From positions 620,001-684,000 of the forward strand of contig NZ_CP030944.1 of assembly GCF_013177635.1 (NCBI RefSeq): 64,000 nucleotides of DNA. Direction: 5' to 3'. Of the stretch, positions 1 to 64,000 are shown in pieces. How positions within the stretch are numbered: the stretch's first letter is position 1; each line of letters starts with the position of its first letter. This stretch comes from Arcobacter aquimarinus. GTDB lineage: Bacteria > Campylobacterota > Campylobacteria > Campylobacterales > Arcobacteraceae. The notes under the pieces are model-generated. The model had not been told where the DNA came from. It saw only the letters and a list, made by a program, of their open reading frames with translations, and ran no database searches. The position numbers and the translations under genes are program-made.

Positions 1-198
1 AAAGAAGTTAATTTTATTACTTATGTTATTGCAAAAGTTGGAGATAAAGTTGTTTATGAAGCATCAACTTCTCAATTTTTATCAAAAGATCCATACTTAA
101 AGTTTAACTTTAAAGGTGCAAAAGCAGGTGATGTTCTTGAATTGACATGGAAAGATTTAAAAGGTAATACAGACGTAAGTACTGCAACAATTAAGTAA
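1..198 (+). CDS. soxZ: SoxZ, C-terminal part (5' end outside window)
   Basis: The first 65 codons read openly in frame 1 to a TAA at 196-198. The residues (ending LTWKDLKGNTDVSTATIK) look like the immunoglobulin-like C-terminal half of SoxZ, which with SoxY forms the carrier that holds sulfur intermediates on a SoxY cysteine during periplasmic thiosulfate oxidation. The start lies before the window. soxA follows after 34 bases with a good ribosome site, so this is the tail of a soxXYZ-A-B type operon. The assignment depends on the short visible part plus the soxA/soxB context. Confidence 0.85.
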   Translation, partial: KEVNFITYVIAKVGDKVVYEASTSQFLSKDPYLKFNFKGAKAGDVLELTWKDLKGNTDVSTATIK

Positions 199-232
199 TA
201 TTGCTGATAAAAATAAATTAGAAGGAGATGCT

Positions 233-1147
233 ATGTTATCAAAATTAGTAAAATCAGCAGCTGTTATAGCACTTACTGTGTGCTCTTTAAATGCAAACGA
301 TTTTAATGCTGGAGCAGAAAAAGATAGATTAGCTGTTATTAAATATCTTGAAACTAAATTTGCTGATCCAGAGAAAAATAGAAATACATTTTTCCCTTAT
401 TCAACAGATGAAGAGTTAAAAAATGATTATGATAAAAATTTAAAACATAATGATTTTGCAATAGGAAGTTATTCTTATTCAAAAGATGCTAGATCACAAT
501 ATGAAGCTATTAAAGAGATGCCACCTTATGAAGATGGTATTGAAAAAGGGGAAGAGTTATATAACAAAAAGTTTGCTAATGGTAATTCATTAGCAACTTG
601 TTTCCCTGACCCAACAGTTGGAGGGACTTATCCATATTTTGATGAAAAGAAAAAAGAACTAGTATCATTAACTTCTGCAATTAATGATTGTTTAAGAGCA
701 AATGGTGAAAAAGAGTGGAATACAAAAAAAGGTGATATGGCTAGTTTTCAAGCATTTATAGCTTATTCAACACAAGAAGCAGGTAAAAAGTTTGATATTA
801 AAATAGAGAGTGAAGAGGCTAAAAAAGCTTATGAAAATGGTAAGCAATACTATTACACTCAAAGAGGTTATTTAAAACTTTCTTGTGCAGAATGTCACGT
901 TCAAGGTGCAGGACAAAGAGTTAGAAATGAGAAACTTTCTCCTTTAACAGGGCAAGTTACACATTTCCCAGTTTATAGATTAAAATGGGATGAACTTGGA
1001 ACTTTAGAAAGAAGAATGTCAGGTTGTGTAGTTGATCAAGGACAAGTTCCACCAAAAGATGAAAGTACACAGATGAAAGAGTTATTATATTTCTTAGCAT
1101 ACATGTCAAATGGTATGGCTATTGATGGTCCAGATGTTAGAAAATAA
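233..1147 (+). CDS. soxA: SoxA, c-type cytochrome subunit of SoxXA (L-cysteine S-thiosulfotransferase)
   Basis: SoxA joins thiosulfate to the SoxY cysteine in the periplasm. A Sec signal peptide covers about residues 1-21 (cut near LNA-ND). One haem site, CAECH, is at residues 218-222, and the cysteine of RRMSGC (about residue 265) fits the unusual cysteine/persulfide haem ligand of SoxA. The first haem site of dihaem SoxAs is absent; C123 and C153 could form the disulfide that replaces it, so this is probably the monohaem type. The start follows AGAAGGAG. It lies directly behind soxZ, and a small exported protein gene follows 12 bases later. Confidence 0.95.
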   Translation: MLSKLVKSAAVIALTVCSLNANDFNAGAEKDRLAVIKYLETKFADPEKNRNTFFPYSTDEELKNDYDKNLKHNDFAIGSYSYSKDARSQYEAIKEMPPYEDGIEKGEELYNKKFANGNSLATCFPDPTVGGTYPYFDEKKKELVSLTSAINDCLRANGEKEWNTKKGDMASFQAFIAYSTQEAGKKFDIKIESEEAKKAYENGKQYYYTQRGYLKLSCAECHVQGAGQRVRNEKLSPLTGQVTHFPVYRLKWDELGTLERRMSGCVVDQGQVPPKDESTQMKELLYFLAYMSNGMAIDGPDVRK

Positions 1148-1159
1148 AAGGTGAATAAG

Positions 1160-1582
1160 ATGAAAAATACAGTTTTAAAAATCGCAACTGCAACTGCATT
1201 GTTAACTTTTGGTATTTCTTACTTAAGTGCATCTGATTTAGCTAATTTGGATGTAAAAAAAGAGTGTAATGTTAAAGTTAATGGAATAGAAAAAGTTTTA
1301 GAAACAGCAAAAAAATATAATGAAATTGCAATCAATAATAAAGTTGAATTTATGAGACTTGGAATGAAAGCTAGTCAATATATTGAAGCTGTTGATGGTG
1401 CTTTAAAATCAGGTGCTAAAAACATTGACATTGTTGATGATAAAAAGAAAAAAACAGGTGAACTTACAGTTGAATATGCTGCTTGGAGAGCTTGTGCATT
1501 TGCTATTAGTGCAGTAACTCAACATGAACAAGGAAAAACTGGTTGGAAATTAGCAAGTCCAAGTGACGGATATAAATACTAG
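1160..1582 (+). CDS. Small exported haem-less Sox-cluster protein, possible SoxK-type SoxXA partner
   Basis: This 140-residue protein has a signal peptide (about 1-24), two later cysteines (C36 and C112, the latter in WRACAF) and no CXXCH, so it is not the SoxX cytochrome. The ATG at 1160 is preferred to a GTG at 1151 because AAAGG sits 8 bases before the ATG. Its place between soxA and soxB and its size suggest a SoxXA-binding accessory such as SoxK, but I cannot confirm this from motifs. It probably shares the soxA transcript, since a hairpin terminator lies just downstream. Confidence 0.5.
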   Translation: MKNTVLKIATATALLTFGISYLSASDLANLDVKKECNVKVNGIEKVLETAKKYNEIAINNKVEFMRLGMKASQYIEAVDGALKSGAKNIDIVDDKKKKTGELTVEYAAWRACAFAISAVTQHEQGKTGWKLASPSDGYKY

Positions 1583-1607
1583 TTTCTAGTTATGTTTAAT
1601 TCAAAAG

Positions 1608-1637
1608 AAGTCAAGATTTAAACTCTTGACTTTTTTT
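1608..1637 (+). terminator. Rho-independent terminator after the soxZ-soxA segment
   Basis: Arms AAGTCAAGA and TCTTGACTT form a 9-bp stem with a 7-base loop followed by a T run. It separates soxA and its small partner from soxB, which therefore appears to have its own promoter. Confidence 0.8.
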
Positions 1638-1654
1638 ATTTAAAAAAAATGCTT

Positions 1655-1700
1655 TATATAAATTTGAGTTTTTTGGAAAATTCAAATTTATATATATAAT
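1655..1700 (+). promoter_or_regulatory. soxB promoter with 13-bp inverted repeat
   Basis: TATATAAATTTGA (1655-1667) and its exact reverse complement (1682-1694) flank a 14-base spacer. The right arm directly abuts a TATAAT -10 box at 1695-1700. The dyad covers the place where RNA polymerase would contact the -35 region. A ribosome site AAGG and the soxB ATG follow. It could be an operator or simply an AT-rich hairpin. Confidence 0.5.
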
Positions 1701-1718
1701 TAAAATAAGGTAAATAAA

Positions 1719-3497
1719 ATGAGTAAATTAAGTAGAAGAGAATTTGTTTATATGATGGCTGTTTTAGGAGCAGCACCTGTTTTTGCTAATTCACATACAA
1801 GAATGACAGATACATCAAATAAACTTGAAGATTATTATAAATTAAAACCATTTGGAAATGCAAGAATTTTACATATGACAGATTGTCATGCACAGTTGTT
1901 ACCTGTTTATTTTAGAGAACCAAGTGTAAATTTAGGATTACATACAAATTTTGGAAAAGTACCACATATTGTAGGTGAAAAATTCCTTGAGCATTATGGA
2001 ATAAAAGGAAATAAAAGATTAGAATATGCGTACTCATGTATAAATTTTGAAGAACATGCAAAAGCTATGGGAAGAACAGGTGGTTTTGCTCAAATTAAAA
2101 CAGTAGCTAATTATTTAAGAGAGAGTTTTGATAAAGAAAAAACTTTATTTTTAGATGGTGGAGATACTTGGCAAGGAAGTTGGACATCTTTACAAACAAG
2201 AGGTAAAGATATGGTTGGAGCTTTAAATGAATTAGGTATTGATGTATGTACAGGTCACTGGGAGTTTACATATAAAGATACAGAAGTTATGGAAAACTTA
2301 GAATTATTAAACGCAGATTTCGTTGCTCAAAATATTAAAGTTAAAGAAGATGCATTTTTGAATGGTTCTGAAATTGCTGAAAAAGCTTATGATGAAGACG
2401 AAGCTAGAATGTTTAAACCTTATGTTATAAAAGAACTAAAAGGTATAAGAGTTGCTATTATTGGACAAGCCTTTCCTTATAGTACAATTGCTAATCCAGC
2501 TTATAATATGCCTGATTGGACTTTCTCAATTGATCCTGAAAATATGCAATCAATTATCAATAGAGTTAAAGAAGTAGAAAAACCTGATGCTATTATAGTT
2601 CTTTCTCATAATGGTTTTGATGTTGATAAAAAAATGGCAGAGGTTGTATCTGGAATAGATTTTATTATGGGTGGACATACACACGATGGTGTGCCTGAAG
2701 CATACCCTGTTAAAAATGCAGAAGGAACTACTTATGTATGTAACGCAGGAAGTAATGGTAAATTTTTAAATGTTCTTGATTTAGATGTTCAAAATGGAAA
2801 AATTAAAGATTTTAAATTTACACTTTTACCAATATTCTCTGATTTAATTCCAGAAGATCCTTCAATGAAAAAATATATTGATGATGTAAGAAAACCTTTC
2901 TTATCTCAAATTACTAGACAAATTGCAACTACAGATGTAACTTTATTTAGAAGAGGTAACTTTAATGGTTCTTGGGATCAAATAATTTGTGATGCACTTC
3001 TTGACGTAAAAGGAGCAGAAATTGCTATGTCTCCAGGTGTTAGATGGGGAACTTCTGTAATGCCAGGTCAAGCTATTACTTTTGATGATTTAGCTACACA
3101 AACAGCTATGACATATCCAGAAACATATTTAAGAGAAATAAGTGGTGCTGATATTCACATGATTTTAGAAGATGTTGCAGATAATCTATTTAATGCAGAT
3201 CCATTCTATCAACAAGGTGGAGATATGGTAAGAACAGGTGGAATTTCTTATACAATTGATCCAAATAAAACAATTGGAAAAAGAATTACAAACATTAGAT
3301 TAACTAAAACAGGAAAACCTTTAGAAGCTAGTAAAATGTATAAAGTTGCAGGTTGGGCAACTGTTGGTTCTGTTTCTGCTGGTGAGCCAATCTGGGAAAC
3401 TGTAGAAACTTACTTAAAAAATGTAAAACACATTAGTAATGTAAAAGTTGATACTCCTGATATTATTGGAGTAAAAGGAAATCCTGGAATTATTTAA
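1719..3497 (+). CDS. soxB: SoxB, periplasmic thiosulfohydrolase
   Basis: SoxB releases sulfate from the S-thiosulfonate group bound to SoxY. The N-terminus has a Tat signal (SRREF at about residues 4-8, then a hydrophobic stretch to VFA). The metallophosphoesterase/5'-nucleotidase fold shows its dinuclear metal motifs: TDCHAQ (D55, H57), GGDTWQG (D149), LSHNGFD and GGHTHD (H320, H322). The length of 592 residues is usual for SoxB. Tat export matches folding with manganese in the cytoplasm. The gene stands alone between two hairpin terminators, behind its own candidate promoter. Confidence 0.96.
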   Translation: MSKLSRREFVYMMAVLGAAPVFANSHTRMTDTSNKLEDYYKLKPFGNARILHMTDCHAQLLPVYFREPSVNLGLHTNFGKVPHIVGEKFLEHYGIKGNKRLEYAYSCINFEEHAKAMGRTGGFAQIKTVANYLRESFDKEKTLFLDGGDTWQGSWTSLQTRGKDMVGALNELGIDVCTGHWEFTYKDTEVMENLELLNADFVAQNIKVKEDAFLNGSEIAEKAYDEDEARMFKPYVIKELKGIRVAIIGQAFPYSTIANPAYNMPDWTFSIDPENMQSIINRVKEVEKPDAIIVLSHNGFDVDKKMAEVVSGIDFIMGGHTHDGVPEAYPVKNAEGTTYVCNAGSNGKFLNVLDLDVQNGKIKDFKFTLLPIFSDLIPEDPSMKKYIDDVRKPFLSQITRQIATTDVTLFRRGNFNGSWDQIICDALLDVKGAEIAMSPGVRWGTSVMPGQAITFDDLATQTAMTYPETYLREISGADIHMILEDVADNLFNADPFYQQGGDMVRTGGISYTIDPNKTIGKRITNIRLTKTGKPLEASKMYKVAGWATVGSVSAGEPIWETVETYLKNVKHISNVKVDTPDIIGVKGNPGII

Positions 3498-3507
3498 TTT
3501 TAGGATT

Positions 3508-3542
3508 AAAAGTATAAAGAGTTTTCTCTTTATACTTTTTTT
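3508..3542 (+). terminator. Terminator after soxB
   Basis: A 14-bp perfect stem (AAAAGTATAAAGAG at 3508-3521 and its complement at 3526-3539) with a TTTT loop and trailing T run, directly after the soxB stop. Confidence 0.9.
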
Positions 3543-3592
3543 ATTTCAATGAATATTTATATTTTATTTATTGAAGTGAAAAAGGATTTTAA

Positions 3593-4390
3593 GTGAAGAA
3601 TTTTTTATTGTTAAGTTTGCTTTTAATTACAAACTTATTTGCTGATTTTAAAGAGGGTGAAACTATATTTAAAAATAAGTGTTCATCATGTCATCAAGAT
3701 TATATTTCTATAAACACTATCAAAGAGAATTTTTTTGAAAAAGAGAATAAATTATTAAATTTAAAAGCTCCAACTGTTAATATGCTTGTTTATGCGATTA
3801 TGGATAGTCCTAAAAAAATAGGTGATGCAAGTGATTCTGAAATGCAAAGTATAGAAATTGAAACATATTTAAAATCTTATTTAGAAAATCCTGATAGATT
3901 TAATTCTATTTGTGATGATTATATTTTAGGATTTTATGATAATAAAAAAAGTATGAAAACTTTATTGAGTGATGAAGAATACAGACTTTTAACTACTTAT
4001 TTTATGGAATATAAAGATAATTTTAAAGATGAAGATAAAATAGAAAAAGAAGAATTTTCAAAAGATCAAAATGCTATTTTAAATAAAGCAAAAAAAGAGA
4101 ACAAACAAATTTTAGTTTATGCAACAGCAAAATCATGCTTTTTTTGTAAAAAAATGGATAGGGAAGTTTTAGATTTAAAAGAAGTTAAAAATGAGCTTCA
4201 AAAAGATTATATTTTTGTAAAAGTTGATATGGATGAATCGTTATTACCTTTTGATTTGCAAAAAGTTTATAAAAAAATAACTCCTAGTTTCTTTTTTGTT
4301 TCAAAGGAAGGTAAGTTTATAAAACAATATCCTGGAAGTTGGACTAAAAGTGATTTTCTAGAAATTTTGAAAGAGAATAGAATAAAATGA
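3593..4390 (+). CDS. Exported cytochrome c-thioredoxin fusion protein (SoxW-like)
   Basis: A signal peptide (about 1-17, LLLITNLFA) is followed by a single c-type haem site CSSCH (residues 30-34). After a linker comes a thioredoxin-fold domain (about 150-265) with a CFFC redox pair at 182-185 and a cis-proline-type ITPS motif. The C-terminal part resembles the SoxW thioredoxin group, suggesting it reduces Sox or cytochrome thiols in the periplasm. The start is GTG, with AAGGA 6 bases upstream. Its last codons overlap the next gene (ATGA). The joining of an electron-carrying haem and a dithiol domain in one chain is notable; the partner is unknown. Confidence 0.75.
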   Translation: MKNFLLLSLLLITNLFADFKEGETIFKNKCSSCHQDYISINTIKENFFEKENKLLNLKAPTVNMLVYAIMDSPKKIGDASDSEMQSIEIETYLKSYLENPDRFNSICDDYILGFYDNKKSMKTLLSDEEYRLLTTYFMEYKDNFKDEDKIEKEEFSKDQNAILNKAKKENKQILVYATAKSCFFCKKMDREVLDLKEVKNELQKDYIFVKVDMDESLLPFDLQKVYKKITPSFFFVSKEGKFIKQYPGSWTKSDFLEILKENRIK

Positions 4391-4833
4391 TTAATATAGG
4401 AAAAGTGTTAGATACTTTTAGTGCTACAAAAGAATCAAGTGGACTTCCAAGACCAAAGGTTGAAAATCTGAATCTTATAAAAGATTATGGAATTGAAAAT
4501 GATAAATTTGCAGGAAAAAAGCTAGAACAAACAGTTATGATAGTGGGAGTTGAATCTTATGAAATAGCAAAAGATAAAGGTATAGATTTAGAGTTTGGAT
4601 GTTTAGGTGAAAATATTTTATTAGATTTTGATCCTCATACTTTAAAAGTTGGAACAAATTTGATAATAGGAGATGCAATTATACAAATAACACAAGTTTG
4701 TACCGTTTGTAATCATTTAGCTGTTTTTGATGAGAGTTTACCCCTTTTATTAAAAGGACATAGAGGACTTTATTGTAGAATAGTTAATAATGGAATCGTA
4801 TCAAAAGATATGATAGTAAAAATAGAAGGATAA
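4387..4833 (+). CDS. MOSC domain protein
   Basis: The 148-residue protein is a free-standing MOSC domain (the fold of the molybdenum-cofactor sulfurase C-terminus), with the typical GLPRPKVE start, DKFAGKK, GCLGENI and the cysteine region VCTVCNH, where a cysteine would be expected to carry sulfur or bind a cofactor. No signal peptide is seen, so it is cytoplasmic. It overlaps the upstream fusion gene by 4 bases and is followed 4 bases later by a DsrE-like gene, so all three are likely cotranscribed and may belong to sulfur handling. The substrate is unknown. Confidence 0.8.
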   Translation: MINIGKVLDTFSATKESSGLPRPKVENLNLIKDYGIENDKFAGKKLEQTVMIVGVESYEIAKDKGIDLEFGCLGENILLDFDPHTLKVGTNLIIGDAIIQITQVCTVCNHLAVFDESLPLLLKGHRGLYCRIVNNGIVSKDMIVKIEG

Positions 4834-4837
4834 ATTT

Positions 4838-5275
4838 ATGAAAAAGATTATTTTAGTAGTTTTAATGGCAGTTTTTTCTTATGCCCAAACAAAATTTAGT
4901 GAACCACAACCAACTTTTGATAACCCAAGAAAGGTTGTTTATTCTTTATATGTTGGTGATTTAGATACAGTTAGTCATACAATTGGTTCTATGTATAATA
5001 TTTTAAAAGAGTATCCAAGTGAAAGTTTAAAAATAGTTGTTGTTGCTTATGGTAAAGGTATGAGAGTTTTAAAAAAAGACTATGATGAAAATACATTAAA
5101 TAGAATCAAATCTTTGATGGAATATGATGTTGAATTCATTGGTTGTAAAAATACAATGGAAACGATGAATTGGAAAGAAGAAGATTTTATAGATGGCATT
5201 AGTTTTACACAAGCTGGAATAGTTGAAGTTATAGAAAGACAACAAGATGGTTTTATCGGAGTTACAGCTTATTAG
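4838..5275 (+). CDS. Exported DsrE-like protein
   Basis: A signal peptide (about 1-16, ending SYA) precedes a DsrE/DsrF-like alpha/beta domain (VVYSLYVGDLD, then KIVVVAYGKGMRVL). A single cysteine in FIGCKNTM sits where this family often has its reactive cysteine. Members act as small sulfur carriers or partners, but many exported forms are uncharacterised. Its place after the MOSC gene and close to sox genes supports a role with reduced sulfur compounds. Confidence 0.75.
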   Translation: MKKIILVVLMAVFSYAQTKFSEPQPTFDNPRKVVYSLYVGDLDTVSHTIGSMYNILKEYPSESLKIVVVAYGKGMRVLKKDYDENTLNRIKSLMEYDVEFIGCKNTMETMNWKEEDFIDGISFTQAGIVEVIERQQDGFIGVTAY

Positions 5276-5309
5276 TTTAAGTTTTTCAATTTAAAAATAG
5301 GAGAGTAAA

Positions 5310-6101
5310 ATGTTTAAAAAAAGTTTATTGTTATCAAGTTTTTTAATTGCTTCAAGTTTATCTTTAAATGCGGCTAAAATTTCACAAGAAGAGTGTGCTT
5401 CAAAAGGTGATAATTTTATATTTGCTGGAAATGAGTGTATTGCTTATAAAAAATTTTCAGGTGATGAAGAAGGTTCACTAAATATAATCGTTCATGGAAC
5501 ATGGAATGAAGGAACAGATACTCTTGCAAGGTATGCACCTTTTGCAGAAGATTTATCTATGAGAACAGATATTACTACAATAGCTGTTGCACTTCCAGGA
5601 TATTCAGGAAGCTCTACAAATAATTTTCCATCTTTAGTTCATGATGGAGTTGAAAGTTTAGGTGCTAAACAAGAGTATGTTGAGTTTTTAGGAGAACTTG
5701 TAAATGCATTAAAAACTAAGTATGAAGCAAGTAAGGTTACTTATATTGGTCATAGTGCTGGTTGTATGATGGGTGCAACTTTAACAGGGATTAAACCAAT
5801 GTTAGTAGATAATATTGTTTGTGCTGGTGGAGTTTATGATATCAAAAAAGAGAAACCTCATTTAAAAGAAGCAATTTCCATAATTGATGTTTTAGATAAA
5901 GTAGATAAAGAGACTAAATTTGTTTTAGTTTATGGAACAGCTGATGATATTTCAAAACCTCAAACTACAATTGATTTTTATAATTTGGCAAAAGAAAAGG
6001 GTTTTAATGTAAAACTTGTAGAAGCGAAAGACGCTCCTCATATTGATTTAGATATGACAAGTGAATCTATAGAAGCTATAACAGAACTTTTAGAAGAATA
6101 A
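5310..6101 (+). CDS. Exported alpha/beta hydrolase
   Basis: The signal peptide (about 1-21, SLSLNAA) leads into an alpha/beta-hydrolase fold. The nucleophile elbow GHSAG places the serine at residue 149; HGTW near residue 61 would form the oxyanion region; D in YGTADD and H in APHIDLD complete a plausible triad. Length 263. The substrate cannot be told. It is the last gene of the cytochrome-thioredoxin/MOSC/DsrE group, about 35 bases downstream with its own AGGAG ribosome site. Confidence 0.8.
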   Translation: MFKKSLLLSSFLIASSLSLNAAKISQEECASKGDNFIFAGNECIAYKKFSGDEEGSLNIIVHGTWNEGTDTLARYAPFAEDLSMRTDITTIAVALPGYSGSSTNNFPSLVHDGVESLGAKQEYVEFLGELVNALKTKYEASKVTYIGHSAGCMMGATLTGIKPMLVDNIVCAGGVYDIKKEKPHLKEAISIIDVLDKVDKETKFVLVYGTADDISKPQTTIDFYNLAKEKGFNVKLVEAKDAPHIDLDMTSESIEAITELLEE

Positions 6102-6103
6102 AA

Positions 6104-6130
6104 GAGAAGTAGACTAAAAGTCTACTCTCC
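6104..6130. terminator. Hairpin between convergent hydrolase and metallohydrolase genes
   Basis: AGTAGAC (6108-6114) and GTCTACT (6120-6126) form a 7-bp stem in the 20-base gap between convergent genes. The minus-strand side is followed by a T-rich run, so it may stop transcription mainly from the metallohydrolase. Confidence 0.6.
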
Positions 6131-7039
6131 ATCATAAAATTCTAATTCTCTAAAAGCATCAAAGACATTTTTACTATTTAATTCATCATAAAGTCCTTTA
6201 TCTTTAAACTCTTCCATAGTTACAATTTGAGTTATTTCATCAGCTCCAATATCATTTTCAATAGCTTCCATTACTCTTTGTTTTAAAAGTGTAAAATATT
6301 TCGTTGTTTCATCAGTTGCTGTTTTAGAAGTATCTGTTCCGTGACCTGCTACTAAAATCTCCCAATCTTTTGAGCTTATCATATCAAGAGCCTTTAATGT
6401 TCCTAGAACAGACCCATCTCTATTTGATGTAACTCTTCCATTCATTACGATATCTCCTGAAAATAGAACTTTGTCTTTTGGTAGATAAACAAATAAATCA
6501 TCAGCTGTATGAGCTTTTACTTTTGTTGGAGTTATTATTATCTCTTTGTTCCCAATTTTTAGAGTTGTTTCTTCACTAATTATCTCATCAGCAGGAATAA
6601 ATTTTGTTCCTTTTTTTTCTTCATCTGAAAGTACACCTAATCCTCTAATCTCAGAGTTTTCATTGTATTCTTTATTTAAAAGTGCAGGAGCATAGATTTT
6701 TGAATTAAATTTTTCTTTATAAAAATTATTGCCAAGCCAGTGGTCATCATGAACATGAGTTGTAATTATAGTCTTAACAGGCAACTTTTCTATTTTCTCA
6801 ATAGCTTCATAAGCTTGTTTTGCAAAACCATAACTAGCCCCTGTATCAATTAATACATAACTATCTGTTGTTTTTATATAACAGCTATTTGACATAAATC
6901 CTGCATTTTCTTTTGTAGGTGGTTCAAGTTTTCCAAAAAAACACCAAACATCTTCAGATACTTTTTTAGGTTCTAAATCATAATTAAAAGCAAAGGCACA
7001 AGCTGTTGTTAGTGATAATATTGCAATTTTTTTTAACAT
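6122..7039 (-). CDS. Exported MBL-fold metallohydrolase (SoxH-like)
   Basis: A signal peptide (about 1-17) precedes a metallo-beta-lactamase domain with the zinc motif HVHDDH (H95, H97, D99, H100), the later GDIVMNGR segment and VAGHGTD. These fit subclass B-type hydrolases related to SoxH and to the PQQ-associated metallohydrolases. SoxH genes are often found with sox operons, though not needed for thiosulfate oxidation in the model species. The region 7040-7119 between it and the divergent HD gene holds both promoters. The real substrate is not known; polysulfide, glutathione-type thioesters and others are possible. Confidence 0.8.
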   Translation of the reverse strand: MLKKIAILSLTTACAFAFNYDLEPKKVSEDVWCFFGKLEPPTKENAGFMSNSCYIKTTDSYVLIDTGASYGFAKQAYEAIEKIEKLPVKTIITTHVHDDHWLGNNFYKEKFNSKIYAPALLNKEYNENSEIRGLGVLSDEEKKGTKFIPADEIISEETTLKIGNKEIIITPTKVKAHTADDLFVYLPKDKVLFSGDIVMNGRVTSNRDGSVLGTLKALDMISSKDWEILVAGHGTDTSKTATDETTKYFTLLKQRVMEAIENDIGADEITQIVTMEEFKDKGLYDELNSKNVFDAFRELEFYDGE

Positions 7040-7119
7040 ATTTTTCCTTTTTTATTTCATAATTAAAGATTATATTGTAATATCACTTTTATATAATTAA
7101 TAGTAATAGGATATTTCAT

Positions 7120-8280
7120 ATGGATAAGAAAAAACAGATGCAATTTAATTTAAATAATTTTTTACTTTCTACAAGTATTGCTTTAGATTTTGTTTCAAAG
7201 AATAGATATAAAATAAGTTTAGGACATGCAAAAAGAGTAGCTTTTATAGCTTTAAATATTGGAATAAAATTTGATTTAAGCCCTGAGGAATTAAGTGATT
7301 TATGTTCATATTCACTTCTTAGTTCAATTGGATTAAATCAAAGTAATGATGATAAAACTTTTTGTGAAATATCAAATGAATGTGCAAAAGAGTTTATTTT
7401 TTTAAATCAAAATAAAAATATACTTCTATATCAAAAAGAAAAAATTGATGGAAGTGGAATTTTTGGTTTAAAAAATGAAGAAATTCCTCTTTTTTCTCAA
7501 ATTATTTTTTTGGCTAGAACTTTGGATATTATGTATGATTTTGGAAAAGAAAATATTAAAAGTAGGTTTGATGCAATAGAGTTTGTAAAAGAGAATTTGG
7601 ATATATATTTTTCAAGACAAATTATAGAGAAGTTTTTTGAGTGCGTAAAAGATGTGAGTTTTTGGCAAGATATGTTAAACGAGCAAGATACAATGATGTT
7701 TATTTATGCTTCTTTATATGATTTTACAAAACCTTTAGATTTTGAAGATATTTTGAAAATGACAACAATTTTTCATAAAATTGAAAATCCTCAATCAAAA
7801 TTGATCGAATTAGCTCAAATTATGTCTGATTTTTATGAATTTGAACACAAAGATAAACAAACATTTTTAATAGCATCAAGTTTATGTAATATTGGAAAAT
7901 TAACTTTAGGAAAAGATTTACTTGAAAAAGTTGATGAGTTAAATATTTATGAAATTGAAAAAATAAAAACTTATCCATACTATACAAAAAAGATTTTACA
8001 AAATATTATAGGTTTTTCAGATATTACTTCTTGGGCTATAAAAATTCAAGAAAGACTCGATGGAAGCGGTTATATTTTGGGTTTAAGTGCAAAAAATTTA
8101 AATTTTAAAGATAGATTATTACAAACGTTATATGCATATAATGCATTAAGGGAAGATAGAGTGTATAGAGAACTTTTTAGTCACGATGAAGCAATAGAAA
8201 TTCTAAAATTTGAAGCAAGTGAAAATAGATTTGATATTACAATAATTGAAGATTTAGAGAAGATTTTAAAAGAGAGTTAA
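7120..8280 (+). CDS. Tandem degenerate HD-GYP-like protein
   Basis: The 386 residues read as two HD-GYP-like halves (about 20-185 and 215-380). The key metal ligands are missing: the HD pair is replaced by SYSLLSSIG in the first half and SSLCNIGK in the second, and only the DGSG part of the GYP signature remains (KIDGSGIFG, ERLDGSGYILGL). H36 in LGHAKRV is kept. It is therefore unlikely to hydrolyse cyclic di-GMP and may act as a binding or scaffold protein in signalling. No membrane segment or other domain is visible. It stands alone with its own promoter and ends in a shared convergent terminator. Confidence 0.7.
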   Translation: MDKKKQMQFNLNNFLLSTSIALDFVSKNRYKISLGHAKRVAFIALNIGIKFDLSPEELSDLCSYSLLSSIGLNQSNDDKTFCEISNECAKEFIFLNQNKNILLYQKEKIDGSGIFGLKNEEIPLFSQIIFLARTLDIMYDFGKENIKSRFDAIEFVKENLDIYFSRQIIEKFFECVKDVSFWQDMLNEQDTMMFIYASLYDFTKPLDFEDILKMTTIFHKIENPQSKLIELAQIMSDFYEFEHKDKQTFLIASSLCNIGKLTLGKDLLEKVDELNIYEIEKIKTYPYYTKKILQNIIGFSDITSWAIKIQERLDGSGYILGLSAKNLNFKDRLLQTLYAYNALREDRVYRELFSHDEAIEILKFEASENRFDITIIEDLEKILKES

Positions 8281-8297
8281 AAAACTCTCTTTTTTTA
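8268..8297. terminator. Convergent terminator between the HD gene and the rhodanese gene
   Basis: AGAGAGT (8271-8277) pairs with ACTCTCT (8284-8290), flanked by A and T runs on the two sides, so it can work in both directions. It overlaps the HD gene stop codon. Confidence 0.8.
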
Positions 8298-8969
8298 TGG
8301 TTTTACAGTAGTTAAACCTAAACTTAACCAAGATTGCATTCCACCTCTATACCATTTTAGTTTTTCTTCAGGGTAACCAATAGCGATTAGTTCTTTCATA
8401 GACTCAGGTGATTGTCCACACCAAGCTCCATTACAAAACATTAAAACTGTTTTTGCATTTGTAAAGTCATATTTCCCATCTACTTTTGTTACACCAAGAA
8501 TCTCCATATATTCTTCAAATTCATCAGGATATTGAGATTTTTTTGTATAAATATATGGAATATTTACAGCTGTTGGAATTGTTTCATGGAAAAACCAATT
8601 TTCTGTTCTTGAATCAACTAACATCAAATTCTTATCAGTTTTAGATTTCTCAATAAAATCTAAAACTTCAACTTCTCCAAAAGTTTCAACTTTATCAGAA
8701 TATTTTATAGGTGAAATCTTCCCCATATAAGTTACAAAGGCTCTTTTACAATCAGCTTTTACATTTTCAGCAGCTTGATGAACTCCTCCATATACTACTT
8801 TTGGGTCAAATCCTACATCTTTACATTCTTCTTTTTTTTCTCTTTTTATAACTACTGTTTTTTGTTCATCTTTTGAATTTTTAAATTTAACTTCAACACC
8901 ATTTGTTTGTAAATCTACTGCGAAAATTGATGTTGCTAAAACAAAACTTCCTAAAATTATTTTAATCAT
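8295..8969 (-). CDS. Exported rhodanese-domain protein
   Basis: A signal peptide (about 1-17) and a 90-residue N-terminal region precede a rhodanese domain (about 95-220). The active-site loop has cysteine C179 in MFCNGAWCGQSPES, with a second cysteine C184; LVDSRTENW is the usual conserved DxR segment. Rhodanese proteins move sulfane sulfur to an acceptor. Export and proximity to sox genes suggest periplasmic thiosulfate or polysulfide handling. A palindrome covers its -10 box. Confidence 0.85.
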   Translation of the reverse strand: MIKIILGSFVLATSIFAVDLQTNGVEVKFKNSKDEQKTVVIKREKKEECKDVGFDPKVVYGGVHQAAENVKADCKRAFVTYMGKISPIKYSDKVETFGEVEVLDFIEKSKTDKNLMLVDSRTENWFFHETIPTAVNIPYIYTKKSQYPDEFEEYMEILGVTKVDGKYDFTNAKTVLMFCNGAWCGQSPESMKELIAIGYPEEKLKWYRGGMQSWLSLGLTTVKP

Positions 8970-9001
8970 TTCTTTCTCCTTAATTTTAAAATAAATAATA
9001 A

Positions 9002-9022
9002 ATGATTATAACAAATAATCAT
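9002..9022 (-). promoter_or_regulatory. Palindrome over the rhodanese promoter
   Basis: ATGATTAT (9002-9009) and ATAATCAT (9015-9022) form a dyad with a 5-base centre. On the minus strand a TATAAT at 9010-9005 lies inside it, about 35 bases before the rhodanese ATG. A regulator bound here would block the promoter. The AT-rich dyad loosely recalls Fur/PerR-type sites, but the match is not specific. Confidence 0.4.
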
Positions 9023-9075
9023 AATAATTAGCTTTTATACAATTTTTTAAAATATCATCATAAGAAAAAAGTAGA

Positions 9076-9081
9076 TATAAT
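9076..9081 (+). promoter_or_regulatory. valS -10 box
   Basis: TATAAT followed by CGCG, 33 bases before the valS ATG. No clear -35 box is seen, as is common in Campylobacterota. Confidence 0.6.
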
Positions 9082-9114
9082 CGCGTATATTTATAGAAAA
9101 ACATAGGATTTTTA

Positions 9115-11778
9115 ATGAGCGAAAAATACGAACCGTCAAAAGTAGAAGATAAATTTTATAAAATATGGGAAGAAAGAGGTTATTTTGAAATAGATGGAAA
9201 TAAGTCTATTTGGAAAACTGATGCAAATGGAAAACAAAAAACATTTTCTATTATGATGCCACCACCAAATGTAACGGGAAGTTTACATATAGGTCATGCA
9301 TTAACATTTACATTACAAGATATTATTACTAGATATAAAAGAATGGATGGTTTTAAAACTCTTTGGCAGCCAGGAACAGACCATGCAGGAATTGCGACTC
9401 AAAACGTTGTTGAAAAACAGCTATTAGCTGAAGGTACAACAAAAGAAGAGATAGGAAGAGAAAAGTTTTTAGAAAGAGCTTGGCTTCAAAAAGAAACAAG
9501 TGGTGGAAATATAGTTCATCAAATGAGAAAATTAGGTGTTACTCCAGCTTGGAAAAGAGAGCGATTTACGATGGATGAGGGATTAAAAGAGGCTGTAAAA
9601 GAAGCTTTTATCTCTTTATACAATGAAGGTCATATCACTCAAAATAACTATATGGTAAATTGGTGTACACACGATGGTGCGTTATCAGATATCGAAGTTG
9701 AACATGAAGAAGTAAATGGTAAGTTTTACCATATGATTTATAAGTTTGCAGATGGAAGTGGTGAACTTCAAGTTGCAACTACTAGACCAGAAACATATTT
9801 TGGGGATACAGCTATTATGGTTCATCCAGAAGATGAGAGATATAAATCAATCGTTGGAAAAGAAGTATTATTACCTTTAACAAATAGAACTATCAAAGTA
9901 ATCACAGATTCTCATGTTGATATGGAATTTGGAACAGGTGTTGTAAAAGTAACTCCTGCTCACGACCAAAATGACTATGAAGTTGGAAAAAGACACGATT
10001 TAGAGTTCATCAAAGTATTTGATGAAAAGGGTATTTTAAACGAATATTGTGGAGAGTTTGCTGGACTTGAAAGATTAGAAGCAAGACCTATTATTGTAAA
10101 AGCTTTAGAAGAAGCTGGGTATATCGTAAAAATTGAAGAGCATACTCATCAAGTAGGGCATTGTTATAGATGTAAAAATATTGTTGAACCATTTATTTCT
10201 CAACAATGGTTTTTGAGTTCTGAAATGGCTCAAGAGTCAATTAGAAAAACAAAAGAAACAACAAAAGAAAGAGCTGTAAGTGGTGAACATAATGGAACAC
10301 TTTTCCACCCTGCACATTGGATAAATTCATATACAGCATGGATGGATGAGTTAAGACCTTGGTGTATTTCAAGACAACTTTGGTGGGGACATAGAATACC
10401 TGTATTTACTTGTGATGATTGTGGACATCAATGGGCTGATAAAGCTGATGATCCAGAAGCTTGTCCAAAATGTGGAGGGAAACACTATACTCAAGACCCA
10501 GATGTTTTAGATACTTGGTTTTCATCAGCTTTATGGGCAATGTCGCCATTAGGTTGGGGAAATAATGGAAAATTAAAAGAACTTTATAACGATACGGATG
10601 AAGCAGATTTTTATCCAAATTCATTGTTAATCACTGGTTTTGATATTATGTTTTTCTGGGTAGCTAGAATGATGATGATGGGTGAACACTTCAAAAAACA
10701 ATTACCATTTGAAGATATTTATATGCACGCGTTAGTTAGAGATGAACATGGTGCAAAAATGTCAAAATCAAAAGGAAATGTAATTGACCCACTTGATATG
10801 GTAAATGAACATTCTGCTGATATTATCAGATTTACACTTGCATATCTTTGTGTTCAAGGAAGAGATATAAAACTTGGGAGCAAAAACCTAGAGCAATTTA
10901 GAAACTTTACAAATAAACTTTACAATGCAAGTAATTTCTTACAGTTAAATGTGGAAACTTTCCCTGATTTAAAAGATATAAAAATCCAAACACCACTTGG
11001 TCTTTATATGCAAAGTAAATTAAGTGATGCAGTTGATGAGTTAAGAAATGCTCTTGAAACTTATAAATTCAATGAATCAGCATCTATTTTATATAAATTT
11101 GTATGGAATGAATTTTGTGACTGGGGAATTGAGTATGCAAAAGCTAGTAAAGATTCTGTTGTAGAACTTGGAGCAATTTTTAAAGAAACTTTAAAAATGG
11201 TAAGTCCTTTTATGCCATTTATTTCTGATTATTTATACCACAAATTAAGTGGAACAACATTAGAAGAGGGTGATTCATTAATGATTATGAATTTCCCAAA
11301 GGAAATAGCAAAAAATCAAGAAATGGAAGATATGTTTGCTATTATTGAAGAAGCAATTACAGCTATTAGAAGAGCAAAAGTTATCATAGATATGGGTAAC
11401 TCAAAAATTGCAAAAGCATATTTAAAAATCAATAAAAATATTGATAATGAAATGGCTAAACCATTTATTGAAAAACTTGCAAAAGTAGAAAATATTGAGT
11501 TTGTAACTGAAAAGCAAGAAAACTCAATCACAGATGTAAGTGATAACTTAGAAGTTTATATTCCAACTGGTGAGATTGATATGACACCAATTATTTCTAA
11601 ACTTACAAAACAACAAGAAAAATTAGAAAAAGAGATAGCAAAACTTTCAGGAATGCTAAATAATGAAAAATTTGTAGCAAATGCACCAGCAAACGTTTTA
11701 GAAGAAAATAGAGCAGGCTTAGCATCTGCTGAAGATAAATTGGCTAAGGTTGTGGCTGAACTTAAATCTTTGAGTTAA
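9115..11778 (+). CDS. valS: Valyl-tRNA synthetase
   Basis: Charges tRNA-Val in the cytoplasm. The class I signatures are present: HIGH within TGSLHIGHALTF near residue 60 and KMSKSKGNVID near residue 545. A CXXC zinc pair set (CDDCGH ... CPKCGG) lies in the insert around 440-460, an anticodon-binding region follows, and the C-terminal coiled-coil arm typical of ValRS ends the protein. The length of 887 residues is normal. A TATAAT at 9076-9081 gives a plausible promoter, and a strong terminator follows. Confidence 0.98.
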   Translation: MSEKYEPSKVEDKFYKIWEERGYFEIDGNKSIWKTDANGKQKTFSIMMPPPNVTGSLHIGHALTFTLQDIITRYKRMDGFKTLWQPGTDHAGIATQNVVEKQLLAEGTTKEEIGREKFLERAWLQKETSGGNIVHQMRKLGVTPAWKRERFTMDEGLKEAVKEAFISLYNEGHITQNNYMVNWCTHDGALSDIEVEHEEVNGKFYHMIYKFADGSGELQVATTRPETYFGDTAIMVHPEDERYKSIVGKEVLLPLTNRTIKVITDSHVDMEFGTGVVKVTPAHDQNDYEVGKRHDLEFIKVFDEKGILNEYCGEFAGLERLEARPIIVKALEEAGYIVKIEEHTHQVGHCYRCKNIVEPFISQQWFLSSEMAQESIRKTKETTKERAVSGEHNGTLFHPAHWINSYTAWMDELRPWCISRQLWWGHRIPVFTCDDCGHQWADKADDPEACPKCGGKHYTQDPDVLDTWFSSALWAMSPLGWGNNGKLKELYNDTDEADFYPNSLLITGFDIMFFWVARMMMMGEHFKKQLPFEDIYMHALVRDEHGAKMSKSKGNVIDPLDMVNEHSADIIRFTLAYLCVQGRDIKLGSKNLEQFRNFTNKLYNASNFLQLNVETFPDLKDIKIQTPLGLYMQSKLSDAVDELRNALETYKFNESASILYKFVWNEFCDWGIEYAKASKDSVVELGAIFKETLKMVSPFMPFISDYLYHKLSGTTLEEGDSLMIMNFPKEIAKNQEMEDMFAIIEEAITAIRRAKVIIDMGNSKIAKAYLKINKNIDNEMAKPFIEKLAKVENIEFVTEKQENSITDVSDNLEVYIPTGEIDMTPIISKLTKQQEKLEKEIAKLSGMLNNEKFVANAPANVLEENRAGLASAEDKLAKVVAELKSLS

Positions 11779-11804
11779 GAAAAAAGATTTTTTAGATAGA
11801 TTTT

Positions 11805-11839
11805 AAAAAGCCCCATCAATTTTGATGGGGCTTTTTTTT
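11805..11839 (+). terminator. Terminator after valS
   Basis: AAAAAGCCCCATCAA pairs with its complement ending GATGGGGCTTTTT, followed by a T run: a strong GC-rich hairpin. Confidence 0.93.
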
Positions 11840-11860
11840 AATAGTAATTTCTTAAATTAA

Positions 11861-11920
11861 ACAAACTGCTAGTTTATTTGATATTAAACTATTCTTTTGT
11901 AAAATAAACTACTAGTTTAT
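11861..11920 (+). promoter_or_regulatory. Two related dyads upstream of the MATE gene
   Basis: A 17-base palindrome ATAAACTACTAGTTTAT lies at 11904-11920, 24 bases before the MATE start. A close relative, ACAAACTGCTAGTTTATT, begins at 11861, with centres 43 bases apart. The shared core AAACT-R-CTAGTTT suggests a repressor that binds both. The TetR gene 2 kb away is a candidate, but its own promoter carries a different palindrome. Confidence 0.5.
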
Positions 11921-11944
11921 AAAAAATTAAATCAAAGAAATTAG

Positions 11945-13267
11945 ATGAACGTAACAAAAGATAAAGTCTCAACAGTTTTTTTTCAATACTCAATTCCATC
12001 TGTTTTAGGAATGCTAGCAATTTCATCAGCTAGTATTGTTGATGGATTTTTTATTGGAAATTATGTTGGAGCTTTTGGACTTGCGGCAATAAATATTAGT
12101 TTACCTATTTTCTCATTTTTATTTGGTTTTGCTTTGATGATTGCTATTGGAACAAGTGTTGTAGTAGGAAAATTGATAGGTGAAGGTAATATTCAAACAG
12201 CAAGTATAATTTTTACAAAAGCAGTTGTATCTATTGTTATTTTTAGTTTTTTATCATGTTCAATTTTATATTTAAATATTGAAACACTTTTGTATTATTT
12301 AGGTGCAAACGAAAATTTGATGGATATAGCGATAGAGTATTTGTCAATAATTCTTATTTTTATTCCATTTTTGATGATAGGAATAGTTCTTGATTATTTT
12401 GTAAGGATTGATAATAGACCAAATCTTGCCTTTATAACAATGCTTTTAAGTTCTATTATAAATATTGTATTAGACTATTTTTTTATCGTTTATCTTCAAA
12501 AAGGGATTTTTGGAGCAGCCTTGGCAACTGGGATATCTCAATTATCTTTGATATTTATTCTTTTGCCTCATTTTTTTTCAAAAAAAGCAACTTTAAAATT
12601 TGTATCACCAATAGGAAATTATATTCAAATTTTAAAAGCTACATACAATGGAGCATCAGAGTTTATAAATGAGATTTCAGTTGGAATTACAACTTTGATT
12701 TTTAACTATATAATGATAAAAACTTTTAATACAGAAGGAGTTGCAGCATTTGCTGTGATAAATTATCTTTTATGGATTGGTATAATGATAAGTTTTGGAA
12801 TAAGTGATTCTTTACAACCAATTATTAGTAAGAATTTTGGAGCAAAAGAGAATAAAAGAATAGAAGATTTTTTAAAAATAGCTTTTGTTTCAACATATTT
12901 TGTTGGTTTTTTTATGATAGTCTTGATTATTTTTGTACCAGAACAATTGGCAAATCTTTTTTTAGAAGATACCAATTATGAAACCAAACAAATAGTTTTG
13001 AATTTTGTTACATTTATTTGGATTGCATTTCTTTTTAATGGAGCAAATCTTATAGTTTCAGCTTATTTTACAGCAATACATAAACCTTTACACTCTGCAA
13101 TTATTGCCATATCAAGAAGTTTTATTTTCCCAGTATTGTTTATATTTATTTTACCAATGATATTTGAAAAAAATGGGATTTTTTTAGTAATTCCTATAGC
13201 TGAATTTATAACTTTCATACTTGCAATTGTTTTATTTAAAAATTTTAGTCCAAAAAAAATAATATAG
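11945..13267 (+). CDS. MATE family multidrug/metabolite exporter
   Basis: The 440-residue protein is almost entirely hydrophobic, with about 12 membrane segments in two repeats. The first repeat starts with IPSVLGMLAISSASIVDGFFIGNYVG, typical of the MATE/NorM-DinF superfamily, and the second with a NEISVGITTLIF segment. Such pumps exchange cationic drugs or metabolites for sodium or protons. It is followed 20 bases later by a GNAT gene, and a TetR gene lies convergent beyond that, a common resistance arrangement. Two palindromes stand before its start. Confidence 0.9.
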   Translation: MNVTKDKVSTVFFQYSIPSVLGMLAISSASIVDGFFIGNYVGAFGLAAINISLPIFSFLFGFALMIAIGTSVVVGKLIGEGNIQTASIIFTKAVVSIVIFSFLSCSILYLNIETLLYYLGANENLMDIAIEYLSIILIFIPFLMIGIVLDYFVRIDNRPNLAFITMLLSSIINIVLDYFFIVYLQKGIFGAALATGISQLSLIFILLPHFFSKKATLKFVSPIGNYIQILKATYNGASEFINEISVGITTLIFNYIMIKTFNTEGVAAFAVINYLLWIGIMISFGISDSLQPIISKNFGAKENKRIEDFLKIAFVSTYFVGFFMIVLIIFVPEQLANLFLEDTNYETKQIVLNFVTFIWIAFLFNGANLIVSAYFTAIHKPLHSAIIAISRSFIFPVLFIFILPMIFEKNGIFLVIPIAEFITFILAIVLFKNFSPKKII

Positions 13268-13287
13268 AATTATATGGGAGATAAATT

Positions 13288-13824
13288 ATGAAAAATAGCG
13301 TAAACAAATCAAATGTTACTCTTAGAGTTGCAAAAAAAACTGAGTTAAATAAATTTAAAAAAGATTTACAAGAAGCATTTAGAATATCAGCAGAAAAGGA
13401 ATTTGGTCATGCTTTAGATGAGCCAATCCCTTCTGATTTGGATTTTGAAGATTCTGTTAAATACGCTGGTGCAATTGTGTATCAAGTACTTTTAGATGAA
13501 AATATTGTTGGTGGAGCTATTGTGGCTATTGATGAGGTTACTCAACACAACAAATTATTGTTATTTTTTATAGCAACTAATTGTCATAGTAAAGGTGTTG
13601 GATATAAGGCTTGGAAAGCAATAGAGAAAAAACATCCAAAAACAAAAGTATGGGAAACTACAACTCCTTATTTTGAGAAAAGAAATATTCATTTTTATGT
13701 GAATAAATGTGGTTTTAAAATAGTGGAATATTTTAGTAAATATCATCCTGACCCAAATCAAAAATCAGATTATAATTTTGATGAACAAGATGACGAAATG
13801 TTCAAATTTGAAAAACAAATGTAA
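13288..13824 (+). CDS. GNAT family N-acetyltransferase
   Basis: The 178-residue protein has a GNAT fold: beta strands YQVLLDENIVGGAIV and NKLLLFFIATN, then the acetyl-CoA loop region HSKGVGYKAW at about residue 110, and a C-terminal strand KCGFKIVEYF. The acceptor is unknown. The gene is 20 bases after the MATE gene with a GGGAG ribosome site and is probably cotranscribed, which hints at a linked resistance or modification role. Confidence 0.8.
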   Translation: MKNSVNKSNVTLRVAKKTELNKFKKDLQEAFRISAEKEFGHALDEPIPSDLDFEDSVKYAGAIVYQVLLDENIVGGAIVAIDEVTQHNKLLLFFIATNCHSKGVGYKAWKAIEKKHPKTKVWETTTPYFEKRNIHFYVNKCGFKIVEYFSKYHPDPNQKSDYNFDEQDDEMFKFEKQM

Positions 13825-13836
13825 AAAATATAAAAT

Positions 13837-14433
13837 TTATCTTCTTAGTAAATCTTCTAATATTTTAATATAATCTATTAGATTTTCTTTTAGATTGTAA
13901 TTTTCTAAAGTGATAGATTGAAGATACATTCCATCAGCAGTTGCAATTAAACTTGGAATAAATTTTTTAGCATTTTCTTTCAAGAATTCTTTATCAATCA
14001 TTTCATCAAAAATTTCATTTGTTGCACTAAATAAATAGTCATAACACTCTGCATTTTGTTGTTTTATAAATTCATTTTCAATATTTAAATACATATAAAA
14101 CGTATCTTTCATCAATTTATCAAAAGATTTATTTTCAGGGTCTGATAAAACTAAATAAAAAGAGAAAAGAGCTAAAAGTTTTTCAGAAAATGTTTTAGCT
14201 TTAGCTATTTCTTTTTCTGTATTAATAAAAAATTTCTCACCTTTTTTGTCAATTACTTCAAAAATCAACTCTTCTTTTGTTTTAAAGTAATGATAAAATT
14301 GCCCTTTTGACATATTTAAAGATTCAATAAATTTATTTAAAGAAAAGTTGTTTACTCCATTGCTTATAAATGCTTCATATGCTTTTTCACATATAAAATT
14401 AATTTTTTCATTAGAATCAACTATTTTTGGCAT
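13837..14433 (-). CDS. TetR family transcriptional regulator
   Basis: The N-terminal helix-turn-helix reads NFSLNKFIESLNMSKGQFYHYFKTKEELIFEVI, the classical TetR recognition pattern, followed by an alpha-helical ligand domain. The ATG at 14433 is preferred to a GTG at 14445 because of a GGGA just before it. It is convergent with the MATE-GNAT pair, which it may control. A perfect 20-base palindrome lies about 23 bases upstream of the start and is a likely autoregulatory site. Confidence 0.85.
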   Translation of the reverse strand: MPKIVDSNEKINFICEKAYEAFISNGVNNFSLNKFIESLNMSKGQFYHYFKTKEELIFEVIDKKGEKFFINTEKEIAKAKTFSEKLLALFSFYLVLSDPENKSFDKLMKDTFYMYLNIENEFIKQQNAECYDYLFSATNEIFDEMIDKEFLKENAKKFIPSLIATADGMYLQSITLENYNLKENLIDYIKILEDLLRR

Positions 14434-14456
14434 TTTTTTTCCCACATTTTATTTCA

Positions 14457-14476
14457 AAAATATCTTAAGATATTTT
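14457..14476. promoter_or_regulatory. 20-base perfect palindrome before the TetR gene
   Basis: AAAATATCTTAAGATATTTT is fully self-complementary and lies between the divergent TetR and ywbE genes. Size and position fit an operator for the TetR protein. Confidence 0.55.
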
Positions 14477-14537
14477 GACTAAAAAACTTGTTATTTTTAA
14501 TCTAGTACAATAGCTTATCTCTTAAATAAGGAAAAAA

Positions 14538-14735
14538 ATGCTTGATAATAAAAAAAGAATAAATATAAAAGCAGGTATAAAAGTAAATATTGTTTTAAAA
14601 CAAGACCAAAGAACGGGGAAACTTACAAGTGGAATTATAAAAGATATACTTACAAATTCACCAATTCATCCACATGGAATAAAAGTGCGACTTCAAGATG
14701 GGCAAGTTGGAAGAGTTCAGGAAATATTACAGTAA
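14538..14735 (+). CDS. YwbE family protein
   Basis: A 65-residue basic protein with the motifs IKAGIKVNIVLKQDQRTGKL and HPHGIKVRLQDGQVGRV, matching the small YwbE family of unknown function. A TACAAT at 14506-14511 and an AAGGA ribosome site precede it. It is divergent from the TetR gene and ends in a convergent hairpin. Confidence 0.85.
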   Translation: MLDNKKRINIKAGIKVNIVLKQDQRTGKLTSGIIKDILTNSPIHPHGIKVRLQDGQVGRVQEILQ

Positions 14736-14740
14736 GGTAA

Positions 14741-14771
14741 TAAAATAAAAAGATTTAATCTTTTTATTTTA
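14741..14771. terminator. Convergent hairpin between ywbE and the FKBP gene
   Basis: AAAATAAAAAGATT (14742-14755) and its complement (14757-14770) form a long AT-rich hairpin with T runs on either strand. It overlaps the end of the isomerase gene. Confidence 0.65.
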
Positions 14772-15191
14772 TAAAAGCGAATCTATTTTTACTTTATATT
14801 CTAAATCTTTTCCAGCTAATGGATGATTAAAATCAACTATAACTTCTTTTTCTTTAATCTCTTTTATTATAAATTGGATTGGTTGGTCATTTTCATCTTC
14901 TGCTTGAATTTGCATACCAATTTTTAAATCTTTGATTCCTTCAAATTGTTCAATTGGAAGAGATTGAATTCCTTTTGGGTCATATTCACCATAAGCTTCT
15001 GAAGCTGGAACTATAAATTGAGTTGCTTCTCCTGCTTTCATATTCATTATTCTTTTTTCAAGTCCAGCGATTACTTGTCCTACACCAAATTGGAATTCAA
15101 AAGGTTTATTACTTCTACTTCCATCTACAATTATTCCATCAATTTTTACTTCAAACATTATTTTTACTGTTTGATTAATTTGTATTGACAT
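14769..15191 (-). CDS. FKBP-type peptidyl-prolyl isomerase, SlyD-like
   Basis: The 140-residue protein has a split FKBP domain: VDGSRSNKPFEFQFGVGQVIAGLE, then AYGEYDPKGIQSLP leading into an insert-in-flap segment, and the closing strand VIVDFNHPLAGKDLEYKVKI. The DFNHPLAG motif is diagnostic for SlyD/FkpA-like cytoplasmic isomerase-chaperones. The metal-binding histidine-rich tail of E. coli SlyD is missing. It helps folding of proline-containing proteins. Confidence 0.88.
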   Translation of the reverse strand: MSIQINQTVKIMFEVKIDGIIVDGSRSNKPFEFQFGVGQVIAGLEKRIMNMKAGEATQFIVPASEAYGEYDPKGIQSLPIEQFEGIKDLKIGMQIQAEDENDQPIQFIIKEIKEKEVIVDFNHPLAGKDLEYKVKIDSLL

Positions 15192-15227
15192 ATTTTTCCT
15201 TATTTAAAATTGTTAAACTATATACTA

Positions 15228-15280
15228 TTTAAAATAAAATATCAAATAGTAACTTTTTTTAAAACTAATTTTATTTTAAA
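15228..15280. repeat. 13-base inverted repeat in a divergent promoter region
   Basis: TTTAAAATAAAAT (15228-15240) recurs as its exact reverse complement at 15268-15280 with 27 bases between, in the 128-base gap between the isomerase and lipoprotein genes. It may be an operator or AT-rich chance. Confidence 0.35.
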
Positions 15281-15319
15281 AAGATACAATCAAAAGTACT
15301 AGACAAGGAGATAATAATA

Positions 15320-16078
15320 ATGACAAAACTATTACAACTTATTTTTTTGATAATATTATTATTTTTTATGCAAGCTTGTAGTTTAAGTCAAAGTGAAATT
15401 AAAAGTATTGCTCAAACAAACTCTGCTTCTCAAATAGAGAGTTTTAAAACTGAAGTTTTAAAAGATCTTATTTTATATAAAAAAAAGTTAGATTTGAGAA
15501 ATCCAAATGCTTTTAATAAAGATTTGAAAAATAGCATTATTCAACAAATAAAAGAAAACAAGAATTTTATAAATTTAGTTCAAAATTCAAAAGTATTAGT
15601 TACTCCTAATGAATATTTTTATTATGCTTTTTCTACACAGAATATAAATAATAGGAATGATTTATTAATATTAGGTTTATATAAATTGATTTTTGATGCT
15701 TATAAAATGGATGAAAAACATCAATTTTCTGCAATTGAATATGATAAAGAGAAGATGATAAAACTTTATGAATATTTACAAATAGTTAGATGGAAAATAA
15801 GAACAGCAAAAGATGATAAAGAAAATTATCTTTTTAATACTTGGCAAAATAATTGGCAATTAGAATTAGCAAAAAAATATAAAGGTGATTATAATATTAT
15901 CAATGAATTAAGTTACATAAAATCAAATAACGAATCAATTTATGACTCTTCAAATTTTTCTTATGAAATTGTAATATCAAGAATGATTACAAATATTGAA
16001 CATACGCTTAGAAAAATAAATATAGAACCTTATGAGATGAGTGTATCTATTTTTAAAGGTTTTATATTTATTATTTAA
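15320..16078 (+). CDS. Putative lipoprotein of unknown function
   Basis: The N-terminus is a lipoprotein signal peptide with cysteine 20 (FFMQACSLSQ). The rest (about 230 residues) is helical and charged and has no domain I recognise. A GGAG ribosome site precedes the ATG. It stands alone between divergent and convergent neighbours. I can say only that it is probably an anchored envelope protein. Confidence 0.7.
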   Translation: MTKLLQLIFLIILLFFMQACSLSQSEIKSIAQTNSASQIESFKTEVLKDLILYKKKLDLRNPNAFNKDLKNSIIQQIKENKNFINLVQNSKVLVTPNEYFYYAFSTQNINNRNDLLILGLYKLIFDAYKMDEKHQFSAIEYDKEKMIKLYEYLQIVRWKIRTAKDDKENYLFNTWQNNWQLELAKKYKGDYNIINELSYIKSNNESIYDSSNFSYEIVISRMITNIEHTLRKINIEPYEMSVSIFKGFIFII

Positions 16079-16106
16079 GTACCTAATTTTCTTTAGGTAC
16101 TTTTCT
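16077..16106 (+). terminator. Terminator after the lipoprotein gene
   Basis: AAGTACCTAA (16077-16086) pairs with TTAGGTACTT (16093-16102), followed by TTCTT. It overlaps both convergent stop regions but has a T tract only on the plus side. Confidence 0.7.
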
Positions 16107-19100
16107 TAATTTGTGAGTTAAAGTATATAAAACAGGTAGATAAATTAGATTTAAAACTGTTCCCCATGCAAGTCCAAATCCAAGAGCAATGGCAATAGGT
16201 TGAAAAATTACAGCTTCTCCACTTGGAAATAAAATTAAAGATAACATTCCAACAACAGTTGTTACAGTTGTAATAATAATAGGTCTAAATCTTTTAGTTG
16301 CTCGTTGAAATATTTCATCCATAGTTTTTGCTTTTTTGAGGTAAGTCATCATAATAATTCCATCATTTATAACAACTCCTGCAAGTCCTAAAGCTCCAAT
16401 CATAGAAGGCATAGATAGATTCATTCCCATAACCTGATGACCTATTAAAACACCTAAAATTGAGAAAGGTATTACACTCATAACAATGAAAGTTTCTCTA
16501 AATGAATTAAATAAATAAAGCATAGAAAGCATTATTAAAACCAATGCAAGTGCTGTTGCTAAAAGCATATCTCTTCTCAAATCAGCATTTTTTTCAGCTT
16601 CACCCTTTAAAACTACTTTTACTCCACTTTGTTTGATTTCATCTAAAATTGGTTCTAATTTCTTTAAAGCTTCACTTGCTGTGATAATTTCAGGATTAAC
16701 GTTTGCAAAAACATAGAAGTTTTTTATTCCATTATCTTTTAGGAGTTGTTCAAAAGCTTTTAGAGTAGTTAGTTCTACAACTTCATATAAGTTTACAAAT
16801 GTTCCATCATTTAGAGGTATTTTTGTGTTTTTAAAAGCTTCAAAATCATCTTTTTGTAAAGATTTTATTTTTATATCAAGCATCTCTTCTTCATCAAAAG
16901 AGACAGCTTTCTTTTTTAGCAGATATAAATTTGAAAGATAATTCCCTATAAATGATTCTGTTAATCCTAATTGTTCTCCATAAGAGTTAATTTTTATTTT
17001 TATCTCTTCAATTCCAAATTTCAAAGAATTTGAAGATGATTTTATTCCTTGTATTTTTCCTATTTCTTCATCTAATCTTTCTATTGAATTTATAGCTTTT
17101 TGGTTATCTGCTGTTATGATTCCTATTTGAATATCTGATTTTACAGGTCCTACTCTTCTTTCTAAAACTTCCATTTCATCTAAATTAAACTTTGATTTAT
17201 AATCTTTTTCATTTATATAATCTTTTAATTTTTTTGAAATATCTTTTGAAGCTTCTTCTCTTGTTCTTCCTTCTTTATCATAATAAAAACTTAAATTTGG
17301 AGTAACATATTTATCTAATATATTCATCTCTTTTAATTTTTGAAGTTCAACAGTCATATACATGGCATAAGGAAAATTTTCTGTATTGTTACCCACATCT
17401 CTTCTAAATCCAGCAACTGAATTAACATTTTTTATATAAAATTCATCGCTTTTTTCCAATAAATCAGCTTCAATAGAACTTACTATTTCAAAGGCTTCTT
17501 CTAAAGTTGTATTTGCATTTGCTTTTAGTGTTATTTTTACATCCGTAGAATCAAATTGTGGAAACATTTGAAATCTTGAATCACTTATAAATTTAAAAGT
17601 TAGAATAGGTACAAGAATTAAAAAAATAGTAATAAAAGTTTTTTTCCAATTCATAAAAAAGTGAATAATTTTATTGTAAATATTATTTGCTTTTTCCCAA
17701 GAAGTTACTTTTGAACCTGTTTTTAGTGTGTGAGCTGCATGAATAGGAAGAAAAATAAATGATTCTATCAAAGAAGCAACAACTAAAGCACTAAGTGCTA
17801 TAGGAATTAGCTTCATAACTTCACCCATTGTTCCACTAATCATTAAAATTGGTAAAAAAGAAAATAGAGTTGTAAGAGAAGCTATAGTTACAGGTTTTAC
17901 CATCTCTTTAGCTCCCATAATTGCTGCTTCTTTGGGAGAAAAACCTTCTTCAATGTGTTGTTGGATATTTTCACTAACAACAATAGCATCATCAACAACA
18001 ATACCAATAGCAATTAAAACACCAACAAGTGAAATCATATTTATTGTATAACCAGATAGATACATATAAACAGCTGCAATTACAAATGAAGTTGGAATAC
18101 CAACTGCTATAATAAATGACATTCTAGCATTTATTAAAAGAGCTACTAAAATAGTAATTAATATGATTCCTAATAAAATATTTGAAGTTACAACATTTAA
18201 TCTATCTATAATTCTTTCACTATTATCATCAGCAATTGATATATCTATATCAGGATTGTTTTTTTGAATTTGTGGAAGCATCTTTTTGATATTTTCAACT
18301 ATTTTAATAGCATCTGCACTATCAGCTTGAACAATTTCTAAAGATAGCGCATTTTTTCCATTAAAAGAGTAAAGAGTTGATGATTCTTCATATGTTTTTG
18401 AAATTAATGCTATATCTTTTAGATAGATAGCTTTTCCTGATATTTTTACTAAAGTATTTGCAAAATCTTCAGCATTTTTTGCTCCATTATAAGTGGAAAT
18501 GTAGTAGTGTTTTTTAGGGTCTTCAATTTTTCCAATTGGAAAAATATAAGAGAGATTTGAAATTACAGAAAAAACATCACTTTTATTTAAATTTAAAGCG
18601 TTTATTTTCTTTTCATCTAATAAAATCTCAAAATATTTATCTGAATCACCAAAAACGGTAATTTCATTTATTCCATTTATTGTTAAAAATTTGCTTTTTA
18701 AATCATCAGCAAAAGGTTTTAATTCATCAATTGAATATTTTTTTGAAGTAATAGAAACATCAACTAAAGACCTACTTCTATCTAGCGTATTAACAGAAGG
18801 TTCATCCATATCAGAGGGTAGATTTGATTTTATTAAAGTTATAGCATCTTTGATTTTATCAGCTTCAACATATTTGTTAAAGCCTTTTTTTAGCTCTATT
18901 ACAATAGTAAATCTTCCTGGACTAATAATCGTAGACATTGTGTCAATAGAATCAAAATTTTTGATTTTATCTTCTATTTCAGCAACAGCCATTTTATCTA
19001 AAATATCAACACTAGCACCACTATAAGCACCTCTTATTGAAATCATATCTAAATCAAAATTTGGGAAAATCTCTTTAGGCGTTTTTGTATAAGACCAAAT

Positions 19101-19181
19101 TCCAATGGCAAAAACTAAAATAAATAGAGTGTAATTCATACGAGAATTTTCAACGAAAAATCTTAAAATTCTTTCAAACAT
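16083..19181 (-). CDS. RND superfamily efflux transporter (AcrB/HAE-type)
   Basis: The protein of about 1032 residues has the RND plan: one N-terminal membrane helix, a large periplasmic loop, a block of helices containing GIVVDDAIVVSENIQ (motif A-like with the proton-relay aspartates), a second periplasmic loop and a final helix block with GLAGVVINDGIIMM. The ATG at 19181 fits better than one at 19211 because AAAAGGG lies just before it. No membrane-fusion or outer-membrane partner gene is adjacent, so it either uses distant partners or acts alone. Substrates are unknown. Confidence 0.9.
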   Translation of the reverse strand: MFERILRFFVENSRMNYTLFILVFAIGIWSYTKTPKEIFPNFDLDMISIRGAYSGASVDILDKMAVAEIEDKIKNFDSIDTMSTIISPGRFTIVIELKKGFNKYVEADKIKDAITLIKSNLPSDMDEPSVNTLDRSRSLVDVSITSKKYSIDELKPFADDLKSKFLTINGINEITVFGDSDKYFEILLDEKKINALNLNKSDVFSVISNLSYIFPIGKIEDPKKHYYISTYNGAKNAEDFANTLVKISGKAIYLKDIALISKTYEESSTLYSFNGKNALSLEIVQADSADAIKIVENIKKMLPQIQKNNPDIDISIADDNSERIIDRLNVVTSNILLGIILITILVALLINARMSFIIAVGIPTSFVIAAVYMYLSGYTINMISLVGVLIAIGIVVDDAIVVSENIQQHIEEGFSPKEAAIMGAKEMVKPVTIASLTTLFSFLPILMISGTMGEVMKLIPIALSALVVASLIESFIFLPIHAAHTLKTGSKVTSWEKANNIYNKIIHFFMNWKKTFITIFLILVPILTFKFISDSRFQMFPQFDSTDVKITLKANANTTLEEAFEIVSSIEADLLEKSDEFYIKNVNSVAGFRRDVGNNTENFPYAMYMTVELQKLKEMNILDKYVTPNLSFYYDKEGRTREEASKDISKKLKDYINEKDYKSKFNLDEMEVLERRVGPVKSDIQIGIITADNQKAINSIERLDEEIGKIQGIKSSSNSLKFGIEEIKIKINSYGEQLGLTESFIGNYLSNLYLLKKKAVSFDEEEMLDIKIKSLQKDDFEAFKNTKIPLNDGTFVNLYEVVELTTLKAFEQLLKDNGIKNFYVFANVNPEIITASEALKKLEPILDEIKQSGVKVVLKGEAEKNADLRRDMLLATALALVLIMLSMLYLFNSFRETFIVMSVIPFSILGVLIGHQVMGMNLSMPSMIGALGLAGVVINDGIIMMTYLKKAKTMDEIFQRATKRFRPIIITTVTTVVGMLSLILFPSGEAVIFQPIAIALGFGLAWGTVLNLIYLPVLYTLTHKLRKVPKEN

Positions 19182-19253
19182 TAAATCCCTTTTGTAAAAT
19201 AAAAAAAGCATTATAGTTTACAAATATTAATAAGATGTTAATATTTATTTATA

Positions 19254-19296
19254 AAAAATAGATGTGGATGAATTAAATTATCTACATCTATTTTTG
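19254..19296 (-). terminator. Terminator of the ect operon
   Basis: A stem of about 15 bp (one G-T pair) around the minus-strand arms AAAAATAGATGTAGA and TCCACATCTATTTTT ends in a T run, just after ectD. Confidence 0.85.
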
Positions 19297-19343
19297 ATAG
19301 ATTTATATTTAATTGAATAGTAAATAAAATTTACATATCTTTA

Positions 19344-20243
19344 TTAAGCTATTTCTTTACTTGCTTTTAGTGGTTTGAAGTTTTTAAGAGATAAAAAAGC
19401 AGCTCTTGGTTTTTTTGAAGCAAAAGGTTTAACAGGTATATTTTTTACACTGTTATAAACAAAAAAGATATTTGTTCTATCATTTGGAGAAATATTATCA
19501 CTACTTCCGTGTAAAATATTTCCATCATGTAATACTAAAGTTCCAGCTTTTCCTAATGCAGAAACTAATTTATCACCTTTTGAAAGCTCTTTTATAGCAT
19601 TAATACTTGGAACTCCATACTCTTGTTTTTTTAATGATTTTTTATAGTTATCTTTTGGTGTAACACCTTGACAAGATACAAACTTTTTATGACTCTCTTT
19701 GATTAGATATAAAGGACCATTAAATTCTGTATTATCGCTTAGCATTAACCAAGCTGATAAACATCTACAATTTGGCATTCCATCTTCACTATGCCATGTT
19801 TCAAAATCGCTATGCCATGGAAAAGATTTTCCTTGATATGCTCTTTTTATATTTATTCTTCCATGATGAATATAAACATCACTTCCTAAAATTTGTTTTA
19901 CTTTATCTAAAATTCGAGAATCTTTTGATAATTTTTTATAAATTTCACTAAAAAGATGTTGATTAAATATTGTTCTTATTTTATTGCTATTTGGTTCACT
20001 TATGAACTCTTCATTTTTTCTTAGTTTTTCATTTAATTCTAATACTTTTAATTCTTGTGCGAATTTTTTTACCTCTTTTTGTGAAAAAACATTTGGAATT
20101 ATTATAAATCCATCTTTTTCGTATAATTCTAGTTCTTTATCATTTAATGAATATTTACCAATTTTTTCTTTTGAATAAACTACTTTATCAACTCTTTTAA
20201 TAATTTTTTCTTCTTTTGTTCTTGATGGGTACAAATCTTTCAT
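19344..20243 (-). CDS. ectD: Ectoine hydroxylase
   Basis: EctD converts ectoine to 5-hydroxyectoine using oxygen and 2-oxoglutarate. The Fe(II) site reads H144-x-D146 (FPWHSDFETWH) and H245 (LHGSSDN), with R257 (SPNDRTN) to bind 2-oxoglutarate. The FPWHSDFETWH segment is highly characteristic of EctD. The length of 299 residues is usual. It is the last gene of ectABCD, 9 bases after ectC, and a terminator follows. Confidence 0.95.
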   Translation of the reverse strand: MKDLYPSRTKEEKIIKRVDKVVYSKEKIGKYSLNDKELELYEKDGFIIIPNVFSQKEVKKFAQELKVLELNEKLRKNEEFISEPNSNKIRTIFNQHLFSEIYKKLSKDSRILDKVKQILGSDVYIHHGRINIKRAYQGKSFPWHSDFETWHSEDGMPNCRCLSAWLMLSDNTEFNGPLYLIKESHKKFVSCQGVTPKDNYKKSLKKQEYGVPSINAIKELSKGDKLVSALGKAGTLVLHDGNILHGSSDNISPNDRTNIFFVYNSVKNIPVKPFASKKPRAAFLSLKNFKPLKASKEIA

Positions 20244-20252
20244 TTTTATTCC

Positions 20253-20648
20253 TTAATCTTCTAATGGATAAACGCCATTTTCATCATGGTTTTCAGTTCC
20301 CTTAATTGGAGGATTAAAAACACAAATCAATCTCATATCAACATTTCCACCATATAAATAGTGTTCATCATGATTATTTAAAGCATACATAACTCCATCA
20401 TAAATATCATGAATTTCCCCTGTTTTTAAGTCTTCTATTTTTCCATCACCTGCTACACAATAAACAGCTTCAAGGTGATTTTGATAATGTATGTGAGTTT
20501 TTGTATGGGCTTTTATGATTGTTTCATGAAAAGAGAATCCCATTGCATCACCTTTTAAAAGCATTCTTCTACTAACCCATTGATTATCTTTTGCAAATAC
20601 TTCTTTTGAAGTTCCAATAACATCTTTTTTTATATCTCTTACTATCAT
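20253..20648 (-). CDS. ectC: Ectoine synthase
   Basis: EctC closes N-gamma-acetyl-diaminobutyrate to ectoine. The 131-residue cupin-fold protein starts MIVRDIKKDVIGT and carries GFSFHETII, KTHIHYQNHLEAVYC and LNNHDEHYLYGG, the conserved metal- and substrate-binding segments of EctC. The stop codon of ectB overlaps its ATG by one base (TAATG), so the two are translationally coupled. Confidence 0.97.
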   Translation of the reverse strand: MIVRDIKKDVIGTSKEVFAKDNQWVSRRMLLKGDAMGFSFHETIIKAHTKTHIHYQNHLEAVYCVAGDGKIEDLKTGEIHDIYDGVMYALNNHDEHYLYGGNVDMRLICVFNPPIKGTENHDENGVYPLED

Positions 20649-21928
20649 TAAAATTCACCTTTTAAATTATTTTTTCTTTCAATAATTAATCTATCAACAG
20701 CATTTTCAAATCTTTTAAGTCCTTCAATAAGTAACTCTTCATCTATTAACAATGGTGGTAAAAATTTTACAACTTGGCTTTCACTACCACAAGTTTCTAC
20801 TATTAATCCTTCTTGAAAAGCATACGCTGAAATATCACTTGCCATTGATTTATCATTTTTTATTTCAAAACCATAAGCTAATCCTCTTCCTCTTACTTCT
20901 ATTTCATAATCATCTTTATATTTTGCTGCAATTTTTTCTAAAGCTTCTTTTAAAATTTTTTCTTTATAAAAAACAGCTTTTGAGATATTGTCATTTTGCC
21001 AATAATGGTCTAATGAAACTTTTGAAGCAACAAATGCCAGATTATTTCCTCTAAAAGTTCCTGTATGTTCTCCTGGTTTCCATTGGTCTAAATGTGGCTT
21101 GAATAGTAAAAGTGCCATTGGTAAACCACCACCTATTGATTTTGATAAAGTTACCATATCAGGATTTATTCCTGCAAATTCAAAAGAAAAAAACTCTCCA
21201 CTTCTTCCATTTCCCACTTGAATATCATCAATAATTAATAAAATATCAAACTCTCTACAAATAGCTTCAAGTTCTTGTAACCACTCTTTCGAAGCTACAT
21301 TTATTCCACCTTCTCCTTGAATAGTTTCAAGTATAACAGCCGCTGGTAAATCAACACCACTACTTCCATCTTCTAAAAATTTTCTAAAATATGTAAGGGT
21401 ATTCATATCACCAAAATAGCCATCAAAAGGCATAAAAGTTGCATTTGTTCTACTTATATAACTCTCATCTCTATACTCATTATTTCCAGTAACTGCTAGT
21501 GAGCCTTGAGAAAGTCCATGATAACCATTTGTAAATGCAACAACATTACTTCTTCCTTTTACAAGTCGAGCTAGTTTAAGTGCCGTTTCAACAGCATTTG
21601 TTCCTGTGGGTCCTGTAAATTGAAGTTTATATTCAAGATTTCTTGGCTTTAAAATTAAGCTTTCAAAAGTTTGTAAGAACTCTTTTTTTGCAGTTGTTGC
21701 CATATCTAAACCATGAACTATTCCATCTTCTTGTAGATATTCAATCAAAGCTTTACTTATATGTTCATTATTGTGTCCATAATTTAAAGTTCCAGCTCCT
21801 GCAAAAAAATCAATATATTCAACTCCTTGCTCATCTGTTAAAGTAGCGCCTTTTGCTTTTTTAAAAATTGTTGGAAAACTTCTTATATATCCTCTTACTT
21901 CTGATTCTAAATTTTCAAATATTCTCAT
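20648..21928 (-). CDS. ectB: Diaminobutyrate-2-oxoglutarate transaminase
   Basis: EctB makes L-2,4-diaminobutyrate from aspartate semialdehyde using glutamate. It is a class III PLP aminotransferase: GPTGTNAVE binds the phosphate, D234 (IIDDIQVGNG) contacts the pyridine nitrogen, and K263 (LSKSIGGG) would hold PLP. Length 426. It is flanked by ectA and ectC in the standard order. Confidence 0.96.
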   Translation of the reverse strand: MRIFENLESEVRGYIRSFPTIFKKAKGATLTDEQGVEYIDFFAGAGTLNYGHNNEHISKALIEYLQEDGIVHGLDMATTAKKEFLQTFESLILKPRNLEYKLQFTGPTGTNAVETALKLARLVKGRSNVVAFTNGYHGLSQGSLAVTGNNEYRDESYISRTNATFMPFDGYFGDMNTLTYFRKFLEDGSSGVDLPAAVILETIQGEGGINVASKEWLQELEAICREFDILLIIDDIQVGNGRSGEFFSFEFAGINPDMVTLSKSIGGGLPMALLLFKPHLDQWKPGEHTGTFRGNNLAFVASKVSLDHYWQNDNISKAVFYKEKILKEALEKIAAKYKDDYEIEVRGRGLAYGFEIKNDKSMASDISAYAFQEGLIVETCGSESQVVKFLPPLLIDEELLIEGLKRFENAVDRLIIERKNNLKGEF

Positions 21929-21938
21929 TTTTTACCTT

Positions 21939-22421
21939 TTATTTGTTGTTTATTGGTCCAATTAAATATTGGATTTCTTCTTCATGTGAATTTAAAAAAT
22001 CTTCTAAAGAAAAAGCAGTTTCATTTTCTATTTTTGTATTAAAATGATTTGCTAATTTCTCAAAAACTCTTTGAGATGGTTTGTTGCTAGGAGAAACAGT
22101 TGATAAAATATATTTAATATCTTTATTTGAATTAAATATATTCATAATAGTTTTAAAAGCTATATTTTGACCTCTAAATCTTTCATCAACAGCTACTTGC
22201 CATATAAAAAGAGTGTCATTTTTATTTGGGAGTAAATATCCTGAAACAAAACCTATTATTTCATTCTCAAAAGTTGCTACACTACAAGTTTTACTAAAAT
22301 GTGTACATTGTAATAAATAAAGATATTCAGAATTTAAATCTAAAACTCCACCTCTTTTTATTAAATTATAAATATCTTTTGCATTTTCTTTTAATGGTTT
22401 GGAAAATAAAATCTCATTCAT
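21939..22421 (-). CDS. ectA: Diaminobutyrate acetyltransferase
   Basis: EctA acetylates diaminobutyrate at the gamma-amino group. The 160-residue GNAT protein has the acetyl-CoA region VDERFRGQNIAFKTI and the helix SPSNKPSQRVFEKLA. It is the first gene of the operon, with a GGAG ribosome site. The leader and promoter contain three phased dyads. No ectoine-specific aspartokinase gene is attached to this operon. Confidence 0.93.
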   Translation of the reverse strand: MNEILFSKPLKENAKDIYNLIKRGGVLDLNSEYLYLLQCTHFSKTCSVATFENEIIGFVSGYLLPNKNDTLFIWQVAVDERFRGQNIAFKTIMNIFNSNKDIKYILSTVSPSNKPSQRVFEKLANHFNTKIENETAFSLEDFLNSHEEEIQYLIGPINNK

Positions 22422-22445
22422 TATGCTCCTTTTTTACTTATTTAT

Positions 22446-22504
22446 TGTAAATATTTTACATAAAATATGTAATTATATTACAAATAAGTTGTAAATTTAT
22501 AGCA
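22446..22504 (-). promoter_or_regulatory. ectA control region: three 22-bp-phased TGTAA-type dyads
   Basis: Two perfect 15-base dyads, TGTAAATATTTTACA (22446-22460) and TGTAATTATATTACA (22468-22482), have centres exactly 22 bases apart. A degenerate copy, TGTAAATTTATAGCA (22490-22504), lies a further 22 bases away. On the minus strand the third copy overlaps an extended -10 box (TGCTATAAA). The first two would lie in the early transcript region before the ectA ribosome site. Even helical phasing suggests cooperative binding by a regulator on one DNA face. Confidence 0.55.
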
Positions 22505-22602
22505 TATAAAAATTAAATGAAACTTAAAAATAGTTTAAAATAGTAAGAGATATTTATATATAGAGACTATAAAAAGGGCGTGTTTATTAAATTTTGTAAT
22601 TT

Positions 22603-22635
22603 ATTAAAAAGAAATTAAAAAGAAATTGAAAAGAA
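22603..22635. repeat. Three 11-base A-tract repeats upstream of the ectA promoter
   Basis: ATTAAAAAGAA occurs twice in tandem followed by ATTGAAAAGAA, directly after the MerR gene stop. Runs of A at about one-turn spacing usually bend DNA, so this may shape the ectA promoter. Confidence 0.65.
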
Positions 22636-22651
22636 GTGGAATAAGTGATAA

Positions 22652-22993
22652 TTAAAATGTATCTAGGTCTTGAATTTCATTTTCAGAGATATTTTCTAAT
22701 TTAGATTCAATTATTTCTAAAAAGGCATTTCTGTTTTGTTCATCCATATTTTCATTTATTATTTCTAGTATGTATTTAATACCATTAGCATTGATTTTTT
22801 TTATATTTGCAAGATAGTGTACAAAAGCAACTATTTTAACGTCATTAATAGAGTAAAGTTTTTTAATTTTATGATTTTTTTGAGGTAATAAACCTTTTTC
22901 TTCATACATTTTTAAAGTTCTAATTTTCGCACTTAAAAGTTCAGAAATGCTACTAAGAGGAAGTACATCTTTATCATTATTTAGTAAAGCCAT
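22652..22993 (-). CDS. MerR-type regulator
   Basis: The protein of about 113 residues has a winged-helix HTH of the MerR type (SISELLSAKIRTLKMYEEKGLLP, then KKLYSINDVKIVAFVHYL) with a short helical tail and no obvious metal-binding cysteines. The ATG at 22993 is chosen over a TTG at 22999 because AAAAGG sits 6 bases before it. It follows the peptidase gene by about 10 bases and so shares its transcript, and precedes ectA on the same strand. It may control either the cell-wall gene or the ect operon. Confidence 0.75.
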   Translation of the reverse strand: MALLNNDKDVLPLSSISELLSAKIRTLKMYEEKGLLPQKNHKIKKLYSINDVKIVAFVHYLANIKKINANGIKYILEIINENMDEQNRNAFLEIIESKLENISENEIQDLDTF

Positions 22994-23003
22994 TTTCAAC
23001 CTT

Positions 23004-24194
23004 TTATAATATATTTATTTCACTTTTATCTGTTGTTCTATCAAATTTAATTGGAAGACTTCTATTCTCATTTTTCATTTCAGCTTCAAATTTATTTATA
23101 ATATTTTGAGTATTTGCTAGGAAAGTTTTTTTATCTTTTGGATCTAATCCTTGTAATTTTGGTTTATTTATTACAGTTAGTGGATCAATAGCAGTACCAT
23201 TTCTATAAAGACCTAGATGTAGATGTGGACCTGAACTAAGACCTGTATTTCCAACATATCCTATATGTTCACCTTTTTTTATATTTTTACCTTGTCTAAC
23301 TCCTTTTGCAAAAGCATTTTGATGTGCATAAAGAGTTTTATAACCATTTTGATGATTTATAATAATAGTTTTACCATATCCACCTTTATTACCTACAAAT
23401 TCAATTCTTCCATCTCCCGCAGCATAGATGTTTCTTCCTGTTGGCGCTGCAAAATCTGTTCCTAAATGTGCTCTATATCGTTTTAGAACAGGATGCCATC
23501 TTTTATTTGTAAATACACTAGAGATTCTAGTATAAGAAAGGGGGATTTGAAAAAAATAAGTTTTTGTAAAACCTATACCTTTTTCATCATAATACTTATC
23601 ATCTTTTTGGTTTTTAAATCTATAATAAGGTTTCCCTGAAATTTGAACCATTGCTGATTTTAAATCAGGAAGACCATGAGGTCTTCCAAGATACGATTTT
23701 TGTGTATATTCTAAAGCTACAAAATCACCTTTTTGCATCTTTCTAAAATTTACACTATTATCTTGAAAAAGTGATTTTAGAATAGCAGCTAATGTAACAT
23801 CCCCTGTTGCTTTTAAAATATCATGAGATACAGATTCTGTAATTTGAATAGCAATTAATTCAGTCTTTTCAGTATAATTAATAGGAAGAGTTTGGAATTT
23901 ATATTCATTATTACTATCTTTATAAATGTGTAACTGAATATCATCAGATACTGGAATTAAAACTTGATTTAAACTTCCATCATCATCAGTATAAAGATAA
24001 AATCTCCCATCTGCTGTAATTTCAGAACAAAGCTCTTTATCCTCTTTTTCTAAATCAAAATATAATTTTTGTGAGATTTTGTGTTTATCTAAAAATGTTA
24101 AAAAACTCTCTCCTTTTGGCCAAAGAAGTTCTTCAACTTGTGCAGAATATAAAAAATTTATAAATATAATAATGGATAAAATAATTTTTTTCAT
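23004..24194 (-). CDS. M23 peptidoglycan endopeptidase, Csd3/Pgp3-type
   Basis: Signal peptide (about 1-18), an N-terminal regulatory and middle domain (about 20-230), then an M23 LytM domain (about 240-345) with zinc ligands H243 and D247 (RAHLGTDF) and H324/H326 (PHLHLGLY). The 396-residue plan matches Helicobacter Csd3/HdpA and Campylobacter Pgp3, which trim peptide cross-links and pentapeptides and shape the helical cell. It is divergent from an L,D-peptidase gene of the same pathway, which supports this assignment. Confidence 0.83.
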   Translation of the reverse strand: MKKIILSIIIFINFLYSAQVEELLWPKGESFLTFLDKHKISQKLYFDLEKEDKELCSEITADGRFYLYTDDDGSLNQVLIPVSDDIQLHIYKDSNNEYKFQTLPINYTEKTELIAIQITESVSHDILKATGDVTLAAILKSLFQDNSVNFRKMQKGDFVALEYTQKSYLGRPHGLPDLKSAMVQISGKPYYRFKNQKDDKYYDEKGIGFTKTYFFQIPLSYTRISSVFTNKRWHPVLKRYRAHLGTDFAAPTGRNIYAAGDGRIEFVGNKGGYGKTIIINHQNGYKTLYAHQNAFAKGVRQGKNIKKGEHIGYVGNTGLSSGPHLHLGLYRNGTAIDPLTVINKPKLQGLDPKDKKTFLANTQNIINKFEAEMKNENRSLPIKFDRTTDKSEINIL

Positions 24195-24261
24195 AGTTTT
24201 GTCACTTTTTTTATTAAATAATTAGGATGTGCATTGTACAATAGCGCAACTTAAAGATAAC

Positions 24262-25233
24262 ATGGAGAAGATATTGTTTAAAATTATAAGCCTATTAATA
24301 ATTGCTATCAATTTATTTGCAGTTGATTTAGTAAATATATATAGAGAACAAGGTATTAGTGGAGTTGAAAAAGAGTTAGAGAAAAGTCTAAGAGATATAA
24401 ATTATTGGAATAATTACTTAGAAAATAAAAATGTTGATTTTGGTTATTATGAAACAAAAAAATATGTTTTATTGACACAAAAAGAACAATTAGAAATTTC
24501 ATTATATGAGAAAGTTCAAGATGATTATAAATTAATTTTAAGAAATAATATTATTGTCGGAGAAGTTTTAGGAGATAAAGTTTTTGAAGGAGATAAAAAA
24601 ACTCCAGAGGGTGCTTATGAATTAATAGAAAAAAAACTTCAATTAGATCAATTTTATGGTCCGTTAGCTTTGGTTACAAATTATCCAAATACTTTTGATA
24701 AAAGTTTGAATAAAAATGGTTCAGGGATTTGGATTCATGGAATGCCTTTTAATGGTGATAGGGAAAAATTTACAAAAGGTTGCATAGCTTTAGATAATAA
24801 TGAGCTAGTTAATTTAGAAAATAGTATTGATTATACAAAAACAATATTATTAACAAGTCAAGATGAGTTTAAAAAAGCTACAAAAGATGAAATAGCTCTT
24901 ATTTTATCATTTATTTATAAATGGAAAGATGCTTGGAAATATTCAGATATAAATGAATATTTATCTTATTATTCTAAAGATTTTAAAAGAGCTGATAGAA
25001 CGGATTTTAATTTATTTAAAGAACAAAAAACAAGAATTTTTGCAAAAAATGAAACTAAAACTATAAATCTTTGGAATATTGATATTGCACCATATCCTAA
25101 CTCTTTAAATAAAAGAATGTTTAAAGTATTAATGGATGAAGAATATTTTAGTCCAACAGTTAAATTTTACGGAAAAAAAGAGTTGTTTTTAGAAATAATA
25201 AATAATCAAGTGCAAATTCTAACTGAAGATTAA
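24262..25233 (+). CDS. L,D-carboxypeptidase/transpeptidase, Csd6/Pgp2-type
   Basis: The ATG at 24262 is chosen because a TACAAT -10 box at 24237-24242 would place the upstream in-frame ATG (24229) before the promoter. A signal peptide (1-20) precedes a YkuD domain with H159-G160 (WIHGMP) and C174 (KGCIALDN), the catalytic histidine and cysteine. The last 100 residues form an NTF2-like domain (KWKDAWKYSDINEYLSYYS). This plan matches Csd6 and Pgp2, which cut tetrapeptides to tripeptides and set curved cell shape. Confidence 0.83.
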   Translation: MEKILFKIISLLIIAINLFAVDLVNIYREQGISGVEKELEKSLRDINYWNNYLENKNVDFGYYETKKYVLLTQKEQLEISLYEKVQDDYKLILRNNIIVGEVLGDKVFEGDKKTPEGAYELIEKKLQLDQFYGPLALVTNYPNTFDKSLNKNGSGIWIHGMPFNGDREKFTKGCIALDNNELVNLENSIDYTKTILLTSQDEFKKATKDEIALILSFIYKWKDAWKYSDINEYLSYYSKDFKRADRTDFNLFKEQKTRIFAKNETKTINLWNIDIAPYPNSLNKRMFKVLMDEEYFSPTVKFYGKKELFLEIINNQVQILTED

Positions 25234-25256
25234 AATAAAATTTAACTCTTTTTAGG

Positions 25257-25262
25257 TATAAT
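25257..25262 (+). promoter_or_regulatory. purL -10 box
   Basis: TATAAT preceded by TTTTTAGG and followed by CGCC, 34 bases before the purL ATG. No purine riboswitch is visible in the short leader. Confidence 0.6.
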
Positions 25263-25296
25263 CGCCACAATTAACAACCATATTTTAAGGCGAAAG

Positions 25297-27510
25297 ATGC
25301 AAAAACAAGAGATGAACCTTCAAGAGATAGCACTTGCTCACTCTTTAACACTTGAAGAATTTGAAAATATCAAAGAAATTTTAGGAAGAGAACCAAACTA
25401 TGTAGAAATTGGTATCTTCTCTGCTATGTGGTCTGAGCATTGCTCATATAAATCAAGTAAAAAATATTTAAGTGGTTTTCCAACAAAAGCTCCTTGGGTT
25501 ATTCAAGGTCCAGGTGAAAATGCTGGTGTTATTGATATTGGTGATGGTTATGCTGCTGTATTTAAAATGGAATCACACAATCATCCATCTTTTATTGAGC
25601 CTTATCAAGGTGCTGCAACAGGAGTTGGAGGAATTTTAAGGGATGTATTTACAATGGGAGCACGTCCTATTGCAAATATGAATTCAATCAGATTTGCTTC
25701 TATTGAAGGTAATAGCGAAACAGCTCAAAAACATAGATATTTATTAAGAGGTGTTGTTGCTGGTATTGGTGGATATGGTAATTGTATGGGAGTTCCAACA
25801 ATTGGTGGAGAAACTACATTTGAAGAGTGTTATGCTGGAAATAACCTTGTAAATGCATTTACTTTAGGATTAGCAAAAGCTGATGAAATTTTCTATGGTA
25901 GAGCTGAAGGTATTGGAAATCCTGTAATGTACGTTGGTTCAAAAACTGGTAGAGATGGTCTTGGTGGAGCTGTTATGAGTTCTGCATCATTTGATGAAGA
26001 TTCTGAATCAAAAAGACCAACTGTTCAAGTTGGAGATCCATTTACTGAAAAATTACTTTTAGAAGCTTGTTTAGAGTTATTTAAAACAGATTTAATCATT
26101 GGTATTCAAGATATGGGAGCTGCAGGGCTTACTTCTTCTTCTTTTGAAATGGCTGGACGAAGTGGTTCTGGAATGATTATGCATTTAGATAAAGTTCCAG
26201 CTAGAGAAGAGGGAATGACTCCTTATGACTTTATGCTTTCTGAATCTCAAGAAAGAATGCTTATTTGTGCTAAAAAAGGTTGTGAGCAAGCAATCATTGA
26301 TATTTTTGAAAAATGGGAATTAGATGTTGCTGTAATTGGTGAAGTTACAAGTACAGGAAATATGGAGTTATTCTGGCATGGTGATAAAGTTGCTGAAGTT
26401 CCAGTTCAACCAGTATCTGAACAAGCTCCAGTGCTTGATAGACCAGTTAAAAAACCAGCATATTTAGATGGAATTGAAAATATCTCTTTAGATAAAGAAA
26501 TCTCAAATCAAATTGCTTTTGATGATTTATTTTCTGATATGGAAGTTGTTGATAAATCTTGGGTTTATTCTCAATATGATTCAATGGTTCAAACAAATAC
26601 AATCAAAGGTCCAGGTCAACTTGATGGTTCTTCTATTAGAATTAAAGAGACAGGAAAAGCATTAGCTATGAGTGCTGATTGTAATACAAGACTTTGTTAT
26701 ATTAATCCAGAATTAGGAGCAGCAGCTGCTGTAATGGAATCTGGAAGAAATGTTGCAATGACTGGTGCAGTTCCAAAAGCTATTACAGATTGTTTAAATT
26801 TTGGAAATCCTCAGAATCCTGAAGTTATGTGGCAATTTGCTGCTTGTTGTGAAGGTATTAAATCTGCTTGTAAAGAGTTAAATACTCCAGTTATTGGTGG
26901 AAATGTTTCATTATATAACGAAACAAATGGTGTAAGTGTATTCCCAACTCCTTCAATTGCAATGGTTGGTGTAAATGAAGATGCAAATAAAGTATTACCT
27001 TCTTGTGTTCAAGAAAATGGAAATATTTTATATCTTTTAGGTGAAACAAAAGGTGAGTTTGGTGGTTCTTTATATCTTAAGAAAATGTATGGAAAAGTAG
27101 CTGGTACTCACCCTGAAGTTGATTTCTCAAAAGAATTAGCACTTTGGAATACTGTAATTGAAGCAAATAAACAAGGTTTATTAAAATCTGCAAAAGATGT
27201 GAATGTTGGTGGTATAGCAATTGCATTAGCTAAAATGTCTGTTGTTGGACAAAAAGGTGTGGAAGTATCTATCTCTTTAAATGATTCAAAAGATATTTTT
27301 GCAGAATCTTTAAGTAGAGCAATCGTTGAAGTTAATCCATCAAATTGTGAAGCATTTGAAAAAATTGCAAAAGCTAATAATATTGAATGTACGAAAATAG
27401 GTGTTGTTCAAGGTGATAAAATCTCTATAAATGATATTTATAAAGATTTAAATACTGCAAGTGATATTTATTTTAATAGATTTAAAAAAGTAATTGAACA
27501 AGATTTATAA
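25297..27510 (+). CDS. purL: Phosphoribosylformylglycinamidine synthase, large subunit
   Basis: PurL catalyses the ATP-dependent amidation of FGAR to FGAM in purine synthesis. The 737-residue small form works with separate PurS and PurQ, which are not next to it here. Seen motifs: [12 protein letters not shown] near residue 45, [24 protein letters not shown] near 95, [10 protein letters not shown], and the second-half GGNVSLYNE. The next gene purH is in the same pathway but lies behind a terminator. Confidence 0.97.
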
Positions 27511-27523
27511 TAAAAAGTATTTT

Positions 27524-27565
27524 AAAGCCAAACATCTTGAAATATAGGGGTTTGGCTTTTTTTAT
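27524..27565 (+). terminator. Terminator between purL and purH
   Basis: AAAGCCAAAC (27524-27533) pairs with GTTTGGCTTT (27550-27559), followed by a T run. Confidence 0.85.
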
Positions 27566-27597
27566 TTCTAGATATTTTATAGTGGGAGAAAAGCTAA

Positions 27598-29130
27598 ATG
27601 AGAGCATTAATTAGTGTTAGTGATAAAAGTGGTGTTGAAAACTTTGCTAAAGAATTAGTATCTTTAGGGTATGAAATTATTTCAACAGGTGGAACATACA
27701 ATAAACTTAAAGATGCAGGAATTGCAGTTATTGAAGCAAATGAAGTTACTAAATTTCCTGAGTGTTTTGAAGGAAGAGTTAAGACTTTAAATCCTTATAT
27801 TCATGGTGGAATTTTACATAGACGAGATAAACAATCTCACTTAGATCAAGCAAAAGAATTAGGTGTTGAGGGAATTGATTTGGTTTGTGTAAATTTATAT
27901 CCATTTAAAGCAACAATAGAAAAAACTGATGATTTTGAAGAGATTATTGAAAACATTGATATCGGTGGTCCAGCAATGGTTAGAAGTGCAGCTAAAAACT
28001 TTGATTCAGTAATCATTGTTACAGATGTTGCTGATTATGATTTAGTATTAAATAATCTTAAAAATGACACAAATACAGTTGAATTTAGACGTGATATGAT
28101 GATTAAGGCTTATGAGCATACAGCTGCTTATGATTCTATGATTGCTAATTATATGAATAAAAGATTTAATAATGGTATGGGTGCAAAACAATTTATCGTT
28201 GGAACTAAAGTATTCGATACAAGATATGGTGAAAACCCACATCAAAAAGGTGCTTTATATGAGTTTGATTCACAATTTTCTAATAAATTTAAAACAATAA
28301 AAGGTGAAGCATCTTTCAATAATATGGGAGATATTTCAGGAGCTGCTAGAATTGCTGCTGCATTTGGAAAAGAAAAAGCTATTTGTATTGTAAAACACGG
28401 AAATCCTTGTGGATTTGCAATTAAAGATACATTATTAGAATCTTATGTTGAAGCTTTAAAATGTGACCCAGTTTCTGCTTTTGGTGGAGTAGTTGCTGTT
28501 AATGGTTGTGTGGATAAAGAATTAGCTGAAAAAATGAATGAAATTTTCTTAGAAGTTATTTTTGCTGCGAGTTTCACTCCTGAAGCAGTTGCCGTGTTTG
28601 AAGCTAAAAAAAGAATCAAACTTTTTGAACAAGGAACACAATATTTAGAGCTTGCAAATGATGCAATTGACTTTAAAAGAGTAGATGGTGGATTTGTATT
28701 CCAAGATGCTGATAAAGTTGCTGAAGATGAAGTTAGAAATTCTATTTTAAAATCAAAAAGAATAGCAACAGAACAAGAAGTAAAAGATATGGAAATTGCT
28801 TATAAAATTGCAAGTTTGACAAAATCAAATTGTGTAGTTTATGTTAAAAATTCTGCAATGGTTGCTGTTGGTATGGGTATGACTAGTAGAGTTGATGCTT
28901 CAAAAGCAGCTTTAAGAAAAGCAGAAGATATGGGATTAGATGTAACTGGTGCTGTATTAGCAAGTGAAGCTTTCTTCCCATTTAGAGATAGCATTGATGC
29001 AGCTGCAGAAGCTGGTGTTAAATGTGTAATTGAACCAGGTGGAAGTATCAGAGATGATGAAATTATTGAAGCAGCAAATGAATATGATATGGCTTTATAT
29101 TTCTCAGGAATTAGACACTTTTTACACTAA
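27598..29130 (+). CDS. purH: Bifunctional AICAR transformylase / IMP cyclohydrolase
   Basis: PurH carries out the last two steps of IMP synthesis. The N-terminal cyclohydrolase (MGS-like) domain has [16 protein letters not shown] and [15 protein letters not shown]; the transformylase part has [31 protein letters not shown] and the C-terminal [20 protein letters not shown]. Length 510 is normal. A GGGAG ribosome site precedes the ATG. Confidence 0.98.
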
Positions 29131-29138
29131 AATAAAAT

Positions 29139-29190
29139 AAAATTTATACCATCAATAATATATTTTTTGGTATAAATTTTAAACTTTTTT
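29139..29190 (+). terminator. Hairpin after purH
   Basis: AAAATTTATACCA (29139-29151) and its exact complement (29168-29180) enclose 16 bases and are followed by AAAC and a T run. An AT-rich but perfect 13-bp stem, acceptable as a terminator. Confidence 0.6.
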
Positions 29191-29248
29191 TCTTTACTTT
29201 TTAAAACTATTTTAGATATACTCAATAACTATTTATAGGGGAATATCT

Positions 29249-31858
29249 TTGAGATTAATAAAAAAAATAAATATAATAATTTTATTTCTTTTGATTGTTT
29301 CTACTTTTTCTTTTTCAAAAGAGTTGAAAAAAATAACCTTACATCTTTCTTGGTTTGATCAGTTCCAATTTGCTGGATATTATATGGCTAAAGAGAAAGG
29401 TTTTTACGAAGCATTAGGTTTGGATGTTGAAATTATACCATTTAATTTTAATGTTGATATTCCTAAAGAAGTAAGTGAAGGAAAATTTGATTTTGCAGTT
29501 GGAAGAGAAACACTTATTTTAGAAAGAGCAAAAGATAGAAATATTGTAGCCCTATATGCACTTTTTCAAGCAACACCTTTGATATTAGTTAGTACAAAAG
29601 AGTCAGGTATAAATAGTGTAAATGATTTTTCAAATAAAAAAATTATGACTACTATAGATGATTCAAGCGAAGTATCTATAAAAGCTATGATTATTTCAAA
29701 TAAAATAAAAATAGATAATATAAAATTTCTTAAACATACTCATAATATAGATGATTTAATAAATAAAAATACAGATGTTATTTCAGCATATATTTCAAAA
29801 TCTCCTTATGAACTTCAAAAAAAAGGTATAGAATATAATATTTTTGACCCAAAAAAATTTGGTTTCGATATGTATAGTGATATGTTATATACAAGTGAAA
29901 ATTTTATAAATAATGATTTAAATACAGTTTTATTATTTAAGAAAGCTTCTTTAAAAGGTTGGGAGTATGCATATTCAAATATAAATGAAAGTGTTGATGT
30001 AATAATTGATAAATACAATAATCAAAATTTAAAGAAAAATGAGCTTATTTATGAAGCAAAAGAATTAAGAAAACTCTCTTATTTTAATACTTCAATTTTA
30101 GGTGAAATTAAAAAAGACAAAATACAAAGAATTCATGATTTATATAACTTAATGGGTTTAGTTCCAAAACCAATTGATTTAGAAAAATTTGTATTTGATT
30201 TAAATAATCTTAGAAATCTTACTTTTTCAAAATCAGAGTTAGATTATTTAGAGCAAAGAGATATTATAAATATGTGTGTTACTCCAAATGCAATGCCATA
30301 TAGTGATATAAAAGATGATAAGTTTATAGGATTTATTTCTGATTACATATCTTTGATTGAAAATAGAATAAAAAAACCAATAAGGTTAGTTCCTACTTCA
30401 AATTGGAAAGAATCAGTAGAATTTGCAAAAAGAGGTGATTGTGATATTTTACCATCAATGGTTTGGACAAAAGAAAGAGAAGAACATTTTAATTTTACAA
30501 AGTCATATTTAAATATTCCATTTGTTCTTTCAACAAAAAGTGATATTTCATTTATAAATAATTTAAAGAGTTTAAAAAATAAAAAAATATCAGTTGTTGA
30601 AGAGTATGCAATAATTAATAAATTAAAAGAAAAATACAATAATATAGAGTTTATAAAAGTTAAAAATACAGATGAAGGATTAAAAAAAGTTTTAAATGGT
30701 GAAACTTTTGGTCATATTGATACTGTTTCAACTACTTGGTATAAAATTCAAACAAAACATCTTTCAAAATTAGCTATATCTTCAAAATTAGATGAGAATG
30801 TTGATATTTCTATAGCTGTTAATAAAGAAGATAACATATTATTTAGTGTATTGCAAAAAGCTGTTTTAAGTATAGATTCTAACGTAAGAGATGAGATTTT
30901 AAATAAATGGATTTTCACTGAATATAAAAAAGAGTTTGATTATTCAATTCTTTGGAAAATAGCAATAGTTTTATTAATAATATTTATAGCTATATTATAT
31001 AGACAAAGATTACTTGCAAAAATGAATGATAGTTTAAAAATAGCAGTTGAAGAAAAAACAAAATCTTTGCAGGAAATAAATAATAAATTAGAAAATAAAA
31101 TTAAAGAAGAAGTAGAAAAAAATTTAAAAAAAGATAGACTATTATCACAACAACAAAAAATGGTTTCTATGGGACAGATGATAGAAAATATTGCTCATCA
31201 ATGGAGACAACCTTTATCTTTAATAACAGTAAATGCAACAGCTTTAAAATTAAAAAAAGATTTGAATGATTTAGATGATGAATTTTTACTAAAAACTATA
31301 GATTCAATTGTGAATACTTCAAAATATTTATCAAATACAATAGATGATTTTAGATATTTTTTTAAACCCCAAAGAGAAAAAGAGATATTTTATATAGAAG
31401 AGTGTTTTAAAAAAACTATTGATTTATTAGGTGCTAATTTTGTGGAAAATAAAATAACTATTATTCAAAATTTTGACAATGTTAAAATTGATGGTTATGA
31501 AACAGAATTAATTCAAGTATTAATAAATATTTTGAATAATTCAAAAGATGCGTTAGAATCTTTAAAAAATGAAGAAAAGTTAATATTTATTGATATTAAG
31601 AAAATTGCTTCTAAGGTATATATTAAAATAAGAGATAATGCAGGTGGAATAAATCTTGATATTATAGAAAAAGTATTTGAACCATATTTTACCACAAAGC
31701 ATCAAAATCAAGGTACAGGTATAGGACTTTATATGTGTCAAGAAATAATTCACAAACACATGAATGGAAATATAGAAATTTCAAATGTTGAGTATGAATA
31801 TAAGAATAAAAAATATAAAGGTGCTCTAATTTTAATAACCCTTGATATTGTTGAGTAA
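29249..31858 (+). CDS. Sensor kinase with NMT1/THI5-like and SBP-type periplasmic domains
   Basis: After a signal/anchor (about 1-23) come two periplasmic binding modules: an NMT1/THI5-like domain (about 30-290, SWFDQFQFAGYYMAKEKGFYE) and a SBP_bac_3 domain (about 325-560, VTPNAMPYSDIKDDKFIGF). A membrane helix (about 573-590), a coiled coil, an H-box with H650 (IAHQWRQPL) and a HATPase_c domain (DNAGGIN, GTGIGLYM) follow. It likely phosphorylates an unlinked response regulator, since none is adjacent. The TTG start has AGGGG 7 bases before it. The ligand is unknown; NMT1 domains in general bind pyrimidine or aromatic-type ligands. Confidence 0.88.
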   Translation: MRLIKKINIIILFLLIVSTFSFSKELKKITLHLSWFDQFQFAGYYMAKEKGFYEALGLDVEIIPFNFNVDIPKEVSEGKFDFAVGRETLILERAKDRNIVALYALFQATPLILVSTKESGINSVNDFSNKKIMTTIDDSSEVSIKAMIISNKIKIDNIKFLKHTHNIDDLINKNTDVISAYISKSPYELQKKGIEYNIFDPKKFGFDMYSDMLYTSENFINNDLNTVLLFKKASLKGWEYAYSNINESVDVIIDKYNNQNLKKNELIYEAKELRKLSYFNTSILGEIKKDKIQRIHDLYNLMGLVPKPIDLEKFVFDLNNLRNLTFSKSELDYLEQRDIINMCVTPNAMPYSDIKDDKFIGFISDYISLIENRIKKPIRLVPTSNWKESVEFAKRGDCDILPSMVWTKEREEHFNFTKSYLNIPFVLSTKSDISFINNLKSLKNKKISVVEEYAIINKLKEKYNNIEFIKVKNTDEGLKKVLNGETFGHIDTVSTTWYKIQTKHLSKLAISSKLDENVDISIAVNKEDNILFSVLQKAVLSIDSNVRDEILNKWIFTEYKKEFDYSILWKIAIVLLIIFIAILYRQRLLAKMNDSLKIAVEEKTKSLQEINNKLENKIKEEVEKNLKKDRLLSQQQKMVSMGQMIENIAHQWRQPLSLITVNATALKLKKDLNDLDDEFLLKTIDSIVNTSKYLSNTIDDFRYFFKPQREKEIFYIEECFKKTIDLLGANFVENKITIIQNFDNVKIDGYETELIQVLINILNNSKDALESLKNEEKLIFIDIKKIASKVYIKIRDNAGGINLDIIEKVFEPYFTTKHQNQGTGIGLYMCQEIIHKHMNGNIEISNVEYEYKNKKYKGALILITLDIVE

Positions 31859-31866
31859 TTTATCGA

Positions 31867-31916
31867 TTTCCTAATAATCTTTAGCTATAATTTTTAATAT
31901 AAATATTATTAGGAAA
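31867..31916 (+). promoter_or_regulatory. bioA promoter with 12-bp inverted repeat around the -10 box
   Basis: TTTCCTAATAAT (31867-31878) and its exact reverse complement ATTATTAGGAAA (31905-31916) flank 26 bases containing a TATAAT at 31886-31891. The right arm includes the bioA ribosome site. The geometry suits a repressor operator more than an RNA hairpin, because the left arm lies upstream of the expected transcript start. Confidence 0.5.
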
Positions 31917-31921
31917 ACTAT

Positions 31922-33190
31922 TTGAATTGGTTAAATATAGATAAAACTCATGTATGGCATCCTTATAACGCACTTCCTTCAAAAACAAAAATTCTTCCTG
32001 TAAAAAGAACAGATAAAACAACAATATTTTTAGAAACAGGTGAAGAATTAATTGATGGAATGAGTTCTTGGTGGAGTGCGATTCATGGGTATAATAATCC
32101 AAAATTAAATGAAGCCTTAAAAAAGCAAGTTGATATTATGCCTCATATTATGTTTGGTGGATTAGCACATGAACAAGCTTCTCTTTTATGTGAAAAATTA
32201 GTTAAATTAACGGGATTAAATTCTGTTTTTTTGTGTGATAGTGGTTCTGTTTCAGTTGAAGTTGCGTTAAAAACAGCAATTCTTTATCAAAAAGCAAAAA
32301 ATCTAAATAAATATAAATTTTTAGCGTCAAAAAATGCATATCATGGTGATACTTTAGGTGCTATGAGTGTTTGTGACCCTGAAAACTCAATGCATTCAAT
32401 CTATGGGTCATATTTAAGTGAACATATTTTTACAAAATCACCAGCTCTTGGATTTAATACTGATTGTTCAAAAGAGATAGAAGAATTAGAAAAAATATTA
32501 GAAAAACATCATCAAGAAATTGCTGGATTTATTTTAGAACCAATTGTACAAGGTGCTGGAGGAATGAGGATTTATAATCCTTCATATCTGATAAAGGCGA
32601 GAGAACTTTGTTCTAAATATGACATTTTGCTTATTTTAGATGAAATTGCAACTGGTTTTGGACATACGGGAAAAATGTTTGCTTTTGAGCATGCCAATAT
32701 AAAACCAGATATTATAACTGTTGGAAAAGGTTTAACTGGTGGTTATATGACTATGGCTGCTATGATTACTTCAAAAGATGTGAGTGATATTATTTCTAAT
32801 AGTGAAATTGGTGTATTAATGCATGGACCAACTTTTATGGCAAATCCATTGGCTTGTAGTGTGGCAAATGCAAGTATAGATTTACTTTTAAACTCTTCTT
32901 GGCAAGATAAAGTAAAAAGAATTGAAGAGATTTTTACAGAAGAGTTAGAAAAAATAAAAGGATATCCATTAGTAAAAGATATAAGAAATATTGGAGCTAT
33001 TGGAGTAATTGAATTAAAAGATGATTGTTACGTTCAAGAAGTTCAAGATTTCTGTGTTAAAAATGGAGTTTGGTTAAGACCTTTTGGAAAATTAGTTTAT
33101 TCAATTGTTGCATATACTATAGAAGAAAAAGATTTAGTAAAAATAATAAGAACAATGTGTGAAGCAATAAAATCTATAAAGAAAAGTTAA
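31922..33190 (+). CDS. bioA: Adenosylmethionine-8-amino-7-oxononanoate aminotransferase
   Basis: BioA makes 7,8-diaminopelargonic acid in biotin synthesis, using S-adenosylmethionine as amino donor. The sequence starts NWLNIDKTHVWHPYNALP, has the SSWWSAIHGYNNP substrate loop, DEIATGFGHTGK, and PLP lysine K269 (ITVGKGLTGGY). Length 422 is normal. The start is TTG with AGG 8 bases upstream. It is the first gene of a plus-strand pair with a NUDIX hydrolase that follows at once. Confidence 0.95.
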   Translation: MNWLNIDKTHVWHPYNALPSKTKILPVKRTDKTTIFLETGEELIDGMSSWWSAIHGYNNPKLNEALKKQVDIMPHIMFGGLAHEQASLLCEKLVKLTGLNSVFLCDSGSVSVEVALKTAILYQKAKNLNKYKFLASKNAYHGDTLGAMSVCDPENSMHSIYGSYLSEHIFTKSPALGFNTDCSKEIEELEKILEKHHQEIAGFILEPIVQGAGGMRIYNPSYLIKARELCSKYDILLILDEIATGFGHTGKMFAFEHANIKPDIITVGKGLTGGYMTMAAMITSKDVSDIISNSEIGVLMHGPTFMANPLACSVANASIDLLLNSSWQDKVKRIEEIFTEELEKIKGYPLVKDIRNIGAIGVIELKDDCYVQEVQDFCVKNGVWLRPFGKLVYSIVAYTIEEKDLVKIIRTMCEAIKSIKKS

Positions 33191-33847
33191 ATGAAAAAAG
33201 ATAATTTAAAAAAATTAGTAGCAAATTTGCCAAAACATCCAAATGTTTTAGGAAGACATAGATTTTTTAATAGTGCTGTGTTAGTTCCACTTGTAAAAAT
33301 TAAAGGTGAATATCATTTACTTTTTCAAAAAAGAGCTTCTCATATTAGACAAGGTGGCGATATTTGTTTTCCTGGTGGTGGTTTTGAAGAAGGTGTTGAT
33401 AAAGATTTTAGAGATACAGCATTAAGAGAGACTTTTGAAGAGTTAGGAATCGAAAAAAAAGATATAAAAATTTTAGGACAACTTGATACTTATGTAGCTC
33501 CTATTGGTGCTGTGATTGAATCATTTGTAGCAAGAGTTAAGAAAAAAGCATACAAAAATATGAAAATTGACCATAATGAAGTTGAAAAAACTTTATTAAT
33601 TCCTATTACTTTTTTTAAAGAAAATGAACCAGAAGAGTACACTTTAGCCCATGAAATTCAACCATATAAAGTTGATGAAAATGGAAATAAAGAGGTGTTT
33701 TTCCCAGTTGAAGAGTTAGGACTTCCTGATACTTATAAAAAACCTTGGGGAAATAAAAAACATAAAATATGGGTTTATAAATATGATGGTGAAGTAATTT
33801 GGGGAATTACTTCTGTATTAATAAAAGATGTAATAGATAAGTATTAA
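33191..33847 (+). CDS. NUDIX hydrolase, CoA pyrophosphatase-like
   Basis: The Nudix box runs from GGGFEEGVDKDF through TALRETFEELGI, residues about 62-85, with the upstream FQKRASHIRQGGDICFPGG segment that marks the NudL/CoA-diphosphatase branch. It would hydrolyse CoA or related nucleotide diphosphates. The ATG follows the bioA stop directly. Its last 4 bases overlap the end of a convergent gene. Confidence 0.85.
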   Translation: MKKDNLKKLVANLPKHPNVLGRHRFFNSAVLVPLVKIKGEYHLLFQKRASHIRQGGDICFPGGGFEEGVDKDFRDTALRETFEELGIEKKDIKILGQLDTYVAPIGAVIESFVARVKKKAYKNMKIDHNEVEKTLLIPITFFKENEPEEYTLAHEIQPYKVDENGNKEVFFPVEELGLPDTYKKPWGNKKHKIWVYKYDGEVIWGITSVLIKDVIDKY

Positions 33848-34185
33848 ATAGTCATTACAGCATAAGTTTCATCTTTTAAAGCTTTAGTTAAAAGCTCTCC
33901 TGTATGTGTGATTTCTATATTTAATTCATTTAAAATAGAAGTTGCATCATAATCTTCAACACAAACAATACAAGCACTCATTTTTACACCAGTTTTTTGG
34001 ATTTTTAGAAGTTGTTCTTGTATCTGTTTATTTTCTTTTGTAAGTTTTATAGATGGACCCCAAATCATCAAATGGGCTGTTTTCCAATATCCTCTATCTA
34101 AAATAACAGAAGAGTAAAGTAATGGAAATTTATTTGCAACTTCAATATCACCATTTGTCCAAACAATTAATAAATTATCTTTCAT
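33844..34185 (-). CDS. DsrE-like cytoplasmic protein
   Basis: The 113-residue protein has a DsrE/DsrF-like fold: LLIVWTNGDIEVANKF, LMIWGPSIKL, a cysteine pair in KMSACIVCVEDY and the closing strand GELLTKALKDETYAVMTI. There is no signal peptide. Many such proteins have unknown function. An AAAGGC ribosome site precedes the ATG. The operon is a single gene. Confidence 0.7.
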   Translation of the reverse strand: MKDNLLIVWTNGDIEVANKFPLLYSSVILDRGYWKTAHLMIWGPSIKLTKENKQIQEQLLKIQKTGVKMSACIVCVEDYDATSILNELNIEITHTGELLTKALKDETYAVMTI

Positions 34186-34246
34186 TTAAAAAGCCTTTAG
34201 TTATAATCTTTGTAAGATTATATAATAAATTTTTTAAAGGTATAAA

Positions 34247-34861
34247 ATGAATAGAATATTATTAGAAGATATAGAGATTAAACCTTCAAAAGTTGTTTGC
34301 ATAGGAAGAAATTATATGGACCATATTGCAGAACTTAACAATGAAGTTCCAGAAGATATGGTGTTTTTTATAAAACCAAATTCTGCAATCTCGGATAAAT
34401 TAAATTTCCCACAAAATCAAAATTCTTGTCATTATGAAGCGGAAATTTCTTTTTTAATTGAAGATGATAAAATCACTGGTGTTGGATTTGGTTTGGATTT
34501 GACATTAAGAGAAGTGCAAAGTAAATTAAAAGATAAAGGTCTTCCTTGGGAAAGAGCAAAGGCATTTGATGGTTCAGCTGTTTTTTCTAAATTTAAAAGT
34601 TTTTCAGATGATGTTTCTAAAATAGGAATAGAGCTTTATATAAATGGAGAACTAAAACAAAAAGGTGATTACTCTTTAATGATAAATAAACCAATCGATA
34701 TTATAAAAGAGGCAAAAACTTTTTTAAGCTTTGAAGATGGAGATATTCTAATGAGTGGAACTCCAAAGGGAGTAGGGGCATTTAAAAAAGGTGATATTTT
34801 TCTTGGAAAAATATTATATGAAAACAAAGTTTTAATCGAAGAAACTTTTAAAGTAAATTAG
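34247..34861 (+). CDS. Fumarylacetoacetate hydrolase family protein
   Basis: The 204-residue protein matches the FAA-hydrolase/acylpyruvase fold: VVCIGRNYMDHIAEL, FIKPNSAI, the metal site in HYEAEISFLIED, then LPWERAKAFDGSAVFS and LMSGTPKGVGAFKKGD. It probably cleaves or tautomerises a 2-oxo acid such as an acylpyruvate or oxaloacetate. TATAAT at 34221-34226 and AAAGG precede it. msrB and msrA follow closely. Confidence 0.9.
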   Translation: MNRILLEDIEIKPSKVVCIGRNYMDHIAELNNEVPEDMVFFIKPNSAISDKLNFPQNQNSCHYEAEISFLIEDDKITGVGFGLDLTLREVQSKLKDKGLPWERAKAFDGSAVFSKFKSFSDDVSKIGIELYINGELKQKGDYSLMINKPIDIIKEAKTFLSFEDGDILMSGTPKGVGAFKKGDIFLGKILYENKVLIEETFKVN

Positions 34862-34871
34862 GGAATTCAAG

Positions 34872-35231
34872 ATGAAATATAATGAATTAACACAAGAAGA
34901 AAAATATGTTATAGAGAATAAAGGAACAGAGTATCCTTTTACTGGAATTTACAATGATTTTTATGAAAAAGGTGTTTATAGTTGTAAAAAATGCAATTCC
35001 TCACTTTATAAATCAGAAGATAAATTTAAATCAGGTTGTGGATGGCCGAGTTTTGATGATGAGATAGAAGGAGCAGTAAAACGAGTTTTAGATAAAGACG
35101 GAAGAAGAGTAGAAATTGTTTGTGCAATTTGTGGTGGGCATTTAGGGCATGTTTTTGAAGGAGAAGGATTTACATCAAAAAATACTAGACATTGTGTGAA
35201 TTCTATATCTTTAAATTTTCAAAAGGCTTAA
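34872..35231 (+). CDS. msrB: Peptide-methionine (R)-S-oxide reductase
   Basis: MsrB repairs the R form of methionine sulfoxide. Catalytic C108 lies in NTRHCVNSISLNF. A structural zinc site is formed by two CXXC pairs, C38/C41 and C84/C87. Other conserved parts are EYPFTGIY and GCGWPSFDDE. It is 10 bases after the FAA hydrolase gene and 3 bases before msrA, so it forms an oxidative-repair operon. Confidence 0.97.
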   Translation: MKYNELTQEEKYVIENKGTEYPFTGIYNDFYEKGVYSCKKCNSSLYKSEDKFKSGCGWPSFDDEIEGAVKRVLDKDGRRVEIVCAICGGHLGHVFEGEGFTSKNTRHCVNSISLNFQKA

Positions 35232-35234
35232 TAA

Positions 35235-35729
35235 ATGGATAATAAAAGTATTAAAAAGGCATATTATGCTGCTGGTTGCTTCTGGGGAGTTGAATATTTC
35301 TTTGAAAAACACAAAGGTGTAATTAGTGCAATTTCAGGTTATATGGGAGGAGTAATACCAAATCCTAGTTATGAGATAGTTTGTTCTGGTTTTTCAGGAC
35401 ATCTTGAGGTTGTTGAAGTAACTTATGATGAAAGTATTGTTAGTTTTGAGGAGTTAACAAAACTTTTTTTTGAAATTCATGATTTTACTCAAACAAATGG
35501 ACAAGGTCCAGATATTGGAAGCCAATATTTAAGTGCTATTTTTTATGTGGATGAAGAACAAAAAAGAGTGAGTGAAGAATTAATTTGTATATTAGAAAAC
35601 AAAGGTTTTAAAGTAGCTACTAAACTAAATCCTCTAGTTACTTTTTATGAAGCTGAAGATTATCATCAAGATTACTATGAAAGACACAAAAAAGTGCCTT
35701 ATTGTCATAGTTTAAAAAAGATATTTTAA
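35235..35729 (+). CDS. msrA: Peptide-methionine (S)-S-oxide reductase
   Basis: MsrA reduces the S form of methionine sulfoxide. The active-site cysteine C15 lies in AAGCFWGVEYFF; YMGG, GHLEVVEVTYD, EIHDFTQTNGQGPDIGSQY and the C-terminal EDYHQDYYERH are typical. The length is 164. It follows msrB directly, and its last 4 bases overlap a convergent gene. Confidence 0.97.
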   Translation: MDNKSIKKAYYAAGCFWGVEYFFEKHKGVISAISGYMGGVIPNPSYEIVCSGFSGHLEVVEVTYDESIVSFEELTKLFFEIHDFTQTNGQGPDIGSQYLSAIFYVDEEQKRVSEELICILENKGFKVATKLNPLVTFYEAEDYHQDYYERHKKVPYCHSLKKIF

Positions 35730-36064
35730 ATAGTTCCTAAAATATAGTAGATATGTTTATTATCTAACTTTTCAAGTTTCACATTGTATTTATTTGCCCA
35801 ATGTGAAACTTCTTCATGAAACTCTTGCAAAATTTCATCAGAGTCATTTTCATCACATTTTATTTTTAAATAATCTGTTTTATTTGATAATCCCACATAA
35901 GCATTCATTTTTTTTAAATGATCATTTAATGAAAATATATGTTTTGCAAATTTTTCAAAATTTGTCGTAACATCAATCATTTTTTGAGCTTGTTTTAATG
36001 AAGCTTCATTTTTTGAATATCCAAGTTGAGATAATATAACTTCTGCTGATACTTCTAATTGCAT
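35726..36064 (-). CDS. Conserved-looking protein of unknown function
   Basis: A soluble, mostly helical protein of 112 residues starting MQLEVSAEVILSQLGYS, rich in Lys and Asn, with a single cysteine in LKIKCDEND. I do not recognise the family. No membrane or signal sequence is visible. It is convergent with msrA (4-base overlap) and divergent from the thiamine-binding-type gene. Confidence 0.55.
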   Translation of the reverse strand: MQLEVSAEVILSQLGYSKNEASLKQAQKMIDVTTNFEKFAKHIFSLNDHLKKMNAYVGLSNKTDYLKIKCDENDSDEILQEFHEEVSHWANKYNVKLEKLDNKHIYYILGTI

Positions 36065-36165
36065 TTTTATCCTTAGTATTTTAATTATATAATTGTAGAA
36101 TATCTTATCAAAACAATTTTTAAGTAAGATTAAAATGTTTAAAAAAAATTATTTAAAGGTTAAAA

Positions 36166-36480
36166 ATGAGTATTTTATTAGAAATGTCTATGTTCCCTAC
36201 AGATAAAAGCGAGAGTAAAAGTAAAGAAGTTTCAGAAGTTATAAAAATTATAAGAGAGAGTGGATATAGTTATCAATTAACTGCAATGGCAACTTTAATA
36301 GAAACCAATACCTTAAAAGAAGCTTTATCTTTGGTTGAAAAATGTTATTCAAAATTAGAGGAATTAGGTAGTAATAGAGTTTATGCGACTTTAAAGTTTG
36401 ATATTAGAAAAGGTCATGAAAATAGGCTTAAATCAAAAATAGAATCAGTAGAAAAACATATAGGAGAGGTTTCAAAATAG
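36166..36480 (+). CDS. Thiamine-binding-type protein (MTH1187/YqgV family)
   Basis: The 104-residue alpha/beta protein reads MSILLEMSMFPTDKSESKSKEV then GYSYQLTAMATLIETNTL, matching the MTH1187/YqgV family, some of whose members bind thiamine. An AAAGG ribosome site precedes the ATG; I see no TPP riboswitch. It ends in a small convergent hairpin with rnhB. Confidence 0.75.
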   Translation: MSILLEMSMFPTDKSESKSKEVSEVIKIIRESGYSYQLTAMATLIETNTLKEALSLVEKCYSKLEELGSNRVYATLKFDIRKGHENRLKSKIESVEKHIGEVSK

Positions 36481-36499
36481 TCTAAAATAGACTTTTTTG
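36479..36499. terminator. Short convergent hairpin before rnhB end
   Basis: AGTCTA (36479-36484) and TAGACT (36488-36493) with an AAA loop, then a T run on the plus side. A short stem, weak but well placed. Confidence 0.55.
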
Positions 36500-37054
36500 A
36501 ATACCAATATTTTCTTCTCCTAAAGCTTTTAGTTTAAAGCTATATCTATGCTCATCGCTTCTTCCGTATTTTTTTATGGCTTCCACATGAGCTTTTGTCC
36601 CATAACCTTTATGTTTTTGAAATTCATATTCTTTATAATTTGAAGCTATTTTATTCATATATCTATCACGACTTACTTTTGCTAAAATTGATGCTGCACT
36701 GACTTCTTTTATAGTTGCATCTGCTTTGATTTTATGTTTTAAAATATCTATTCCAAAAGAGGTATTCCCATCCATTAAAAATTCATCACAAAAATCTTTT
36801 AAATTATTTATTATTTCTAAAATAGAATTTTTAAGGCAAAAACTAAGTCCTTTTTCATCTATTAATTTTGCATCACTAAAAACAATATGGTATTTTGATT
36901 TTTCTTTTATTTCATCAAATAGTTTTTCTCTTTTTTTTTCACTTAAAACTTTAGAATCATTCAATCCTACAATATCTTCTAAAAGAATAACTCCAGCAAC
37001 TACCAATGGTCCAGCAATTGGACCGCGTCCCGCTTCATCAATACCACATAACAT
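36482..37054 (-). CDS. rnhB: Ribonuclease HII
   Basis: RNase HII cuts RNA in RNA-DNA hybrids and removes misincorporated ribonucleotides. The sequence starts with the active-site motif GIDEAGRGPIAGP (D5, E6), has the conserved DGNTSFG segment, and SAASILAKVSRDRYM with the further acidic residue. It is 190 residues long, and an AAAGGAT ribosome site precedes the ATG. Confidence 0.95.
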   Translation of the reverse strand: MLCGIDEAGRGPIAGPLVVAGVILLEDIVGLNDSKVLSEKKREKLFDEIKEKSKYHIVFSDAKLIDEKGLSFCLKNSILEIINNLKDFCDEFLMDGNTSFGIDILKHKIKADATIKEVSAASILAKVSRDRYMNKIASNYKEYEFQKHKGYGTKAHVEAIKKYGRSDEHRYSFKLKALGEENIGIQKSLF

Positions 37055-37145
37055 AAAAAATCCTTTAAAATTTACAAAATTGATTATAACATTTATATAA
37101 AAAAATTATATAATGCTCATAGACACTTCAAACATGGAGAAAATT

Positions 37146-38246
37146 ATGAAAAAGATATATTTTATTTTATTTGTAATTATTTTGATTGGAATATATTTTT
37201 TCATAAGTAAAGAAAAAGAAGAAATAGTAAAAATTGGTTTTGTTGGTGCTTTAACTGCAAAATATTCAGATTTAGGTAATCCTATGATGAATGGTGTCCT
37301 TTTAGCGTTTGAAGAGGAAAATTATAAAATCAATGGAAAAAAAATTGAATTAATATTTAAAGATGACAAAAGAGATGAAGAAGTTAATAAAAAAATAGTA
37401 AATGATTTTATAAATCAAGGCATAAAAATTGTAATTGGAAATGTTACAAGTAGTATGTCAAAAATTTCTATGTCAATTATAAATAATCACCCAGATATGT
37501 TTATGATTTCAGCAGCTTCAGCTAGTAATGAATTTTCAGGAATTGATGATCAATTTTTTAGAGTTCATGTTGCAAATAATGCTCAAAGATTTGATACTTT
37601 TACAAAGTATGTAATAAAAAATAATTATAAAAAAATTTATGGAATTTATGATCCTGGAAACATTACTTATACAAAAGATTATTTAGAAAATTTTGAAAAA
37701 AGTTTTATCTTAAATGGTGGAGAAAAATTTATTCAATATTCTAAGACTGATGAAAATTTAGATGAGTTGGTATCTGAAGTAAATAGTTTAAACCCTGATT
37801 TGATTTTAATTTGTGCAAATTCAGTAGATGCAGCAAGAGTTATACAATACTTGAAAATGAATGGTATAAAAACTCAAATAGCCTCTTCAGAATGGGCAAT
37901 GACACCTGCTTTTATAGAAAATACAGGAAGATATAGTGAAGGAATTATTTTTAACATAGATTATGATGAGAATTCTCAAAATGAAGATTTTTTAAGATTT
38001 TCAAAAAAATTTAGAGAAAAATATAATTTAGAACCATCTTTATATGCATTAAAAGGTTATGAATTAGCAAAAATTATAATTGAACTTTTAAAAGTGGGAG
38101 ATCAAACAGAACTCAAAAAGAATTTATTAAAAATAAAAGAGTTTAAAGGTTTACAAGACACCATAATTTTTGATGAATATGGTGATGTTGTAAGAGAATT
38201 TAGTACTTTTAAAGTAATAAATGGAAAGTTTGAAAAAGTAAAATGA
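37146..38246 (+). CDS. Periplasmic amino-acid-binding-type protein (Leu/Ile/Val family)
   Basis: The protein of 366 residues has an N-terminal hydrophobic segment (about 1-20) without a lipobox cysteine, then a type I periplasmic binding fold (KIGFVGALTAKYSDLG, then GNVTSSMSKISMSI) as in Leu/Ile/Val or amide receptors. The ATG at 37146 is chosen over two earlier ones because GGAGA lies 5 bases upstream. No ABC permease or ATPase is adjacent; instead the last bases overlap the start of a kinase gene (ATGA). It is thus probably a ligand-binding co-receptor for that kinase. Confidence 0.82.
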   Translation: MKKIYFILFVIILIGIYFFISKEKEEIVKIGFVGALTAKYSDLGNPMMNGVLLAFEEENYKINGKKIELIFKDDKRDEEVNKKIVNDFINQGIKIVIGNVTSSMSKISMSIINNHPDMFMISAASASNEFSGIDDQFFRVHVANNAQRFDTFTKYVIKNNYKKIYGIYDPGNITYTKDYLENFEKSFILNGGEKFIQYSKTDENLDELVSEVNSLNPDLILICANSVDAARVIQYLKMNGIKTQIASSEWAMTPAFIENTGRYSEGIIFNIDYDENSQNEDFLRFSKKFREKYNLEPSLYALKGYELAKIIIELLKVGDQTELKKNLLKIKEFKGLQDTIIFDEYGDVVREFSTFKVINGKFEKVK

Positions 38247-40399
38247 AAAGCAAAAGTTTAAAAAAAGAAATTTTAGTAACTTTACTATCTTTTATAATTT
38301 TTATCGGTACTTCTATAGGTTTTATATCTTTGGCGAATTTTTATTTTTCAAAATTAAATATAATTGAGCATAATCAAAGACAAACATTAACTCAAATAGA
38401 AAAAGAGATAAATAAATTTTTAACTCAAATATATAGTTTATCTAACTATTTGAAATATAACTATACACCTAATAATATAAATCTTCTTAAAAATATAGTT
38501 GATACAAACAACAATATCTCAAGTATAATAATTTTAAATAAAAATGGAATTATTGAAGATTATTATGCTGATTCGAATCTAAATATTTATAAAGGATTTG
38601 ATTATTCTAGACAAGAGTATTTTAAAGAGCTAAAAGAAAATAAAAGAGATTATTGGTCAAATGTGTTTTTATCAACAGTTGATGAAGAAGCGGCAATATC
38701 TTATAGTTTTCGATTAGAAGATAAAATAGTTGTTTTAATGATTCAATTAAAAGAGATATCAGATTTTATTTCACAATTTAAAAATCAAGATGGAACTTAT
38801 ATGATAAAAGTTTTTGATAGTAGTGGAACTGTTATTTTAAATCCTAATAATCCAGATTTAGTTTTGCAAAGGTTCAATGAAAAAACACAAAAAGTGTTTA
38901 TTGATGTTATTGATAAATTAGCTCCTTATACTTTTAGTATTTTTTATTCAAAAATTTTTGAAGAGAATCAATATGGAACATATACTTCAATAAAAGATAC
39001 AAATTGGAAAGTTGTAATAAGAGAGAGTTATAGTTTGATTTTAGAGTCTTTAAATGAAATTATTTTTGCAATGATAATAATAATTTTAATTTTTGTATTA
39101 GCAGCAATTTTTTTGTCTTTGAAAATTTCGAAAAGAATATTCAAATCATTTGATGATTTGCAACATACAGCAGCTGATATTGCAAATGGAAATTATAAAA
39201 GTAATATTGAAAATTCCTATTATAGTGAATTTAATATTTTGATTAATAGTTTTAATAAAATGAGAATAGAAATAGATAAAAGAGAAGATTCATTGGAAGA
39301 GTCTTTAAATAGTTTTAAATCTTTATTTAATTCAACTATGGAGATTATTGTTATTCATAATAAAGGAATTTGTGTTGATGCAAACAATGTAGCTATAGAA
39401 TTTTTTAATTTAAAAGATAAAAATGATTTAATAGGTAAAAATTTATTGGATTTTGTAGATGATAAATATAAAGAATTACTTATTATGAACTATAAAAAAA
39501 ATAGTTTGCCTTATGAATTTGATTTACTTATTAATAGTAAAAAACTTACTTGTCTAGGTCAAGATAAATTTATTTCAATAAATGGGAAAAATTTAAAATT
39601 ATCAACTTTGATTGATATAACTGAATTAAAAGATAAAGATAAATTATTATCTCAACAATCAAAAATGGCAGCAATGGGAGAAATGATAGGAAATATTGCT
39701 CATCAATGGAGACAACCATTAAGTGTTATTAGTACTTGTGCAAGTGGAATAAAATTTGAAAAAGAGATGAGTGTTTTAACTGATGAAAGATTTGTTGAAA
39801 CACTTGATTTGATAGTTGAAAATACCCAATATCTTTCTAAAACAATTGATGATTTTAGAAATTTTTTCAAAGCAGATAAAAAAGTAGAAGATTTTTGTGT
39901 TAATGAAAGTATGGAAAAGGTATTAAAACTTTTAAAATCAAGTATTCAAAATCATAATATTGAAATAGAAACATCATATCATAAGGATTTGATTATAAAT
40001 GGTTATCCGAATGAATTTTTACAAGTAATTATCAATATTTTAAATAATTCAAAAGATGCCTTAAAAAATCAAGCAAGAGATAAAAGATTTATTAAAATAA
40101 ATACTTATATGAAAAATAAAAAATGTTTAGTTCAAATATCAGATAATGGCGGAGGTGTTGATGAATCGATTATCTCAAAGGTATTTGAACCATATTTTAC
40201 AACAAAACATAAATCTCAAGGAACAGGAATAGGACTTTATATGTCACATCAAATAGTAGTAGAACATATGAAGGGAAATATTTATATGGAGAATAGAGAG
40301 TTTATTAAAAATAATAACTCTTATAAGGGTTGCAGTGTAACCTTAGAAATTCCTATTCAAGAAGAAAGTAAAATAGATTATAATATTTATCATATATAA
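38243..40399 (+). CDS. Membrane histidine kinase with cache-like and PAS domains
   Basis: A membrane helix (about 10-32) is followed by a periplasmic cache-like region to about 275, a second helix (about 277-298), a HAMP linker, a PAS domain (about 362-460, FNSTMEIIVIHNKGICVDANN), the H-box with H487 (GNIAHQWRQPL) and a HATPase_c domain (DNGGGVD, GTGIGLYM). The kinase core closely resembles that of the sensor at 29249-31858. No response regulator gene is near. It is coupled to the upstream binding protein by a 4-base overlap, so the two likely form one sensor. Confidence 0.9.
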   Translation: MKSKSLKKEILVTLLSFIIFIGTSIGFISLANFYFSKLNIIEHNQRQTLTQIEKEINKFLTQIYSLSNYLKYNYTPNNINLLKNIVDTNNNISSIIILNKNGIIEDYYADSNLNIYKGFDYSRQEYFKELKENKRDYWSNVFLSTVDEEAAISYSFRLEDKIVVLMIQLKEISDFISQFKNQDGTYMIKVFDSSGTVILNPNNPDLVLQRFNEKTQKVFIDVIDKLAPYTFSIFYSKIFEENQYGTYTSIKDTNWKVVIRESYSLILESLNEIIFAMIIIILIFVLAAIFLSLKISKRIFKSFDDLQHTAADIANGNYKSNIENSYYSEFNILINSFNKMRIEIDKREDSLEESLNSFKSLFNSTMEIIVIHNKGICVDANNVAIEFFNLKDKNDLIGKNLLDFVDDKYKELLIMNYKKNSLPYEFDLLINSKKLTCLGQDKFISINGKNLKLSTLIDITELKDKDKLLSQQSKMAAMGEMIGNIAHQWRQPLSVISTCASGIKFEKEMSVLTDERFVETLDLIVENTQYLSKTIDDFRNFFKADKKVEDFCVNESMEKVLKLLKSSIQNHNIEIETSYHKDLIINGYPNEFLQVIINILNNSKDALKNQARDKRFIKINTYMKNKKCLVQISDNGGGVDESIISKVFEPYFTTKHKSQGTGIGLYMSHQIVVEHMKGNIYMENREFIKNNNSYKGCSVTLEIPIQEESKIDYNIYHI

Positions 40400-40400
40400 C

Positions 40401-40429
40401 TTGACAAAGAAAGACTAAAGTTGTATAAT
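40401..40429 (+). promoter_or_regulatory. clpB promoter with consensus -35 and -10
   Basis: TTGACA (40401-40406) and TATAAT (40424-40429) are 17 bases apart, an ideal sigma-70 promoter. It is notable here because a -35 box is rarely clear in Campylobacterota. Confidence 0.85.
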
Positions 40430-40433
40430 TTTA

Positions 40434-40460
40434 TTAGCAGTTAAAGTTAAGGAGTGCTAA
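40434..40460 (+). promoter_or_regulatory. CIRCE element (HrcA operator) at clpB
   Basis: TTAGCAGTT, 9 bases, GAGTGCTAA: this matches CIRCE (TTAGCACTC-N9-GAGTGCTAA) in 16 of 18 arm positions. The right arm ends directly at the clpB ATG and includes the ribosome site. HrcA would bind here and repress in the absence of heat stress. The hrcA gene is not in the window. Confidence 0.9.
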
Positions 40461-43040
40461 ATGAGTAATAATATTTTTGAAAAAATGACAAATCAAATGC
40501 AAGAGACAATAGATTCAAGTGTTGCCCTTGCTTTACATAATAAAAATCAAGAAGTAGAAGTTGTTCATCTACTTTGGGCTTTATTGACAAACACAAATTC
40601 TGTATTAAATCAATTATTAAATAAGATGAATGTAAATAAAGCAGCAATCGAATTAGAAGCAAAATCAAATGCACAAAAACTTCCAAGTGTAAGTAGTGTA
40701 ACAAAAGAGAATATAAAATTATCAAGAAATTTACTATCATCTTTACAAAAAGCTGAAGGTCAAATGGCAAGCAATGGAGACAAATTTATAGCTATTGATA
40801 CTTGGCTTGTTTCAAATTTTGATTTACCTATTATGAAAGAAATTTTAGGAAAATATATAGATTTAAGAGAAGCAAAAAAAGAGCTTGAAGCTATGCGTGC
40901 TGGGAAAACTATAGATAGTAATAGTGGTGATGATAATTTAGAAGCTTTAAGTAAATATGGAATAGATTTAAATAAAAAAGCTATTGATGGACAACTTGAC
41001 CCAGTAATTGGAAGAGATGAACAAATCAATAGAATGATGCAAATATTAATAAGAAAAACAAAAAACAATCCAATCTTATTAGGTGAACCAGGGACTGGAA
41101 AAACTGCAATTGCAGAAGGTTTAGCTCAAAGAATAGTAAACAAAGATGTTCCAACAAGTTTACTAAATAAAAGAGTTGTAAGTCTTGATATGAGTGCGTT
41201 AATAGCTGGTGCTAAATATAGAGGAGAGTTTGAAGATAGATTAAAATCAGTTGTTGATGAAGTTAAAAAAGCTGGAAATATAATACTATTTATTGATGAA
41301 ATTCATACAATCATTGGTGCAGGTGCTAGTGAAGGAAGTATGGATGCTGCAAATATTTTAAAACCAAGTTTGGCTCGTGGTGAATTACATACAATTGGTG
41401 CAACAACACTAAAAGAGTATAGAAAATATTTTGAAAAAGATGCAGCAATGCAAAGAAGATTTCAACCAGTTAAAGTTGATGAACCAACAGTGAATGAAGC
41501 TTTACAAATTTTAAGAGGTATAAAAGAGAAACTTGAAACTCATCATAATGTAACTATAAATGATAGTGCATTAGTTGCAGCTGCTAAGTTATCAAATAGA
41601 TATATTACTGATAGATTTTTACCTGATAAAGCAATTGATTTGATTGATGAAGCTGCAGCTGAATTAAAAATGCAAATAGAATCAGAACCAACAGCACTTT
41701 CTACAATTAAAAGAGAGATTCAAACATTAAATGTTGAAAAAGAAGCTCTTAAAATGGAAAAAAATAAAAAGAATGAAGAACGAGTTGAGCAAATTGAAAA
41801 AGAACTTGCAAATAAAAATGAAGAGAAACAAAGTTTAGAAGCAAGATTTGAAAATGAAAAACAAACATTTAATGCAACAAGTGAATTAAAAGTAAAAATA
41901 GATGAATTAAAAACAAAAGCAAATATTGCAAAACGTGAGTCAAAATTTGAAGAAGCTGCAAAAATAGAATATGGAGAAATTCCAACACTTGAAGCAAAAA
42001 TAAAAGAAAATGCTGAAAAATGGGAACAAATGCAAAAAGAAGGAACACTTCTTAGAAATTCTGTTGATGAAGAAGCGATTGCAAGTATAGTTTCAAGATG
42101 GACTGGGATTCCAGTTAATAAAATGATGGATAGTGAAAAACAAAAAGTTTTAATGGTTGAAGATGTTCTTAAAAAAGATGTAATAGGTCAAGATGAAGCT
42201 ATTAAAGCCATAAGTCGGGCTATAAAAAGAAATAAAGCAGGATTAAGTGAAACTTCACGACCTATTGGAAGTTTCTTATTTTTAGGACCAACAGGAGTTG
42301 GAAAAACTGAAAGTGCAAAAACTTTAGCTAAGTTTTTATTTGATGATCCAAAATCACTTATTAGATTTGATATGAGTGAATATATGGAAAAACACGCAGT
42401 TTCAAGACTAGTTGGAGCAGCTCCTGGTTATGTTGGATATGAAGAGGGTGGTCAATTAACTGAAGCAGTAAGAAGAAAACCTTATAGTGTAATTTTATTT
42501 GATGAGGTAGAAAAAGCACATCCTGATGTATTTAATATACTTTTACAAGTATTAGATGATGGAAGATTAACTGACAACAAAGGTGTTACAGTTGATTTTA
42601 AAAATACAATTATTATTTTAACTTCAAATATAGGAAGTGCAAGAATAATTGAAATTAGTGACAAAGAAGAGAGAAGAAAAGCAGTTTTAGATGAATTAAA
42701 AATGCACTTTAGACCAGAGTTTTTAAATAGACTTGATGATATTGTTATTTTTGAACAATTAAATTTAAGTGCAATCACAAATATTGTTGATATTTTATTT
42801 AATAATATTAAGAAAAAAGTTGAAGAAAAAGATATAAAAATTTCTTTAACTCAAAATGCAAAAGAGTATATTGCAAAAATTGGATTTGACCCAGTATATG
42901 GAGCAAGACCATTAAAACGAGCTATTTACGAGATTGTGGAAGATAAACTTGCTGATTTAATTTTAGAAGATAAAATAGGTGAAGGAAGTAGTATAGCGTT
43001 TGATGTAAAAGATGATGAGGTAATTATTAATATTTCCTAA
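40461..43040 (+). CDS. clpB: ClpB disaggregase
   Basis: ClpB unfolds aggregated proteins with DnaK. The N-terminal Clp-N domain (about 1-145) is followed by two AAA+ modules with Walker A motifs GEPGTGKT near residue 210 and GPTGVGKT near 612, and the coiled-coil middle domain between them (about 410-530) that sets ClpB apart from ClpA/ClpC. Length 859. It is controlled by a heat-shock type operator. Confidence 0.97.
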
Positions 43041-43063
43041 ACAATATTTAAGTAAAATTTAAC

Positions 43064-43069
43064 TATAAT
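43064..43069 (+). promoter_or_regulatory. rpmH -10 box
   Basis: TATAAT 36 bases before the rpmH ATG, followed by an AGAGGAA ribosome site. Confidence 0.6.
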
Positions 43070-43105
43070 CCACAACTTATTTAGTGAATATAGAGGAAAT
43101 CTAAA

Positions 43106-43240
43106 ATGAAAAGAACGTATCAACCACACAATACTCCAAGAAAAAGAACTCACGGGTTCAGAGTAAGAATGGCTACTAAAAATGGTAGAAGAGTTATTAA
43201 TGCAAGAAGAGCTAAAGGTAGACATAAATTAGCTGTTTAA
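43106..43240 (+). CDS. rpmH: Ribosomal protein bL34
   Basis: A 44-residue basic protein starting [19 protein letters not shown], the classic L34 of the 50S subunit, ending [11 protein letters not shown]. It is followed by rnpA in the usual gene order. The ATG has AGAGGAA upstream. The gene overlaps the proposed rnpA start by 13 bases. Confidence 0.98.
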
Positions 43241-43563
43241 ACAAAGAACATCGACTTAATAGTTCGAGAGACTTTACCAAGCTATATAAAAGCGGCAAAA
43301 GATGGCACACGACCAGTTTTGTCGCTTTTTTTAGTTCTAGCACTACACTAAAGGCTGCTTTTGTTACTTCAAAAAAAGTAGGAAATGCAGTAAATAGGAA
43401 TAAAGCAAGAAGAAGAATGCGTGCTTTATTTGCTTCTTATGAAAAACAATTATCACTTGGAAATTATATATTTGTTGCAAAAATAGAATTACACGATAAA
43501 AATTTCTCACAACTAAAAAAAGATTTTGACTTCGCTTTGAAGAGGTTAGAGGTTTTAAAATGA
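43228..43563 (+). CDS. rnpA: Ribonuclease P protein component, non-canonical start
   Basis: RnpA assists the RNase P RNA in cutting tRNA 5' leaders. The frame encodes [13 protein letters not shown], then [20 protein letters not shown] (the RNR motif) and GNYIFVAK, clearly RnpA. Between the in-frame TAA at 43225-43227 and an internal ATG at 43417 there is no ATG, GTG or TTG. ATT at 43228, 9 bases after AAAGG, is the most likely start and gives 111 residues; TTA at 43237 would match family length too. The end overlaps yidD (ATGA). A base difference that removes a normal start is another explanation. Confidence 0.85.
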
Positions 43564-43910
43564 AAATAGTTTTAAAATATTTGATAAGATTTTATCAAAA
43601 ATATTTGACTATTTTATCTTTTGGATCGTGTAGATATTATCCAACTTGTTCTCAGTATGCATTATGGCAATTAGATAATAATACTTTTTTTAAGGCGATT
43701 TATTTTACAATAACGCGAATATTAAAGTGTAATCAACTTTTTGATGGAGGATTTGATTATCCTATTATAAATAAGTTGAAAACTAATCAAAATATCAATT
43801 TTGAAAAAATCAAAATAAAATATTGGTATATTCCATTAGAAAATGGGAAGTATTTAGTAGTTAAGAATCGGGAGTGGAAAAAGAAGGATGAGTTACATGA
43901 ATCAAAATAA
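43560..43910 (+). CDS. yidD: YidD membrane-insertion factor
   Basis: The protein of 116 residues has the YidD motif IRFYQKYLTILSFGSCRYYPTCSQYA, with three conserved cysteines, and CNQLFDGGFDYP. It is thought to help insertion of membrane proteins through YidC. It overlaps both rnpA (ATGA) and yidC. Confidence 0.95.
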   Translation: MKIVLKYLIRFYQKYLTILSFGSCRYYPTCSQYALWQLDNNTFFKAIYFTITRILKCNQLFDGGFDYPIINKLKTNQNINFEKIKIKYWYIPLENGKYLVVKNREWKKKDELHESK

Positions 43911-45504
43911 CGGTATGCAAAAACGAATGTTAATTATGACATTGGTAGTTTTTGTATTTTTCATAGCATATGAGTTTTTGGTTTTAAAGCCACAACAAGA
44001 AGCAAAAGCAGCTTTAGTAAAACAAGAGCAAGAGCAAAAACAAAATTCTGCACCAGATGTTGATACGACACAAATGGTAGAAAGTGATGTTAATGGTAAT
44101 CCAATTAATATGTCAAAATCAGTTGATGCTTTATCATCTAAAGCAATTGCTGATAAACAAATAGTTTCTGTTATAAAAACAGATAAAAATATTATTGAAA
44201 TTGATACTCTAGGAAGAGTTGCACAAGTTACTTTACTTGAAGAAAAATATAAAGATGAAAATGGGAATCAAATAAAATTATTTGAAGCTAATCAATTAAG
44301 ACCTTTAGAAGTTAGATTTGCAGATAAAAATATCAATACAGAAGCTTTCAATGCACCTGTAATAGCTAGTTCTTCAAATATTGATGCAACTACTTCGAAA
44401 CAAGTATTAACATTAACACAAACTTTAAGTGATACAGTTTTAACTAAAACATTAACTTTTTACCCTGATGGACATTATGATTTAAGTGTAAGTGCTACTA
44501 ATGATAAGCAGTTTTTTATTACAAATGGATTTAGACCAAATGTTTTAGCAGATATGTATGCACTTCATGGATTAATTACAAAATTAAATGATAATACTTT
44601 GACTACTATAGAAGATGGTGATTTAAGTAAAAATGAAAATATTACAGGTGTAAAATTTGTTTCAAATTTTGATAGATATTATGCTACAGTAATTTATAAT
44701 TTTGAAAAATCTTTAAGCATTACTTTAATGCCAGATTTATCTTCAAATCCACAAGCATTTATACATGCAGGTTCATCAATAAATTTTAGTGGATTTATGG
44801 GACCAAAAAACTTTAAAGATTTATTAGCTTTAAATAAAGAATTAACAGATGTTATTGAATATGGTTGGTTTACATTTATTGCAAAACCAATGTTTGTTCT
44901 TTTACAATACATTCAGTCTTATGTTGGAAACTGGGGTTGGACAATTGTTATTTTAACTATTTTAATTAAATTAGTTTTATATCCTTTATCTTATAAAGGT
45001 ATGGTTTCTATGAATAAGCTAAAAGAATTAGCTCCAAAAATGAAAGAAATTCAATTAAAATATAAAGATGATAAACAAAAACAATCAATGCACATGATGG
45101 AATTGTATAAAAAACATGGTGCGAATCCAATGGGTGGATGTTTACCATTAATTCTTCAAATCCCAGTATTTTTTGCTATTTATAGGGTTTTAATCAATGC
45201 TATTGAATTAAAAGGTGCAGAGTGGATTTTATGGGTTCAAGATTTAGCAGAGATGGATCCTTATTTTGTTTTACCTATTTTAATGGGTGCTACAATGTAC
45301 ATTCAACAAAAAATTACACCAAATACAATGCAAGACGAGATGCAAAGAAAAATATTCCAGTTTTTACCAGTTATTTTTACATTCTTCTTCTTATGGTTCC
45401 CAGCAGGACTTACATTATATTGGTTTATAAATAACTTGTTTACTATTGGTCAACAATACTATATAAATAAATTATTTGATAAAAAAAGAGCTGAAAAAAA
45501 TTAG
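43897..45504 (+). CDS. yidC: YidC membrane protein insertase
   Basis: YidC inserts inner membrane proteins. A first membrane helix (RMLIMTLVVFVFFIAYEFLV) is followed by the large periplasmic domain (about 40-330) and the conserved five-helix core: WGWTIVILTILIKLVLYPL, the basic loop with KMKEIQLKYKDDKQKQS, then GCLPLILQIPVFFAIY and WFPAGLTLYWFINNLF. The ATG at 43897 is preferred to one at 43888 because AAGGA lies 8 bases upstream of it, but overlaps the latter. It starts inside yidD. Confidence 0.96.
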   Translation: MNQNNGMQKRMLIMTLVVFVFFIAYEFLVLKPQQEAKAALVKQEQEQKQNSAPDVDTTQMVESDVNGNPINMSKSVDALSSKAIADKQIVSVIKTDKNIIEIDTLGRVAQVTLLEEKYKDENGNQIKLFEANQLRPLEVRFADKNINTEAFNAPVIASSSNIDATTSKQVLTLTQTLSDTVLTKTLTFYPDGHYDLSVSATNDKQFFITNGFRPNVLADMYALHGLITKLNDNTLTTIEDGDLSKNENITGVKFVSNFDRYYATVIYNFEKSLSITLMPDLSSNPQAFIHAGSSINFSGFMGPKNFKDLLALNKELTDVIEYGWFTFIAKPMFVLLQYIQSYVGNWGWTIVILTILIKLVLYPLSYKGMVSMNKLKELAPKMKEIQLKYKDDKQKQSMHMMELYKKHGANPMGGCLPLILQIPVFFAIYRVLINAIELKGAEWILWVQDLAEMDPYFVLPILMGATMYIQQKITPNTMQDEMQRKIFQFLPVIFTFFFLWFPAGLTLYWFINNLFTIGQQYYINKLFDKKRAEKN

Positions 45505-45512
45505 GGAAATTC

Positions 45513-46385
45513 ATGAAAAAGTTTGAAGCAAGTTGTTTAGAGAAGGTTTATGAATTAGCGACAGCAGAATTTAATTGTTCAATTACTGAATTAGAAATTG
45601 AAGTTATCCAACAACCAAGTAAAGGTTTTCTTGGTTTTGGTAAAAAAAATGCAATTATTCAAGCATGTTTTAAAAACAATTGTAGAACATACGTTCAAGA
45701 GACAAAAACTTTTAAAAATAAAGATGTAAAGATTGAAGAAATTTCTCAAAGAATTGAGAATTCAATTAAATCTGAACAAAATAGTGTTATTAGAGAAAAA
45801 GAAGAGCAAGTTGTATCAACATCTCCAAAAATAGAATCGAAAGATAAAATTTTTGATAATTTTTATAATGAAAATGCTTCTCAATCAGAAATCTCTAAAA
45901 TAGTAGTAAAAAAAGACAAAGAAAAAATTTTAGAGGAAGTAAAAGAAGGAGTTTCTCTTTTATTTGATAATACTTGTTATAAAATTGAAAAAATCAATGT
46001 TGAATTTTATGATGAAGAAACACTTTATATTGAGTTTTTAGGAGAGGATTCTGCTTTATTAATTGGTAAAGAAGGATATAGATATAAAGCATTATCATAT
46101 ATTTTATTTAATTGGATTAATGAAAAATATGGTTTGATGTTAAGACTTGAAGTTGCAGAATTTTTAAAAAATCAAGAGGAAGCAATTTATACATATCTTG
46201 AACCAATAGTTGAGATTATAAAAGAAAAAGGTACATTTAAAACAAAACCTCTTGATGGCATTTTAGTTCATATCGCATTGAAAAAACTTAGAGAAGAATT
46301 TCCTGATAAGTATGTTGCTGTAAAAACAAATGTTAGGGGTGACAAATATGTACTTGTTAATGAATACAGAGCAAGAGAAATTTAA
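45513..46385 (+). CDS. jag: Jag/KhpB-type RNA-binding protein
   Basis: The N-terminal Jag_N domain (EASCLEKVYELATAEFNCS ... KGFLGFGKKNAIIQA) is followed by a charged linker, a KH domain (FLGEDSALLIGKEGYRYKAL), and an R3H-like end where the usual R3H histidine is not obvious. It lies after yidC, its normal place. Jag proteins bind RNA and influence cell division and envelope functions. A TTG-started mnmE follows. Confidence 0.9.
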   Translation: MKKFEASCLEKVYELATAEFNCSITELEIEVIQQPSKGFLGFGKKNAIIQACFKNNCRTYVQETKTFKNKDVKIEEISQRIENSIKSEQNSVIREKEEQVVSTSPKIESKDKIFDNFYNENASQSEISKIVVKKDKEKILEEVKEGVSLLFDNTCYKIEKINVEFYDEETLYIEFLGEDSALLIGKEGYRYKALSYILFNWINEKYGLMLRLEVAEFLKNQEEAIYTYLEPIVEIIKEKGTFKTKPLDGILVHIALKKLREEFPDKYVAVKTNVRGDKYVLVNEYRAREI

Positions 46386-46387
46386 TC

Positions 46388-47728
46388 TTGTTTGATGATG
46401 CTACAATTGTTGCAATTGCAACAGCCAATGGAATTGGTTCTATTTCAATAGTAAGAATTTCAGGAGTAAATGCTCTTGAAATTGCTACAAAAATTTCAAA
46501 AAAAAATAATTTTACTCCAAGATTGGCAACTCTTTCTTATCTTTATGATTCAAATAATGAAATTATTGATGAAGCTTTAATTTTATATTTTAAGGCTCCT
46601 TTTTCTTTCACAGGAGAAGATGTAGTAGAGTTTCAATGTCATGGTGGAATAGCAATTGCAAATATGATAATAGATGAAGCATTAAAGTATGGAGCTAGAA
46701 TTGCTAATCCTGGAGAATTTTCTAAAAGAGCATTTTTTAATAATAAAATAGATTTAACAAAAGCAGAAGCTATTTCAAAAATTATTGAAGCAAGAAGTGC
46801 AGATGCTGTTAAGTTATTAGCAAGACAATTAAAAGGTGAGTTAACAAGTTTTGTAAATGAAATAAGAGAAGATTTGCTTTTTATGTTAGCTTATACAGAA
46901 GTTTCAATAGATTATGCTGAAGAAGATTTACCTAGTGATATTTTTGAACAAATTAAAAATAAAATAGAAAAAATAAAAATTAAACTTTCAAATACTTTAG
47001 ACGCAAGTAAGAGAAGAGAAGGAATGATAGAAGGTTTTAAAGTTGCAATCATCGGAAAACCGAATGTTGGAAAATCTTCACTCCTAAATAAGCTTTTAAA
47101 CTATGATAGGGCTATTATTTCAGATATTGCAGGAACTACTAGGGATACTATTGAAGAAAGTGTTAAAATTGGTACTCATATTATTAAAATAGTTGATACA
47201 GCAGGTATTAGAAATGCAAGTGATGTGATTGAAAAAATTGGAATCGAAAAATCAATTCAAACTATAAATGAAGCAGATGTTGTAATAGCATTGTTTGATA
47301 ATAGTAAGATTTGTGATGATGAAGATAGAAAAATTTTAGAATTAATAGATGAAAATTCAAATAAAGAAATAATTAAAATTTTAAATAAATCTGATTTAGA
47401 AAATAGATTTGATAAATCTAATATTACAGATTTTATAGAACTATCGACAAAAGAAGATATAAATCCATTGATCAAAAAAGTTGAGCAAATACTTGATTCA
47501 AATACTTTTGGTGATGAAATGTCATTGATTTCAAAAAGACAAGTAAGTTCAGTAGAGAAAACTCTATACAATATAAATTTATCAGTTCAGCCTTTAAATA
47601 GTGGCGAATTGGAATTTTTTGCACATTTTATAACTGAAGCTTTAGAAAGTATTTCATCAATAACAAGACCTTATGAAAATGATGAAATGTTAGATGTTAT
47701 GTTTGGTGAATTTTGTTTAGGTAAATAA
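46388..47728 (+). CDS. mnmE: tRNA modification GTPase MnmE
   Basis: MnmE with MnmG modifies the wobble uridine of some tRNAs. The N-terminal folate-binding domain (IVAIATANGIGSISIVRISG, FTGEDVVEFQCHGG), helical region and inserted G domain (GKPNVGKSSLLN near residue 225, DIAGTTRDTIEE, DTAGIR) are present, and the C-terminal FCLGK cysteine ends the protein. The TTG start lies 2 bases after the jag stop with no clear ribosome site, so it is probably coupled. Confidence 0.97.
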   Translation: MFDDATIVAIATANGIGSISIVRISGVNALEIATKISKKNNFTPRLATLSYLYDSNNEIIDEALILYFKAPFSFTGEDVVEFQCHGGIAIANMIIDEALKYGARIANPGEFSKRAFFNNKIDLTKAEAISKIIEARSADAVKLLARQLKGELTSFVNEIREDLLFMLAYTEVSIDYAEEDLPSDIFEQIKNKIEKIKIKLSNTLDASKRREGMIEGFKVAIIGKPNVGKSSLLNKLLNYDRAIISDIAGTTRDTIEESVKIGTHIIKIVDTAGIRNASDVIEKIGIEKSIQTINEADVVIALFDNSKICDDEDRKILELIDENSNKEIIKILNKSDLENRFDKSNITDFIELSTKEDINPLIKKVEQILDSNTFGDEMSLISKRQVSSVEKTLYNINLSVQPLNSGELEFFAHFITEALESISSITRPYENDEMLDVMFGEFCLGK

Positions 47729-47738
47729 AGGAAAGTAT

Positions 47739-48152
47739 GTGAAAAAGTTTTTATTTTTTATTTTTATGATATTTAGTTTTTCAAGTCTTTTTGCAAATCA
47801 GTGGGATGGATTTTTTAAAGAAACAGGTTTCCCTCGTAAAGTTATTGATGATGGTTCAATCGTTAAAGGAAAATTATATCAAGCTAAGATTACTTATCAA
47901 ATTTCAAATAATGATGGAATAAAAGGTAATTTTGAAAATAGTGATACAGCAAAAGTTACTGTTACAAATAACAAAGGTAAAGTTATATCTACAAATAAAT
48001 TTATGACTGTAGCTGAGTTGAGAACTTGGGGAAGAGTTAATCTTCTAGAAATATTATCTTCTATCTTAGGAGATGAAGAGTTAAGTAAAGAGAAAATAGC
48101 AGAATTGACAAAATTAGCTTCTGTTGCTCTTTTAAATAAAAATATTGATTAA
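47739..48152 (+). CDS. Small exported protein of unknown function
   Basis: The signal peptide (about 1-19, FSSLFA) is followed by about 118 residues of mixed beta and helical character without cysteines. I do not recognise a family. It starts with GTG after AAGGA and lies 10 bases after mnmE; an ATG two bases earlier opens only a stop codon. It ends in a convergent hairpin with the phosphatase gene. Confidence 0.7.
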   Translation: MKKFLFFIFMIFSFSSLFANQWDGFFKETGFPRKVIDDGSIVKGKLYQAKITYQISNNDGIKGNFENSDTAKVTVTNNKGKVISTNKFMTVAELRTWGRVNLLEILSSILGDEELSKEKIAELTKLASVALLNKNID

Positions 48153-48184
48153 AAATAACAAGCTATTTAAAACTTGTTATTTTG
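48152..48184. terminator. Convergent hairpin before sixA end
   Basis: AAAATAACAAG (48152-48162) pairs with CTTGTTATTTT (48173-48183) with a 10-base loop. Both sides carry short T or A runs. Confidence 0.7.
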
Positions 48185-48656
48185 GAACTTCATAGCTAAT
48201 AAGTTTAGCATTCTCTTTTGATATATCAATCCAACTATTACAGTCAAATTCTATTTCCATAATTCCACCCATTTGGAATTTTTCTTTGAAACCTACTAGT
48301 GTAACAGCAAGGGCAGTTAATGAAGGGTTATGACCTACTATTATCATAGAATCTATAGTATCAAATGTATAAGAAATAGTTTCTAATAATTCATTTACAA
48401 ATGCCATATATAAGACATCATTTAACATTACAGTCTTATTATAATTTAAATATTTAGCAAATATTTCAGCTGTTTGACGAGTTCTATTTGCCGGACTTGA
48501 TACAATTAAATCAATTTTATGATTTCTACTTGCAAAATCCTTAGCAATTTTTTCTGCTTCAGCTATTCCTTCTTTAGACAAGTTTCTATCATAGTCATCA
48601 ATGTTTAAATCTTCATCTTCTTTTTTTGTGTGTCTTAATATATAAAGTTTTTTCAT
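48177..48656 (-). CDS. sixA: Histidine phosphatase, SixA-like
   Basis: The 159-residue protein carries the phosphohistidine RHTKKE motif near residue 8, the conserved VSSPANRTRQTAEIF segment and the second histidine in VGHNPSLTAL. Matches SixA, which removes phosphate from phosphohistidine carrier proteins. It is a single gene, convergent with the preceding exported protein. Confidence 0.88.
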   Translation of the reverse strand: MKKLYILRHTKKEDEDLNIDDYDRNLSKEGIAEAEKIAKDFASRNHKIDLIVSSPANRTRQTAEIFAKYLNYNKTVMLNDVLYMAFVNELLETISYTFDTIDSMIIVGHNPSLTALAVTLVGFKEKFQMGGIMEIEFDCNSWIDISKENAKLISYEVPK

Positions 48657-48769
48657 ATTTACTCTTAAATAAAATAATAAACAGATTTTAAATAAATTTA
48701 GCTTTTTATTTTATAAAAGAATTCTTTATTAACTTATATTTGATAAAATTATGCAAAAAGGAGGGTAAA

Positions 48770-49624
48770 ATGGAACAAACTAAAACAATTTTTTTACTTA
48801 CATTTCTGACAGTATTATTTGTGTTTATAGGTTATTCTTTTGGAGGAACTTCAGGAATGTTGATAGCATTTTTAGTCGCAGGTGGAATGAATTTTTATGC
48901 ATATTATTATTCTGATAAACAAGTTTTAAAACACTATGATGCAACTTTATTAGAGGATGTTAGACATCCAGTATATAGAATTACTCAAAAACTAACATCA
49001 AAGGCAGGACTTCCTATGCCTAAGGTTTATTTAATTCCTGATCATACTCCAAATGCTTTTGCAACAGGCAGAAATCATGAAAATGCAGCTATCGCTGTAA
49101 CTATGGGATTATATGAAATGCTGAATGAAGATGAACTTGAAGGTGTAATTGCACATGAATTATCTCATATTAAACACTATGATATTTTAATAGGAACAAT
49201 TGCTGCTGTTTTTGCAGGTGCTATTGCGATGATAGCTAATATGATGCAATTTAGTTCTATGATGGGAAATAATAGACAAAATGCTAACCCAATTATGATG
49301 ATTATTATGGCTATTTTACTTCCAATAGCAGCATCAATTATACAAATGACAGTAAGTAGGAGTAGAGAATATATGGCAGATGAAGGAGCTGCAAGAATGA
49401 CAGGAAATCCTGCAGGTTTACAAAGTGCATTATCAAAACTTGAAAATTATGCAAGAAGTGGTCATCAAATTCATAATGCGACTGAACAAACAGCTCATAT
49501 GTTTATAATAAATCCATTTTCAGGATTGAAATCAAATCTTGGGAATTTATTTAGAACACATCCTACAACAGAAGATCGAATAGCAAGACTAGAAGAGTTA
49601 AAATTTGAATTAAGAACAAAATAA
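48770..49624 (+). CDS. htpX: HtpX membrane protease
   Basis: HtpX cuts misfolded membrane proteins. The HEXXH zinc motif lies in [13 protein letters not shown], with two membrane helices near the N-terminus ([17 protein letters not shown]) and two after the motif, and the downstream zinc glutamate in [10 protein letters not shown]. The ATG at 48770 is preferred to a TTG 30 bases earlier because AAGGAGGG lies just before it. Length 284. Confidence 0.95.
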
Positions 49625-49633
49625 TATAAATAA

Positions 49634-49666
49634 AAAAAGCAACCCTTGACCAAAGAGTTGCTTTTA
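49634..49666 (-). terminator. Hairpin between htpX and aroC ends
   Basis: A stem around AAAAGCAAC ... GTTGCTTTT with a few mismatches and a T run on the minus side; it best serves aroC. Confidence 0.75.
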
Positions 49667-49710
49667 GGTACGTATTCTATTTCAAATTAGATTAAAAATA
49701 TCTTTAATTA

Positions 49711-50787
49711 CTACTTTGTGTAAACTTTTTTAACATTTTCTATTTTAGATGACATATTAAGTAATACCATATCTGCAAGAACTAATGCCATCATAGATTC
49801 AGCCACGACACTTCCTCTAACTGCAACACAAGGGTCATGTCTTCCCTTTAGCTTACATTCTACTTCATTATCATAAATATCAATTGTTTCTTGTTCTATA
49901 AATATAGAAGGAGTTGCTTTAAAATAAACTTTTACATTTATATCATCGCCATTTGAAATACCACCAAGAATTCCACCACTATGATTTGTTTTAAATCCTG
50001 ATTTTCTTATTTGGTCATTATTTTCATAACCTTTTACTCTTGAAGCCAAAATTCCATCTCCAATTTCAACTGCTTTTACTGCATTTATTCCCATCATTGC
50101 ATTTGCAATTTGAGAATCAAGTTTGAAATATAATGGTTCTCCAAGTCCAATAGGAAGATTTTTTACATTTATTAATGCAACTCCACCAACACTGTTATGT
50201 GAATTTTTTGCTTCTAATATTGCATTTTTTTGAGATTCTTCTACATTAGAATCAAGTGCAAAAATTTCCGATTTATTTACATTTTCAAAATCAAAATTTT
50301 CTGCTTTTATTCCATCAATTTCACAAATTCCACTTTTTACATCGATATTTAATTCTTTTAAAAGAAGTTTTGCAATAGCTCCAGCTGCAACTCTAGCTGC
50401 TGTTTCTCTTGCACTACTTCTTCCTCCACCTCTATAATCTCTAATTCCATATTTATTAAAATACGTAAAATCAGCATGACCTGGACGAAATAAATCTTTT
50501 ACATTTGAATAATCACTTGATTTTTGATTTTCATTAAAAATAATCATAGAAATACTTGTTCCTGTTGTATATCCTTCAAAAACTCCTGAAAGAATCTCTA
50601 CTACATCTCCTTCTTTTCTTGCCGTTGCATATTTATTAGCTCCAGGCTTTCTTCTATTCATTTCACTTTGAATAAATTCTTCATCTATTTTAATCCCTGC
50701 TGGAACTCCATCTACTATACAGCCAAGAGCTTTCCCATGTGATTCACCAAAAGTTGTAAATCTAAATCTATGTCCAAAACTATTCAT
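49711..50787 (-). CDS. aroC: Chorismate synthase
   Basis: AroC makes chorismate from EPSP with reduced FMN. The sequence starts [31 protein letters not shown] and has [26 protein letters not shown] and [12 protein letters not shown], the three PROSITE-type signatures. Length 358. It follows rnc on the same strand by about 7 bases. Confidence 0.98.
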
Positions 50788-50794
50788 TTAATTA

Positions 50795-51469
50795 TTAATC
50801 CTCTTTTAGTTTTTCAATAGCTATTTTAGCTGCTGCTTGTTGGGCAAGTTTTTTACTTTTACCACTTGCACTTCCATAATTAACACCATCTATCCAAATT
50901 GATACTTCAAATTCTTTTTTATGATCAGGTCCATAAGAACCTTCTATTTTATATTCTGGAATTGAAGCAAATTTTGCTTGAGTTATCTCTTGTAGTGCAG
51001 TTTTATAATCACTAAATAGAACATCAAGATTAATTTTGTCATAAGATTTTTCAAGTAAATCTAAAATTATTGGCTTTAAGACTTCTAAACCAGATTCTAA
51101 ATAAATTGCTCCCATTATAGCTTCAAAAGCATCTGATAAGATAGAGGCTTTTGTTCTTCCTTTATTTCTTTCTTCAGCAGTTGAAATAAAAATATAATCA
51201 CCTAGTTTTATCTCATTTGCAAGTCTTGTAAAACCTGTTTCATTAACTAAACTAGCTCTTATTTTTGATAGTTCCCCTTCATTTGATTTTGGGAATTTAA
51301 GATATAAATATTCACCAACAATTAAGTTTAAAACAGCATCTCCTAAAAACTCTAATCTCTCATTATTATATGGTTTTTTGTAACTTTTGTGGGTAAGTGC
51401 TTCGATTATCAGATTCTTATTTTTAAACTGATAATCCAAACACTTTTCCAATTTCGAATAATCGCTCAT
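50795..51469 (-). CDS. rnc: Ribonuclease III
   Basis: RNase III cuts double-stranded RNA in rRNA processing and regulation. The catalytic motif [16 protein letters not shown] is near residue 36, with the later acidic residues in [12 protein letters not shown], and a C-terminal dsRNA-binding domain ([28 protein letters not shown]). The ATG at 51469 is preferred to one 27 bases earlier because AAAGGAAA stands before it. It precedes aroC by about 7 bases and likely shares its transcript. Confidence 0.96.
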
Positions 51470-51538
51470 TTGTTTCCTTTTATTAATTTTAAGCAAAAGT
51501 ATATCACATCTTTTATTAGGTTTTATCTTGTTTTAATT

Positions 51539-52588
51539 TTATTGTAAAGATTGATTCATTGTAAAAAATGATTTAGTCAGCCTATGTTTTACATCAAAAC
51601 TTAAAATACTATGACAATGTGGACATCTAGTATCAAATACTGGATGAGAATGTTTACATGAACTGCAAATAAATTCAAAATCTAATGAGGCTTTTATTTT
51701 ATGTTCATGTTTATTTATTAAAATCAAAATATCTAAATCAAAATCTTCACTATGTAAAAGATTATTTAAATATCCTTTTGCATTAAAAAGTTCAGTTAAA
51801 AACTTATTTTCCATAACTTTTTCAAAATCTATATCTTCAAAATTTAAGTACCACATAATATCTATACATTTTTTGCAATCAAACTCTTTGATATGTTCCC
51901 AGAAAAATGGTTTGTTATAGTGAATTAAAAAAGATATAAATACTCTTTCAATAATTTTATTTTCTTTAAAAATTTCATATAAAAGAGAAGTTCTTTTTTC
52001 ATATGATAATACTGAATCATTTATGATTACTAAAGAATCTAAATATATTTTATCTATAGATACATCACAGTTTAACTCTTCTAAAGATGAAGTTATCTCT
52101 TTTGCTTTCTTAAAATCTTTTAATTTTTCATTGATAAGTAAAAGGTATTTTAACGCATTTTCATTATGTGGTGAGAATTTTAATATTCTTAGAAAAATTT
52201 CTTTAGACCTTTGTAAAAATCCACCTTTGAAATATGTTGTTCCTAAAAGTTCAAGTAATTCTTCTTTTTTTACTCTATCATTTACATGTTCAAGAAGTGT
52301 TAGATAAACAGAAATAGCTTTGTTATATTCACCTTTATGTAGAAAAGTTGAAGCTAAAAGTAGAATAGAATCAAAAGGAAGATTATAGGTTTTATAAAGA
52401 TGAACATAATCTTCTTCTTTTAGTTTTCCAAGTTCAAATCTTAAAGATAATTTTCTGTAATCTTTTCTTGCATTTCTCTCTTTGTAAATCCCATAAGAGT
52501 ATGTGATAAAAGATATGATAAAAATTAGTCCAACAATAAGAATAACACCAAGTAAAGGATCTCTGTATTCTAAAACTATATTATCCAA
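51539..52588 (-). CDS. Membrane-anchored TPR protein with zinc ribbon, LapB-like
   Basis: The 349-residue protein has one N-terminal membrane helix (VILIVGLIFIISFITYSYG), TPR repeats (about 55-250, KGEYNKAISVYLTLL), and a C-terminal zinc ribbon with two CXXC pairs (ICSSCKHSHPVFDTRCPHCHS). That three-part plan is that of LapB/YciM, which in Enterobacteria controls LpxC turnover through FtsH. It is therefore LapB-like, but equivalent function in this group is not shown. The start is TTG with AAAGG 7 bases upstream. Confidence 0.72.
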   Translation of the reverse strand: MDNIVLEYRDPLLGVILIVGLIFIISFITYSYGIYKERNARKDYRKLSLRFELGKLKEEDYVHLYKTYNLPFDSILLLASTFLHKGEYNKAISVYLTLLEHVNDRVKKEELLELLGTTYFKGGFLQRSKEIFLRILKFSPHNENALKYLLLINEKLKDFKKAKEITSSLEELNCDVSIDKIYLDSLVIINDSVLSYEKRTSLLYEIFKENKIIERVFISFLIHYNKPFFWEHIKEFDCKKCIDIMWYLNFEDIDFEKVMENKFLTELFNAKGYLNNLLHSEDFDLDILILINKHEHKIKASLDFEFICSSCKHSHPVFDTRCPHCHSILSFDVKHRLTKSFFTMNQSLQ

Positions 52589-52660
52589 GTAATACCTTTA
52601 TTATTTTTTATAAAAAGTTTTTCATCTTAACATAAAAGTTCATATAAAATAATAAAAAGA

Positions 52661-52666
52661 TATAAT
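52661..52666 (+). promoter_or_regulatory. dnaG -10 box, leaderless geometry
   Basis: TATAAT ends 6 bases before the dnaG ATG, so transcription would start at or next to the A of ATG. No ribosome-binding sequence is present. Confidence 0.6.
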
Positions 52667-52672
52667 TCTTTT

Positions 52673-54310
52673 ATGATAAAAAAAGAATCTATAGAAAATT
52701 TAAAAAACCATCTTGATGTAGTTGATGTTGTCTCACAATTTATAGAATTGAAAAAAAGTGGAGCAAATTTTAAAGCTTGTTGCCCTTTTCATGGAGAGAC
52801 GACACCTTCTTTTGTTGTTAGTCCAGCAAAACAGATATATCATTGTTTTGGATGTGGTGCAGGAGGGGATTCTATAAAGTTTGTTATGGAATATGAAAAA
52901 TTATCATATCCAGAGACAATAGAAAAACTAGCATCAATGTATAATGTTAATTTAGATTATGAAAATAATAGTGATGAAAAAAAACAAGACACGAAAATTT
53001 TGGAAGAAGTTAATAAATTTTACCAAAAGCTTTTTGTAAATAATAATGCATCAAAAGAGTATATAAAAGATAGAGGGATTTCTGATTTTTCAATAGAAAA
53101 ATTTGAAATAGGATATGCTCCTGCTTCAATTGATACAATAAATTTTTTAAAATCAAATCATTACAATTTAACTGAAGCAATAGATTTAGGAATAATTGAT
53201 ACTGGAACAAATGGTTTATATTCAAGATTTATAGAAAGAATTACTTTTCCAATTTATTCAATAAATGGAAAACTTGTAGGTTTTGGTGGAAGAACAATAA
53301 CTGGACATAATGCAAAATATGTAAATTCTCCTCAAACAAAACTTTTTAATAAATCAAGACTTTTATATGGTTATAATTTAGCTAAAGAGAAAATTTATAA
53401 AAATAAACAAATAATTGTTTGTGAAGGTTATTTAGATGTAATAATGCTTCATCAAGCAGGATTTAATACAGCAGTTGCAACACTAGGAACTGCACTTACA
53501 ACGGAACACTTACCACTTTTAAGACGAGGTGAGCCAAAAGTTATACTTGCCTATGATGGAGATAAAGCGGGACTAGGAGCAGCTTTTAAAGCATCTGTAA
53601 TGCTTAGTCAAAGTGATTTTGAAGGAGGAGTTGTAATTTTTAGTGATGGTCAAGACCCTGCTGATATGGTAAAAGGGAAAAAGATTGAAGAATTAAATAA
53701 TATTTTTACAAATCCAATATCTTTTATTCCTTATGCAATAGATTATATTATTTCAAAATATGATATAAATGAACCTAGCCAAAAACAAAAAGCACTTAAT
53801 GAAGCAAATGATTATTTAAAAAGTTTAAGTCTATTAAATCAAGATGAATATAAAAGATATTTAGCTCAAAAATTGAATGTTAGAGAAAACTTAGTAAAAA
53901 TTAGTTCAGATAAACAAAGAATTAATGATGTTAATTTATCAAAAATAGATATTGCTGAACTTTGTATAATAAAATCAATACTTGAAAAACCAAAAAGATT
54001 AGATTTAGTTTTAGATATAGTTGATACTTCTATGTTTGAATTTCATAAAAATGAATTTGAATTAGTCTTAACTGATATAGAAAACCCATCATTAAATTCG
54101 ATTATTTTAAATGAAAAACTTGAAAATTATGATGATGAAAGACTTAATCAAGAACTTCTTACATTGGTATATAAATTTTATACAAATAAATTAACAGCAA
54201 TTTCATATGATAAAAGTCTAGATTTTAAACAAAAAGCAAATTTAATTAGAAAAATTAAAGATAATATTTATCAATTAAAGCAAGGAAAACTTGTAAGTTA
54301 TAATCTATAA
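52673..54310 (+). CDS. dnaG: DNA primase
   Basis: DnaG makes RNA primers for replication. The CHC2 zinc finger uses C37, H40, C58, C61 (ACCPFHGET ... YHCFGCGAGG); the TOPRIM catalytic core has VCEGYLDVIMLHQAG and AYDGDKAG; the C-terminal helicase-binding region follows. Length 545. The N-terminal residues MIKKESIENL resemble those of related primases, which supports this ATG. The gene stands alone. Confidence 0.97.
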   Translation: MIKKESIENLKNHLDVVDVVSQFIELKKSGANFKACCPFHGETTPSFVVSPAKQIYHCFGCGAGGDSIKFVMEYEKLSYPETIEKLASMYNVNLDYENNSDEKKQDTKILEEVNKFYQKLFVNNNASKEYIKDRGISDFSIEKFEIGYAPASIDTINFLKSNHYNLTEAIDLGIIDTGTNGLYSRFIERITFPIYSINGKLVGFGGRTITGHNAKYVNSPQTKLFNKSRLLYGYNLAKEKIYKNKQIIVCEGYLDVIMLHQAGFNTAVATLGTALTTEHLPLLRRGEPKVILAYDGDKAGLGAAFKASVMLSQSDFEGGVVIFSDGQDPADMVKGKKIEELNNIFTNPISFIPYAIDYIISKYDINEPSQKQKALNEANDYLKSLSLLNQDEYKRYLAQKLNVRENLVKISSDKQRINDVNLSKIDIAELCIIKSILEKPKRLDLVLDIVDTSMFEFHKNEFELVLTDIENPSLNSIILNEKLENYDDERLNQELLTLVYKFYTNKLTAISYDKSLDFKQKANLIRKIKDNIYQLKQGKLVSYNL

Positions 54311-54393
54311 GAATTAATTTTCAAAATTTATTTTATTAGTAGTTTATTTTTTGTAGAATTCCAAAAAAGTTATTTAAACTTAAGGAAAATCCA

Positions 54394-54777
54394 ATGAAAT
54401 TTATTGAAAGTGATAATTTACCTTTAGCAATAGGACCTTATTCTCCTGCTGTAAAAGTAAATGGTATGATTTATACATCTGCACAAGTTCCAGTAACATT
54501 AGATGGAACAATGGTGGAAAGAGATATAAAAGTTCAAACTAGACAAGTTTTATCAAATCTTAGAACATTATTAGAAGATGCAGATAGTGGTATGGAGAAA
54601 GTAATAAAAGTTTCTATTTATTTAGAAAATATAGAAGATTTTGGAGTGGTAAATGTTTTGTTTGCTGAAGCTTTTGGTGAACATAAACCAGCACGTAGTA
54701 CTATTAGTGTAAAAAGTTTGCCAAAAAATTCACTAATAATGGTTGATGCAATAGCATTATCAAATGATTACCATTAA
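54394..54777 (+). CDS. ridA: RidA family deaminase
   Basis: RidA hydrolyses reactive enamine/imine intermediates from PLP enzymes. The 127-residue protein has GPYSPAVKVNGMIYTSAQVPV near the N-terminus, the active-site arginine in KPARSTISVKSLP and the C-terminal MVDAIAL. Typical of the RidA/YjgF group. An AAGGAA ribosome site precedes the ATG. Confidence 0.94.
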   Translation: MKFIESDNLPLAIGPYSPAVKVNGMIYTSAQVPVTLDGTMVERDIKVQTRQVLSNLRTLLEDADSGMEKVIKVSIYLENIEDFGVVNVLFAEAFGEHKPARSTISVKSLPKNSLIMVDAIALSNDYH

Positions 54778-54796
54778 AAGTATTAAGGCTTAAAGA

Positions 54797-54894
54797 AAGT
54801 TTAAACTAAAATAAGATACTATTCCGGTTCGAAAAATAGAGTTAGTATGACAATATATGAACCTAGCATATAGAATTGAATTAGAGGAAGAAAG
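54797..54894 (+). promoter_or_regulatory. rplU leader with possible paired structures
   Basis: The 117-base gap before rplU has a GATACTAT -10-like box and small complementary pieces: CTATT/AATAG near 54819-54839, ATACTA/TAGTAT near 54817-54848, and GGTTC (54826-54830) against GAACC (54859-54863). These could make alternative hairpins for autogenous control of L21, but the evidence is weak. Confidence 0.35.
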
Positions 54895-55212
54895 ATGTAC
54901 GCAATTATTAAGTGTGGTGGAAAACAGTATAAAGTTTCTGAGGGTGATATCTTAGATATTGATTATACTGGAAAAGCTGCTAAAGAAACTTTAGAAATTA
55001 CTGATGTTTTAGCTTTAAACAACGGTGAGTTAAAAACTGGTGATGCAGTTGCAAATGCAAAAGTAGAAGCAGTTGTAGTATTAGACGGTACTGGTGTAAA
55101 TAGAGCTAAAAAAGTAATCATTTACAAAAAAAGAAGAAGAAAAGATTCTAAATTAAAAAGAGGTTTTAGAAAAAGCTTCACTAAAATTAGAATTACTAAA
55201 ATTGCTGCATAA
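54895..55212 (+). CDS. rplU: Ribosomal protein bL21
   Basis: The 105-residue protein starts MYAIIKCGGKQYKVSEGD and ends with the basic KKRRRKDSKLKRGFRKSFTKIRI, typical of L21, which binds 23S rRNA. It is followed by rpmA in the standard order, with an AGAGGAAG ribosome site. Confidence 0.98.
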   Translation: MYAIIKCGGKQYKVSEGDILDIDYTGKAAKETLEITDVLALNNGELKTGDAVANAKVEAVVVLDGTGVNRAKKVIIYKKRRRKDSKLKRGFRKSFTKIRITKIAA

Positions 55213-55239
55213 GCATAATAAAAGTTAAGGAGAACAATT

Positions 55240-55494
55240 ATGGCTCACAAAAAAGGTCAGGGTAGTACACAGAATAATAGAGACTCAGCTGGTAGAAGAC
55301 TTGGAGTTAAAAAATATGGTGGTGAGGTTGTAAGAGCTGGTAATATCATTATTAGACAAAGAGGTACAAAAGTACATTTAGGTCAAAATGTTGGTATGGG
55401 AAAAGATCATACAATTTATTCTTTAATTGATGGTGTAGTTAAATTTGAAATTAAAGATAAAAAAAGAAAAAAAGTTTCAGTTTACGCTTCGTAA
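55240..55494 (+). CDS. rpmA: Ribosomal protein bL27
   Basis: The 84-residue protein starts [22 protein letters not shown] and has [19 protein letters not shown], the L27 signature; its N-terminal tail reaches the peptidyl transferase centre. No N-terminal pre-sequence of the Firmicutes kind is present. A strong terminator follows. Confidence 0.98.
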
Positions 55495-55516
55495 TTCTGA
55501 ACTTATTTGTTTTTTT

Positions 55517-55551
55517 AAAGGGTGTATGGCTTTGCCTACACCCTTTTTTTA
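55517..55551 (+). terminator. Terminator after rpmA
   Basis: AAAGGGTGTA (55517-55526) pairs with TACACCCTTT (55537-55546), with an inner GGC/GCC, followed by a T run. Confidence 0.95.
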
Positions 55552-55637
55552 TTTAAAATAAAATAATTAATTAAAAGTTAATAGTTAAAACAAAGGTTTT
55601 ACTTTTAGTTTTTAAGTATTTATTAAAAGGAATTTAT

Positions 55638-56747
55638 ATGTTTATAGATAGCGCTAGATTTTCAGTTACATCTGGAAAAGGTGGACAGGGATGTGCAGCA
55701 TTTAGACGAGAGAAGTTTGTAGTAAAAGGTGGACCTGATGGAGGAGATGGTGGAAAAGGTGGAGATGTCTATTTTTTAGTTGACAATAACACTGATACTT
55801 TATCAAATTATAAAGGTAGAAAATTTTTCAAAGCTGATAATGGTAAACAAGGATTAGGTGGAAGAATGACTGGAAAGTCAGGTGAACATCTTGTTTTAAT
55901 AGTTCCTCCTGGAACACAAGTAATTGATGATGAAACGAATGAAATTATTTTTGATTTAGTAGAGGTTGGAGAAAAAGTTTTATTTTTAGAAGGTGGAAAA
56001 GGTGGACTTGGAAATGTGCATTTTAAAAACTCAAGAAATCAAAGACCAACATATTTTCAACCAGGACTTCCAGGACAGCTTAGAAAAATTAGGCTGGAAC
56101 TTAAATTGATTGCAGATGTAGGACTTGTTGGATATCCAAATGTTGGAAAATCAACTTTAATTTCAGTTACATCAAATGCATCTCCTGAAATTGCAAATTA
56201 TGAGTTTACAACTTTAACTCCAAAATTAGGAGTTGTTGAAGTTGGAAATTATAACTCTTTTGTTATGGCTGATATTCCAGGAATTATTGATGGTGCAAGT
56301 GAAGGACGAGGTTTAGGATTAGAATTTTTAAAACATATTGAAAGAACAAAAACACTTTTATTTGTTATTGATGTTGCAAATTATAGAACAATGATTGATC
56401 AATATAGGGTTTTAAAAGAGGAAGTTTCAAAATTCTCAGGTGAATTAGCAAAAAGAAATTATGCAATAGTGTTAAGTAAAATAGATGGTTACATTGGTGA
56501 AAATTTAGAAGAAGATATTAATAAATTTATTGAAGATATTGGTTTAGAAGTTTCAAAAACAAATGAATTTAAATTTGAAGGTGATTATCCATATTTTATT
56601 CAAGATTTAGTTTATTCAAGATTTGATAATACTAAACCATATTTTGTTTTACCTATTTCATCTTTAACTAAACTGAATTTAAAATCACTTGGATTTGCTT
56701 TATATAATTTATTAGAACAGGGTAAAGATGAAAAGATTAGTAATTAA
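55638..56747 (+). CDS. obg: Obg family GTPase
   Basis: Obg is a GTPase linked to ribosome assembly and stress. The N-terminal glycine-rich Obg fold has [12 protein letters not shown] and [11 protein letters not shown]; the G domain (about 160-330) has [37 protein letters not shown]. Length 369; the Obg C-terminal extension is short. Its last 20 bases overlap proB. Confidence 0.97.
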
Positions 56748-57498
56748 GGTAGGAACAGCTGTTTTAACTCAAGATGGACAATTAGCTCTTGATAGAATGG
56801 AAAACTTAGTAAAATTAATAGCTAAATTAAAAAATGAAAAAAATTTAGAAGTTATTTTGGTATCTTCAGGTGCTGTTGGTGCTGGATTTACTTCTTTAAA
56901 ATTAGACAAAAAAATATTAGCAAACAAACAAGCATTAGCTGCGATTGGACAACCCCTATTACTTAAACATTATAAAAAAAGGTTTAAGGAGTATAATATT
57001 ACTTGTGCTCAAATGCTTTTTATCGGAGATGATTTTGATTCTAGAAAAAGAACTAAAAACGCTCAAAATGTAATGGAAATTTTACTTGAGAATAAAATTC
57101 TTCCAATTATAAATGAAAATGATGTTATAGCAACAGAAGAACTTGTTTTTGGAGATAATGATCAACTTGCAGCTCATGTTGCTTACCATTTTAAAGCAGA
57201 TATGTTAGCAATTTTATCAGATATCGATGGGTATTATAATAAAAATCCAAGAGAATTTACAGATGCAGAGTTACAAAAATTTGTTTATGAAATTAAAGAA
57301 GAAGATTTACAAATGAAGCATAGTGCAAATTCTGAATTTGCAACAGGTGGAATAGTTACAAAATTGAAAGCAGCTAATTTTTTAATGCAAAGAGAAATTC
57401 CTATGTATCTATCTTCAGGTTTTGATTTAACTAATGCTTATGATTTTTTATTTGATGGAAATCATAAAAGCGGAACAATTTTCCAAGTAAAAAAATAA
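56728..57498 (+). CDS. proB: Glutamate 5-kinase
   Basis: ProB makes gamma-glutamyl phosphate for proline synthesis. The amino-acid kinase domain has [38 protein letters not shown] and [13 protein letters not shown]. The 256 residues lack the C-terminal PUA domain, as in other Campylobacterota. The ATG lies within the end of obg. Confidence 0.95.
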
Positions 57499-57507
57499 GG
57501 AATATTT

Positions 57508-58428
57508 ATGAGTAAAAGAATTTTATTTATGGGAACTCCAGATTATGCAACAACTATTTTTAAAGAGTTGTTAGATAGTAATTATGAAGTTGTAGGATTA
57601 TTTACTCAACCTGATAAACCAGTTGGAAGGAAACAGATTTTAACTCCTCCTCATATAAAACAGTTTTGTATAGATGAAAAAATTAATTTACCAATTTATC
57701 AACCATTAAAGTTAAAAAATAATGAAGAAGCTAAAAAACAAATAGAAGATTTGAAACCTGATTTTATAATTGTTGCTGCTTATGGTCAAATCTTACCCAA
57801 AGAAATTTTAGATATCGCACCTTGCATAAATCTTCATGCTTCTTTATTGCCAAAATATAGAGGAGCTAGTCCTATCCAAGAATCACTTTTAAATGATGAT
57901 AAGTTTACAGGTGTTACTTCTATGCTTATGGAAGAAGGGCTTGATAGTGGAGATATATTAGCACTTCAATATTTGAAAATTACACATAATATGGAAGTTT
58001 TAGAAGCTTTTGAAAAATTATCACAGATTGCTGCAAAACTTACCATTTTAACATTGGATAATTTTGAAAATATAAAACCTCTAAAACAAAATGAATCAGA
58101 TGTTAGTTTTTGTAAAAAAATTAAAAAAGAAGATGGTTTAGTAAATTTTTTAAATGCAAAAAAATTATATTTAAAGTATAAAGCTTACTCTTTTTGGCCT
58201 GGTATTTTTTTAGAATCAGAATTAAAATTAAAAGATATAGAGTTAATTGAAGAAAATTCAAATAATAACCTGGGAATAATTTTAGAAATAAACAAAGACT
58301 TTATAGTTATTGGATGTAAAAAAGGAAGTTTAAAAATCAAAACTTTACAAGCTCCATCTAAAAAAGCAATAAATGCAGTTGATTATGTGCGAGGTCAAAG
58401 ATTAGAAGTTGGAAGTGTTTTAATTTAG
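57508..58428 (+). CDS. fmt: Methionyl-tRNA formyltransferase
   Basis: Fmt formylates initiator Met-tRNA. The N-terminal domain has FMGTPDYATTIFKEL, the catalytic NLHASLLPKYRGASPIQ (N, H) and D in GLDSGDIL, followed by the short C-terminal OB-type domain. Length 306. It is the last gene of the obg-proB-fmt series. A long palindrome covers its stop codon. Confidence 0.96.
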   Translation: MSKRILFMGTPDYATTIFKELLDSNYEVVGLFTQPDKPVGRKQILTPPHIKQFCIDEKINLPIYQPLKLKNNEEAKKQIEDLKPDFIIVAAYGQILPKEILDIAPCINLHASLLPKYRGASPIQESLLNDDKFTGVTSMLMEEGLDSGDILALQYLKITHNMEVLEAFEKLSQIAAKLTILTLDNFENIKPLKQNESDVSFCKKIKKEDGLVNFLNAKKLYLKYKAYSFWPGIFLESELKLKDIELIEENSNNNLGIILEINKDFIVIGCKKGSLKIKTLQAPSKKAINAVDYVRGQRLEVGSVLI

Positions 58429-58446
58429 CGTAAATTTACGCTAAAT
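58423..58446. repeat. 24-base perfect palindrome at convergent fmt/transporter ends
   Basis: ATTTAGCGTAAA is followed at once by its reverse complement TTTACGCTAAAT, covering both stop codons. There is no T run after either side, so a normal terminator is not obvious, though it may still slow RNA polymerase. Confidence 0.6.
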
Positions 58447-59329
58447 ATGATACGAAAATTGGTATAGTAACTAAACTTATTAAAACACCTAATACTAAAG
58501 AATTTATTGCAATTTTTTCATCTAATCCACCTTTTATAGCTAAGACTGTGGCCATTGTCATAGGTGGCATTGCAACTTCAATTATAGTTACTTTTACCCA
58601 AGTTTGATCAATTCCATAAAAATATTTAAATCCAATAAGAATAATTATAGGAATAATAAGCATCTTTAAAATAACTGCTACAGATACAATATGTAATCTT
58701 GCAAAAATATGTTTTACTTCAAGTTTCATTCCAATTGCAATCATAGCAAGAGGAACTAGTGTTGACCCAAGAGTTTCAGATGTTAACATTATAAAATTTG
58801 GTATTTCAAAATTTTTCATAAAAATAGTTACAAAAAACATAATTGCAGGAGGAAATAAAAAAATAGATTTTGAAATTGATTTTAAACTATTTTTTTTACC
58901 ACTTCCCCACGTGATAATAAACATACCAATAGAAACTAACAATAAAAAAGAACCAAATATATCATAAATCAATGCATAAACAACAAAGTCTTGTCCATAA
59001 AACGCATCGATATAAGAGAACCCAATAAATGATGTATTTCCGAAAGTTGCCATAATCATAAAAGTTGCAAGGTATAATTTATTCAATTTCATAGCTTTAC
59101 CAATAAAATAGGCAAATAAAAGATTAAATAAAATAAAACAAATAAACATAAAAATTAAGCCGACGATTCTTTCATCTAAAGTTAAGGGATAAATTTTTGA
59201 AAATACAATAGCAGGAAGAGAAAAATAAATTACAAAATCTACCAATTGTTTAGAATTATCTTGGAAAGCCAACTTAAATAAATATCCTAAAAGTAAATAT
59301 ATTGCAATTGGCAAAATAGGCTCTATCAT
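58436..59329 (-). CDS. AEC family transporter
   Basis: The 297-residue protein has about 10 hydrophobic segments, and the layout fits auxin efflux carrier (AEC) family permeases: FATFGNTSFIGFSYIDAFYG and VPLAMIAIGMKLEVKHIF. Substrate could be an organic acid or amino acid, not known. An AAAGG ribosome site precedes the ATG. It is divergent from birA. Confidence 0.85.
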   Translation of the reverse strand: MIEPILPIAIYLLLGYLFKLAFQDNSKQLVDFVIYFSLPAIVFSKIYPLTLDERIVGLIFMFICFILFNLLFAYFIGKAMKLNKLYLATFMIMATFGNTSFIGFSYIDAFYGQDFVVYALIYDIFGSFLLLVSIGMFIITWGSGKKNSLKSISKSIFLFPPAIMFFVTIFMKNFEIPNFIMLTSETLGSTLVPLAMIAIGMKLEVKHIFARLHIVSVAVILKMLIIPIIILIGFKYFYGIDQTWVKVTIIEVAMPPMTMATVLAIKGGLDEKIAINSLVLGVLISLVTIPIFVSYLA

Positions 59330-59382
59330 TGTATACCTTTTTAAAATGATTATAATTAATAAAATCTTCTATTTTAATTATG

Positions 59383-59388
59383 TATAAT
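59383..59388 (+). promoter_or_regulatory. birA -10 box, leaderless geometry
   Basis: TATAAT ends 6 bases before the ATG at 59395, the same spacing as at dnaG. An in-frame ATG at 59380 lies upstream of this box and so would not be in the transcript. Confidence 0.55.
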
Positions 59389-59394
59389 CAAAAA

Positions 59395-60030
59395 ATGAAG
59401 ATTATAAGATTAAATGAAGTTACTTCTACTCATACATATTTAAAAGAGTATATTTCTAAAAATGGTTTTATCGAACCTATATGTATTTTAACTGATTATC
59501 AAACAAATGGAATTGGTAGTAGAGGTAATTCTTGGAGTGGGAAAAAGGGGAATCTTTTTTTTTCTTTTGCTTACACTAAAAATTATTTCCCTAATGATTT
59601 ACCAATTCAAACTATTTCAATTTATGTTTCTTATATTTTAAAAAATTGTTTAAAACAACTAGGTTCTAAAATATGGATTAAATGGCCTAATGATTTTTAT
59701 ATTGAAGATAAAAAAATAGGAGGTACTATTACAAATTTATCAGGTAATATAGTTTATTGTGGAATAGGTATAAACTTACTTGATGTGGAAAAAGAGTTTG
59801 GTAAATTAGATATCAAAATAGAAGTAGATAGTGTGTTAGAAAGTTATTTCTTAGAAATAGAAAAAAAGATTTCATGGAAGCAAATATTTAGTGATTTTAA
59901 GATAGAATTTCAACTTAGCAAAAAGTTCCAAACAACCATAGACGATCAAAAAGTTTCACTCGAAAATGCGATGTTAAATGAAGATGGTTCAATACAAGTA
60001 AACAATAAAAAGGTATTTAGTTTAAGATGA
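59395..60030 (+). CDS. birA: Biotin protein ligase, catalytic type without HTH
   Basis: BirA attaches biotin to acetyl-CoA carboxylase. MKIIRLNEVTSTHTYLKEYI begins the catalytic domain, with the GIGSRGNSWSGKKGNLFFS active loop and WPNDFYIEDKKIGG. The 211 residues lack an N-terminal DNA-binding domain, so it cannot act as a classical biotin repressor. The ATG at 59395 is preferred to one at 59380. The gene overlaps parA by 4 bases. Confidence 0.92.
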   Translation: MKIIRLNEVTSTHTYLKEYISKNGFIEPICILTDYQTNGIGSRGNSWSGKKGNLFFSFAYTKNYFPNDLPIQTISIYVSYILKNCLKQLGSKIWIKWPNDFYIEDKKIGGTITNLSGNIVYCGIGINLLDVEKEFGKLDIKIEVDSVLESYFLEIEKKISWKQIFSDFKIEFQLSKKFQTTIDDQKVSLENAMLNEDGSIQVNNKKVFSLR

Positions 60031-60803
60031 CAGAAATTATTTCAATAGCTAATCAAAAAGGTGGAGTGGGTAAAACTACTACTGCTGTAAACTTAAGTGC
60101 TGCTCTTGCATTAGAAGGTAAAAAAGTATTATTAATAGATGCAGATCCACAAGCAAATGCAACTACATCTTTGGGATTTCATAGAGACACTTATGAATAC
60201 AATATTTATCATGTAATGTTAGGAACAAAAGAATTAAGCGAAATTATTTTAGATTCAGAAATAGAGAATTTAAAAGTTGCACCTTCTAATATTGGTTTAG
60301 TAGGAATAGAAAAAGAGTTTTATAAAAATACAAAAGAAAGAGAATTAGTTTTAAAAAGAAAAATTGATCCAATTAAAAAAGATTATGATTATATAATAAT
60401 CGACTCACCTCCTGCGCTTGGACCAATTACAATAAATACTTTAAGTGCTTCAACTTCGGTATTAATTCCTATTCAATGTGAGTTTTTTGCTCTAGAAGGT
60501 TTGGCACAGTTATTAAATACTATTAAACTAGTAAAACAAACAATAAATCAATCTTTACAAATAAGAGGTTTTTTACCTACAATGTATAGTGCGCAAAATA
60601 ATCTTTCAAAACAGGTTTTTGCAGATTTAGCTCAACATTTTGAAAATAAATTATTCAAAATTGATGAAAATTCATATGTTGTTATTCCAAGAAATGTTAA
60701 ATTAGCAGAAAGTCCAAGTTTTGGTAAACCAATTATGCTTTATGATACAAATTCAAGTGGTACAAAAGCTTATACAAATTTAGCAAGAGCAATTGCTGGT
60801 TAA
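60027..60803 (+). CDS. parA: Chromosome partition ATPase ParA
   Basis: ParA/Soj moves the origin region with ParB. The deviant Walker A KGGVGKTTTAVNLSAALA is at about residues 11-28, with DADPQANATTSLG and DYIIIDSPPALGP. Length 258, chromosomal type. It overlaps birA by 4 bases and is followed by parB. Confidence 0.96.
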   Translation: MTEIISIANQKGGVGKTTTAVNLSAALALEGKKVLLIDADPQANATTSLGFHRDTYEYNIYHVMLGTKELSEIILDSEIENLKVAPSNIGLVGIEKEFYKNTKERELVLKRKIDPIKKDYDYIIIDSPPALGPITINTLSASTSVLIPIQCEFFALEGLAQLLNTIKLVKQTINQSLQIRGFLPTMYSAQNNLSKQVFADLAQHFENKLFKIDENSYVVIPRNVKLAESPSFGKPIMLYDTNSSGTKAYTNLARAIAG

Positions 60804-60823
60804 TTTTTTAATAGGAAATTTTT

Positions 60824-61681
60824 ATGGCATTAGGTAGAGGATTAGGAGAATTATTAGGAGAAGTTGAATCAGCTTATGAGAATTCAACGGGAAATACTAA
60901 ATCAGGTATAAGAAAAATAGATGTTTCAGCAATAAAAGCTAATCCAAATCAACCAAGAAAAATATTTGATGAAGAAAAATTACAAGAATTAAGTGAATCT
61001 ATAAAAGAACATGGTTTATTGCAGCCAGTGGTTGTAGTAGAAAATAGTGATGGGAAATTTACATTAGTTGCTGGTGAAAGAAGATTAAGAGCTCATAAAA
61101 TTGCAAAAATAGATAAAATTAAAGCAATTATAATTGATGCTGATGATTTTAAATTAAGAGAACTAGCATTAATTGAAAATATTCAACGAGATGATTTAAA
61201 TATTATTGAATTAGCTTATTGTTATGCTCAATTACTCAATGAACATAATATTACACATGAAGAATTATCAAAAAAAGTTTTCAAAAGTAGAGCTTCTATT
61301 ACTAATACTTTAAGATTATTGCAATTAAACTCTTATGTTCAACAACTTTTAGCAACTGAAAAGATAAGTGCAGGTCATGCAAAAGTTATGATTGGACTTA
61401 CAAATGATGAACAAAAAATGGTTGCTGATTCAATTATTGGACAAAAACTTTCAGTAAGAGAAACAGAGAAATTAGTTAAAGAACTAAAAGAAAAAACTAA
61501 TGAAAAATCAAAAAAAGAGAAAAATCAACAATCATATAATATAGCACCATTAAAAAATTTGATGGGAAAACTACAAGAGAGTAATTTAAAAGTTAAAGTT
61601 GAAAAAAACTACTTTAAGATTGAATTCAATTCACAAGAAGATATTGATAAAATCACTAGTTACTTTAATCTACAATCGTAA
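60824..61681 (+). CDS. parB: Chromosome partition protein ParB
   Basis: ParB binds parS sites and spreads along DNA using CTP. The N-terminal domain has GRGLGELLGE, ANPNQPRKIFDEE, GLLQPVVVV, and the CTP-binding VAGERRLRAHKIA; the HTH part has LSKKVFKSRASITNTLRLLQL. Length 285. It lies before the ATP synthase genes as in other Campylobacterota. No convincing parS site is visible in the window. Confidence 0.95.
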   Translation: MALGRGLGELLGEVESAYENSTGNTKSGIRKIDVSAIKANPNQPRKIFDEEKLQELSESIKEHGLLQPVVVVENSDGKFTLVAGERRLRAHKIAKIDKIKAIIIDADDFKLRELALIENIQRDDLNIIELAYCYAQLLNEHNITHEELSKKVFKSRASITNTLRLLQLNSYVQQLLATEKISAGHAKVMIGLTNDEQKMVADSIIGQKLSVRETEKLVKELKEKTNEKSKKEKNQQSYNIAPLKNLMGKLQESNLKVKVEKNYFKIEFNSQEDIDKITSYFNLQS

Positions 61682-61794
61682 CAAAATTTAAAAAAATAAA
61701 ATCTAATTTTTTCTTTTAATAAAAATTTATAGTTTATTTCGCTAAAATATTTGAGTTTTAGTTAAACTAAACTGTAAAAAATATGGAGGAATGA

Positions 61795-62217
61795 ATGTTA
61801 GACATAAGTCCTGTATTATTGCTTAGCTCTGGTATCATCTTTCTTTTAGTTGTTGCTAGACTAAACAGTTGTCTTTTCAAACCATTATTAAAGCATATGG
61901 ATGATAGAGCAGCTTCTATAAAAAAAGATTTAGAAGATGCAAAATCAAATAGTGCAGATGTAGATGGTTTGTTAGCTGAAGCAAATGATATCATTTCTAA
62001 AGCTAAAAAAGAAGCAGCTGTAATTAGAGAACAAGCTTATAAGGAAGCAAAAGATAGTGCTGACGCAAAACTTGCAAGTGCTAAATCTAATTTAGAAGCA
62101 AAATCTGCTGAATTTGCTAGAAACTTACAAGATGAGACTAAAGCTCTAAGAGATTCTTTAGTATCTTCTATGCCTCAATTTAATGAGAGCCTAAAAGCTA
62201 AGCTTAGCTCAATTTAA
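61795..62217 (+). CDS. atpF': ATP synthase subunit b'
   Basis: The 140-residue protein has one N-terminal membrane helix (SSGIIFLLVVARLN) and a long amphipathic alpha helix of the F-type stator. A second b gene follows at once, so this is the b' form. The start at 61795 has GGAGG 5 bases upstream. A dyad TTTAGTTAAACTAAA lies at 61757-61771. Confidence 0.9.
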   Translation: MLDISPVLLLSSGIIFLLVVARLNSCLFKPLLKHMDDRAASIKKDLEDAKSNSADVDGLLAEANDIISKAKKEAAVIREQAYKEAKDSADAKLASAKSNLEAKSAEFARNLQDETKALRDSLVSSMPQFNESLKAKLSSI

Positions 62218-62230
62218 AGGGATTGAAAAT

Positions 62231-62746
62231 ATGAAAAGAATGTTATTACTTGGGCTAGCTTTAGTTCCTGTTGCATTATTTGCAAGCGAAGGTGCGGAAA
62301 CAAACTATGATATAGTTCAAAGAACCGTTAACTTTATAATATTTGCTGCTATTTTATGGTATTTACTTGCTGATAAAATTAAAGCATTTTTTTCTGCTAG
62401 ATCTTTATCTATTCAAGCAGAACTTGATAAAGTACAAGATACTTTAAAAGCTTCTCAAGATAAAGTAGCAGATGCACAAAAGAAACTAGAAGAAGCTAAA
62501 AAGATAGCTGCTGAAATTGTTGAAAGTGCGAAAGCTGATGTAGATTCGGTTAAACAAAAAGTTGCAACTGCTGTTGATGTTGATATTGCTAATCTAAATA
62601 AAAATTTAGAAGAGATGATGAAAGTTCAGACATCAAAAGTTAAAAAGCAAGTTGTTGCTGAAGTTCTTGAAGAGCTATTAAGTTCTGAAAATATTAAATT
62701 AACTCAAAGTGAGTTAGCGAATATTGTTCTTAAGAAGGTAGCATAA
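62231..62746 (+). CDS. atpF: ATP synthase subunit b
   Basis: The 171-residue protein has an N-terminal signal-like stretch (LGLALVPVALFASEG), then a membrane helix (TVNFIIFAAILWYLLADKIK) and a long charged helix. The leading extra hydrophobic part is a known feature of b subunits in this group. It overlaps atpH by one base. Confidence 0.92.
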   Translation: MKRMLLLGLALVPVALFASEGAETNYDIVQRTVNFIIFAAILWYLLADKIKAFFSARSLSIQAELDKVQDTLKASQDKVADAQKKLEEAKKIAAEIVESAKADVDSVKQKVATAVDVDIANLNKNLEEMMKVQTSKVKKQVVAEVLEELLSSENIKLTQSELANIVLKKVA

Positions 62747-63276
62747 TGAAAGATTTAGTAGCAAAAAGATATGTAAAAGCTTTAATTGATGGTAGAGATA
62801 GTTCAACTATAAATACTATTAGTAATAAGCTAAATGAAATTTCTTCAGCTTTTGCTGATGAAAAGTTTAATTCTATAATCTCTTCACCAGAAATTTCTTC
62901 TGATTCTAAAGTGAATTTAGTTAATTCTTTAGTTGATGTAATTGATGGTGCTTTAAGTAATTTTATAAAATTACTTGGTGAAAAAAGAAGATTGGATTTA
63001 TTGCCATTTATAGCTAAAGAATTAAATACTCAAATAGCAAAAATGAATAATAGTTATGTTGGTGTTGTTTATACAAATCAAGAATTGTCAAATGATTATG
63101 TATCTTCAATAGAAGAACAATTTAGTAAAAAATTTGATGTTAAATTGTCATTATCACAATCAGTTTGTGAATATGATGGAATTAAAGTAGATATTGATGG
63201 ACTTGGTATTGAAATATCTTTTTCTAAAGATAGATTAAAATCACAGTTAATTGATCATATTTTAAAAGCAGTTTAG
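62746..63276 (+). CDS. atpH: ATP synthase subunit delta
   Basis: The 176-residue delta subunit links the stator to the alpha3beta3 head. Typical parts: AKRYVKALID near the N-terminus, LLGEKRRLDLLPFIAKEL and the C-terminal DIDGLGIEISFSKDRLKSQL. It lies between atpF and atpA, the usual order. Confidence 0.93.
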   Translation: MKDLVAKRYVKALIDGRDSSTINTISNKLNEISSAFADEKFNSIISSPEISSDSKVNLVNSLVDVIDGALSNFIKLLGEKRRLDLLPFIAKELNTQIAKMNNSYVGVVYTNQELSNDYVSSIEEQFSKKFDVKLSLSQSVCEYDGIKVDIDGLGIEISFSKDRLKSQLIDHILKAV

Positions 63277-63297
63277 AACTTATAAAGGAGAAATTGA

Positions 63298-64000
63298 ATG
63301 GGTGCAAAAATTCAAGCTGATGAAATCAGTTCTATAATTAAAGAAAGAATTGATAACTTTGAATTAAATGTAGATGTAAACGAAACAGGTAAGATTATCT
63401 CTTATGCAGATGGTATTGCTCAAGTTTATGGTCTAAAAAATGTAATGGCTGGAGAATTAGTTGAGTTTGAAAATGGTGAGAGAGGTCTTGCATCAAACTT
63501 AGAAGAATCTTCTGTAGGTATAGTTGTTCTTGGTAAAGGTGAAGGTCTTAGAGAAGGAACATCTTGTAGAAGATTAGGAAAACTTTTAGAAACGCCAGTT
63601 GGTGAAGCAATGATTGGAAGAGTTGTAAATGCACTTGGTGAACCAATTGATGGTAAAGGTGTTATTGCATCAACAGAATCAAGATTTGTTGAAGAAAAAG
63701 CTCCTGGAATTATGTCAAGAAAATCTGTACATGAACCATTACAAACTGGTATTAAAGCAATCGACGCACTTGTTCCAATTGGAAGAGGACAAAGAGAACT
63801 TATTATTGGAGATAGACAAACTGGTAAAACTACAGTTGCTATTGATACAATTCTTAACCAAAAAGGTGAAAATGTAATTTGTATTTATGTTGCAATTGGT
63901 CAAAAATCATCTTCTGTTGCTTCTGTTGTTAGAACATTAGAAGAGTCTGGCGCTATGGATTATACAATTGTTGTTAATGCATCAGCTTCTGATTCATCTG
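63298..64000 (+). CDS. atpA: ATP synthase subunit alpha (3' end outside window)
   Basis: The first 234 codons are present. [18 protein letters not shown] begins the beta-barrel domain, followed by the nucleotide-binding domain with P-loop [19 protein letters not shown] precedes the ATG. The gene continues past the right edge. No upstream a or c subunit gene is attached here. Confidence 0.97.

Follow-up and report, generated by a model that had tools for sequence, protein, structure and literature searches.

The ectoine gene cluster of Arcobacter aquimarinus and its control region

The stretch of DNA analyzed here, referred to as the window, comprises 64,000 nucleotides (positions 620,001 to 684,000 of contig NZ_CP030944.1) of the 2.52-Mb genome of Arcobacter aquimarinus, and all positions are counted from its first letter. 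Its minus strand carries the genes for ectoine biosynthesis. The product of ectA (21939..22421) scored 157.6 bits with the diaminobutyrate acetyltransferase model TIGR02406 (cutoff 120.6), and the products of ectB (20648..21928) and of ectC (20253..20648), which encodes ectoine synthase, scored above the cutoffs of TIGR02407 and NF009806, respectively. A further gene on this strand (19344..20243) encodes an ectoine hydroxylase-like protein (ectD-like), for which the 306 bits obtained with TIGR02408 are below the cutoff of 336.5. Upstream of ectA, and in the same direction, are located a gene for a MerR-type regulator (22652..22999, minus strand; called merR in the following and its product P0003) and a gene for an M23 peptidase. 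A gene for a TetR-type regulator with weak similarity to BetI is found at 13837-14445 of the window.

Reading toward ectA, the promoter region contains a TTTAAG-N5-TTTAAT box (22512..22528, minus strand), an extended -10 element TGC-TATAAA (22496..22504, minus strand) and an array of short dyads. The -10 element was recognized from its sequence, and most of 22 relatives have a TGnTATAAAT-type motif whose distance to the array is constant. Only one base separates the -10 hexamer from the array, which extends over the transcription start, expected near 22489, and over the leader. The upstream box reads TTTAAG-TTTCA-TTTAAT, lies at roughly -39 to -23 when counted from a predicted start, and resembles the box bound by HP1043/HsrA, for which the activator consensus is ttTAAG-5bp-tTTAAg at -26 to -42 (PMC8345958); TNAAG-type repeats are kept at this place in relatives. 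As the box fits the HP1043 consensus in sequence and in approximate place, an essential activator may drive this promoter, with the MerR-type protein gating it.

Dyads before ectA are repeated every 22 bp

The ectA control region contains two 15-mers of the form TGTAA-N5-TTACA, TGTAAATATTTTACA at 22446-22460 (centre 22453) and TGTAATTATATTACA at 22468-22482 (centre 22475), exactly 22 bp apart from centre to centre, as had been stated in a preliminary description of this DNA. There, both had been called perfect palindromes, which has to be corrected since only 6 of 7 positions pair in either 15-mer. The partial third copy reported at the next 22-bp step is present as well (TGTAAATTTATAGCA at 22490-22504, centre 22497) and matches the first 15-mer at 11 of 15 positions; its outer part, however, is the -10 region, and we regard it as a half-site that runs into the -10 box. 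The claim that such spacing would not be expected by chance was borne out: pairs at 22-bp spacing were absent from 300 dinucleotide-preserving shuffles of the 64-kb window, which amount to 19.2 Mb, and also from 20,000 shuffled versions of the 230-bp intergenic region, where a single dyad arose in 0.1% only. Across the whole source genome, the ectA site is the only array of four half-sites with fewer than three mismatches.

Two readings of such arrays are possible, with TGTAA-N5-TTACA or with TTACA-N7-TGTAA as the basic unit. Among 25 arrays that are not located at ect genes, a two-dyad fit was better with N7 in 16 cases and with N5 in 4, while 5 were ties, under a scoring that gives N7 a slight advantage; in the ectA leaders, the central N7 dyad is the axis of symmetry of the conservation, which becomes weaker outward. 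Although the TGTAA-N5-TTACA sequences are there as first described, they are disfavored as the basic unit, and we favor the inward TTACA-N7-TGTAA reading; the resemblance of the outward TGTAA half-site to the TGTNA half-site of GlnR/TnrA counts against this choice. The window would then contain three 17-bp operator dyads on the minus strand: dyad 1 (22478..22494, TTACAACTTATTTGTAA) with two perfect half-sites and within a lattice that is kept in relatives, the central dyad 2 (22456..22472, TTACATATTTTATGTAA), also with two perfect half-sites, and a weaker dyad 3 (22434..22450, TTACAATAAATAAGTAA) with 9 of 10 half-site letters. The 15-mers at 22446..22460 and 22468..22482 are accordingly read as the junctions of dyads 2 and 3 and of dyads 1 and 2. 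Four other exact N7 dyads occur in the source genome, three within called open reading frames (ORFs; L304-L306) and one in the gap before an AmtB-like ORF (L303); as they are mostly in ORFs, there is no clear second target in this genome. Two weak arrays with three mismatches in another genome (G014:589766 and G014:1247053) are contained in ORFs and were regarded as chance matches.

Loss of the dyads or of their spacing in related ect promoters, which the preliminary description had named as evidence against its proposal, is not what we found. The half-site lattice, in which TGTAA comes 12 bp after TTACA and the next TTACA 10 bp after that, and so forth, is kept before ectA in about 25 loci of relatives, and in most of them it begins directly after the -10 element. 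In 22 ectA leaders, the distance between identical half-sites not more than 60 bp apart was 22 bp in 35 cases, 44 bp in 7 and another value in 4. The mean match of the six half-sites in these leaders was 4.0, 4.6, 4.7, 5.0, 4.4, and 3.1 of 5, compared with 1.66 of 5 expected from base composition; thus even the sixth half-site, which belongs to dyad 3, is partly kept, and the two central ones, which form dyad 2, are the best conserved of all (4.68 and 4.95 of 5; n = 22 promoters). Three genomes with merR and ectC that a strict pattern had missed carry 17-of-20 arrays before ectA (L307-L309), and genome G006 carries a complete array that is set in the other register. In the ect-bearing genomes represented by L030, L036, and L039 no array was seen at ectA, and merR is absent too.

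The merR gene accompanies the array and osmolyte genes

Within the genus, an orthologue of merR (60-100% identity) is found beside ectA in 13 of 13 genomes with ectA, either upstream in the same direction or divergent, and merR is absent from 16 of 18 genomes without ectA (Fisher p = 5e-7); because the genomes are related, such p-values overstate independence and are indicative only. Among 104 genomes of the family, merR was detected in 57, ectC in 44, and the array, allowing at most 2 mismatches, in 45, of which 43 have merR. The two that lack it, G097 and G098, have a single weak match in common, identical in sequence. Of four genomes with ectC but without merR, two are incomplete, and the other two, members of genus g20, have no array. 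A wider sample of 399 genomes across the order contains merR in 40 and the array in 30, and 29 of these 30 have merR. As a control, the pattern read backward was found at 2 places in the family scan and at 7 in the order scan. Some genomes have a merR that adjoins no osmolyte genes (G065, G068, G073, G074, G091, G101, G105, and G001), and in G101 and G105 the array was not found at the threshold used. At L031:2033-2209 (genome G070), two separate arrays lie between divergent merR and ectA, one of which possibly serves autoregulation of merR.

In genomes where ect genes are absent or where merR is away from them, arrays are located before proVWX, BCCT transporter, proB, and putA genes, often adjoining merR, and less clearly before TRAP and KamA genes. 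Comparison of the products encoded downstream of arrays with NCBIfam models placed ProV, ProW, and ProX and glutamate 5-kinase (ProB) above their cutoffs and BCCT transporters above the family cutoff; PutA-like proteins scored below cutoff, the TRAP components are unassigned in substrate, and the KamA-family product is a radical-SAM protein. In Malaciobacter halophilus (L021) and Arcobacter sp. CECT 8985 (L025), the array is present at ectA and merR is found elsewhere, beside a BCCT gene with its own array. About 48 of the 57 merR genes of the family lie within about 5 kb of osmolyte genes, and each of the 12 merR loci inspected outside of it, in another six families, adjoins ect, proVWX, BCCT, proB, or putA genes. 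In several g19 genomes, the only sites before proV are degenerate ones.

Some of these loci deserve mention on their own. Arrays between merR and the proline genes proB and putA-like (L296:5157-9000 and L299:305-4050) suggest that proline is another of the controlled solutes. Two ect-bearing genomes have arrays before TRAP transporter genes (L251:2616-2664 and L252:2674-2722), where ectoine uptake is possible, and in genome G102, which is devoid of ect genes, an array is directly followed by a gene for a KamA-family radical-SAM protein (L261:943-2186), which could point to a beta-amino-acid osmolyte.

As array and merR are kept together across relatives and mark other osmolyte genes, the pair resembles a hitherto undescribed master switch by which the Arcobacter group would adapt to salt. 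An oligomeric repressor reading phased sites had been proposed earlier for ectoine synthesis; the oligomeric regulator is now well supported, and the array with merR marks betaine and proline genes in addition to ect. The nearby MerR-type protein, which the preliminary description had mentioned only as a reagent for footprinting, is now strongly favored as the regulator.

The MerR-type protein P0003

The merR product is small (about 113-115 amino acids) and scores above the gathering score of Pfam MerR_1, which places it in the MerR superfamily. An AlphaFold model built from 44 orthologues has a MerR-type fold with a mean pLDDT of 87, and among solved structures it is most similar to DNA-bound GlnR (Z 10.3) and TnrA (Z 10.2 and 9.9). 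A sequence search of the PDB returned mostly spurious low-complexity matches, of which only GlnR was sensible. There is no cysteine and no separate ligand domain in P0003.

Several assignments to known regulators were rejected. The HspR model matches P0003 with an E-value of 1.4e-9 and 37.8 bits, far below the curated HspR cutoff of 105, and the source genome encodes a separate true HspR (L302; 115.5 bits). P0003 was not taken for a GlnR/TnrA protein, as the array (TGTAA-N5-TTACA or TTACA-N7-TGTAA) differs from the operator TGTNA-N7-TNACA, nor for a MarR protein of the EctR/CosR type, as it is a MerR protein by Pfam and by fold. HhmR of Halomonas, which had seemed relevant to the salt response, is a LysR protein.

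A putative MerR-type repressor of compatible-solute genes

Taking neighborhood, co-occurrence and fold together, the gene adjacent to ectA is the likely regulator, and we consider it probable (about 0.78) that the array is the operator of a compatible-solute regulon kept in parts of the Campylobacterota, at which the merR product would repress at low salt and from which it would be released under osmotic stress. In the proposed mechanism, the small MerR-type protein would bind TTACA/TGTAA half-sites in 17-bp dyads placed every 22 bp, two or three dimers binding cooperatively on one face of the DNA. From the position of the array alone we deduce that the protein would be a repressor: with an array that starts one base after the -10 element and covers the expected start and the leader, binding should block transcription at low osmolarity. 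An osmotic up-shift would release the protein, so that ectABC and the ectD-like gene are transcribed from a promoter that may also carry an HsrA/CosR-type activator box, and in relatives the same protein would control proVWX, BCCT transporters, and proline genes. What the sequences themselves show is the pattern, kept in relatives with a fixed geometry, and its company with merR and osmolyte genes; binding, repression, and response to osmotic stress are attributed to P0003 provisionally. Since P0003 contains neither cysteine nor a separate ligand domain, it would most likely be released by intracellular ions or a partner protein. A bolder and rather doubtful extension would make this MerR-family master regulator of osmoadaptation the osmosensor itself: the rise of intracellular ions would directly dissolve its cooperative multi-dimer assembly on 22-bp-phased DNA, with neither a ligand domain nor a second messenger involved, and in several families of Campylobacterota the production and import of ectoine, betaine, and proline would be under its control.

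The protein might also bind the array and act mainly as an activator, or in both senses, for instance by changing the shape of the promoter in the manner of classical MerR proteins. Many members of this family activate transcription through the twisting of a long promoter spacer, and in the classical activators that respond to metals, redox state, or drugs the operator lies within a promoter spacer of 19-20 bp. The array of the window, however, is located downstream of the -10 box and therefore outside the spacer, and for this reason a classical MerR activator was rejected. GlnR is informative on both sides, as it activates and represses nif depending on the position of its site, and a GlnR site just downstream of a promoter represses (PMC6191146). 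We regard predominant activation as unlikely.

Less probable still is that another regulator, a TetR protein or a MarR-type relative of EctR/CosR, binds the array and that merR is a co-inherited neighbor. Known dedicated ect repressors are MarR proteins (PMC5924519; PMC7876524), and half-sites like TGTAA...TTACA suit many helix-turn-helix dimers. Yet merR accompanies the array at unlinked betaine and proline loci in several families, so that plain neighborhood is no explanation. The idea that merR belongs to a cell-envelope operon unrelated to ect can draw on its position behind the M23 peptidase gene in the window, in G001, and in some other genomes; since the peptidase is absent from the locus in most other genera, where merR stays with osmolyte genes and is often divergent from them, this has very little to recommend it. 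Chance dyads, finally, could be imagined in a region so rich in A and T and in a genome with ten single dyads, but are practically negligible in view of the shuffles without phased pairs and of an array kept in many genomes.

Comparison with known regulators

In the literature searched, which covered few subscription papers, we found no description of a regulator, operator, or regulon of the kind proposed here, and none of compatible-solute gene regulation in Campylobacterota. With repression by the MerR-type protein as the preferred reading, this group gains a named candidate regulator, an operator, and a list of targets, and a small protein without a ligand domain offers a simple system for the study of osmotic-stress sensing at a promoter.

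Known systems share single traits with the one proposed. The HAIR operator of HspR is an inverted repeat with N7, and for HspR of H. pylori cooperative loading of three dimers on 70-80 bp around one such repeat has been proposed (PMC6102357); HspR is related to P0003 in sequence, and its three-dimer loading is a close mechanical parallel to the three 22-bp units of the ectA array, whereas its half-site and its targets are others. GlnR and TnrA are the closest solved structures (Z about 10) and are likewise small; the GlnR half-site TGTNA, in the operator TGTNA-N7-TNACA (PMC6191146), is similar to TGTAA, and GlnR also represses downstream of a promoter. This operator, however, exceeds the outward N5 reading of the array by 2 bp and is opposite in orientation to the N7 reading, and these proteins of Bacillota act on nitrogen genes and show only 20-26% identity to P0003 within the aligned domain. 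BusR, a repressor of betaine uptake, recognizes a pair of sites 22 bp apart (PMC8517857), but combines a GntR-type DNA-binding domain with an RCK_C domain that binds c-di-AMP, whereas P0003 belongs to another family and lacks a c-di-AMP domain.

With regard to function, the nearest counterparts are MarR proteins. EctR1 of Methylomicrobium represses ectABC from a site overlapping a -10 region (PMC5924519), and Vibrio CosR represses ectABC, proVWX, betIBA-proXWV, and a BCCT gene (PMC7876524), largely the same set as proposed for P0003; in the passages on which we draw, a phased operator of three dyads is not described for CosR or EctR. P0003, a MerR member that by the tests made is neither HspR nor GlnR/TnrA, may therefore be a functional analogue of CosR from an unrelated family and, if this is true, the role of CosR has been taken on independently by a MerR protein.
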